In this document: piece after piece, positions 1-35,424 of the stretch
How positions within the stretch are numbered: the stretch's first letter is position 1
How the letters are laid out: every line of letters starts with the position of its first letter
Source: a virus
Length of the DNA: 35,424 nucleotides
IMG/VR virus record: IMGVR_UViG_3300036860_000228
Span: 1 to 35,424 of that record
Direction: 5' to 3' (one strand)
Translations under genes and position numbers: made by a program
Notes under the pieces: generated by a model
Seen by the model: the letters and a program-made list of their open reading frames with translations, nothing else
What the model was told of the DNA's origin: nothing
Databases searched by the model: none

Positions 1-9
1 AAAAGATTC

Positions 10-86
10 GCCCAGGTAGCGTCAGTGGAAGATGCGGCCCCTTTGTAAGGGGCAGGTCGGTGGTTCGAATCCATCCCTGGGCTCCA
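10..86 (+). tRNA. tRNA-Thr (anticodon UGU)
   Basis: A complete cloverleaf can be drawn by hand. The acceptor stem pairs 10-16 with 76-82 over 7 bp, the anticodon stem GCCCC/GGGGC carries the 7-base loop TTTGTAA, and the T arm has a normal TTCGAAT loop. The anticodon is TGT, which reads ACA (threonine), and U33 is present. The 3' CCA is encoded at 84-86. Phages often carry tRNAs to support translation of their own late genes, but nothing here shows which genes this one serves. Confidence 0.95.
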
Positions 87-100
87 GTAGTAAGAGGGTG

Positions 101-117
101 GCCCCGTAAGTCGGGGC
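101..117 (+). terminator. Hairpin after tRNA-Thr
   Basis: GCCCCG (101-106) pairs with CGGGGC (112-117) around a 5-base loop, 14 bases after the tRNA. The following GTTCGTT is only weakly T-rich, so it may be a terminator or a processing/stability element for the tRNA transcript. Confidence 0.35.
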
Positions 118-460
118 GTTCGTTGGGCTCCGCAAGGTCCATAGGCGCACGAGGCGGTTCCTGACTGGATGGCTTTGCTAGAAGGTCAGAGCTGCGCGAC
201 GTCCCAGCCCTCTCAGATGGCCCTCTCGCTGCCGGCTGATACCGGCGGCGAGGCCAGCCGCGGTCCCAGGAAGGCCGGGTCCCGCGCGCGTAACAGGGGA
301 ATAGGATCTCGGTGGCGATGCGGCCCCGACACCGGGCGGCGCCCCGGATAAGGTAGACCGCGGGACGAAAGGTCCAAGGGATCCCCTGGCACGGCTGGCG
401 CTGTAGCGACCGAGGTACGCGTTGAGAGCGTACCCAGCGAGGGGTCCTTCATACCCAATT
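118..460 (+). other. Gene-free GC-rich region with nested stems, possible structured RNA
   Basis: No convincing gene lies here: the open frames lack ribosome binding sites and have the Arg/Pro/Gly-rich composition of chance frames in GC-rich DNA. Several stems can be seen. CCGCGGTC (258-265) matches GACCGCGG (356-363) over 8 bp and encloses a small hairpin at 332-347. A second nest is formed by 379-386 with 441-447 (one bulged T), 399-403 with 435-439, and GTACGC/GCGTAC (415-420 with 428-433) around a 7-base loop. The region lies between two tRNA-type elements, so it could be a structured RNA, a degenerate tRNA array or tRNA spacer. I do not recognise a known RNA family. Confidence 0.35.
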
Positions 461-537
461 CAGGGTGTAGCGAAGCCAAGTATCGCGCTCGGTCTGGAAC
501 CGAGAGATCGCTGGAGCGGAGCCAGCCACCCTGACCA
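461..537 (+). tRNA. tRNA-Pro (UGG)-like cloverleaf with abnormal loops
   Basis: All four stems are perfect: acceptor 461-467/527-533, D stem 470-473/483-486, anticodon stem 488-492/500-504 and T stem 510-514/522-526. The 3' ACCA is encoded at 534-537. The anticodon position reads TGG (proline). The C1-G72 pair, discriminator A73 and G35/G36 are those expected of a bacterial tRNA-Pro. It departs from canon in the loops: base 33 is C instead of U, the T loop is AGCGGAG instead of TTCRANY, and the D loop AGCCAAGTA lacks the GG pair. Intact stems argue against simple decay. It may be a working unusual tRNA or a tRNA mimic. Standard tRNA finders may score it low. Confidence 0.6.
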
Positions 538-596
538 ATCTTCAGGCTCTGTTTCCGACCCGACCCGAGGTACACTGAAGCCGGGAGGGTCACCTT

Positions 597-896
597 ATGG
601 CAGATCAGATCTTGAGGGTACCGGTGGTGGTACCGTATCCGCTGGACAGTCCCAACCACCTGAAGCTCGGGGACTTTGTCTACTACCATCGGCGCCATGC
701 CGGTGAGTGGGTTGCATCCCCCGCCATCGTCGTTGTGATTCACGAAACTGCCGAAGGCTATCCTCATCTGAACGTCTGGGTCATCAGCCATCCAATGCAC
801 CACGAGGCCTCTACCACTTTCTATCGGCCAAACCTGAGGTACATGGAGCAGGGCAGCCGGCCGGACGACGGTGGTCACTACTGGTCTTTCAGGTAG
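597..896 (+). CDS. Conserved-type small phage protein, function unknown
   Basis: This 99-residue protein starts at ATG 597 behind a good GGGAGG ribosome binding site. It is a soluble, probably beta-rich protein with a valine/isoleucine core around residues 40-65 and the segment LNVWVISH, then ends in an aromatic, glycine-containing tail (GGHYWSFR). Small orphan proteins of this style are common in phages, but I cannot assign a role. It is followed after only 2 bases by the next gene, so the two are probably co-transcribed. Confidence 0.75.
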   Translation: MADQILRVPVVVPYPLDSPNHLKLGDFVYYHRRHAGEWVASPAIVVVIHETAEGYPHLNVWVISHPMHHEASTTFYRPNLRYMEQGSRPDDGGHYWSFR

Positions 897-898
897 AG

Positions 899-1501
899 AT
901 GACGGATCAGGAATACCTGGCGCTAAAGACTTCTCTGCCGCAGCTCCCGCCGGAGCCTGAGGGCCGCGAGACCGTCTCGCTGCCTGGCATGACTGATCTC
1001 ATTGCGCTGAAGCTCGAGCTGTTGTTTGCTCAGATTGACGGCTTCGGCGACCTCCGGCACAACTGGGACAGCTACGGAGCCGAAGCGCCTAGCTTGGCCT
1101 GTCAGCGCGACGCCAAGGCGGTGCTGCAGGCTGTGGCCGACAGGGCCGGTTGGCTCTTTCAGAGCTGGTCCGGCACCATCAAGGTGAGCCCGATTCCGAG
1201 CGGTATCGTCGTCATCTGGAAGAAGGATGAGGTCTCGGGGTGGGGCGAGTTCTCGGTGTTCCTGCAGGATGGCGTGAAGCCGCGCTGGCACCAGCTGGAC
1301 CCCGACGTCCCGCGCCAGTACAGCTACGACTACCAGATGGGCCTTCAGGACCATAGCCGCATTTCGGCCTGGCTCCATGACCACTCGAAGGCCGGCGATC
1401 TCCCGGGCACGCTCGAGCCCTGGATCGAAGAGGTCTTCATGCGGTTCATCTATCCGGTCAAACCTTGGCTTGCTGATCATGACGGGGAGGGGTTCGAGTG
1501 A
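899..1501 (+). CDS. Hypothetical protein with NWDSYGAEAP motif
   Basis: This 200-residue protein probably starts at ATG 899, two bases after the upstream stop; an earlier in-frame start at 707 would overlap the preceding gene almost fully. Near residues 55-65 it carries NWDSYGAEAP, a motif I know from many uncharacterised bacterial and phage proteins in the form NWDxYGAxxP. The remainder is a mixed alpha/beta soluble protein rich in tryptophan, with no membrane segment or signal peptide. Function is unknown. Confidence 0.75.
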   Translation: MTDQEYLALKTSLPQLPPEPEGRETVSLPGMTDLIALKLELLFAQIDGFGDLRHNWDSYGAEAPSLACQRDAKAVLQAVADRAGWLFQSWSGTIKVSPIPSGIVVIWKKDEVSGWGEFSVFLQDGVKPRWHQLDPDVPRQYSYDYQMGLQDHSRISAWLHDHSKAGDLPGTLEPWIEEVFMRFIYPVKPWLADHDGEGFE

Positions 1502-1647
1502 TGGGCTGCGGGACCTGCCTGTGGTGCAAGAACACCAAGGTCTACTGCATCAACCTGCCGGCCGCCCCACCGGTGATCTCGAGAAGCTGGCGCCGGCGGC
1601 GCATGGTTCAGCTGAAAGTCTTGAGGATCGACTTTCCTAAGCCCTAA
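1501..1647 (+). CDS. Small cysteine-rich protein, possible zinc binder
   Basis: This 48-residue frame starts with ATG overlapping the TGA of the upstream gene by one base, behind a GGGGAGGGG ribosome binding site. The N-terminus holds four cysteines (residues 3, 6, 9 and 16) in a CxxCxxC arrangement that could bind zinc. A basic run of four arginines follows (residues 31-34). The strong ribosome binding site and the TGATG coupling support a real gene. Function is unknown. Confidence 0.55.
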   Translation: MGCGTCLWCKNTKVYCINLPAAPPVISRSWRRRRMVQLKVLRIDFPKP

Positions 1648-1667
1648 TCGCTATACTGGAAGGCACT

Positions 1668-1817
1668 ATGGCGCTGCCTCCCCATCCCGTTGAGGAACGT
1701 ACTGCTGGATGGTGGCACCTGATGCTGGCTGGGCTCTATGGCTTCACGCTCTGGTACCATGGGACGGCTGCCTACAATCACTTCCTAAAGGCGCGAGAGG
1801 AAAAGACAAATGGTTGA
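1668..1817 (+). CDS. Small single-helix membrane protein
   Basis: This 49-residue protein starts at ATG 1668 behind GGAAGG, with a TATACT -10-like box just upstream at 1652. One hydrophobic segment (about residues 14-31, rich in Leu, Trp, Gly and Tyr) is likely to cross the membrane, leaving a short charged C-terminus. It overlaps the following coiled-coil gene by 8 bases. A holin-like or spanin-partner role is possible given its neighbours, but no family match is visible. Confidence 0.6.
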   Translation: MALPPHPVEERTAGWWHLMLAGLYGFTLWYHGTAAYNHFLKAREEKTNG

Positions 1818-2145
1818 GCATGAGCAGGTGGAACTGTCACACGAAGATCTCGTAGAGGCCCATGGCCGGCTCGGCTCCAAGGTGGCGGAGCTGGAGGTTG
1901 TGGTGTCGGGTCTGACCAGGCAGCTGAAGAGCGCTGTTCAGGTCAGCGATCAGCTCCGCGCGCAGCTTCAGGAGTCCCAGGCCCAACACAATGCGGCCGC
2001 GGATCAGTCTGATGCTCATGCAGATCGGGCCGATGTGGCCGAGCAGGAGCTTCAGCGCGCGAATGCTGAAGTGGAGGCCTTGAGGGGCCGTCTCGAGCAG
2101 GCAGCCGAAAGCCTCCGTGGCACCCTCCTGTTGGTCTCAGAGTAG
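1810..2145 (+). CDS. Coiled-coil protein
   Basis: This 111-residue protein consists almost wholly of heptad-patterned helix with alternating Leu/Val and Gln/Glu/Ala positions, typical of a long coiled coil. It has no signal peptide and no membrane segment, so it is expected in the cytoplasm or the virion. It overlaps the small membrane protein gene upstream by 8 bases and is followed by an exported coiled-coil protein. The three could form one envelope-associated complex. Confidence 0.75.
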   Translation: MVEHEQVELSHEDLVEAHGRLGSKVAELEVVVSGLTRQLKSAVQVSDQLRAQLQESQAQHNAAADQSDAHADRADVAEQELQRANAEVEALRGRLEQAAESLRGTLLLVSE

Positions 2146-2175
2146 TAAGTAATTCACATACTTAGGAGGATTATG

Positions 2176-2421
2176 ATGCGAGTGATACTCGCGGCTGTCA
2201 TGTTGTTCGTCGCTGTTCAGGTGGCCGCGGCCCAGTCGCCGGCGCCGGCTGCCACGGATCCAACGAATCTGACGGAAGCGAGCCGCTTCCGTGAACGTAT
2301 CGCGGTACTGCGGCAGGACCTCGAGACCAAGCAGGTGCAGCTTGCGGATCTCCGGGCCTATGCCCAGAACCTCGAGGCTGAGGTGGCGCGCCTCAAGGAA
2401 GAGCTGGCGAAGAAGAAGTAA
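2176..2421 (+). CDS. Exported coiled-coil protein, possible spanin-like
   Basis: The ribosome binding site AGGAGG (2164-2169) fits the second of two tandem ATGs (2176, spacing 6) better than the first (2173). The 81-residue product has a clear Sec signal peptide: a short basic start, a hydrophobic core and an AAA cleavage site before QSPAPA near residue 20. The mature part has a Pro/Ala linker and a charged coiled coil ending in KKK. It has no cysteine, so it is not a lipoprotein. If the leader stays as an anchor it would resemble an inner-membrane spanin, which is a guess. Confidence 0.75.
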   Translation: MRVILAAVMLFVAVQVAAAQSPAPAATDPTNLTEASRFRERIAVLRQDLETKQVQLADLRAYAQNLEAEVARLKEELAKKK

Positions 2422-2460
2422 CAGGGGGGCCTGGTGCCCATCAATGTCGTAGGAGCGGAG

Positions 2461-2760
2461 ATGCCGTGGCGGAAGCTCTATCCCTACGGTTACGAAGAGG
2501 TTGTCGTGAGTACCGTGGCCATCGGGCTCTTCCAGACTGTCACGGAAGACGTCGGCGGCATTGCCGTCCAGATTCAGGTCGGCGACAACATCATCCGCTA
2601 TACCGTCGACGGCACGACCCCGACGTCCAGCCTGGGTTTTGTCGGGCTTGTCGGTGATAACTTCCTGTTGAACGAGTACGAGGCGAAGCAGTTCAAGGCG
2701 ATTCGACAGGGCGCAGCTGATGGTCGTGTGCGCTCCATCTACTACAAAAAGGGTAACTAA
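2461..2760 (+). CDS. Small virion decoration-like beta protein
   Basis: ATG 2461 follows AGGAG (2450-2454) at good spacing and is preferred over GTG 2434, which would add 9 residues but has a poor ribosome binding site. The 99-residue product contains the run YTVDGTTPTSSLGF, then a glycine/aspartate turn and QFKAIR, ending in a basic IYYKKGN. This pattern recurs in small phage head-decoration or fibre-associated domains. It ends exactly at the start of the fibre-like gene 2761. No signal peptide is present, unlike its neighbours. Confidence 0.7.
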   Translation: MPWRKLYPYGYEEVVVSTVAIGLFQTVTEDVGGIAVQIQVGDNIIRYTVDGTTPTSSLGFVGLVGDNFLLNEYEAKQFKAIRQGAADGRVRSIYYKKGN

Positions 2761-4056
2761 ATGCGTATGTTGCTGTTGGCTCTGGCGATGTCGCTGGCCC
2801 TGGTGGCGCCGGTCTCGGCCCAGATCCAGAGCTTCGGTGGCCTGAGTCTAGACAGTGCCGGCAACCTGAAGGTCAACGTGGTGGCGGGCGGTGGCTCGGG
2901 CGGCACCAGCTCAACCTTCGGCGCTGCCTTCCCGGGCACCGGCACAGCCGCCGGCTTCATAGACAACGGCGGCAACATGGCAGGGGCGAACCTCGATGCC
3001 TCTGGGTTCCTCAAGGTCAACTGCCTGGCCGGCTGTTCGGCAGCCGGCAGTTTCACCGACAACACGGCCTTTACGGCCGGTACCACCACCATCACGAACG
3101 TCGGCGGTGTCTTCAACGACGGGCTCGCTGCTGTGACCTCTGGCAATGCCGCGGCGCCTCGTATCACGGCTCAGCGGGGTCTCCACGCCAACCTGCGGAA
3201 CAATGCCGGCACTGAGGTTGGGACGTCCGGCGCGCCCCTGAGAATCGATCCTACGGGCTCAACGACCCAACCGGTTAGCGGTACCGTCACGGCGAACCAG
3301 GGGGGCGCCCCATGGTCCCAGAGGCTCCAGGACGGCATCGGCGCCACGCTTGCGACCGTTACGGCTGGCAATGCCCTGAAGGTCGATGGATCGGCCGTTA
3401 CCCAGCCGGTCTCCGGCACCGTCACGACGACGCCTCCCTCGAATGCCTCCACCAACGTGGCCCAGTTCGGTGGCGTCAACGTCTCGACCGGTACGGGTGC
3501 CAGCGGCACCGGCATCCCGCGTGTGACTGTGGCGAACGATTCGAACATCCTGGCGACCCAGAGCGGTACCTGGACGGTGCAGCCTGGCAATACCGCCAAC
3601 ACGACGCCCTGGCTCGCCTCGATCAACCAGGGGGGTAATACTGCGACCGTCAGCGCCGGCGGGGCCCTGAAAGTTGATGGCTCTGCCGCGACTCAGCCGG
3701 TCTCCGGGACTGTCTCGGCTACCCAGGGGACGAGCCCCTGGGTCACTTCGCTGGCCTCCACGACGTTGACCGCTACGGTGGCGCCCGCGGGCCTTACGGC
3801 CATCGCGACGGGCCAGCAGGCCGTTACGGCTTCGGCGGTAGCGCTGCCCTCGAGTGCCGGCAAGATTGTCTGTGTGAAGGTCAAGGATGGCGGGACTCAG
3901 ACTGTTTACTTTGGGCCCTCAGGTGTTGCCGTGGGGACCGGTCAGGAGATTGTCCCGGGCGAAGGTGTCTGTCGGCCCGGCGACAATGCCAACCGGATCT
4001 TCGTGATTGCCGGTGGTACCGGCTCGACAGTTGCCTGGGAGGTCTGGGGGCCATGA
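2761..4056 (+). CDS. Exported fibre-like protein with QPVSGTV repeats
   Basis: This 431-residue protein starts directly after the upstream stop, with AAGGGT as ribosome binding site. Residues 1-20 form a Sec signal peptide with a VSA cleavage site before QIQSFGG. The mature chain is Gly/Thr/Val/Ala-rich beta sequence with three TQPVSGTV copies (3265, 3400 and 3691). A longer unit of about 24 residues containing KVDGSA is duplicated at 3352-3423 and 3643-3714. This style is known from phage fibre or appendage proteins, especially from environmental phages. The C-terminal 80 residues form a separate beta domain. There are four mature cysteines. The mix of fibre-like repeats and an export signal is odd. 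Confidence 0.8.
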   Translation: MRMLLLALAMSLALVAPVSAQIQSFGGLSLDSAGNLKVNVVAGGGSGGTSSTFGAAFPGTGTAAGFIDNGGNMAGANLDASGFLKVNCLAGCSAAGSFTDNTAFTAGTTTITNVGGVFNDGLAAVTSGNAAAPRITAQRGLHANLRNNAGTEVGTSGAPLRIDPTGSTTQPVSGTVTANQGGAPWSQRLQDGIGATLATVTAGNALKVDGSAVTQPVSGTVTTTPPSNASTNVAQFGGVNVSTGTGASGTGIPRVTVANDSNILATQSGTWTVQPGNTANTTPWLASINQGGNTATVSAGGALKVDGSAATQPVSGTVSATQGTSPWVTSLASTTLTATVAPAGLTAIATGQQAVTASAVALPSSAGKIVCVKVKDGGTQTVYFGPSGVAVGTGQEIVPGEGVCRPGDNANRIFVIAGGTGSTVAWEVWGP

Positions 4057-4556
4057 TGCGGCGCCTGTTCGCGATTGTCGGCATCCTCGTGTGTGTGCCG
4101 ACCTTCTCGTACGCTCAGCCCTTCGGCTTCAATCCGCCGCCTGGTGTCGTCATTCAGGATGAGGGGACGGCTCAGGGCCGCGCCCGGACGCTGAACTGCA
4201 CGGGCGCCGGCATCAGCTGTACTGTCTCGTCCGGCGTCGCGACCGTCAACGTCCCGGGCGGTGGTGCCGGTTCAGCGAACGTCGCGTCCGTCACCATTGA
4301 CTTTACGGCAGCCGGCAGTAACCACGTCAAGACAACGGTTACGGGGCAGACCTGGGTGACGTCTAGCAGTGTGGTCGTCTGTTCTCCTACTGGCTTCGCG
4401 ACGGCTGATCGTCCGGACGGAAGCGAAGACGCAGCCATCGAAGGACTGACGGTGTCGGTCTCGAAGAGAGTAGTGGGCACAGGATTTGACCTGGACGTCG
4501 CGCCGGCTAACGGAAATGCCCTCGGTAAATATCTCATTCATTGCACAGGAGCCTAA
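4053..4556 (+). CDS. Exported fibre/appendage-like beta protein
   Basis: The ATG overlaps the stop of the preceding gene (ATGA), behind a purine-rich GGGAGG stretch. The 167-residue product begins with a signal peptide (MMRR, hydrophobic core, SYA cleavage site before QPFGF). The mature part has DEGTAQGRARTLNCTGAG, a pattern typical of phage fibre beta modules. It is followed by a second domain with WVTSSSVVVC, EDAAIEGL and a C-terminal KYLIHCTGA. Four mature cysteines would allow two disulfides. Virion appendage is the likeliest role, with uncertainty because of the export signal. Confidence 0.75.
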   Translation: MMRRLFAIVGILVCVPTFSYAQPFGFNPPPGVVIQDEGTAQGRARTLNCTGAGISCTVSSGVATVNVPGGGAGSANVASVTIDFTAAGSNHVKTTVTGQTWVTSSSVVVCSPTGFATADRPDGSEDAAIEGLTVSVSKRVVGTGFDLDVAPANGNALGKYLIHCTGA

Positions 4557-4558
4557 CG

Positions 4559-6103
4559 ATGAAGATTTCGAGCTGGATCCGCCGACACCCCCTCAAGACT
4601 CTCGCGCTCGTTGCTTTGCTGTCCATGGGGGCGGTAGCGATCAACGACGGCACGACGCTCTGGAAGGTCGATACGACCAGCCAGGCCGGCCGTACCACCG
4701 CCTACGACACTGCCGGCAACACGCTGTCGCCGACCGGTACCAGTGCGATCTCCTCGACCATCGGGGGCCTGCTACAGGGCGCCCGTGACTACAAGATCTT
4801 CAGGACGCTCATCGCAGGTTCCGATGGTGCGCTTCGTGTCACGAAGGAAACGGTCTTTCTGTCGGATCCTATCGAGGGCAACACCAGGAACTCGAACATC
4901 TGGATCGAGACCGCCACCACGATGACGTCGAGTCAGACGGCCCCAAGCTTGACGCTCAACGCCGGCGCTTCGGTCGCCACGACCGTCGGGATCCAGGAGG
5001 TCTCGCACAGGAGTTTCCCGCGCTATAACCGTAGCCGGCTCATCTTCAAGACCAGGGCCCGTGACACCGCTCACTTCAACAACAACCTGATCGAGCGTGG
5101 CTTCGGGAACCCTGCGTCTGTGACGGGCGCCAGCATTGCGGATGGCTGTGTCTGGCGCAAGGATGGAACCGGCCAGTACTTGCCGGTCGTATCGTTTGCC
5201 GGCTCCGAGACGCTCGGTACACCCATCAGCAATGCAACATTCGTTGCGTCGGTGCCGACTACCGACTTCGCAACCTTCGAGGTCCATGCTGAAGGGAAGC
5301 GCTGTACCTTCATTATCACGACGTCGCTCGGCGTCCTGGTCAACCAGCAGACTGTAGACTTTCCAGCCACCGTCGCGGACTTTACCGTCTCCCATCTGTT
5401 TGCCATGCACCGGACCTACAATAGCGCCGGTACCGGTACGGCTGTTCAGGTCCTGATCTCCGAGACGACCGTCTATCTGAACGATCTCGAGACGAACAAG
5501 CCATGGTCTCATCAGATGTCCGGCATCGGGAACAACTTCACGACTAACCCCACGACCTACGCGCAGGCCGCTACCTGGGCCAACAGCGCGAACCCTGCGG
5601 CTGTGACAATCAGCAACACGACTTGCGGCGTCAGCACTCTCGGTGGACTCGTCAACATGAACGCCATTGCCGGCGCTACCACGACAGATCTCTGTCTCGT
5701 AGGCTTTCAGGTGCCGTCACCGTATACCTTCTACTTCACGGGCATTCGTATTGGCCCACCGCAGAACCTCATTGTGGCAGTCGCGACGAGCCAAACAGTC
5801 TTTACTACATTCGGCGTGGCCTTCAACTCGAGCGCCGCCTCGCTTGCGACGGCTGGCTCGTATCCGCCGATGCGAGTGGCTCTTGGTGGTATGTTCCGAT
5901 GTGCTTTGGCTGCGGTTGCTGGTGATGTCTGCAGCGGAGTCGCGACGAACGATACCGCAAACTTCATCAATTGGTTTCCCGGGACACCGGTGGCTGTCTA
6001 TCCTGGCCGATTCCTGCATGTGATCGTGAGGGTGCCGATTGGCACCGCGACTGCTACCGAGACGTTTCTCTTCAACGTTGCTATTGACGGTTACTTTCAA
6101 TAA
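4559..6103 (+). CDS. Exported large appendage-like protein
   Basis: ATG 4559 lies 7 bases after AGGAG (4547-4551), so it is preferred over an upstream TTG frame start. The 514-residue product starts with a basic n-region (KISSWIRRHPLK), a hydrophobic core and an AVA site near residue 27, so it is either exported or anchored. The rest is Thr/Ser/Ala-rich beta sequence with domains near residues 30-310 and 320-514, and six cysteines. It looks like a receptor-binding or fibre protein. I see no enzyme motif. Confidence 0.75.
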   Translation: MKISSWIRRHPLKTLALVALLSMGAVAINDGTTLWKVDTTSQAGRTTAYDTAGNTLSPTGTSAISSTIGGLLQGARDYKIFRTLIAGSDGALRVTKETVFLSDPIEGNTRNSNIWIETATTMTSSQTAPSLTLNAGASVATTVGIQEVSHRSFPRYNRSRLIFKTRARDTAHFNNNLIERGFGNPASVTGASIADGCVWRKDGTGQYLPVVSFAGSETLGTPISNATFVASVPTTDFATFEVHAEGKRCTFIITTSLGVLVNQQTVDFPATVADFTVSHLFAMHRTYNSAGTGTAVQVLISETTVYLNDLETNKPWSHQMSGIGNNFTTNPTTYAQAATWANSANPAAVTISNTTCGVSTLGGLVNMNAIAGATTTDLCLVGFQVPSPYTFYFTGIRIGPPQNLIVAVATSQTVFTTFGVAFNSSAASLATAGSYPPMRVALGGMFRCALAAVAGDVCSGVATNDTANFINWFPGTPVAVYPGRFLHVIVRVPIGTATATETFLFNVAIDGYFQ

Positions 6104-6112
6104 GCGGGAGAG

Positions 6113-6397
6113 ATGGCAGCTCCAGCCAGGACCATCAAGGTTTATTTCAAAGATGGTAAGATTTTTGAATATGATGGCTTTGGTTTTGAGCCCCCGACCG
6201 ACACGACGGTTGCTCATCCTGTTGTCGGGACTATTACGTGGAATTGGAATGATAATCCTGATACCGTCGCGATTTTGAAGTACAGTCACTTTCAGTCCGA
6301 TCCGCCGATTCAGCTTCAGGAGATGATTGTTCAGATCGATGGGGCTACGGTAGATCGTATCCAATTTGAAGCCCCTACAAGGACGCTGAAAATCTGA
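6113..6397 (+). CDS. Hypothetical protein, less GC-rich than neighbours
   Basis: This 94-residue protein starts at ATG 6113 with GGGAGAG directly upstream, 9 bases after the large appendage-like gene. It has no signal peptide or cysteine and reads as a small beta protein (IKVYFKDGKIFEYDGFGF). Its first 150 bases are visibly more AT-rich than the flanking genes, which may mean recent acquisition. Function is unknown; a chaperone or accessory for the upstream fibre-like protein is possible by position only. Confidence 0.7.
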   Translation: MAAPARTIKVYFKDGKIFEYDGFGFEPPTDTTVAHPVVGTITWNWNDNPDTVAILKYSHFQSDPPIQLQEMIVQIDGATVDRIQFEAPTRTLKI

Positions 6398-6450
6398 TGT
6401 CTCAGAACTTCAAGCCGGGATGTAAAGTGGAGCGGTGGGCCCGCGAAGTC

Positions 6451-6459
6451 TGGTAGACT
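6451..6459 (+). promoter_or_regulatory. Extended -10-like box before 6466
   Basis: TGG-TAGACT resembles an extended -10 element (TGn plus TAnnCT) and lies 6 bases before ATG 6466. A transcript starting there would have almost no leader, which fits the lack of a ribosome binding site for that gene. No convincing -35 is visible. Confidence 0.3.
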
Positions 6460-6465
6460 GACGTT

Positions 6466-6723
6466 ATGGCACCGAATCCGCACCCTGAAGATCCAACGAT
6501 CCTCCACGGCCCAGCTTCAGGCTGTGCTGCCTGTAATGCCTTGCCTGAGTACCAGAAGATCCGGGTAGCCATCAAGATCGCCTTCACCGGGGAGGAGCCG
6601 AAGGATGGGGGCTGGAGTCCCTGCCCATCGACCCTGATCCACCCCACCTATAAGGAAATGATCGACTCGGCGCGCCATAGGAAGGCCAGCTTCAGTAAGC
6701 GCCGTAAGGGGCTGTGGGGATGA
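6466..6723 (+). CDS. Hypothetical protein with possible zinc site
   Basis: This 85-residue protein starts at ATG 6466 without a recognisable ribosome binding site; a -10-like box lies immediately upstream. Cys20 and Cys23 (CAAC), Cys53 and His59 could form a zinc site. The C-terminus is basic (KRRKGLWG). It is the first gene of a densely coupled run reaching to 9374, with its stop overlapped by the next start. Function is unknown. Confidence 0.65.
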   Translation: MAPNPHPEDPTILHGPASGCAACNALPEYQKIRVAIKIAFTGEEPKDGGWSPCPSTLIHPTYKEMIDSARHRKASFSKRRKGLWG

Positions 6724-7247
6724 GGCGCGTGATGGTCGATATCGAGACCCTGAGCAGCGATCCGACAGCCGTTGTGTTGTCGATTGGGGCCGTGACGTTC
6801 TCGTCAGACCGCGTTACAAATCCCTTCTTTCGGTCGGTCGAGATCTTCTCGTCATTGATGGCCGGCTGCACTATCGATCCCAATACTGTTGAATGGTGGC
6901 GGCAGCAGTCAGATGTAGCGAAGCAGGCGGCTCAGCCGCTCAAGGGTAAGCTGGTGTTGGTCGCGGCTCTCGAGGATCTTGCAGGTTATCTTCAGGGCGC
7001 CGATGAGATCTGGGCGAAGGGCCCGGACTTTGATCTCGTGGTGCTGAGTCAGGCCTACCGGGCAGTTGGGCTGCGCCAGCCCTGGAGTTACCGTTATGCC
7101 AGGGATTGTCGGACCATCTACGCGCTGAGTGGTGTCAAGGAATCAAGAGACGGGCTCAATCATTCAGCTGTTGATGATGCGATCAACCAGGCCCAGGCCG
7201 TCATCAAGGCCTACGAGATCCTCGGGATTTCCATGGATCAGTCATGA
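6720..7247 (+). CDS. DEDDh-type 3'-5' exonuclease (Rv2179c-like)
   Basis: Exonuclease motifs of the DEDDh superfamily can be placed: ExoI Asp7/Glu9 in VDIET, ExoII around Asp103 or Asp105 (GPDFD), and ExoIII His148 plus Asp153 (HSAVDDA). The segment PNTVEWW near residue 55 is typical of the Rv2179c-like phage and bacterial branch. The family removes nucleotides from 3' ends of RNA or DNA using two metal ions. ATG 6720 overlaps the upstream stop (ATGA) and follows AAGGGG; at 175 residues it is of normal length. Whether its substrate is RNA or DNA cannot be told here. Confidence 0.85.
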   Translation: MRRVMVDIETLSSDPTAVVLSIGAVTFSSDRVTNPFFRSVEIFSSLMAGCTIDPNTVEWWRQQSDVAKQAAQPLKGKLVLVAALEDLAGYLQGADEIWAKGPDFDLVVLSQAYRAVGLRQPWSYRYARDCRTIYALSGVKESRDGLNHSAVDDAINQAQAVIKAYEILGISMDQS

Positions 7248-7558
7248 AAGCGGCTGCCAGGATCCTGTTGGCCGGCGCCGTTACGGTCAACTTATGGTGC
7301 AGCTACTTCGAGACCAATTTCTACTACGGGGCCACCAAGGTGGCGACCGAGGGGGAGTGGCGGGAGTTCTTCTGCAGGTACCCGGCGCAGCGCCCTCCCC
7401 GGATGCTGGAGCGGGGATGGCAGCTGACTTGCGAGGTCTATCGGTACGAGCGTCCAGGTCAAGGTGACTGGACCATCACGACTGATTCTGCCAGGTGTTT
7501 TCCTGCGTCGGTCCCGCAGCCCAACTTTTGGTCCTATGGGAATGATTACCCAGGATAG
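7244..7558 (+). CDS. Small protein with hydrophobic N-terminus
   Basis: This 104-residue protein overlaps the exonuclease stop by 4 bases (ATGA). Its N-terminus (MKAAARILLAGAVTVNLWC) is hydrophobic after a basic start and could be a signal anchor or an atypical signal peptide; no proper lipobox or AxA site is seen. The rest is Tyr/Arg/Trp-rich. Counting Cys19 there are four cysteines, so export with disulfides is possible. Function is unknown. Confidence 0.6.
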   Translation: MKAAARILLAGAVTVNLWCSYFETNFYYGATKVATEGEWREFFCRYPAQRPPRMLERGWQLTCEVYRYERPGQGDWTITTDSARCFPASVPQPNFWSYGNDYPG

Positions 7559-7570
7559 GGGGTGGCACTG

Positions 7571-7684
7571 ATGTTCCACTGGCCGCTTGCTGAGGAGGTG
7601 TTCAACCTCTTGATGGAGGCGTTGGCGCTGATGGCGGGGTTCGGGCTTGGCCTCCTGGCTTCGAAGCTCGCGCGACGCACATGA
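7571..7684 (+). CDS. Tiny membrane protein
   Basis: This 37-residue frame starts at ATG 7571 behind AGGGGG and ends in a 4-base ATGA overlap with the next gene. A hydrophobic helix (about residues 12-31) is followed by a basic end (KLARRT), as in a small inner-membrane protein with its C-terminus inside. A holin-like role is conceivable but unproven. Its place in the coupled gene chain supports it as real. Confidence 0.5.
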   Translation: MFHWPLAEEVFNLLMEALALMAGFGLGLLASKLARRT

Positions 7685-7881
7685 AGAAGGCGATGGTGGA
7701 GCTTCGGTTGATGGGCGCCGAAAAAGATCTGACGTTTCAGAATGTCACGTTTGTCTTCGCTCGAGGCGGCATGTTGATTCTCGAGCAGGAGACGCAGAAC
7801 GGTGCCGGTACCGCAGCGAGGATTGTGCGACGCTGGCCTCTTACCAGGATCGCCTGGGTCGAGGAGTACTGGACCGAATGA
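7681..7881 (+). CDS. Hypothetical protein, 66 residues
   Basis: The start overlaps the upstream stop as ATGA and the stop overlaps the next start in the same way. The sequence reads as a small beta-rich soluble protein (LTFQNVTFVFARGGMLILEQ), with basic residues in the second half. No motif is recognised. Translational coupling on both sides is the main support. Confidence 0.6.
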   Translation: MKKAMVELRLMGAEKDLTFQNVTFVFARGGMLILEQETQNGAGTAARIVRRWPLTRIAWVEEYWTE

Positions 7882-8297
7882 ACGCCCCTGAAGGCTGGCA
7901 CATAGCGCATGCGCGCGGACTTAGGCTTGAACTGATGGCGGCAGATCTCTTAGGTCCAGGGCTGGGTCTGCCGGCCGGCGCCGTCCTGATGGACCCCACG
8001 ACGCTCTTCAGGTTCGACTGTACCGAGCCCTCGAGCGAGATCGCGAACCCCTGTCAGATCCTGGAACATCATAAGTACACGCTCTATCCGATAGACGCCA
8101 TTGTCTTTCCAGCTGTCAAGACGGTCGTGCTGTATCTGGAGCCCGGGGCACTGGACGGCAATGTGATTCGGGTATGCGGCCGGCATGCCGAGCGCAAGAT
8201 CTGGACAGCTGAGCAGTACTTCGTGTTCCGACAGGGCTGGGACATGGCTCTGGCCTACGCGGATGCCTCGAGGAGGGGCGTGGTGATCCATCCATGA
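7878..8297 (+). CDS. Hypothetical protein, 139 residues
   Basis: ATG 7878 overlaps the previous stop (ATGA); a longer frame upstream would run through the previous gene and is rejected. The product is a soluble mixed alpha/beta protein with three cysteines and no signal peptide, membrane helix or catalytic motif that I recognise. It is coupled to the next gene by another ATGA at 8294. Confidence 0.6.
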   Translation: MNAPEGWHIAHARGLRLELMAADLLGPGLGLPAGAVLMDPTTLFRFDCTEPSSEIANPCQILEHHKYTLYPIDAIVFPAVKTVVLYLEPGALDGNVIRVCGRHAERKIWTAEQYFVFRQGWDMALAYADASRRGVVIHP

Positions 8298-8446
8298 AGC
8301 CGATCAAACGGACTCAGAACCGTCGCACCGAGGCCCGCCAGGAGCGCGCGCTCGAGCGCCTGGAGGCTCAGGTAGCGGCCGGCCAGGAGAACGAGCGAGT
8401 CGCCAGTGAGATCGCGACCCTCAAGGCGAAGCTGGGAAAGATATGA
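8294..8446 (+). CDS. Small charged helical protein
   Basis: This 50-residue frame is bounded by ATGA overlaps on both sides. It is an Arg/Lys/Glu-rich helix with heptad spacing (residues 12-48), so probably a short coiled coil. No membrane segment is present. Its role is unknown; it may pair with the Fic protein that follows. Confidence 0.55.
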   Translation: MKPIKRTQNRRTEARQERALERLEAQVAAGQENERVASEIATLKAKLGKI

Positions 8447-9051
8447 GCAAGAAGAAGTCTGGACCACCGATGCACGATCCTAGGGTCGAAGAGATCCTCG
8501 AGACCTACACGGAGCCAGAGCACCGGCCAGAGCCCCATGCTGCCCTGTCGGGTGAGCGCTGGAAGAACGGGCCGCCCCTGCTCGAGCCCGAGCTGATCAT
8601 GAAGCTTGTTCGCTACTGTGCTGACGAGGTGCGGCGCCAGGGCGATGGGCCCGTCAACGTTGCCGACATGTTCGATGCCTGGATGCAGGCCCGCCTTGAC
8701 TGGTATAGCGGCCGCGAGATGACCGTCTTCATGATCGAGACCTGGGGGAAGCTTGTGGAGCCTAACGCCAACAGTGTAGGGTTCCGGCGTCAGCCCATTG
8801 GGCTCGGCGGTCCCCGCGGCTGGCGCCAGATCGGTTGCCAGGCCTGGGAGATCGAGGATCGGCTCAACCAGCTCATCAACATGATCAGGGCGAAGATGAC
8901 GCCGAATGATGCCTACCAATACTTCGAGGAGTCCATCCACCCGTTCCTCGATGGTAACGGCCGCACCGGTAAGATCCTGTTCAACTTCCTCTCCGGTACG
9001 CTCGATGAGCCCATCATGCCCAGGAACAACTGGAACGTATCGAACCCATGA
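8443..9051 (+). CDS. Fic-domain protein (probable NMP/phosphate transferase)
   Basis: The C-terminal third holds the Fic core HPFLDGNGRTGK (residues 166-177): the catalytic His166, the acidic Asp170, and the GNGR anion-binding loop are all present, and the last position is Lys177 where Arg is usual. Fic proteins usually transfer AMP, another NMP or phosphate to hydroxyl groups of target proteins. I find no clear inhibitory S/TxxxEG/N motif. At 202 residues it contains a Fic core plus about 140 N-terminal residues of unknown role. It lies in a coupled gene chain two genes before the large terminase, an unusual place. The target is unknown. Confidence 0.8.
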   Translation: MSKKKSGPPMHDPRVEEILETYTEPEHRPEPHAALSGERWKNGPPLLEPELIMKLVRYCADEVRRQGDGPVNVADMFDAWMQARLDWYSGREMTVFMIETWGKLVEPNANSVGFRRQPIGLGGPRGWRQIGCQAWEIEDRLNQLINMIRAKMTPNDAYQYFEESIHPFLDGNGRTGKILFNFLSGTLDEPIMPRNNWNVSNP

Positions 9052-9374
9052 ACCAGCCACTGGATGACAGGACGGCAGCTGCAGCCTGTGAGTACATCAC
9101 GGAGATGATTGGCAACTTTATTGCCGGCGGCTTCTTCCCGGTGCTGTTGATCGGTATCAACTATGCGAACGAAGAGGATGCATGTCTCCGGGTCCTGGGT
9201 CCTAGTCCCGAGGTTATCCAGACTCTGGCTCGCCCGGAGAACCGAGAGAACATCCTGGCAGCTATCGGGGCCTACCTCAGGCACTACGAGACCCATGAGC
9301 CGCGGGCTGATGTCATCGAGAAGCTTATCCTTCCGCCCCGCGCCCACAAGCCAGAAGGTACCCAGCTGAACTGA
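9048..9374 (+). CDS. Hypothetical protein downstream of Fic
   Basis: This 108-residue helical protein overlaps the Fic stop as ATGA. It has a hydrophobic stretch near residues 21-38 (IGNFIAGGFFPVLLIGI) that could be a buried helix or a weak membrane segment, and an acidic second half. Coupling to the Fic gene makes a partner or antidote role possible, but nothing in the sequence proves it. Confidence 0.6.
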   Translation: MNQPLDDRTAAAACEYITEMIGNFIAGGFFPVLLIGINYANEEDACLRVLGPSPEVIQTLARPENRENILAAIGAYLRHYETHEPRADVIEKLILPPRAHKPEGTQLN

Positions 9375-9388
9375 AGTACAAGAGGTAG

Positions 9389-9397
9389 TGGTACCCT
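9389..9397 (+). promoter_or_regulatory. Extended -10-like box before the terminase
   Basis: TGG-TACCCT lies 9 bases before ATG 9407 and is followed by GAAGG, which can serve as a weak ribosome binding site. It belongs to a recurring TAnnCTGAAG-type pattern seen before several genes in this window. No good -35 is seen. Confidence 0.25.
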
Positions 9398-9406
9398 GAA
9401 GGTGAT

Positions 9407-11155
9407 ATGGCCAAGACGGTCACAACGCCCGGTACCCCAGACAACCCGATGGGCATCGGTTTCGACTATGTCGATACCTACTTAGAAAACGCTCCGTCTG
9501 ACGCCCCATTCTTCAGCCCTAGTCCCACGGTCGAAGCTTTCATCGGTTCGACTGCCTCTGGCTACAACGAGCCGATGAGGCTCTTGATGCTTCAGGGGCC
9601 TCGCGGCGAAGGGAAGACGACGGCCGGTATCCACGCGTGCGGTGCTGTGGCCGAGCGCATGGCCTTTGAAGGCAAGAGCCATCTCCTGCCGATCCGCATC
9701 GCGGTCGTGCGCGATACCTGGACGAACCTCGAGCGCACTACCCTGGTGAGTTTCCAGCAGAACGCTGACAAAGAAGGCGGTATTGAACTCAAATGGCTGG
9801 AAGGTAAGAAGGAAGCGATAGTCGACGGCATCTGCCACTACTACTTCTTCGGCCTTGACAACCGGAAGGACTGCGACAAGCTCCAGGGCTTCATGTGCGG
9901 GATCTTGTGGCTCGAGGAGGTGGCGCCGGCCGCCGAGCTGGCCACTGGCATCCCCGCGGAGTCCTTGGCTATCGGCACCACTTCGGTCAGGCAGGAGGGG
10001 GTACCGAAGCGTATTCTCGTGACGTTCAACCCGCCGGACGAAGACCACTGGATCCTGTCGGTCGAGAAGGTCCTGGAGGAAGCGAACCAGCGTGACATCA
10101 TCATCCGGAAGTTCATCATCGAGCCGGGTGAGAAGTCCGAGCATTTCAAGAGCTTGGCGCTGTCGGCTGCCAAGTTCGGACGCCGTGACATCGCAGATCT
10201 CTGGGACAAGGCCGCTTACGAGTTCGATGCCTACCGGCGCCGCAACCGCCTGCTGCTCGACGCCATCGGCCGTTGGGACCTGGTAGCTCGACTGGTCGAG
10301 GGTAAGGTCGGGGGCGTGGCCATTGGTGAGTCGGTCGTGCCGGTCTTCAGCCAGGACTTGCATGTCCGGGACGTTCAGAAGGACGGCTACATCATGCCGA
10401 TCCAGGGGATCCCAATCACGAGGTGCTGGGACGGTGGTCTGACTCCCAGTACCGTCTGGTGTCAGTTCTTGCCGAACGGCGGCTGTAACGTCTTAGGTGC
10501 CCGCACCTCCATCAACATGGGGATGGCAGAGCACATTGAGTCGGAAGTATATGATTTTCAAAAGAAGTTCAACATCATGCCGCGACGCGACATGGAGCCG
10601 CCACGGTTCGATGACCAGGGGTGGGGCCGTGGTGCAACCGGTAACTTTGACTTCGAGGACATCGGGGACCCGGCGCTTTGGAAGGGTAACGAGCAGACTA
10701 AGTCTGAGATTACAGCTACTTACATCATTGAGAACCTGCTCAATACTACCGTGACGCCCGGGCCCATCGCCTGGTCGGCCCGCCGCGAGGCTCTGTTGCT
10801 GGCCTTCAAACGGAACATCGGCGGTGCCAAGGGGCAGCCTGGCCGGCCCTTCATGCAGCTCAACCCTCGAGAGCCCAAGAAGGGGCCGAAGGGTCAGATG
10901 ATACCGAACGATATCGGGCTGTTGATCAAGGGCCTGAACGGCCGCGCCCACTATCCCGTCGACCCCGACACTGGCCGGATTCGGGACAGCGTCATCGCGA
11001 TGAAGAACGCATCCGGCATCTACTTCCAGAGTCTCGATGCTCTGGCTTATGGCCTTGCCGTGAAGGCCCCAGCCGATGCCTATGGCAAGAGGCCGCGGCC
11101 TGGTCGTTCTCCTGATAAGATCCCGCCTCCTCCGCGGAGCTGGATGGGCCTGTAG
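9407..11155 (+). CDS. terL: Large terminase subunit (packaging ATPase/nuclease)
   Basis: The large terminase powers packaging of DNA into the empty capsid through the portal and cuts the concatemer. Walker A is GPRGEGKTT (residues 64-72), Walker B with the catalytic glutamate is GILWLEE (165-171), and FNPP (207-210) fits the coupling motif. The RNase H-like nuclease domain shows acidic candidates Asp342 (RCWDGG), Asp402/403 (FDDQGWG) and Asp544 (SLDALAYG). At 582 residues it is of normal length and uninterrupted. No small terminase is recognisable next to it. The C-terminal 30 residues are a basic, Pro-rich tail. Confidence 0.92.
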   Translation: MAKTVTTPGTPDNPMGIGFDYVDTYLENAPSDAPFFSPSPTVEAFIGSTASGYNEPMRLLMLQGPRGEGKTTAGIHACGAVAERMAFEGKSHLLPIRIAVVRDTWTNLERTTLVSFQQNADKEGGIELKWLEGKKEAIVDGICHYYFFGLDNRKDCDKLQGFMCGILWLEEVAPAAELATGIPAESLAIGTTSVRQEGVPKRILVTFNPPDEDHWILSVEKVLEEANQRDIIIRKFIIEPGEKSEHFKSLALSAAKFGRRDIADLWDKAAYEFDAYRRRNRLLLDAIGRWDLVARLVEGKVGGVAIGESVVPVFSQDLHVRDVQKDGYIMPIQGIPITRCWDGGLTPSTVWCQFLPNGGCNVLGARTSINMGMAEHIESEVYDFQKKFNIMPRRDMEPPRFDDQGWGRGATGNFDFEDIGDPALWKGNEQTKSEITATYIIENLLNTTVTPGPIAWSARREALLLAFKRNIGGAKGQPGRPFMQLNPREPKKGPKGQMIPNDIGLLIKGLNGRAHYPVDPDTGRIRDSVIAMKNASGIYFQSLDALAYGLAVKAPADAYGKRPRPGRSPDKIPPPPRSWMGL

Positions 11156-11182
11156 CGCTGCCATGATGGCAGCTATGGCGCT
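11154..11182 (+). terminator. Hairpin at the terminase stop codon
   Basis: AGCGC and TGCCA pair with TGGCA and GCGCT, with ATGAT-type loop bases in the middle and a 6-base bulge. The stem starts inside the terminase stop codon. No T-run follows, so it may slow or stabilise transcripts rather than terminate them. Confidence 0.35.
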
Positions 11183-11270
11183 CCGGCCCGCGCCTAGACA
11201 ATACCTGAAGGACCTGCCTACACTTAGGAAGCTGTACCACTGGTGGTAGTTCTCCTGGAGGAACACCCAT

Positions 11271-11492
11271 ATGGCAGTCGGTAAGTCAGGGGCAAAGCAG
11301 AAGAAGATGCCGAGGGGAACGCCGACGGGCAACAAGCGTGTTTCGGCTGGTCCCATCGAGAACCTTGCGGCCCAGAAGAGCCTCATGGAGAACTTCCGAC
11401 CGGGCGATGCCAAGCGGAAGAGCCAGACGGTACCACCTCCGATCCCCCCGCAGCCCTTTGCCGCCCCCGTGGGCGAGAGGAACCTCGTATGA
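11271..11492 (+). CDS. Small basic protein
   Basis: This 73-residue protein starts at ATG 11271 behind GGAGG. The first 25 residues are Lys/Gly/Arg-rich (GKSGAKQKKMPRG), and a Pro-rich segment (PPPIPPQP) follows near residue 55. No fold or family is recognised. It opens a run of seven small, mostly basic genes between terminase and the large virion-associated proteins and overlaps the next gene as ATGA. Confidence 0.7.
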   Translation: MAVGKSGAKQKKMPRGTPTGNKRVSAGPIENLAAQKSLMENFRPGDAKRKSQTVPPPIPPQPFAAPVGERNLV

Positions 11493-11734
11493 GACCCAAC
11501 CGTGGCAGCAGCCGTAGTAGGATCCGCCCGGGCCGCAGGGTGCCGCCGGCGGCAGTAGGGTCGGCCCCCATCGCGCCTCTCACCCCGAGTCCCATGGCGA
11601 GCCCTATGGCGAGGGCTAAGAGGAAGACGCCGCTTCAGTCGCAGGCAGCCGTAGCAACTCCTATGGCGGCCGGAGCCGGCGCCAGTCCGGTCAGGCCTGC
11701 CGGCGGTCTCGGTAGCGTTGGCGGCGGTCTCTAG
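11489..11734 (+). CDS. Small Arg/Pro/Ala-rich protein
   Basis: The ATG overlaps the previous stop (ATGA). The 81-residue product is low-complexity: an Arg/Ser/Pro-rich start, three MA-type steps in the middle (PMASPMARAKRK) and a Gly/Val-rich end. It has no membrane segment or cysteine and is probably disordered. A nucleic-acid-binding or capsid-internal role fits the composition but is not shown. Confidence 0.6.
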   Translation: MRPNRGSSRSRIRPGRRVPPAAVGSAPIAPLTPSPMASPMARAKRKTPLQSQAAVATPMAAGAGASPVRPAGGLGSVGGGL

Positions 11735-11758
11735 AAACAACCCAACAGGAGAACGACG

Positions 11759-12007
11759 ATGGCAGGCAAGTTCGACGGAAAGAGCACCGATACGGCGGTC
11801 AAGCAGGTCAAGGCCGGTCTCTACGGTGAGGATCTGGCGGAAGAGAAGCGCTCAGCTGCCACCCGCGAGAATACCGAGAAGCTCAAGGGCTATGGTCCTC
11901 CCTGCACCGGAGAAGTCGGCTCCGCAGAGGTCCAGGGCCCGCTCGAGGCCATCGGCGGCGGCTCTGCCTCGGCCCCGAACTTCCCGCTCTACAGCAGCAA
12001 GAAGTAG
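11759..12007 (+). CDS. Small hypothetical protein
   Basis: This 82-residue protein starts at ATG 11759 behind AGGAG. It is Lys/Glu-mixed in the first half (residues 1-45) and Gly/Ala/Ser-rich in the second, with one cysteine and a KK end. It lacks a recognisable domain. Its strong ribosome binding site and position in the small-gene run support it. Confidence 0.65.
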   Translation: MAGKFDGKSTDTAVKQVKAGLYGEDLAEEKRSAATRENTEKLKGYGPPCTGEVGSAEVQGPLEAIGGGSASAPNFPLYSSKK

Positions 12008-12016
12008 GGGGCGGAG

Positions 12017-12178
12017 ATGCATAAGAAGAAGCTTCCGGCCTTCATGAAGGCCAAAGGGAAGATGAAGGGCGAGTCGGCTGCTCATGAGGCTGCCGAGTCG
12101 AAGGAGTTCGAGGCTGGCGAACAGGAAGGCATGAGGGAAGCGAAGAAGAAGGGTAAGAAGTTCATCCAGCAGGGTTAG
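12017..12178 (+). CDS. Small lysine-rich protein
   Basis: This 53-residue frame starts at ATG 12017 with GGGGGCGGAG upstream. Both ends are lysine-rich (HKKKLPAFMKAKGKMK and EAKKKGKKF) and the middle is acidic, a typical small charged helix. Probably an internal or DNA-associated protein of the late module; no family is recognised. Confidence 0.6.
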   Translation: MHKKKLPAFMKAKGKMKGESAAHEAAESKEFEAGEQEGMREAKKKGKKFIQQG

Positions 12179-12218
12179 GCCTGTGCAGAATCAGGCCAAC
12201 CTGACGCCGAGGGCCAAC

Positions 12219-12464
12219 ATGGCAAAGAAGCGTGGCGTGTATCAAAGGCGGCCGATGCGGCCGGTCTCGCAGCAGGGGAAGCCGGCTGTCAAGCAGCTCG
12301 GAGAGGATTCGTTCGAGACCCGTGACCTCGAGTCCATGAGGGGCGGCGCCTGGAATAAGCGAGACTCCAGCCCTTCGCTCATGAAGAAGAAGGCGCAGAC
12401 GAAGCCGAACAAGCTGTCGAGCCCGGGCGCGTATCTCCCGGCCGGCGGCAACCAGGTGAAGTAA
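12219..12464 (+). CDS. Small basic protein
   Basis: ATG 12219 follows GAGGG at 5 bases and gives the natural basic start MAKKRGVYQRRPMRP; an in-frame GTG at 12183 would add 12 residues and cannot be excluded. The 81-residue product is strongly basic at both ends and has the tail YLPAGGNQVK. It has no cysteine or hydrophobic helix. Function is unknown. Confidence 0.6.
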   Translation: MAKKRGVYQRRPMRPVSQQGKPAVKQLGEDSFETRDLESMRGGAWNKRDSSPSLMKKKAQTKPNKLSSPGAYLPAGGNQVK

Positions 12465-12491
12465 ACAGGGCCCAACCTAGGAGATCGAGAG

Positions 12492-12653
12492 ATGGCGAAG
12501 GGATACGGCAAGAAGGTGGGGAGCAGGAAGTCCTACGGGTCGGCGAACCGCAAGGATGTCGACCAGGGCCTCCGTGAGATGGCATACGGCAAGTCGAAGA
12601 AGGGCAGTGCTGTTCCGTCCGTCAAGGACGGCGAAGCACTGACGTCTCGGTAG
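12492..12653 (+). CDS. Small basic Gly/Lys/Ser-rich protein
   Basis: This 53-residue frame starts at ATG 12492, with AGGAG upstream. The sequence MAKGYGKKVGSRKSYG is basic and glycine-rich, followed by a short helix. It is too short for a firm family call. The conserved style of start and ribosome binding site in this run suggests an authentic gene. Confidence 0.6.
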   Translation: MAKGYGKKVGSRKSYGSANRKDVDQGLREMAYGKSKKGSAVPSVKDGEALTSR

Positions 12654-12658
12654 GGCTG

Positions 12659-12880
12659 ATGTCGAAGCTCTCGGCGGGCGCTCGTCAGAAGCTTCCGCGG
12701 TCTTCGTTCGCGTTGCCGGGCCGCGGTAAGGGACCGAAGGGTGCGGGCTCTGGCTCATATCCAGTTCCGGACGAGTCGCATGCGCGCAACGCGCTGGCAC
12801 GTTCGAGCGGAAAGCCTGTTCATGCTGCGGTCGTTCGAAAGGTCAAGTCGAAATTTCCGGGGATCAAGGTTAGCGGATAG
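12659..12880 (+). CDS. Small phage protein of the FALPG...HARNALAR type
   Basis: This 73-residue protein shows the ordered pattern KLPRSSFALPG, YPVPDESHARNALAR, and a C-terminal VRKVKSKFPGIKV. I know this pattern from a small conserved family found in phage structural regions and prophages, whose function has not been settled to my knowledge. ATG 12659 lies 5 bases after the previous stop, with GGG upstream. It is the best-conserved member of the basic small-gene run. Confidence 0.75.
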   Translation: MSKLSAGARQKLPRSSFALPGRGKGPKGAGSGSYPVPDESHARNALARSSGKPVHAAVVRKVKSKFPGIKVSG

Positions 12881-12901
12881 TCTCCGCAGGAGATAGAGCC
12901 G

Positions 12902-14023
12902 GTGGCGATAGGCCAGCAGGATCCGGCTCTGGCCGGCGCACAGCAGGAAGATGTCACGAACCCTCAGGACTTCAGTCCTGTTCCGCAGGGTAGTGCCAAT
13001 GCTCCCGTCTCCCCGACGCCCGAGCAGATCCGAGAGATGCAGCGGCTCGAGGCAGACCATCAGTACAACTATCGCCGGACTCAGCTGAATCCTCTCGAGA
13101 ACCAGAAGTTCCAGAAGGACATGACGGAGAGTGCCTGGGGCAAGAACTTCATGTCCCAGTACGGTATCTCGCCCCAGCAGTTCCAACAGATGATCTCTGG
13201 CGGTGATCGTAGCTACGACTATGCCGGCGCCTGGAAGCAGGGGCTGGTTCCGGAGCAACCTGGGCAGCATTGGCCAGATCGTGGGCCTGATGGGAAGTGG
13301 CTGAAGAGTCCGGAGCATCCCTCAGCCTGGATGGAGTACTACCAGTCAGTGACTGGCCAGGATCCCGATGCCGTTGGCATGACGCCGCAGAAGTACCAGA
13401 AGATGCTGCAGGGTCGGCCTGAGTCCGGTCACACTGATCCGACGCAGGGTCCGGTGCCCGCCCAGGTGGCTCAGACCAGGACATACGGGCCGCCGTTCAA
13501 CGGACCCACGGAACCGCCGGCCGAAGATCGATATCGGGCGAGTTATCGTCCGGCTATCGGTAGTCCCGAGAGCGAGGCCATCGGGAACTTGGGCAAGACG
13601 AAGCAGCCGCCGAAGCCTGTTCAGGAGCCTGAAGGGAAGCCGCCGGCGCGCCCCACACGAGATCCGCGGAAGGCAGCGGCTGAGGCCGGTGCTGAGATCG
13701 CGCAGAAGTATCTTTCGCAGGCTGGGGGAGATAACAAGCGTGCTCTTGGCTGGATGCTTCGTGACATTCAGCAGGATCCGCAGAAAGTCGTTGGGGAGAT
13801 TGCTGACGTCGTGAAGGGCAAACAGGTCGCATGGGGTCCGTTCGGCCGCAAGGACAAGACCGACGCCGAGCTGATGGAAGAGAATCGAAAGAAGGAAGAG
13901 GCGGCCAAGAATCCGACAGTGGTGCCGGCTCAACCGACTAAGAAGAAGACGTTCGACGAGATCCTTGAGGACGCCAATAAGGGTGTGCCACAGAAGAGCC
14001 AATACATGAATCCGAGGAGCTAA
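12902..14023 (+). CDS. Virion-associated protein with DYAGAW/HWPDR segment
   Basis: The start is probably GTG 12902 behind AGGAG. The 373-residue protein is Gln/Pro/Lys-rich. Around residues 100-145 it carries YDYAGAWKQGL, then HWPDRGPDGKWLKSPEHP and WMEYY. This segment type, DYDxRGAWxxG followed by HWPDxxKxPxHP, recurs in many phage late-region proteins. The remainder is low-complexity and helical (AAAEAGAEIAQKYL). It precedes more large disordered proteins, so a capsid-internal or ejection function is plausible. Confidence 0.75.
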   Translation: MAIGQQDPALAGAQQEDVTNPQDFSPVPQGSANAPVSPTPEQIREMQRLEADHQYNYRRTQLNPLENQKFQKDMTESAWGKNFMSQYGISPQQFQQMISGGDRSYDYAGAWKQGLVPEQPGQHWPDRGPDGKWLKSPEHPSAWMEYYQSVTGQDPDAVGMTPQKYQKMLQGRPESGHTDPTQGPVPAQVAQTRTYGPPFNGPTEPPAEDRYRASYRPAIGSPESEAIGNLGKTKQPPKPVQEPEGKPPARPTRDPRKAAAEAGAEIAQKYLSQAGGDNKRALGWMLRDIQQDPQKVVGEIADVVKGKQVAWGPFGRKDKTDAELMEENRKKEEAAKNPTVVPAQPTKKKTFDEILEDANKGVPQKSQYMNPRS

Positions 14024-14026
14024 GCG

Positions 14027-14926
14027 ATGGCTGAATCACTAGGTGGCGAAGGGCTGACACAGACGGGCGGCGGCGGCATGCCTATCGGGCAAGTCGCGCA
14101 GCCTTCACAGGACGTCGCGAACAACGCGATGCAGCCGGAGTCTCTCTCGACCTACTACCAGGGTGGCGGTGGATCTGCCGGTATCGATGCGAGCGGTCGC
14201 AGCTACTTCACGCCGCAGGGTGGTACTCCGGAGAATCTCATGACGTCCCCCGGCGCTGTCCAGGCCGGCCTCATCGGAACAGCTACCCCATCGGGCGCTG
14301 CGAATCCATCGTTGGCGCCCCAGGGTGTACTGCCTCCAGGTCCAGGTCAGGCTGGAGAGGCCGCGGCTGCCCAGACGCTCGCGCAGGGTCAGGCTGCTCC
14401 ATCGCCGGCCGCTCCTCCTCCGGCTGCTCCAGAAGCGCCGATAGCCCCTACAGCCCCCCCGGCCCCAACGAACATTCAGCAGCTCTGGCCGGAAGGACAG
14501 ACTGGCACCGGTGTACCGACCGGGTGGAACACCATCCAGAAGGCTAATCCGACGGGCTCGGGCGGTGCTATCAGCTACATCGTGAGTCCCGATCAGCAGA
14601 CCGTCTACGAGTACAACCCGGAGACCGGTGCGATCAATCCGGCGATGGGCGGTATGGAAGCGTTGGCTGGCATGCAGGACTATGTGGCTCCTGCGGTGAC
14701 GGCGCCCACTGGGCAGATTGGCACTCTCGCGACCAATACGCTGGTGGTTCCGCCGCCGCCGGCGCCATACGAGTATGCGCCGCAGCCGGACTACTACAGC
14801 TACCAGAACATCGGCGGTGTTGCTGAAGGTAGTCCGAGCGGTCCAGCAGCAAGTGGTGAGAGCAGTGGAGGCGAAGGTGGCGGAGGTGGTGGAGGCGGCG
14901 AAGGTGGTGGAGGCGGCGACTTCTAA
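14027..14926 (+). CDS. Low-complexity protein with Gly/Glu C-terminal tail
   Basis: This 299-residue protein starts at ATG 14027 behind GAGGAG. It is Ala/Pro/Gly/Gln-rich throughout, with a Pro/Ala region near residues 125-150 and a tyrosine-containing part (residues 245-265). The last 30 residues are an uninterrupted Gly/Glu tract. It ends exactly one base before the Hint-domain gene. It is probably a disordered virion-associated protein; no domain is recognised. Confidence 0.7.
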   Translation: MAESLGGEGLTQTGGGGMPIGQVAQPSQDVANNAMQPESLSTYYQGGGGSAGIDASGRSYFTPQGGTPENLMTSPGAVQAGLIGTATPSGAANPSLAPQGVLPPGPGQAGEAAAAQTLAQGQAAPSPAAPPPAAPEAPIAPTAPPAPTNIQQLWPEGQTGTGVPTGWNTIQKANPTGSGGAISYIVSPDQQTVYEYNPETGAINPAMGGMEALAGMQDYVAPAVTAPTGQIGTLATNTLVVPPPPAPYEYAPQPDYYSYQNIGGVAEGSPSGPAASGESSGGEGGGGGGGGEGGGGGDF

Positions 14927-16423
14927 ATGGCGTTGATCTCTCTGGCGGATCTTGCGACTGGGCTACTGGCGCCTGGCGGTACTAACGACATCAGGTCGTT
15001 GGCGACGTTGGCGCAGCCTGCCCCGTCACAGCCGTTACCTGCTCCCACACCGCCATCGGCCGGTACTTTCTCGCAGCTTCTGACGGATCCCGACGGTCGC
15101 CAGTTCTACCGAGATCCCAGGACCGGTCATGAATATACGGTTTCGTATTCGCCTCAGGGATCGTCTCTTGTTCAATCTCAAGGGAGCATGAGTTCCCCCG
15201 GTACTGTCAGCGCTACCCAGGGCGGTGTCGCTACCAGCGACATGACGCCTAGCCAGGCCGTTGGGACGAATGCGCTCAACACCTCGAGTATTACGGCACT
15301 TGGTCAGTCTATCGGGATGGGTAATCTCGGTGGTGTAGTCGCGGCCGCGATATCTCTTGCGGCCAGTAATCTCGGATTTGGTGCCATTACAAGTCCGACG
15401 TTCTCGATGGATGTTCCGGGCATCGGTACTATCAATGGTCCGACTATCGCGAGTCTGATCGGGTCACTCGTCGGTCAAGCTGCGCCGAGCGTAGCTCCGG
15501 GTGTCGGGACTATCACGAGCATTGCTCAGGGCATCGGGAATCAGATAACGGGCAATGAGATCTCGCAAGGTCTCACAGCCGAGGCAGCTCAGGCCGCTCA
15601 GGCTGCACAGATCTCGCAAGATGTGGCGCAGTCTCCACAGATGGCACAGTTGGCAACGCCCGTTACCAATACGATGGGGCCGGGTTTCGGGGCCTCTCTG
15701 GCGGCCATCGCGGCGGAAGGTGGGAAGAATGCTCTGTCTGGCTATGAGACGGCCCAGAACATGGCTTTCACCTCCTTCAACAACGCGATGGCGATGAACG
15801 CTGTGAATGCTTTCGGTCCCAATGCTGCCATGACGATGTCGCCGACTGGTATTGCGATGCCGACTGAATCGTTGGCGTCAGCTGCAGCGATGGCGAACAG
15901 TCCGGCTTACGCCGGGAATCCGAACCAATCGTACGCCGGCTACAGCCTGGGGCCCAACGGTTATTTCTTTGCCAATCAGCAGGGTCCCCGCTGCTTCACT
16001 GCCGACACTGAGGTGTGTTTGCCGGATGGTACCTGGGTGCCCATCGAGAAGATCAAGGCAGGCGATACAGTATTGTCACGCGACTGGCAGAATGGCCAAG
16101 AGATCCCGATGGACGTTACAAAGGTCGTGGCCGGCCGATCCCGCGGAGACCTCATGCAGGTCAACGGCGTGAAGGTGACGAAGCAGCATCGATTCGCTGT
16201 TGGCGTTGACCGTTGGAAGCGGGCTTTTGAATTGAAGGTTGGTGATGTCATACTGGGTCTAGCAGACGCGCGCTCGACGGTCATGTCTATCGTCAAGGGC
16301 CTGCCTGATGAGCCGATCTTCAACCTGAATGCCGGCCAGTGGATCCGCTGGGCGAACTTCATCGTTCGAGATGCCTTTAGTACCTACGTCGTTCACAACG
16401 GAGCTGGATACAGCCATGTGTGA
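14927..16423 (+). CDS. Virion-type protein with C-terminal Hint (intein-like) domain
   Basis: The first 355 residues are Ala/Gly/Ser/Gln-rich with a hydrophobic stretch near residues 125-150, like an internal or ejection protein. Residues 356-491 are a Hint domain: Cys356 in CFTADTEVCLPDGTW (block A), VTKQHRF with TxxH (block B), and a YVVHN end (block G) at His490-Asn491. The next residue is Gly, not Cys/Ser/Thr, so it resembles bacterial intein-like domains that cleave rather than splice; only 7 residues follow. No homing nuclease is inserted. Self-cleavage during assembly is inferred, not shown. The stop overlaps the next start. Confidence 0.85.
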   Translation: MALISLADLATGLLAPGGTNDIRSLATLAQPAPSQPLPAPTPPSAGTFSQLLTDPDGRQFYRDPRTGHEYTVSYSPQGSSLVQSQGSMSSPGTVSATQGGVATSDMTPSQAVGTNALNTSSITALGQSIGMGNLGGVVAAAISLAASNLGFGAITSPTFSMDVPGIGTINGPTIASLIGSLVGQAAPSVAPGVGTITSIAQGIGNQITGNEISQGLTAEAAQAAQAAQISQDVAQSPQMAQLATPVTNTMGPGFGASLAAIAAEGGKNALSGYETAQNMAFTSFNNAMAMNAVNAFGPNAAMTMSPTGIAMPTESLASAAAMANSPAYAGNPNQSYAGYSLGPNGYFFANQQGPRCFTADTEVCLPDGTWVPIEKIKAGDTVLSRDWQNGQEIPMDVTKVVAGRSRGDLMQVNGVKVTKQHRFAVGVDRWKRAFELKVGDVILGLADARSTVMSIVKGLPDEPIFNLNAGQWIRWANFIVRDAFSTYVVHNGAGYSHV

Positions 16424-17012
16424 GCCGCTGACGCCTATGGGGTTGCCGCCGCTTCGCATACGGCTGGAGAATGCCATACGGTATTTCTTCAGGGTCAGGC
16501 CGCGTGTCTTGGTATATGACCACGTAACGCCTGAAGCATTTCGGAATCTCGTCGAGACCTGCCGCCGCATGAACGTGCGAGGCGAACGGCCATCCCGGAA
16601 GCTCCGGCGACTAGTAATGGCGATGGCCAATGGCTATTACTGTGTTGGCGTTGGAGATGGTGGCGGTGGCGGCGGAGATGGTGGCGGCGGAGATGGGTCT
16701 GCGGGCGGGGCTGCTGGAGGTGAGGGTTCCTCTGGAGCTGGCACCGGAGGCGAGGGTAACGCTGGTGCCGGTACTGCCGGTACCGCCGCCGATTCTGCTG
16801 CTGCTGCAACTGGAACGTCTGGCGCTGCCGACGTTGGTGGTGGTACGGCCGCCGCCGCTGCTGCTGCCGCGGCTGCTGGTATGTCTGCCTCTGATGCTGA
16901 TGAGGGAGATCCTTCTGATGAAGCTGAGCCCGAGAGTTCGAGGCCGGGGCTTCCTGCGCCCGCGGATGCTAGGGCAGCAGCTATCTCAGCCATGCAGGCC
17001 GCGAGGAAGTAA
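16416..17012 (+). CDS. Basic domain plus Gly/Ala-rich tail protein
   Basis: ATG 16416 overlaps the end of the Hint gene by 8 bases; an earlier in-frame start at 16329 would overlap far more and is less likely. The first 75 of 198 residues form a basic folded-looking part (IRYFFRVRPRVLVYDHV, RRLVMAMANGYYCVG). The rest is long Gly/Asp, Gly/Ala and Ser/Glu/Pro low-complexity sequence. Together with the poly-Gly tail of the protein upstream of the Hint gene, the Hint protein is flanked by two glycine-rich partners. Function is unknown. Confidence 0.65.
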   Translation: MCEPLTPMGLPPLRIRLENAIRYFFRVRPRVLVYDHVTPEAFRNLVETCRRMNVRGERPSRKLRRLVMAMANGYYCVGVGDGGGGGGDGGGGDGSAGGAAGGEGSSGAGTGGEGNAGAGTAGTAADSAAAATGTSGAADVGGGTAAAAAAAAAAGMSASDADEGDPSDEAEPESSRPGLPAPADARAAAISAMQAARK

Positions 17013-18013
17013 TGCGCCCCGCGCCGAGGCCAGTGTCTATCGGAGGTAAAGCGCTAGCCTTTCACATGAAGGCGACGCCCGAGAACTTGATGAAACTACG
17101 GGAATCTCGCGACATCTTTCATGACGTCAATAAGCCCCATCGGGAGGCGCTGAAGCACTACGACGTTGTGTCGAAGAGAATCTTGGCGAAGCTCGAGAAA
17201 CTGGGGCCCGAAAAGAAAGCGTATGTCATGCACGATGTCTACAGCGCCATGGTGCCGTATCTGTCGAAGCCGGCGGGTGCTGAGCTAATCGAGATGTTGT
17301 TTCACAAGTCTTATGAGATCGCGAAGCAACTGTGGCCTAAGGGTGTTGGAGGTCGTCCGAACGCGGTGGAAGATCTCGAGGATATTCCAATGTTAGCATC
17401 AGCGTCAGCAAAGAATCTTGGCTACAGCCCGACTGCGATGCTCTCGATGTACATGACGCGTGCCCATAAGGCGTTCAAGCAGCACGGTGGCCCCGCAGCG
17501 CATGCCTGGAACCAGCAGTACCTGAAGAGCGCGAATAAGCTGTTGCAGAACATTAGTCGACAGCCTATGGCCGTACAGCGGGCTATCCATAACCATGTGC
17601 TTCATCAGATCATTGGTAAGAACAAGACGCTCAAGCTCAATAAGCCGAGTGACGTCGATGCCTTCATGAGGGCCCTAAAGGCCGCGCACGATAGCATCGC
17701 CAAGGGGGTGGGCCATCAGCATACGCTCGGACCACCGCCGAAGGTTTCGGGGCTTGGCGGCATCAACGCAGCTGTTGCGAAGCCTACGCTGGCTCGTCGA
17801 GCGCTGGGATCTCCAGCTCCGTTGATTCCATTGCGTCCGAACGCTGGCGTCAATACCGCTGGCGTGCCTCGACCGGAGGCAAAGGCTGCGGAGCGCGGAG
17901 CCCTTGGAATGAATCCGATGCCGGCCCCGATGCGACATCCGGTGCCGCTCTCGATGGCGCCGGGGCCCGCTACGATGCCGGGTGCGAAAGAACTTCAGGG
18001 TGGCATGAGGTAA
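17012..18013 (+). CDS. Helical virion-associated protein
   Basis: The start shares one base with the upstream stop (TAATG). The 333-residue product is mostly helical and basic for residues 15-240 (many Lys/His), with a disordered Pro/Ala/Met-rich C-terminus. No catalytic motif is visible. It could be an internal core or ejection protein by position before the portal. It is followed by another TAATG junction. Confidence 0.7.
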   Translation: MRPAPRPVSIGGKALAFHMKATPENLMKLRESRDIFHDVNKPHREALKHYDVVSKRILAKLEKLGPEKKAYVMHDVYSAMVPYLSKPAGAELIEMLFHKSYEIAKQLWPKGVGGRPNAVEDLEDIPMLASASAKNLGYSPTAMLSMYMTRAHKAFKQHGGPAAHAWNQQYLKSANKLLQNISRQPMAVQRAIHNHVLHQIIGKNKTLKLNKPSDVDAFMRALKAAHDSIAKGVGHQHTLGPPPKVSGLGGINAAVAKPTLARRALGSPAPLIPLRPNAGVNTAGVPRPEAKAAERGALGMNPMPAPMRHPVPLSMAPGPATMPGAKELQGGMR

Positions 18014-18129
18014 TGGCGAAGAAAGCAAAACCGAAAGTTGCAAAAATCCTCAAACAGGTCGAGACCCTGGTGTGGAGAATGCACGAACAAGCGCATCAGG
18101 TGATTGATTTGTTGGACAAACTGAAGTAG
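18013..18129 (+). CDS. Tiny basic helical protein
   Basis: This 38-residue frame begins at a TAATG junction. It has a lysine-rich start (AKKAKPKVAK) and an amphipathic helix (QVETLVWRMHEQAHQVIDLL), with no hydrophobic membrane segment. The stop/start coupling is the main support. Confidence 0.5.
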   Translation: MAKKAKPKVAKILKQVETLVWRMHEQAHQVIDLLDKLK

Positions 18130-18144
18130 GGGAGGGCGTTGGGA

Positions 18145-18345
18145 ATGGCGAAGAAGAAGAAGACCACCTCAATCGATGACTACATGAGCTGCCATATGCC
18201 GGCAGAAGACGCGGCCCGCCAGGCGCTCAACAGTCATCCGCATGTCTCGGAGCTTCGAGAAGGGCTGACGAAGGCGATCAGTGGCACGATCAGGCGGTAT
18301 CTCTCACACAAGCCGCTCCTGAAGAAGCCGCGGCGGAGGAAGTAA
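18145..18345 (+). CDS. Small basic protein before portal
   Basis: ATG 18145 follows GGAGGG at 8 bases; a TTG two codons earlier is less likely. The 66-residue product starts MAKKKKTTSIDDY, has a helical middle and ends in KKPRRRK. It abuts the portal gene with no gap. A portal accessory or DNA-contacting role is conceivable; no family is recognised. Confidence 0.6.
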   Translation: MAKKKKTTSIDDYMSCHMPAEDAARQALNSHPHVSELREGLTKAISGTIRRYLSHKPLLKKPRRRK

Positions 18346-20748
18346 GTGGATCAGGTCGAACGGTTCAGTATCTCGGGAGACGCGGTTGCGTCTGCTATGG
18401 AGATTGTGGGCGGTCAAATGCCCATGCAGGACTCCAAGAAGAAGCCGGGAGAACTGTCGGCCGGAGATCTCGCGTGGCGGACCCGTAAGTGGTTCATCGA
18501 AGCCTTCACGCACCCCATGTGGAAGCGCTACTGTAAGGAAGCTGAAGAGGATGAAGGCTTCTACATTGGTGGCGAACTACAGTGGAGCAACGAGGGTAGC
18601 CAGGAAGACCTGAACCGCCTGAAGGCTGGTAACCGGACGGTCGTGAGCCTGAACCACATTGCGCCGCTCGTCGATGTGCTGGTGGGGTTCGAGCGTCAGA
18701 ACCAGTACGATCTGAAGGCTCTGCCGATGGGGCAGCAGGACAGTGACGCTGATGATGCCCAGATCATGTCATGGCTCCTGAAGTTTCACCAGGATCAGAC
18801 GGAGTGCCAGGAGACACAGTCCGAGATGTTTCAGGACGGTATCATCCGTGGCGCCGGTGCTGCTGAGATTGCAGTCGATTGGTCCGAGGATCCTGTCAAT
18901 GGCGACATCAAGATCAACAAGCTGAAGCCTGGTAAGGACTGTCTCTGGGATCCGTTCTGGCAGAAGTACGACCTGTCGGATGCCCGCTTCTTCATCCGCT
19001 ATAAGTTTGCATTCCTGGACGATCTGCTGTCGCTGTATCCGGATAAGGAAGAGGAAATCCTGGCGGCCGTCACGAGCCTCGAAGCTCATCTCGGTATGGC
19101 GATGGCCGACAATATGACGACGCAGGGTCGGCCAGAAGATCCATATGGCCGTACCAATGCTGCCCATCAGGAGCGCAGTGCCAACGAGCTTGAGTTCTAC
19201 GATCCGCTCGGACGCCGCATCCTTGTGCTGGAAATCTGGTATCGGGTCAACGAGCGGATCTATGTGGCAGTCAATCGGGTGACCGGCGAGACTCGTACGG
19301 CAGAGCAGCGGATGGAGCTGGATGAGCTGAAGAAATCCGATCCGGATCGTTGGAAGATCATGGAGCGTAATCGTCGCCGCATCATGATGGGGGTGGTGCT
19401 GCCCGCGACTCTCCAGACTCTCGAGGAAGGCCCGAGCCCTTATGAGAACGATAAGGAGAACTACCCGTTCGTCGCCTACATCGCCAAGAAGTTCGGTGAC
19501 CATATGTACGGGCTGGTGCGGAACCTGAAGGATCCTCAGCGTATCGAGAACAAGAAGATGTCGAACGCGCTGGATATTGCCCAGCGTTTCGGGTCGATGC
19601 GTCCGATGGCTGCTGTGGGATCTCTCGATGATCCCAGGACGCTCGAGGATGCAGCCGATACCTCGACGGTCTTTTACGACGCGAAGAAGGGGCCAGCTCC
19701 TAGCTATTTGGTGCCGCCGCTCGAGCAGGCGATTAGGCCGCTTACGGAGCTGGGTCAGCTGCTCGGTGAGAACGCCGTCAAGACTGTCTCGGGCATCAAC
19801 GCGGATCTGCTGGGTCAGAAGGCCGACGATACTTCCGGTATCGCCATCGCGCGTCGTCAGGCTCAGGGCCAGACCATCGCGACCATCTACTTCGACAATC
19901 TGAAGCGTACTCGCAAGATCATCGGGCAGCGCTTGGCCCGCCGGATTCAACAGGTGACGCCAACTGACAAGGTCATTCGGCTGACTGATCAGAAGACCGG
20001 CCGGCCCCGCATCATCACGATCAACCCGCGGGAGGCCAAGGATCTGAACGGTACGGCCTATGAAGCCTGGCTGGCTAAGCAGGAAGACGAGCGACGCCCT
20101 TATGTGCTGCGAGACATCTCGAGTCTCAAGTATGACATCGGCATTTCGGACGCGCCCAGCACTCCGACGGCCCGCAGTACTGCTCTGCTGGCGCTCATCG
20201 AGATCGGTCGAACGGCTCCCGAGCTGGTCCACCTCATGATGGACTATATGGTGCAGTTGGCCGATATCCCAGATCGTCACGAGCTGTTGGCTCGCGTGCG
20301 GCAGGCCATGCACCTGGATGAAAAGGGCATGCCGTTGCCGCCGCCGCCGATTCAGCCGCCTCAGCCGAAGGTTAGCGTCAATATCAAGGGCGACGTCGAT
20401 CCTTCGGTCGCGAAGGACTTGGCGAGTGGCAAGCCGATTCCGGATGGTCCACCGATGCCTGACATGGGTGGTGGTCCGGGGAAAGTCGGGAAACCTGCGG
20501 CCACCCCAAAGCCTGCCGGTCCACCGGCCGCTGGCCCAGGCGCCGGTCCTATCGTTCCTCTGAGGCCTGGGAAGATCGGGCAGGCTACGAAGCCTGGTCA
20601 GCCAGGTGTCTCGGCTGGTCTTGCTCCGGAGACGCCGGCCGTCCCGGTGCCGACAGGCGTCGCGAGGAATCCCGGCTCTTCGGCCAATACGAAAGTGATG
20701 CCGCAGATTGCTGCACAAGCTCTCGGTAACGCAGAACCTGGTCCGTAA
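18346..20748 (+). CDS. Portal protein, P22-like
   Basis: The portal is the ring at one capsid vertex through which DNA is packaged and ejected. At 800 residues it fits the large P22-type portals, and its N-terminal part (RKWFIEAFTHPMWKRYCKEA, then NHIAPLVDVLVGFERQN) matches their style. The middle region has GADxxLxDPFW-like KDCLWDPFWQKYDLSD, then TVSGINADLLGQ and IARRQAQG. The last 140 residues are Pro/Gly-rich and probably disordered. The GTG start follows GGAGG at good spacing directly after the previous stop. Identification by eye is firm on context and style. Confidence 0.85.
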   Translation: MDQVERFSISGDAVASAMEIVGGQMPMQDSKKKPGELSAGDLAWRTRKWFIEAFTHPMWKRYCKEAEEDEGFYIGGELQWSNEGSQEDLNRLKAGNRTVVSLNHIAPLVDVLVGFERQNQYDLKALPMGQQDSDADDAQIMSWLLKFHQDQTECQETQSEMFQDGIIRGAGAAEIAVDWSEDPVNGDIKINKLKPGKDCLWDPFWQKYDLSDARFFIRYKFAFLDDLLSLYPDKEEEILAAVTSLEAHLGMAMADNMTTQGRPEDPYGRTNAAHQERSANELEFYDPLGRRILVLEIWYRVNERIYVAVNRVTGETRTAEQRMELDELKKSDPDRWKIMERNRRRIMMGVVLPATLQTLEEGPSPYENDKENYPFVAYIAKKFGDHMYGLVRNLKDPQRIENKKMSNALDIAQRFGSMRPMAAVGSLDDPRTLEDAADTSTVFYDAKKGPAPSYLVPPLEQAIRPLTELGQLLGENAVKTVSGINADLLGQKADDTSGIAIARRQAQGQTIATIYFDNLKRTRKIIGQRLARRIQQVTPTDKVIRLTDQKTGRPRIITINPREAKDLNGTAYEAWLAKQEDERRPYVLRDISSLKYDIGISDAPSTPTARSTALLALIEIGRTAPELVHLMMDYMVQLADIPDRHELLARVRQAMHLDEKGMPLPPPPIQPPQPKVSVNIKGDVDPSVAKDLASGKPIPDGPPMPDMGGGPGKVGKPAATPKPAGPPAAGPGAGPIVPLRPGKIGQATKPGQPGVSAGLAPETPAVPVPTGVARNPGSSANTKVMPQIAAQALGNAEPGP

Positions 20749-20768
20749 CCACCATAAGGAGAATGATG

Positions 20769-20957
20769 ATGGCGATGCCGAAGTTTACGAATCCCTATAA
20801 GCACGGCCTGGAAGCCAAGACTGACAATGCGGCAGTGGATCCCACGCCGGCTCTCGGTGCCGCGGATTCCAACAGGCTCGAAAGGAAAGACTGGGGTATC
20901 CGAGAGCAGAAGGCGTCCGTCGAGACCCCGGGGTATCGGAAACAGGACGGAAACTAA
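20769..20957 (+). CDS. Small hypothetical protein after portal
   Basis: Three tandem ATGs follow AAGGAG (20756-20761); ATG 20769 has the best spacing (7 bases), giving 62 residues. The product is hydrophilic, with no cysteine or hydrophobic helix. It may be a small head accessory. The strong ribosome binding site supports it. Confidence 0.6.
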   Translation: MAMPKFTNPYKHGLEAKTDNAAVDPTPALGAADSNRLERKDWGIREQKASVETPGYRKQDGN

Positions 20958-21000
20958 ACCACAGCTGGAGGTACAGCACCTCCCGAACAGGAGAGAGGTA

Positions 21001-21441
21001 ATGAACGACGACAAGAACATACAGGCGCCCCGTGTCAACGAGAACCTGGAGGCTCCCCGCGGTAACCAGGACCTCCAGGCGCCCCGTGCCAACCAGGATG
21101 TACAGGCCCCTCGGGTCAACCAGGACATCGAGGCGCCCCGAGCCGCCGTCGATGAGGCTCCCCATGAGACCACTGGCGTGACGTCCGTCGAGGTTGGTGA
21201 TGCTGCGGTGCCGGATGCTGCGCCCGTAGGTGATCAGCTGGTTCCCGTCCATCAGTATCGGGTTGGTGATCGTGTAGGATTGCTGGGCCGCGTCAAGGAT
21301 GTCCACGACAGCGGTAACATCGGTATTGAGATCGAGGGGACGGGCGGTGAGCCCTTCGTGGCTCCTCAATACGTCCATATCTCCAAGGCGGCGCTGGAGG
21401 ATGGGGTCGATCTGATCCTGAAAGCTCGCCGTGGACGGTAA
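21001..21441 (+). CDS. Protein with five 9-residue repeats and an SH3-like domain
   Basis: ATG 21001 follows GGAGAGAGG; the longer upstream frame overlaps the previous gene and is rejected. The 146-residue product has five 9-residue repeats (residues 3-47) of the form xNQDxQAPR. An acidic Ala/Val linker and a small beta domain follow (residues 80-135: YRVGDRVGLLGRVKDVH), which resembles an SH3/KOW-type barrel. Such barrels bind other proteins or nucleic acids. Function is unknown; position suggests a virion or assembly protein. Confidence 0.75.
   Translation: MNDDKNIQAPRVNENLEAPRGNQDLQAPRANQDVQAPRVNQDIEAPRAAVDEAPHETTGVTSVEVGDAAVPDAAPVGDQLVPVHQYRVGDRVGLLGRVKDVHDSGNIGIEIEGTGGEPFVAPQYVHISKAALEDGVDLILKARRGR
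21007..21141 (+). repeat. Five tandem 27-bp coding repeats
   Basis: Five imperfect 27-base units encode 9 residues each, with the core QAPR or EAPR always at the end and NQD or NEN in the first half. Synonymous changes between units are frequent, so the protein repeat appears to be kept rather than the DNA. Confidence 0.85.
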
Positions 21442-21853
21442 CTATCTCGAGGAGTCGGCTGAGGTAGTGACGCCTTTGCCGGCGCCCGACACTGGCCGTA
21501 TCCCGGCCTGGATGCTCGAGGAGATCGTCAAGTGGATCGAGGGGGCCCGGAATGGGGACCTTGAGTTCCACTTCGACCAGGGAGTTCCGCGGTTCTTCCG
21601 GTCCCATGTGACGATCAATCCGTTGCGCGGCGATGCCCCCGGTGGCTATCAGCCGGTTCGCTGGATCCAGCCGCCGGTTTGTCCGGCCGATAAGGCTCCG
21701 CTGGCCGAAGGGGACTATGGGGAGCGCTTCAGGTGTTCGAAGTGTGCCCGGGTCTATACCTACTGGCAGTTGACCAAGATCAAGGATGCTTGGACGCCTC
21801 AGCAGTGGGATGAGATCCAGCGGAAGAAGGAGCGGCCCGGTGGAGGCCGTTAG
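21431..21853 (+). CDS. Hypothetical protein with incomplete zinc-ribbon-like cysteines
   Basis: The likely start is GTG 21431, overlapping the previous gene by 11 bases; GTG 21467 behind GAGGAG is an alternative. The 140-residue product has Cys84 (VCPAD) and Cys102/Cys105 (FRCSKCARVY), like a zinc ribbon lacking one ligand or using a non-Cys ligand. The C-terminal part (TPQQWDEIQRKKERP) is charged. Its AAGGAG near the end is the ribosome binding site of the JAMM gene, which it overlaps by 14 bases. Confidence 0.65.
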   Translation: MDGNYLEESAEVVTPLPAPDTGRIPAWMLEEIVKWIEGARNGDLEFHFDQGVPRFFRSHVTINPLRGDAPGGYQPVRWIQPPVCPADKAPLAEGDYGERFRCSKCARVYTYWQLTKIKDAWTPQQWDEIQRKKERPGGGR

Positions 21854-22340
21854 CCTACCGGGGGCGCCCCTGGAGGCGCCAGGGGCCGTCAGGCAGTACA
21901 GGCTGTCGAGCGGCCTGGTAGCGAGGATGATGCAGCTGTCTGTTGTGGCGCATCCCCATGAGGCCTGTGGGGTGTTACTAGCTCCAGATGATGGGACTCC
22001 GACGTTCCTGCTGGAAGCTCAGAATGTTGCCACTGATCTGACATGCCAGTTCATGTTTGACGGCAAAACTCTCAATAAGATCAAGAGGTTCTGTTACGCC
22101 TCGAAGGGTGGCGGTACCATTGAGGCGATTTTTCATAGTCATCCGAACGGCAGGATAGACTTGTCTCCGGCCGACATCAAAGACGCGTGTCCGGGCGGAA
22201 AGCCACTGTTCCCGGGTGTCGTCTACCTGGTGATCGGGATGGTGGCGCGACCTGGCCAGGACCCTTGGATGTCGCTGTCAGGTGCCATCTGGGATGAGGA
22301 CCGGCAGGTCTTCAGGCGGCTGAGGATAGAACTGGTGTGA
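21840..22340 (+). CDS. JAMM/MPN-domain metallopeptidase-like protein
   Basis: GTG 21840 follows AAGGAG at 7 bases; earlier starts would overlap the previous gene more. In 166 residues the full JAMM signature is present: Glu41 in HPHEACGVLL, then HSHPNGRIDLSPAD with His99, His101, Ser109 and Asp112. These bind a zinc ion and activate water; family members cut isopeptide or peptide bonds, for example removing ubiquitin-like tags. In long-tailed phages a JAMM domain occurs in tail-tip proteins, but here it is stand-alone beside portal and capsid genes. The target is unknown. Confidence 0.85.
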   Translation: MEAVSLPGAPLEAPGAVRQYRLSSGLVARMMQLSVVAHPHEACGVLLAPDDGTPTFLLEAQNVATDLTCQFMFDGKTLNKIKRFCYASKGGGTIEAIFHSHPNGRIDLSPADIKDACPGGKPLFPGVVYLVIGMVARPGQDPWMSLSGAIWDEDRQVFRRLRIELV

Positions 22341-22681
22341 GGCGGTCGCATCGAAGTCGGGGTATACGTGGTCCTCGTTTATATGGAGCAGAGCGTGAAG
22401 CTCGTAATCGAGCTTATGACCGGGACTATGGTAGGACTAAGTGGAAAGAAGGCAGAGATTTCATAGACTTACTGAAGGGTAAGTCCTGCATGGATTGTGG
22501 CAATAGATACCCGCCATGGGTCATGCAGTTTGATCATCTGCCTGGTGTGAAGAAGGAAGCTAACGTCGGTCAGATGATTAGGTGCAGTAGGGAATCGATT
22601 CTGTTGGAAGCTCTGAAGTGCGATGTCGTCTGTGCGAACTGTCATGCAATCAGGACTCATGCCAGGAGGCACAAGATGTAG
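22337..22681 (+). CDS. HNH endonuclease
   Basis: This 114-residue protein shows Cys51/Cys54 (CMDC) and Cys99/Cys102 (CANC) as a structural zinc pair. HNH candidates are His67 (FDHLPG), Asn101 and His103. It starts at GTG 22337 overlapping the JAMM stop. The gene is clearly less GC-rich than its neighbours. Small free-standing HNH genes in phages are often selfish homing endonucleases; some HNH proteins also help DNA packaging, but those usually sit beside terminase. The homing reading is favoured here. Confidence 0.85.
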   Translation: MRRSHRSRGIRGPRLYGAEREARNRAYDRDYGRTKWKEGRDFIDLLKGKSCMDCGNRYPPWVMQFDHLPGVKKEANVGQMIRCSRESILLEALKCDVVCANCHAIRTHARRHKM

Positions 22682-22809
22682 TGGTTAGGATTGACTTTCG
22701 AGCAATGGGTTGACCAGAATGAAGTAGGCTCCTTGTGAGCCCGCGGGGACATGACCTGAATAACAGGACCCCCGGAGAAGCCGGCAGGCCATAAGCAAGC
22801 AATGACAGG

Positions 22810-22832
22810 CCCCCGGTCGTCTCCGGGGGTTT
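22810..22832 (+). terminator. Terminator-like hairpin before the scaffold gene
   Basis: CCCCCGG (22810-22816) pairs with CCGGGGG (22823-22829) over a 6-base loop and is followed by TTTCGCTGTTT. An upstream stretch (22768-22778) can pair with the same right arm over 11 bp. In the rest of the gene-free stretch 22682-22916, the only other element is a GGGGT/ACCCC hairpin (about 22879-22892) close before the scaffold gene. Confidence 0.6.
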
Positions 22833-22916
22833 CGCTGTTTCAGGGCCTCGCCGGCGCCGGCCGTACCCGGCAACTGATGGGGTGACCACCCCCTAAACCA
22901 AAGAGGACAAAGGACT

Positions 22917-23930
22917 ATGGCACCGGAAACCGACACTCTCGAGGTTGTAGTGGAACCAGCGGGCGACCACTTTGATGTGGCCGTGCCTGACGACATCGCT
23001 GCGCTTTTTCAGGGTAAGAGTGAGCGCGCCCTGAATCCCGATGGAACGGCCCGTCAGATCGAGAAGAAGGCCGAGCCAGCCGTTGCCACTGTGGCAGAGG
23101 CGGGTGGAAAGGCTGCGGTCGAGACGAAGCCCGAGCCCAAGCGAAAGATGAGTACTGCCAGGGCCGCCCAGGTCGCGCGCGCCCAGAAGATCGAAGAGGC
23201 CGCCAACCGTGCCAAGGTTCGGCAGCGTACCACCGACACCAGGGTTCCGATGCCGGCCGTCCCGGAGAAGCGCCGGAACGAGGTGTTGTCGAAGTTCGAG
23301 GAAGTGGCGGGTGCCGGCGACCTGAAGGCCGCGGGCCTTCTGTTGCTGGAAGAGGGTGATCGTCGGGCCTTCGAGCAGTCTCAGCTCGCCGTCATCGCCG
23401 ACCGTGACGCCCGGATCCAGCGTCAGGAGACGCGCGCCCAGGAGAAGTGGAGCGACTGGGACCAGAAGCTGCGCTCGGCCGGCGTCTTTGCCGGCTGTCA
23501 GAAGCTCGGCTACAACGCCGACGGTTCCGTCCGGTATGCCAATCAGGAGATGGGCGAGGCTGTCTACAGCGAGGACAACCCCGCTGAGGCTGCTTACGAG
23601 CTGGCCACTACGATCCTGAAGATCCGGAGCGGTGAGTCGCTCGAGGATGAGATCGAGGAGTCGTTGCAGGAGAAGCCCGCTGCCGCCCCCAAGACTGTCG
23701 TGGCCGCTGCTGCAGCTCCGGTCGCTGCTGTGGCTCACAACGAGATTACGGAAGCCGCCGAATCCGCTCGACCTAAGGGTATCGGCAATCTCGGCAGTGC
23801 CGGATCGCCGCGCATGAGTTTTTCGCGCGCTGACCTGGATCAGCTGATGGAAGTGAACCCAGGGGCCTACATGAAGCTCGTCGAAGCGAACAAGTCGCTC
23901 GGCGACTGGCACATGGGCCGTACCGAGTAG
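22917..23930 (+). CDS. Probable capsid scaffold protein
   Basis: Scaffold proteins guide capsid shell assembly and then leave. This 337-residue protein lies directly upstream of the major capsid gene, the usual place. Its composition fits: Ala/Glu/Lys-rich, with helical coiled-coil-like regions at about 95-210, an Ala/Pro-rich linker (residues 250-280) and a C-terminal helix-rich part (SFSRADLDQLMEVNPGAYMK). Similar C-termini occur in scaffold proteins of N4-gp56-type phages. ATG 22917 has AAAGAGG/AAAGG upstream. The call is mainly from position and composition. Confidence 0.7.
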   Translation: MAPETDTLEVVVEPAGDHFDVAVPDDIAALFQGKSERALNPDGTARQIEKKAEPAVATVAEAGGKAAVETKPEPKRKMSTARAAQVARAQKIEEAANRAKVRQRTTDTRVPMPAVPEKRRNEVLSKFEEVAGAGDLKAAGLLLLEEGDRRAFEQSQLAVIADRDARIQRQETRAQEKWSDWDQKLRSAGVFAGCQKLGYNADGSVRYANQEMGEAVYSEDNPAEAAYELATTILKIRSGESLEDEIEESLQEKPAAAPKTVVAAAAAPVAAVAHNEITEAAESARPKGIGNLGSAGSPRMSFSRADLDQLMEVNPGAYMKLVEANKSLGDWHMGRTE

Positions 23931-23957
23931 TTACAACCTCACAAGGAGAGATACGTC

Positions 23958-24992
23958 ATGAAGCTCATCGCCAAGCTGTTCGGACTGGTGCTCGGTTTCC
24001 CCGCCATCATGGGTGGTGCCGACACGTCGTTCGCCACGGGCGCCACCGAAACGGTGAAGCGCTGGGCCGCTCGCCTGTGGGTGGAGCTGCCTCGGGAAAT
24101 CTACTTCGGAAAGTTCATGCGTGAAGATGACATGAACACGATCATCGAGGTGAAGCGCGACCTCGAGGGTCAGCCCGGAGACAAGGTTACATTCACGCTG
24201 CTCCAGAAGCTGGGCAACGCGGCCGTGACCGGCGATTCCACGCTGGAAGGCAACGAAGAGGCTATGCAGTTCTATTCCGATGCCGCGACCCTCGACCAGA
24301 ACCGTAACGCGGTTCGTCTGTCGGGCCGCATGTCGGAGCGCCGCACCGCCTTCAACCAGCGTGATTCCGCGAAGACGCTGTTGAAGACGTGGCTTGCCGA
24401 GACCATCGACAACGCCATCTTCACCGGTATGGACCTGGCGCCGACGACCGTTCTGTTCGGTGGTGCTGCGTCGTCCGAGGCTACTCTCGACAGCACGTCG
24501 AAGATCACGCCGTCGCTCATCGACAGGGCCGTGGCCAAGGCCAAGAAGATTCTGCCGAAGATCTGGCCGGTGCGTGTGAATGGCCGCGACTTCTATGTCG
24601 TGCTGCTTCACACCGACGTCGCCTATGACCTTCGTCAGGACGGCGTCTGGAACCAGGCGCAGCGCGAGGCTCAGGAGCGCAGTCCGGACAACCCGATCTT
24701 CAGCGGCGCCCTCGGCTTCTGGAACGGGACGCTGGTCCACGAGCACGAGAAGATCCCGATCTTCACGAACGGTGGTGTCGGCGGTAACCAGCCGGGCGCC
24801 CACAACTACTTTATGGGGCGCCAGGCCGGTATCTTCGCGTGGGGTGCGCGCCCGGAGTGGTGGGAGAAGGAGTTCGACTACGGCAACAAAGTCGGCTTCG
24901 CCATCGGCGCGATCTACGCCTTCAAGAAGGCGGTCTTCAACGCGAACGACCACGCCTTCATCCGCCTGACCACGTACCGGACCAACAACTAG
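23958..24992 (+). CDS. Major capsid protein, N4-gp56 type, with hydrophobic leader
   Basis: The region starting near residue 19 (TSFATGATETVKRWAARLW, then LPREIYFGKFM) and the later NPIFSGALGFWNGTLVHEH and EFDYGNKVGFAIGAIYAFKKA match the N4-gp56 capsid family, which forms the HK97-fold shell. Length (344) is typical. The strong AAGGAG site fits ATG 23958, which adds a hydrophobic, lysine-led N-terminus of about 20 residues (MKLIAKLFGLVLGFPAIMGG) not usual for this family. ATG 24009, where family members would normally begin, has no ribosome binding site. There are no cysteines. The leader may be cleaved, may act in assembly, or may be a signal peptide. Confidence 0.9.
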   Translation: MKLIAKLFGLVLGFPAIMGGADTSFATGATETVKRWAARLWVELPREIYFGKFMREDDMNTIIEVKRDLEGQPGDKVTFTLLQKLGNAAVTGDSTLEGNEEAMQFYSDAATLDQNRNAVRLSGRMSERRTAFNQRDSAKTLLKTWLAETIDNAIFTGMDLAPTTVLFGGAASSEATLDSTSKITPSLIDRAVAKAKKILPKIWPVRVNGRDFYVVLLHTDVAYDLRQDGVWNQAQREAQERSPDNPIFSGALGFWNGTLVHEHEKIPIFTNGGVGGNQPGAHNYFMGRQAGIFAWGARPEWWEKEFDYGNKVGFAIGAIYAFKKAVFNANDHAFIRLTTYRTNN

Positions 24993-25006
24993 TAGGTAGC
25001 GGGTCG

Positions 25007-25032
25007 GCGTCGGGGTCTTCGGGCCCCGGCGC
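25007..25032 (+). terminator. UUCG-capped hairpin after the capsid gene
   Basis: An 11-bp stem, with two G-T pairs, closes a TTCG tetraloop (25018-25021), 14 bases after the capsid stop. No T-run follows, so it is more likely a transcript stabiliser, processing signal or partial terminator that keeps capsid mRNA abundant. Confidence 0.5.
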
Positions 25033-25062
25033 TAACTCGACGCTTACGAGGGGAGACCCAAG

Positions 25063-25593
25063 ATGGCCGCTGGAATGCTCAAGCAGCAGGGCTTCAACGA
25101 CGCGGACCTGGTGGATTACCTCCGGGCGCGCCGCAACATGATCTACACGTATTCAGTGCTGCCGAACCTGGCGCCAGGTTCTGTCAACGCCTTCAACGTG
25201 AAGACGCTGGCGACTGTCAACGCGTCAGCTGATGGTGTGCCGAAGATCGGTACGCTGTTGGCTGACCAGGCCATCTCAGCGACGTATGCTGCACGCGTTC
25301 TGGCGGCCAACCAGGGATATGCATGGCGCTTTGAGTATAACGCGGCGCTCACGGCATTGACGACCTCGGGTCCAGGGGCTATCGTCCCGGCCGGCGCCGG
25401 CGATGCCATCGTGCAGTACTTGCCGATGCCGATCCGGTCGGCTGGTGTGGCGACCTGCGGTTACGCGCTGGTTCAGGGAGTCTTCACGCCCGGTACCACG
25501 AGCTTCACGGCCGGCATGCTGAAGGACGGCGACCCGGATCTCGTGCCCGGCATCAACCTGGCCGGTTACGCGACCGTCGGTCTCGTCAGCTAA
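25063..25593 (+). CDS. Probable head-associated protein
   Basis: This 176-residue protein starts at ATG 25063 with GAGGGGAG upstream. It has a short helix at the start (DADLVDYLRARRNMIYTY), then a Gly/Ala/Thr-rich beta section. Directly downstream of the capsid gene, a decoration or head-completion protein is the likeliest reading, but no family signature is clear. It has no signal peptide. Confidence 0.7.
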   Translation: MAAGMLKQQGFNDADLVDYLRARRNMIYTYSVLPNLAPGSVNAFNVKTLATVNASADGVPKIGTLLADQAISATYAARVLAANQGYAWRFEYNAALTALTTSGPGAIVPAGAGDAIVQYLPMPIRSAGVATCGYALVQGVFTPGTTSFTAGMLKDGDPDLVPGINLAGYATVGLVS

Positions 25594-25648
25594 CACAGGC
25601 GCAAAGGTTTCGCAAAGGAAGTTGTTAGACGAAGGTTACCTACTACAC

Positions 25649-25663
25649 GGCCCCGACAGGGCC
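25649..25663 (+). other. Small hairpin before 25678
   Basis: GGCCC pairs with GGGCC around CGACA, just before the AAGGAG ribosome binding site of the next gene. It may affect translation or mRNA stability. Confidence 0.3.
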
Positions 25664-25677
25664 CAAGGAGCAGTGCA

Positions 25678-26322
25678 ATGGCACGACAGAAGAGCATGGC
25701 GCAACAGATCGAAGAGAGGAATCTCGAGGCCGCGGCTGATGCAGTAGAGGCAACGGCTGAGGCTGAGCAGCAGGAAGAGGGACTCGAGGTCCTGGAGCTG
25801 GTCGAAGAGCAGCAGACCAGGATCCGGTTGCCGTTGATTGAAGGGGCCGCCGTGGTGTACCGCGGCTCCATGAAGAACATGAGCCTCGCGTATGTCGGTC
25901 GAGTGTACGTGCAGGCGACAGAGACGGGCGATAAGGATGCAGAAGGCAAGCCCATCCTGTACGTGACGAAGGAATGCTCGGACGAGGGTACTGAAGGGTA
26001 CGACTTCGCGACGCATGATTCCCGCGGTCGTATCATCACGATCTGGATGACGCCGTCGGCCGGCGAGAAGCGGGTGGTGCCGGGTACCAAGACGGTTCTG
26101 ACGGGCAATCAGTTGCCGCCAGAGCTTCGAGGCCGCCCGTTCAAGACGTGTGAGCACCCGGAGCATCTCCGGATGTTCATGAGGCGGCGCAACGCGAACA
26201 AGGAGCGGGAGTTTGACATTCTGATCCCGCCGCGGGTCAGGCCGGTGTTCGATCAGTACGTGGCGCGGAAGGAATCGGCGCTCAGGATCTCGGAGCAGCA
26301 GTTGCAGGACACGGTGAAGTAG
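25678..26322 (+). CDS. Hypothetical structural-region protein
   Basis: This 214-residue protein starts at ATG 25678 behind AAGGAG. Residues 1-60 are acidic, helical and probably coiled coil. The second part is beta-rich, followed by a basic patch (FMRRRNANKEREFDILIPPRVRP cut into helices) near residues 165-190. Two cysteines are present and no export signal. It could be a neck or connector component because it lies between capsid and tail genes. Confidence 0.7.
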   Translation: MARQKSMAQQIEERNLEAAADAVEATAEAEQQEEGLEVLELVEEQQTRIRLPLIEGAAVVYRGSMKNMSLAYVGRVYVQATETGDKDAEGKPILYVTKECSDEGTEGYDFATHDSRGRIITIWMTPSAGEKRVVPGTKTVLTGNQLPPELRGRPFKTCEHPEHLRMFMRRRNANKEREFDILIPPRVRPVFDQYVARKESALRISEQQLQDTVK

Positions 26323-26352
26323 GCAACCAAGTACCCAACAAGGAGATGTCGC

Positions 26353-26721
26353 ATGCTCAACCAGGGAAACCTGATTCCGCCCGCGGGCGGTAAGGATGTA
26401 AGGAAGTTCGTCCCGGCTGACAAGGACGCGGGGAAGTACGTGTCGAGCGGTGTGCCCAATACGGACGCCATGGGCGACGACGGTCTGTCACTCATCGGGG
26501 ATCCCAGGCAGCCGTTCCAGCTGAACGTCCGGCCCATTGCTGATGGTGTCGGCCCGAAGCCGGACCCCCGGAAGGGCACGCTGCTGCCGGAGTCCGACGA
26601 TGCTCTCGAGCAGTTCGCCGCCATCGAGGCCGCTCAGTTGAGTCAGGGCGTCTTCGAGCACGAGCAGAACGTCGAGGTCCCGCAGGAAGGCTTCAACGAC
26701 CCGGCGAACCTGAAGGTCTAG
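26353..26721 (+). CDS. Hypothetical hydrophilic protein
   Basis: This 122-residue protein starts at ATG 26353 behind AAGGAG. It is Pro/Gly/Asp-rich and probably extended, without cysteine or hydrophobic helix. It ends 3 bases before an exported protein gene. Its role is unknown; a small head or neck protein is possible. Confidence 0.65.
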   Translation: MLNQGNLIPPAGGKDVRKFVPADKDAGKYVSSGVPNTDAMGDDGLSLIGDPRQPFQLNVRPIADGVGPKPDPRKGTLLPESDDALEQFAAIEAAQLSQGVFEHEQNVEVPQEGFNDPANLKV

Positions 26722-26724
26722 GTG

Positions 26725-27153
26725 ATGCGCCGCAGTCGGTTTCTCGTCGCAGCTGCCCTGGCCCTGGCCCTGACGGTTCTGGTTCCACGGGCCGCTGCCC
26801 CGCAGTCGGTGCTGATCTGCAACAACCAGGTTACGGTTCAGGCTGCGGCCTCAACCTCAGTCGTCGCTATCACGGGCGTTGCGAATACCCAGATCTACAT
26901 CTGTGGTGTCGTGGCGAGTGGTACGGCGGCCGGTTTATTCTCGCTTATCGAGGGGACCGGCACCACCTGCGGTACCGGTACATTGGGGATTATCGGTACT
27001 GGGTCGCTACAGCATACGACTCAGATCGGTGTCTTTCTTTCGGTTGGGTCAGATGCTTCGAACTTCAGGGCCATGGTCCGGGGTAATGATGTATGTCTGA
27101 AGTCTGGAGCTGGGGCGACCATTACTTTGACGCTCTCGTATCTACAGAAGTAA
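26725..27153 (+). CDS. Exported beta-rich protein with four cysteines
   Basis: ATG 26725 is preferred over GTG 26722. The 142-residue product begins MRRSRF, then a hydrophobic core of alternating Ala and Leu, and an AAA-P cleavage area near residue 25. The mature chain is Thr/Ala/Val/Gly-rich beta sequence with four cysteines (LIC, YIC, TTC, DVC) that could make two disulfides, and ends TLTLSYLQK. It looks like a small secreted beta-sandwich or appendage module. The phage role is unknown. Confidence 0.75.
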   Translation: MRRSRFLVAAALALALTVLVPRAAAPQSVLICNNQVTVQAAASTSVVAITGVANTQIYICGVVASGTAAGLFSLIEGTGTTCGTGTLGIIGTGSLQHTTQIGVFLSVGSDASNFRAMVRGNDVCLKSGAGATITLTLSYLQK

Positions 27154-27192
27154 ACCCTGCCGCCAGCGCGCGGCCCATAAGGAGAGTAAGCA

Positions 27193-27624
27193 ATGTTGAA
27201 GATGATCAGGAAGCATCGTGTAGTGGCAGCGCTGGCCATGCTGGCCGTGGTCTTCGGTGCCGGTGTTGTGACGGCTCAGGTCACGTCCATCGCGACGGTT
27301 GTGGTTGGTCGTCTCGCGTCTGCTGTGGCTCCACAGCTCGCGGCCGCTTCGCTCTCGGGCTGTGGCACGTCCCCGTCGGTCGTGGGTAACGAGGGTGGTG
27401 CTGTCATCACTATCGGATCGTCGCCGGGCGCCGCCTGCACCGTGACGTTCACGTCTGGTGGCTATTCCAACGCCCCCGCCTGCTTCGCGCTAAACCAGAC
27501 TACGGCTGCCAACTTGGTACCGAAGGTTTCGACCACTACGACGGCCGCCATCATCACGTTCACGGCTGGTCCGACCGCGGCCGACAAGATCAACTTCTTC
27601 TGTGTCGGTGTCAACGGCGGGTAG
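27193..27624 (+). CDS. Exported beta-rich protein with four cysteines
   Basis: ATG 27193 follows AAGGAGAG. The 143-residue product has a basic n-region (KMIRKHR), a hydrophobic core and a VTA cleavage site before QVTS. The mature part is Gly/Thr/Ala/Ser-rich with cysteines in SGC, AAC, PAC and FFC. The style matches the preceding exported protein but the sequences are not clear duplicates. A strong UUCG hairpin follows the gene. Confidence 0.75.
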   Translation: MLKMIRKHRVVAALAMLAVVFGAGVVTAQVTSIATVVVGRLASAVAPQLAAASLSGCGTSPSVVGNEGGAVITIGSSPGAACTVTFTSGGYSNAPACFALNQTTAANLVPKVSTTTTAAIITFTAGPTAADKINFFCVGVNGG

Positions 27625-27673
27625 CAGGTACCAAATAGTAGCTAGCTGATCTACCACGAGTAGAAACAGTACG

Positions 27674-27703
27674 GGGGGCCTGGGGCTTCGGCTCCGGGCC
27701 CCC
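27674..27703 (+). terminator. UUCG-capped 13-bp hairpin
   Basis: A 13-bp stem of almost all G-C pairs closes TTCG (27687-27690). It lies between the exported-protein pair and the tail adaptor gene and lacks a T-run. Shortly after it, GCCTGAAG is repeated at 27713 and 27726. It is the strongest hairpin in the window. Confidence 0.55.
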
Positions 27704-27741
27704 TGCCGTATCGCCTGAAGCGGTAGCCTGAAGGAGACGTC

Positions 27742-28677
27742 GTGCCGGCACCTACCAAAATCGACACCTGGAACGACTGCGTCAATCTCGCACTCCGTAA
27801 GGCCGACGAGCCCAGCGACTATCTGGCGACGGCTATCGGTACCAGTGACTTCGCTGATGCCGCGGCCGCCGCGGCCCTCGAGGTGCTACAGGACCTGTCT
27901 GGCCGGCATCCATGGATATGCCTGAGGAAGAATCCGCCAGGTGCCTTCGCAACGTTCGCGGCCGATGTCACCCCGACCCTGACGGTCCCGAACTCCGGTG
28001 TCGGCGTCGTTTGTACGCTCGGCGCTGGCTATACAGTCCCGGGCTTCCCGAATCTCGTGGGCTTCAAGGTCCGGAAGAACGGCTCCAGCTTCTACAGCTA
28101 CATCACGGCTCACGTGCAGGGCAGTGCCTCCATCACGCTTGACGTCGTTCCGCAGGACTTCGTTGGTGCTGGGGTGTCTGTCACGATCTACCAGGATGAG
28201 TATGATCTGAATGCTGACACCGGTGTCCTGGTGTCCGGCATGTACTCGATCTTCGGATACGAGAGCTATCTGTGGCCCGAGGAGCGTATCAAGACGGAGT
28301 ATCCGGGGCCTGCTGTGTCTTCGAGCTGGCCGCCCCGCGCGTTCGCCCGCATCGGTAAGACCAGGGTCCGGTTCAGCCAGTATCCCAGTCAGGTCATCAG
28401 GGTCGAGTACCAGTACAACCAGGAGGTAGCAGACCCGCTCGTCACCGATCCGACGGGCGCGTTGGCCTCAGCAATCCCGCTGGAGAAGCGGCTCCGAACC
28501 CTCTGGGCGCTCGGCACTACCGCCAAGACCATGCTGTACAAGTCCGATAGCCGCGCCCAGATCATCACGGCCGAGTACGAAGCGAAGATCGATGACCAGT
28601 GGATCTATGAGGGGCGCCTGCTGCGTGGCTGGCAAAGCAAGTACGGCAACACGGCTTGGCGGGGGCCATACGCTTGA
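27742..28677 (+). CDS. Tail adaptor / head-tail connector-like protein
   Basis: The GTG start follows AAGGAG. The 311-residue protein begins with a helical part of a type seen in short-tailed phage connectors: WNDCVNLALRKADEP, then AAAAAALEVLQDLSGRHPW. Later it has ETYLWPEERI-like YESYLWPEERIKTEY and a C-terminal helix region. Such adaptors bind under the portal and start the tail. The order, adaptor followed by hub/nozzle, fits P22- and T7-type tail modules. The assignment rests on style and position. Confidence 0.65.
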   Translation: MPAPTKIDTWNDCVNLALRKADEPSDYLATAIGTSDFADAAAAAALEVLQDLSGRHPWICLRKNPPGAFATFAADVTPTLTVPNSGVGVVCTLGAGYTVPGFPNLVGFKVRKNGSSFYSYITAHVQGSASITLDVVPQDFVGAGVSVTIYQDEYDLNADTGVLVSGMYSIFGYESYLWPEERIKTEYPGPAVSSSWPPRAFARIGKTRVRFSQYPSQVIRVEYQYNQEVADPLVTDPTGALASAIPLEKRLRTLWALGTTAKTMLYKSDSRAQIITAEYEAKIDDQWIYEGRLLRGWQSKYGNTAWRGPYA

Positions 28678-28997
28678 AAAAGAAGATTGCGAAGAGACTG
28701 CCGCGTGGGAAGGCGAAGGCCTCTGACGGGACTGCTATGCGTGGTAAGAAGCCGAGCGGTCATGTCGAGCACGTCATGGTGGAGATCGGGAAAGACGGGT
28801 CTGAGCGGATCCATGTCTATGGGCCCGGCATGGGCACTGAGGACGATGCTCCAGAGGTGAAGAGCGCGCTGGGACAGGGTAGTCCAGCTTCGTTCGTCGA
28901 GGAGGATGCAGATCGAGCGGCGAAGGCTGAGGGCTATGGCGATCTTCAGAGTAAGCGTGCCGCTCTCTCGGAGATGGCCAAGAAGAAGGATCAGTAG
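28674..28997 (+). CDS. Small Lys-rich hypothetical protein
   Basis: The likely start is TTG 28674, overlapping the adaptor stop (TTGA) with GGGGG upstream; TTG 28656 is also possible. The 107-residue product starts with a lysine-rich segment (KKKIAKRLPRGKAK) and has a beta part (HVEHVMVEIGKDGSERIHVY) and an acidic helical end. No export signal is seen. Function is unknown. Confidence 0.6.
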   Translation: MKKKIAKRLPRGKAKASDGTAMRGKKPSGHVEHVMVEIGKDGSERIHVYGPGMGTEDDAPEVKSALGQGSPASFVEEDADRAAKAEGYGDLQSKRAALSEMAKKKDQ

Positions 28998-30941
28998 ATG
29001 ACGCAGTATGCAGGCGTCGTCCCCATCGAGATCCAGTGCGGTCGAGAGGGGCTCTGGGGGATCCGCAACAAGAACATGATCCCTATCGGCGGAGCCGTCC
29101 AGCTCCGTAACGCCACTCTCGAGGATCATACCTGGCGCACAGGTGGCGGGGCTCAGAAGCTTGGTGTTCCGGTGCCTGGCGGAGCTGTACTGATCAACGC
29201 TGGGATAGACTTCTGGCCCACTACTGTGATTCAGCGGGACGTTGTCTCGGCCTCCGACGGTTCCATTCAGAAGGATGATGGTGCTGGAGCTGGTTGGATT
29301 CAGGTCAAGACAGGACTCAGTACAGCTGCTCCCTACAATCCCTACTTTGTGCTGGGTGGTGCTGAGTCGGCCGGCCGGGCCCGGAAGTGTTTCTACTGTG
29401 ACGGTCGCAATCCAGTGCAGGTACTGGAGGGAGACGCTGGTGCTGATGCCTCGATGGCGGACCCTGGGGTAGCGCCGGCAGCTGCGCTGGCGCCCGCTGG
29501 AGCTGGTGTCGATGTCGGGTCTCATACCTGGTACTATTCGTGGGTCAACGCGAATGGCGAGACGTTGATCTCGCCTGGTGTGACGCTGGTGGTGACGGTC
29601 GGGAATCAACAGGTCAATCTGACGGCCATTGCGGTGGGGCCGGCCGGTACCACGAGCCGCAGGATCTACAGGACCAACCTGGCAGGCAAGATCCTGTTCC
29701 TCGCGGCGATCCCGGACAACGTCACGACGACTTTCACCGACATTACACCGGACGCTAACCTGGGTTCCAGCAACCCCTCGGTGCCTGTCACCAACAACAC
29801 GACGGCTACGACTCATCCGCTAGGCCGGCCTCCGGCCGACTGGACCGGTACGAACCAGCCGTCAGGGCTCTGCAGCCACCAGGGCTACATGTGGGGCTTC
29901 GGGAACCCTAACAGTCCCCATACGCTCTACCGGTCGCTTCAGTCGGATCATGAGGACTTTCTGAGCAGTCCCTACAGCTTGAATCTATTTCCTGGTGAGG
30001 CACAATATATAGCGTGTGCCATCAGCTTCAAGGGTGGCATGCTGGTCTACAAGTATCCGATGGGCGCTTACTTTATCGATACGACGGACCCGAATCCCCT
30101 GAACTGGCAGCAGAAGCGTATAGGTAACGCTGGGGCCTCCGGGCCGGCTAACGCGGTGTTGCTCGAGAACGATGCCATCTGGGTGGCGCCTGATGCCTCG
30201 TTCCATCTGGCCAGCGCCACCTATGCGACGGGCTCGGTTCACGCCAGTGATATCGCCTATCGGAAGCTCGGGCAGTTCCCGCGACAGCAGCTGAATGTCA
30301 GTCGCCTGGCCTTTTCGAAGCTCGTCTACTACACCCAGAAGCGTGAGGTGCAGCTGGCCAGCTCGTCGCCAGGCTCCAACCTGATCAATCGTCGACTCGT
30401 ACTAGACCTCAACAGAGAGCAGGACCAGGGCGAGCGATGGCACTTCTGGGATCGGGATGATAATGAGAGTTTATGGCTGCGCCGCGGGGCCGATTCGACT
30501 CCGACGCTCGTCATGGGTGACAATCTTGGTCAGGTCTGGCTACTCGATCAGGTGACTCGCGACAAGGCCGGCATGGCCTATACGTTCGAGTTCTTCATGG
30601 CCGATACCGACTTCAGTCAGTTCGTTCCGCAATGGGCCGGTAAGTGGAAGAATCTACGGTACCTTCAGATCGAATGGGACCCCCATAGCCAGGCCAACTT
30701 GACGATCCAGGTGTTCAGGGATGGGAAGCTGAGCCAGACGATCTCGGTGGTTCTGACTGCCAGCGGTCTCGTGTTACCATTTACCTTACCGGGTATCTTC
30801 GGGGCCGATACCCTTCAGGTGTCGGAAAAGAGGCAGATTCTTGGGCGGGCTCGACGGTTTGCCATCAGGGGATTCATCACTCAGACGGATGCCGACGTCT
30901 CGATCAGCCGTTTGATCTGCGGCGTAGAGGTGGGGGAATAA
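28998..30941 (+). CDS. Tail hub/nozzle-like protein with FN3-like insert
   Basis: This 647-residue protein starts directly after the previous stop. Its N- and C-terminal parts are beta-propeller-like and resemble the gp10-type hub of P22 tails, which forms the channel below the portal. In the middle (about residues 170-255) lies an FN3-like module: SHTWYYSWVNANGETLISPG, then TSRRIYRTNLAGK, then a TTTFTDITPDANLG turn. FN3-like inserts in phage tails often bind sugars on cell surfaces. Recognition is by pattern only; a different nozzle family is possible. Confidence 0.7.
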   Translation: MTQYAGVVPIEIQCGREGLWGIRNKNMIPIGGAVQLRNATLEDHTWRTGGGAQKLGVPVPGGAVLINAGIDFWPTTVIQRDVVSASDGSIQKDDGAGAGWIQVKTGLSTAAPYNPYFVLGGAESAGRARKCFYCDGRNPVQVLEGDAGADASMADPGVAPAAALAPAGAGVDVGSHTWYYSWVNANGETLISPGVTLVVTVGNQQVNLTAIAVGPAGTTSRRIYRTNLAGKILFLAAIPDNVTTTFTDITPDANLGSSNPSVPVTNNTTATTHPLGRPPADWTGTNQPSGLCSHQGYMWGFGNPNSPHTLYRSLQSDHEDFLSSPYSLNLFPGEAQYIACAISFKGGMLVYKYPMGAYFIDTTDPNPLNWQQKRIGNAGASGPANAVLLENDAIWVAPDASFHLASATYATGSVHASDIAYRKLGQFPRQQLNVSRLAFSKLVYYTQKREVQLASSSPGSNLINRRLVLDLNREQDQGERWHFWDRDDNESLWLRRGADSTPTLVMGDNLGQVWLLDQVTRDKAGMAYTFEFFMADTDFSQFVPQWAGKWKNLRYLQIEWDPHSQANLTIQVFRDGKLSQTISVVLTASGLVLPFTLPGIFGADTLQVSEKRQILGRARRFAIRGFITQTDADVSISRLICGVEVGE

Positions 30942-31936
30942 TGAAGAAAATCTCGATACTTACAACTATCATAACTCTCATAGTCGTGATAGTTGCTATG
31001 GCCATGGTGAGGCCGGCTGGAGCTGCTGGCTCCTGTGCGATCTTCAGGTCCTGGAATACCGGTGACCAGCTGACGGCTCCAGACCTTACGACGTCCTTCG
31101 TGACGGTCGGCCAGACCAACATGATCCCGACCTGTATGGATGGCGACAGCGTCAACGTTGCGGCCATGCAGACCGTTCAGGATCCCTTTCCGGCTCGCGT
31201 CGAATCTCTCGCGATCAACCTGAAGGGTGAGCTGGAGAGGCTGCGCTTCGTCGTCAAGCAGGGCTTTGGATGGCCTAACTGGTACGACCATCCAGGCAAT
31301 GCCCTGACAACTTCCGCCTCTTTCTACAGTCAAACTGGTACCTGGAACAATGGCGCCGTTACGTTCCCCGGGGCCTATAAGCTCAACATCACCGATACGG
31401 CGTCCGCGGCGGGCTCGTTGCTGATGGACCTTCAGGTCGGTGGAGTTTCGAAGTTCAAGGTCGACAAGGCTGGCGTTTTGACGGTCACGTCCTGCGTGGG
31501 CTGCGGCGGCGGCTCCGGCACCTTCACCGATATCAACGTGACGAACAACACCAACATGGTGAAGCTCGGGACCACCAACATCGGGACCATGACGTTGGCC
31601 GGTGGCGCTCTCACGGGTGCTAGAACCTGGACCTGGCCAGACATTACCGGCATCGTTGCGTTGACGAACGGTGGTCAGACTTTCACGAGTGCTATCTGGA
31701 ACGGATCGATCATCGGGACGACCTATGGGGGCACAGGTCTCGATACCCATCTGGCCGCCAACGGCACGCTCCTGATTGGAAACAGCTCAGGCTTCACGCT
31801 TGCGAACCTGACAAGCACTGGCGCCACCCTTGTGATCACGAACACCGCGGGCGGTATCAACATCGATACGGCACCCGGCGGTGGCTTCAGCATCGGAATG
31901 CTCTATTCCCTTCCGCAGGCACTACCCTTTAGATAG
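30941..31936 (+). CDS. Exported tail fibre-like protein
   Basis: The start overlaps the hub stop (TAATG). Residues 1-29 form a signal peptide: KK, a long Ile/Val/Thr core, and GAA before GSC. The mature protein has four cysteines. Its second half has features of phage fibres: NMVKLGTTNIGTMTLAGGAL, TYGGTGLDTHLAANGTLLIG and GGINIDTAP repeats. A fibre bound to the hub seems likely, yet export is not expected for such a protein. The signal-peptide coding bases hold a 9-bp inverted repeat. Confidence 0.75.
   Translation: MKKISILTTIITLIVVIVAMAMVRPAGAAGSCAIFRSWNTGDQLTAPDLTTSFVTVGQTNMIPTCMDGDSVNVAAMQTVQDPFPARVESLAINLKGELERLRFVVKQGFGWPNWYDHPGNALTTSASFYSQTGTWNNGAVTFPGAYKLNITDTASAAGSLLMDLQVGGVSKFKVDKAGVLTVTSCVGCGGGSGTFTDINVTNNTNMVKLGTTNIGTMTLAGGALTGARTWTWPDITGIVALTNGGQTFTSAIWNGSIIGTTYGGTGLDTHLAANGTLLIGNSSGFTLANLTSTGATLVITNTAGGINIDTAPGGGFSIGMLYSLPQALPFR
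30963..30995 (+). other. 9-bp inverted repeat in signal-peptide codons
   Basis: CAACTATCA (30963-30971) and TGATAGTTG (30987-30995) are perfect complements separated by 15 bases, starting 22 bases after the ATG. It could fold in the mRNA just beyond the initiating ribosome. It is AT-rich, unlike its surroundings. Confidence 0.5.
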
Positions 31937-31945
31937 GAGATCGTC

Positions 31946-32422
31946 ATGAAGAAGAGTTTCCTCTCAGTACTGGCGGCGCTGGCGTTGCTGCTGGCCCCCA
32001 CGCTCGCGCTCGCTGCGGCCAATACCACCCCGATCTTCTCGAAGGCCGGGATGATTCAGACTGGCATTACAATAGCGACGGCTGCGACGGCGAAGGACGG
32101 GACGACCGCCACGCTGTTGTTCACCGGCGATGCTACGAATGGCAGCCGCTGCGAGAAGGTCGTGTTCCAGCCCATCGGGACCAACATTGGGACGGTCGCC
32201 CGCATCTTCATCAACAACGGATCGGCTGTCGGCACTGCCGCCAACAATACGTACTTCACAGACGCGACGCTAGCGGCCTCGACGCTTTCTGAAGTCATCT
32301 CGATGCCGTCTACGACGCTCCAGCTGGACGTAGTATTGCCGGCTGGCTATCGGCTCTATGTGTCTATCGGCACGACAGTGGCGGCCGGCTATGCTGTCAC
32401 GCCGGTCTGCGGCTCGTACTAA
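31946..32422 (+). CDS. Exported small beta-rich protein
   Basis: ATG 31946 follows AGGAG. The 158-residue product starts with KK and a classical Leu/Ala core, and an ALA cleavage site near residue 23. The mature part is Thr/Ala/Val-rich beta sequence with two cysteines (SRC, PVC) near its middle and C-terminus, which could link to each other. The composition resembles the exported proteins at 26725 and 27193. Role unknown. Confidence 0.75.
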   Translation: MKKSFLSVLAALALLLAPTLALAAANTTPIFSKAGMIQTGITIATAATAKDGTTATLLFTGDATNGSRCEKVVFQPIGTNIGTVARIFINNGSAVGTAANNTYFTDATLAASTLSEVISMPSTTLQLDVVLPAGYRLYVSIGTTVAAGYAVTPVCGSY

Positions 32423-32423
32423 G

Positions 32424-33005
32424 ATGATGCGCCGGCTGATCCTCGCGGCCCTCCTGCTACTCGGAGGCTTCTCAGACGCCATTGCCGTCACTGACGGCTA
32501 CGGCTTTTCCCCGAGGGAAGGGGGCCAGCAGGTTCCGTTTTACCGGTGGTCCGGCGGGATGAAGCTTTCGGCTGGTACGACAGTTTCTTTTGTCAACATC
32601 CCGGTTGACAAATCGGGCCGGTACTTCATCAAGGCGCAGGCTATCTGCACGACCAGCGGTGCCGGTGACGCTGCTACTCTTACAATCCGAATCGATAGCA
32701 CGGATACCAGCTCTATCATCAAGGCCAACACTGGTGTCTCTACGACTTTCGGTGGGCACGCGACCACTACGCTTGAAGTGCCGGACAGAGATGCCACCAC
32801 GTTTGCAGGGGCGACGAGGCCGGGCATGTTTACTACCGGAATGTCAACTGTCGATGGGGTGACAGCCGCTGCGACGGGAGTCGATATTCCGTTATCCGCG
32901 GGGCAGATTCAAAGTACGGTCAACCTGGTGTTCGTGTCGATCTCAGCAAGCACCTGTACGATCCGGTCGTTTCAGGTGGATCAGTATCTGGACAAGCGGC
33001 AGTAA
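32424..33005 (+). CDS. Exported beta-rich protein, possible fibre tip or decoration
   Basis: ATG 32424 lies just after the previous stop; an in-frame start at 32358 would overlap that gene and place the signal peptide internally. There is no clear ribosome binding site, so translation may be coupled. The 193-residue product has MMRR, a short Leu core and an AIA site near residue 21. The mature chain is beta-rich with two cysteines (AIC, STC) and ends FQVDQYLDKRQ. Role unknown. Confidence 0.7.
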   Translation: MMRRLILAALLLLGGFSDAIAVTDGYGFSPREGGQQVPFYRWSGGMKLSAGTTVSFVNIPVDKSGRYFIKAQAICTTSGAGDAATLTIRIDSTDTSSIIKANTGVSTTFGGHATTTLEVPDRDATTFAGATRPGMFTTGMSTVDGVTAAATGVDIPLSAGQIQSTVNLVFVSISASTCTIRSFQVDQYLDKRQ

Positions 33006-33042
33006 ACACCGTAGGTTGGGGCCCTGAAGGAACGAGGGTACA

Positions 33043-34713
33043 ATGGGTAGCGTGATCACCCTGAAGCTCCGGCTCGAGGATCTACCGGATATCCCTGCCA
33101 TCTCGGGCGGTGAGTTGGGTGGTGATTGGGGCATTGAGCCCAGCACGTGGGACGTCTTTACGGCGTCAGATCCCGTCTACACCGATCCAGCGGCTCTGTC
33201 TGACTACGAGGCCCAGCTGCTCGCCGATCAGGCAGCATCCGATGCTGCGGCCTCCGGCGCGACCGCTGACTACTCCGCTGAGCAACAGCAGCAGCTGGCT
33301 ACCGATACCGCTGGTCTTTCGGCCCAGGAGCTGCAGTCGGTCTACAGCTCTCAGGACCCTATAGCATCGGCCCAGTGGTACCAGCAGTTCAACGCGTCGA
33401 CTGCCAATCTCTACCCCAATATGGCATCGGCCATTGAGCAGGCCGGCTACGATCCGAACTTTGTCGGTCTTGATCAGCAGACCGGCAACATCTACCAGCT
33501 CAATCAGGACGGTTCTCAGGGTCAGATTCTGGCCTATAATCAGAATGGTTCATACGTGCCGGCTGTTCCGGTGCTGGATGCCCAGGGGAATGCGACGGGC
33601 CAGTTCATGCCGGCTCCCGCTGGATCGCCCACGACTACACAGTCCGGTTGGATCTCGGCCGTCAATGCCGCGCTGGCCCCCGTAGCGTCCCTACTGGCCT
33701 CCCCGATTGGCAAGCTGCTCGGCACCGCGGCTGTCGGGGCCCTGGGGCTCGGAGCCCAGGCACTGTTCGCCGGCAATGTCGCGAAGGTGCCGGCCGCCTC
33801 CACGACCATCCCGGCTAACGCCAATGCCTTGCTGCAGACTGGTCAAGGAGCCGCCCTAGCGGGTCTCACGACTGGTGGGGGCGCTGCTGGCCTGACTCAG
33901 GCGGTCGGAACAGGTCTGCAGGGTCAGGGGACCCTGGCGGACCTCCTGAAGCTCCAGGCGACCCAGCAGCTGGGTCAGCAGACCACCCAGCAGCCGCTGG
34001 AGGCCGGGGTGGCTCGCCAGGCTGTCGAACAGCTGCCGGGTCAGATGAACGCCACGACCAACCCGAACATCACCGGAACGGCCCAGCTGGGCCAGGCCGA
34101 GAACCGGGTGGCGGGATCGCTAGTGCCGTACCAACAGAACATTGGCCAGGGCCTCGGCACCTCTATTCAGAATGTGTTGGCTGGTCAGTACAGCAATCCG
34201 ATCCTGCAGAACCAGATCAAGATGGCGAGAGATGCCTTCAACGCCAAGATGTACGCTCAGCTCGGGCCTGGCTGGGAGACTTCCACGCCTGGTATGCAAG
34301 CCAAGGAGCAGCAGGACCTGCTCGAGCAGTCCCTGCAGTTCCAGGACAAGCAACAGACGCTCGCCAGCTATACGCCACTCTTCAACAGTACTATGCAGAA
34401 CTCAGTAGGTAACCAGTCTCAGGCGACCGGTCAGGTCCAGCAGGCGCAGGCTCAGGGTGTCAATCAGAACGCTGCTCTGTCGAACCTGGGCAAGACGTCG
34501 ACCAATACACTGGCGACGGGTCTCCAGGAAGTGGCGCCGGCCTCCGCGTATTCTGGTATCCAGAGTGCCAGCCAGGCTCAGCAGCAGCTGATTGCCGGGC
34601 AACAGCAGGCGAATCTGACGAATACCGCCAACACCAATACGGCGAATCAGAGTCTTGCGACAGGTATCGGGAATGTCACGGGACTCATTGGCGCCGGGAT
34701 CAGTAGACTGTAA
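33043..34713 (+). CDS. Probable internal/ejection protein
   Basis: ATG 33043 follows GAGGG. The 556-residue protein is Gln/Ala/Ser/Thr-rich. It has a hydrophobic segment near residues 209-243 (LAPVASLLASPIGKLLGTAAVG) that could insert into a membrane, then long Gln-rich helices. Capsid-internal proteins of short-tailed phages that pass into the cell with the DNA often look this way. No lytic enzyme motif is visible. It shares its stop with the next start (TAATG). Confidence 0.65.
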   Translation: MGSVITLKLRLEDLPDIPAISGGELGGDWGIEPSTWDVFTASDPVYTDPAALSDYEAQLLADQAASDAAASGATADYSAEQQQQLATDTAGLSAQELQSVYSSQDPIASAQWYQQFNASTANLYPNMASAIEQAGYDPNFVGLDQQTGNIYQLNQDGSQGQILAYNQNGSYVPAVPVLDAQGNATGQFMPAPAGSPTTTQSGWISAVNAALAPVASLLASPIGKLLGTAAVGALGLGAQALFAGNVAKVPAASTTIPANANALLQTGQGAALAGLTTGGGAAGLTQAVGTGLQGQGTLADLLKLQATQQLGQQTTQQPLEAGVARQAVEQLPGQMNATTNPNITGTAQLGQAENRVAGSLVPYQQNIGQGLGTSIQNVLAGQYSNPILQNQIKMARDAFNAKMYAQLGPGWETSTPGMQAKEQQDLLEQSLQFQDKQQTLASYTPLFNSTMQNSVGNQSQATGQVQQAQAQGVNQNAALSNLGKTSTNTLATGLQEVAPASAYSGIQSASQAQQQLIAGQQQANLTNTANTNTANQSLATGIGNVTGLIGAGISRL

Positions 34714-35424
34714 TGGCTAACTTTACTGGCGGCAGCCTCACCGGTTTCACTGATACCTACCTGAAGGCTCGCGAGCAATTCAGTCGCGAGGATGAGCGGC
34801 AGTCTATCGCGAACTACCGGGCCCTTCAGGCTCAGAGACTTCAGGCTGACATGGATGCTGAGGGTGCTGTCTCGAGTCCCGAGACCCAGGAGATCGCGGC
34901 GAGCTTACCGCCCCCTGGCGAACGTGAGCTGGCTCCGGCTGTTCCAGGGACCCCAGAGCAACCATCTACTGTCGGGCCGACGCCTGGTGCTCAGCCGGCG
35001 GCTCCGGGTCCTCAGGGCGGGATGGCGCCGGATGCTGATCTTGGTAACAGGCCAGCCAACATCACGGCAACGCCCGGGACTCCAGCGACGCCTGGGGCGC
35101 CAGCTGTTACCCATCGTGTCCGGACCTTTGAGGATGGTGTCAAGGCTTTCGGGGCCAAGCGATTCGGTCAGCTTCAGCGGACGGAAGCTGGTCGCGCCAT
35201 GTTGAAGGGCCTGGGCTATACCAGCGACGCTGAGTTGCAGCAGCGCCGTACTATGGCTGAGACCGATCAGGAGATGAAGGTCCTGGTGCCCCGGATCCAG
35301 GAGATGATCGCGAAAGGCGATGCTGTTGGCGTTCATAACGCTAAGGCTGCCATGTTGCAGCGGATGGCTGAGAAGCAGTCCGATCCAGCGATCAAGCGTC
35401 ACTATCAGGATCTGGCGATCAAGG
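34713..35424 (+). CDS. Virion-associated protein, cut by window end
   Basis: An open frame starts at a TAATG junction and runs to the window end (237 codons seen, no stop). The N-terminus is helical (FTDTYLKAREQFSREDERQ), followed by a Pro/Gly/Ala-rich linker (about residues 65-135) and a helical charged region. It is likely a second internal or ejection protein. The C-terminus lies outside the window. Confidence 0.65.
   Translation, partial: MANFTGGSLTGFTDTYLKAREQFSREDERQSIANYRALQAQRLQADMDAEGAVSSPETQEIAASLPPPGERELAPAVPGTPEQPSTVGPTPGAQPAAPGPQGGMAPDADLGNRPANITATPGTPATPGAPAVTHRVRTFEDGVKAFGAKRFGQLQRTEAGRAMLKGLGYTSDAELQQRRTMAETDQEMKVLVPRIQEMIAKGDAVGVHNAKAAMLQRMAEKQSDPAIKRHYQDLAIK

Follow-up and report, generated by a model that had tools for sequence, protein, structure and literature searches.

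In a large set of phage tRNAs, the near-universal elbow contact between G18 of the D loop and U55 of the T loop is replaced in step by A18-G55, a change that is both compensatory and systematic. Across all loci, we identified 187 swapped tRNAs in 52 loci, representing 20 isotypes. The same swap is found in a tRNA-Pro(UGG) gene with an encoded CCA that occupies positions 461..537, on the plus strand, of the window, that is, the entire analyzed stretch of DNA, a linear 35,424-base IMG/VR virus record.

The window tRNA-Pro was called by ARAGORN, as tRNA-Pro(TGG), at exactly 461-537. Its 5' half parses as CAGGGTG TA GCGA AGCCAAGTA TCGC G CTCGG TCTGGAA CCGAG and its 3' half as AGATC GCTGG AGCGGAG CCAGC CACCCTG ACCA, a canonical tRNA shape with 7/4/5/5 stems, standard pairs throughout (21/21) and an ACCA end; the RNA folds into a cloverleaf at -31.8 kcal/mol (z -2.4). 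The proline identity elements C1-G72, A73, anticodon NGG and G15-C48 are all present, in agreement with the first-pass annotation, which had described fully paired stems and retained identity bases. This cloverleaf is not due to chance: 30 windows simulated to match the real one in dinucleotide composition contained no short-variable-loop cloverleafs with 21/21 pairs, compared to two, both tRNAs, in the real window. Under the Rfam tRNA model (RF00005), 461-537 remained below reporting in both cmscan and the family search and did not reach the gathering cut-off.

It is the loops that depart from the canonical pattern. The D loop AGCCAAGTA (474..482, plus strand) reads A14 G15 C16 C17 A17a A18 G19 U20 A21, with A18 instead of G18 and with G19 retained; the anticodon loop TCTGGAA (493..499, plus strand) contains the anticodon UGG at 495-497, C33 replacing U33, and A37; and the T loop AGCGGAG (515..521, plus strand) consists of A54, G55, C56, G57, G58, A59 and G60. 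Thus, in place of the G18-G19, U55-C56 and U33 of a canonical tRNA, this gene has A18 G19, G55 C56 and C33, and the combination of A18 G19 and G55 C56 within an intact cloverleaf is the hallmark of the A18-G55 family. When aligned to the nearest phage relatives, U8, A14, G15, G19, A21, C48, G53-C61, C56, G57 and A59 are retained; because both G19 and C56 are among these, the G19-C56 elbow pair can still form. The first-pass annotation was therefore right about C33, the T loop AGCGGAG and the missing GG, except that the D loop lacks only G18; its conclusion that a normal elbow is precluded holds for the 18-55 contact, which is altered on both sides, but not for G19-C56, which is intact.

The only other tRNA in the window is a canonical tRNA-Thr(UGU) at 10..86 on the plus strand (ARAGORN TGT; 53.5 bits with the Rfam tRNA model), which is unswapped, with GG in the D loop and the T loop TTCGAAT. 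With one swapped and one canonical tRNA, both at the left end, the swap is not genome-wide in this virus. The window also encodes a portal (18346-20748) and a major head protein (23958-24992), and the head genes share about 33-36% protein identity with their nearest annotated relatives, which come from phages of Ochrobactrum, Paracoccus, Agrobacterium and Burkholderia. The approximately 370 bases between the two tRNAs (87-460) are 65-72% GC, show non-coding codon statistics on both strands and contain many hairpins, such as GGTACGC-GTTGAGA-GCGTACC; this segment had no Rfam match and a fold z-score of only -1.15, and could be a separate structured RNA. Elsewhere in the window, we noted a Fic/Doc domain protein (8443-9051; PF02661, 6.6e-06), some Doc proteins being known to target EF-Tu, a component of the tRNA pathway, and an Rv2179c-like 3'-5' exoribonuclease (6714-7247; PF16473, 6.8e-38).

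A blastn search of the window tRNA region against phages produced no match at 1e-5, and relaxed blastn in phages retrieved ordinary tRNA-Pro genes, each matching part of 461-537. In the canonical tRNA-Pro of G049 and Ruegeria phage V10, the acceptor CAGGGTG/CACCCTGACCA is identical to that of the window gene; in that of virus Rctr197k, the D stem and variable loop are identical, the D loop being AGCCTGGTA; the ordinary tRNA-Pro of Tunturi_5 shares the T stem; and A37 is common among canonical phage-encoded tRNA-Pro. All these canonical genes (G049, V10, Rctr197k) have G18-G19 and U55 where the window tRNA-Pro has A18 and G55. The stem differences from the canonical phage tRNA-Pro all preserve pairing, and the loop changes are 17a U->A, G18->A, U33->C, U54->A, U55->G, A58->G and U60->G. 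No close relative of the window gene itself was found in the phage searches. A model built on both tRNAs of the window, run against 50 records, found a tRNA-Pro in G049 only, and this one is canonical; the capsid relatives G001, G003, G007 and G009 lack such a tRNA gene; and the neighboring 200-aa protein (899-1498) has no relatives that we could find. Exact-motif scans with the T arm, or with the anticodon loop and T loop, returned only coding coincidences as judged by cloverleaf parsing.

Scans with free loops revealed the coupling between positions 18 and 55. A scan of viral contigs anchored in the acceptor (CAGGGTGTAG N50-62 CACCCTGACCA) recovered 84 tRNA-Pro, exactly three of which have G55, and exactly the same three have A18 G19 (T loops AGCGAAG in L204, TGCGAGT in L222 and TGCGACT in L241). 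Conversely, anchoring in G55 and leaving the D loop free yielded 67 tRNA-Pro genes that form cloverleafs, and A18 G19 is present in nearly all of them; the D loop of the swapped tRNA-Pro in L209 is AGCCAAGTA, the same nine bases as in the window. When all collected viral loci were scanned for cloverleafs irrespective of loop sequence, 820 distinct tRNA-like ones were obtained, including 575 with U55 and GG and 173 with G55 and AG; another 14 combine G55 with GG in the D loop, but most of these read AGG and are still compatible with A18-G19. In the loci that were not selected for G55 (the acceptor-anchored and U55-anchored sets, about 18 contigs), A18 is present in 34 of the 35 G55 tRNAs and GG in 839 of the 845 U55 tRNAs (Fisher p 4e-58 over these roughly 18 contigs, with shared ancestry ignored by the test). 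One-sided intermediates, G18 with G55 or A18 with U55, are rare among phage tRNAs. A search for compensatory changes, as the first-pass annotation had proposed, thus found 18 and 55 altered together, from G-U to A-G, in 187 phage tRNAs, and the stems of these relatives are unbroken, which speaks against simple decay. The suggested reverse pairing of CC in the D loop with GG in the T loop has to be abandoned: positions 16, 17 and 58 differ among the relatives with no corresponding changes, whereas 18 and 55 co-vary.

In three phage tRNA clusters, with the genes located using Rfam's own tRNA model, the replacement is essentially complete (L318, 13/13; L265, 12/12; L316, 15/16), and in L321, 10 of the 15 tRNAs are swapped; in many phages, canonical and swapped tRNAs occur side by side. 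The swapped tRNAs retain the features of their isotypes, namely, G3·U70 in tRNA-Ala (14/14), C73 in tRNA-His (6/6), U73 in tRNA-Cys (7/7), A73 (43/43) and C1-G72 (41/43) in tRNA-Pro, and the long arm in tRNA-Ser; CCA is encoded in 172 of the 187, and the Levitt 15-48 pairing is retained. Such conservation points to tRNAs that serve in translation and acquired the swap isotype by isotype. The nearest canonical tRNA belongs to the same isotype for 66% of the swapped tRNAs, compared to 59% of the canonical ones and 8% by chance, and on this basis, together with the isotype features, a single common origin followed by anticodon change was rejected. Among the neighbors of these genes are proteins with Ro60/TROVE and vWA domains, encoded inside two swapped-tRNA clusters (L265:6605-8056, minus strand; L287:12191-13912, plus strand); Ro60 is associated with Y RNAs, which are tRNA-like, and with RNA repair. 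Related ATP-dependent ligases, with a DNA ligase-type OB domain and a weak RNA ligase match, are encoded near three swapped-tRNA clusters (L271:2005-2919, plus; L288:1133-2044, minus; L177:9299-10444, minus).

Other loop changes are more frequent among the swapped tRNAs. Bases other than U54/A58 are present in 69 of the 187 swapped tRNAs compared to 53 of the 575 canonical phage tRNAs (9%), with AGCGAAG as a recurrent T-loop type among the former, and C33 is also more common in the swapped set (30/187 vs 40/575, about 7%; p 4e-4). The family pattern at 54-58 is U-A, A-A, G-G or A-U; the A54/G58 of the window gene falls outside that pattern, and among the swapped tRNAs, both G58 and the A54/G58 pair are unique to it. 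Because G58 and C33 exceed the family pattern and no close relative was found, this copy could be partly degenerate. C33 also occurs in tRNA-Pro(GGG) with the anticodon loop TCGGGAA and otherwise canonical loops (L149, Phaeobacter phage MD18; L205, L217, L228, L233). Furthermore, the tRNA-Pro of L148 (Ruegeria phage V10), L163 and L195 have the T loop ATCGTGA, with A54 and U58, while keeping G18/U55, so that the 54-58 contact varies independently.

In the samples searched, which included two bacterial phyla, the A18-G55 tRNAs are restricted to phages. Our bacterial sampling covered 594 genomes from two phyla, each searched with one or two patterns. The G55 proline pattern gave two matches in 395 Pseudomonadota genomes, neither of them a cloverleaf and hence no true match, and none in 199 Bacillota genomes, whereas its U55 twin matched in 14 of 59 bacterial genomes; with a general pattern (A73, short D loop), the swapped version was found in 0 of 148 and the canonical version in 11 of 20 bacterial genomes. 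An origin of the swap by inheritance from the hosts was rejected, with no such tRNA in these 594 genomes of two phyla. The cultured Erythrobacter phage XM05 carries two swapped tRNA-Val among canonical tRNAs; we considered and dropped the notion that annotators had overlooked these two genes in particular because that stretch has no annotated tRNA at all.

Taken with a moderate degree of confidence, the window tRNA-Pro(UGG) appears to be a working elongator with a rewired elbow that may spare it from host elbow-reading enzymes. The gene would be transcribed, and its product processed, aminoacylated by ProRS and employed by ribosomes in translation. In the folded molecule, A18 and G55 would touch as an alternative pair that takes the place of G18-pseudouridine55, with G19-C56 retained, and the intraloop 54-58 contact would be A-G in place of U-A. 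The elbow of tRNA is normally marked by TruB, TrmA and TrmH, which make pseudouridine 55, m5U54 and Gm18, respectively. Given G55, A54 and A18, none of these marks can be formed in the window tRNA-Pro, which hence must be stable without them and would be poorly recognized by proteins that rely on them. We are less sure why the swap is kept: possibly, because the atoms of G18, U54 and U55 that are read by host proteins are absent, so that the tRNA would evade proteins such as TrmH, TrmA and TruB or T-loop-cutting nucleases, whether encoded by the host or by a phage, and the phage would keep a usable tRNA pool when that of the host is cleaved or undermodified. T-loop nucleases exist, such as the CdiA-CT E479 tRNase that cuts between T and pseudouridine (PMC9086364), and phage tRNAs evade anticodon nucleases through anticodon-loop changes (PMC10264068) and rescue phages from tRNA-depleting defenses (PMC11555353), which makes escape from elbow-reading enzymes the leading, albeit unproven, purpose of the swap; no elbow-reading nuclease was identified in either host or phage, and none was found beside the swapped-tRNA clusters. 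More tentatively, some phages may have had their entire tRNA set, every isotype included, re-engineered at the elbow, resulting in a private pool, marked by its elbow, on which phage genes could be translated and which would lack the bases targeted by the elbow-reading modification enzymes and nucleases of the host.

Alternatively, A18-G55 might be just another geometrically acceptable elbow pair, reached by drift and compensation and unrelated to defense or modification. The co-occurrence of swapped and canonical tRNAs in many phages, with only two swapped genes among the canonical ones in XM05, and the apparently relaxed tRNA rules in phages generally, as seen in the C33 and 54-58 variation of their canonical tRNAs, are compatible with such a scenario; we nevertheless regard it as rather unlikely, given that complete multi-isotype replacement in single clusters with isotype features kept would be hard to reach by drift, that one-sided intermediates are rare, and that none of the 594 bacterial genomes has the swap. 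Improbable, too, is a form of self-marking, whereby a phage-made or phage-activated nuclease would destroy host tRNAs via the standard elbow and spare the swapped set. The wholly swapped phages are what self/non-self marking requires, T-loop tRNases exist (PMC9086364), and Ro60/TROVE RNA-binding proteins are encoded in two loci; however, no such nuclease turned up beside the clusters, and in the window and most of the other loci, which are mixed, the canonical phage tRNAs would be destroyed as well. Still less credible is a decaying pseudogene acquired together with the neighboring tRNA-Thr: C33 and G58 are odd even within the family and the Rfam model does not report the gene, but the 21/21 pairs, identity bases and CCA are intact, and the loop changes match the paired pattern of the family. 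The tRNA mimic with another job contemplated in the first-pass annotation (a synthetase decoy, nuclease sponge or regulatory RNA) is the least likely of these readings, despite the loss of the usual U-turn base to C33 and the GC-rich, non-coding 370 nt lying 5' of the gene, because the swapped relatives span all 20 isotypes with the identity features and anticodons that translation tRNAs would show.

Several known systems resemble the proposed rewired elongator in part. Like the phage tRNAs that escape anticodon nucleases (PMC10264068), the window tRNA-Pro keeps its stems and has loops unlike those of the host, including C33 in the anticodon loop, but unlike in those tRNAs, the changes are mainly in the elbow, at 18, 54, 55, 58 and 60. 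Resistance to host tRNA-cutting defenses, as put forward in the first-pass annotation, may nevertheless apply to the window gene. Eukaryotic initiator tRNA and tRNA-Ala(AGC) have A54-A58 and purine 60 (PMC7566577), so that A54, purine 58 and purine 60 represent the same 54-58 solution as AGCGAAG and AGCGGAG, although no 18-55 change is reported for them. G18 and U55 (pseudouridine) have been called universally conserved in tRNA (PMC4810234, PMC7912444). A search of the open-access full-text literature yielded no account of A18/G55 tRNAs in phages, and this set apparently has not been described so far. Staphylococcal cell-wall tRNA-Gly is, like the swapped phage tRNAs, functional and charged, with the elbow bases replaced, but unlike the phage set, it is a single bacterial isotype with weak EF-Tu binding, and it is not known to carry a paired A18-G55 swap.

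Standard-elbow tRNA finders undercount the swapped genes, with ARAGORN recovering 142 of the 187 swapped tRNAs compared to 571 of the 575 canonical ones. The phage-wide and isotype-wide paired replacement indicates that the translation machinery can work with a different elbow and suggests strong selection in phages, and the A18-G55 swap makes the question of why phages carry tRNAs testable.
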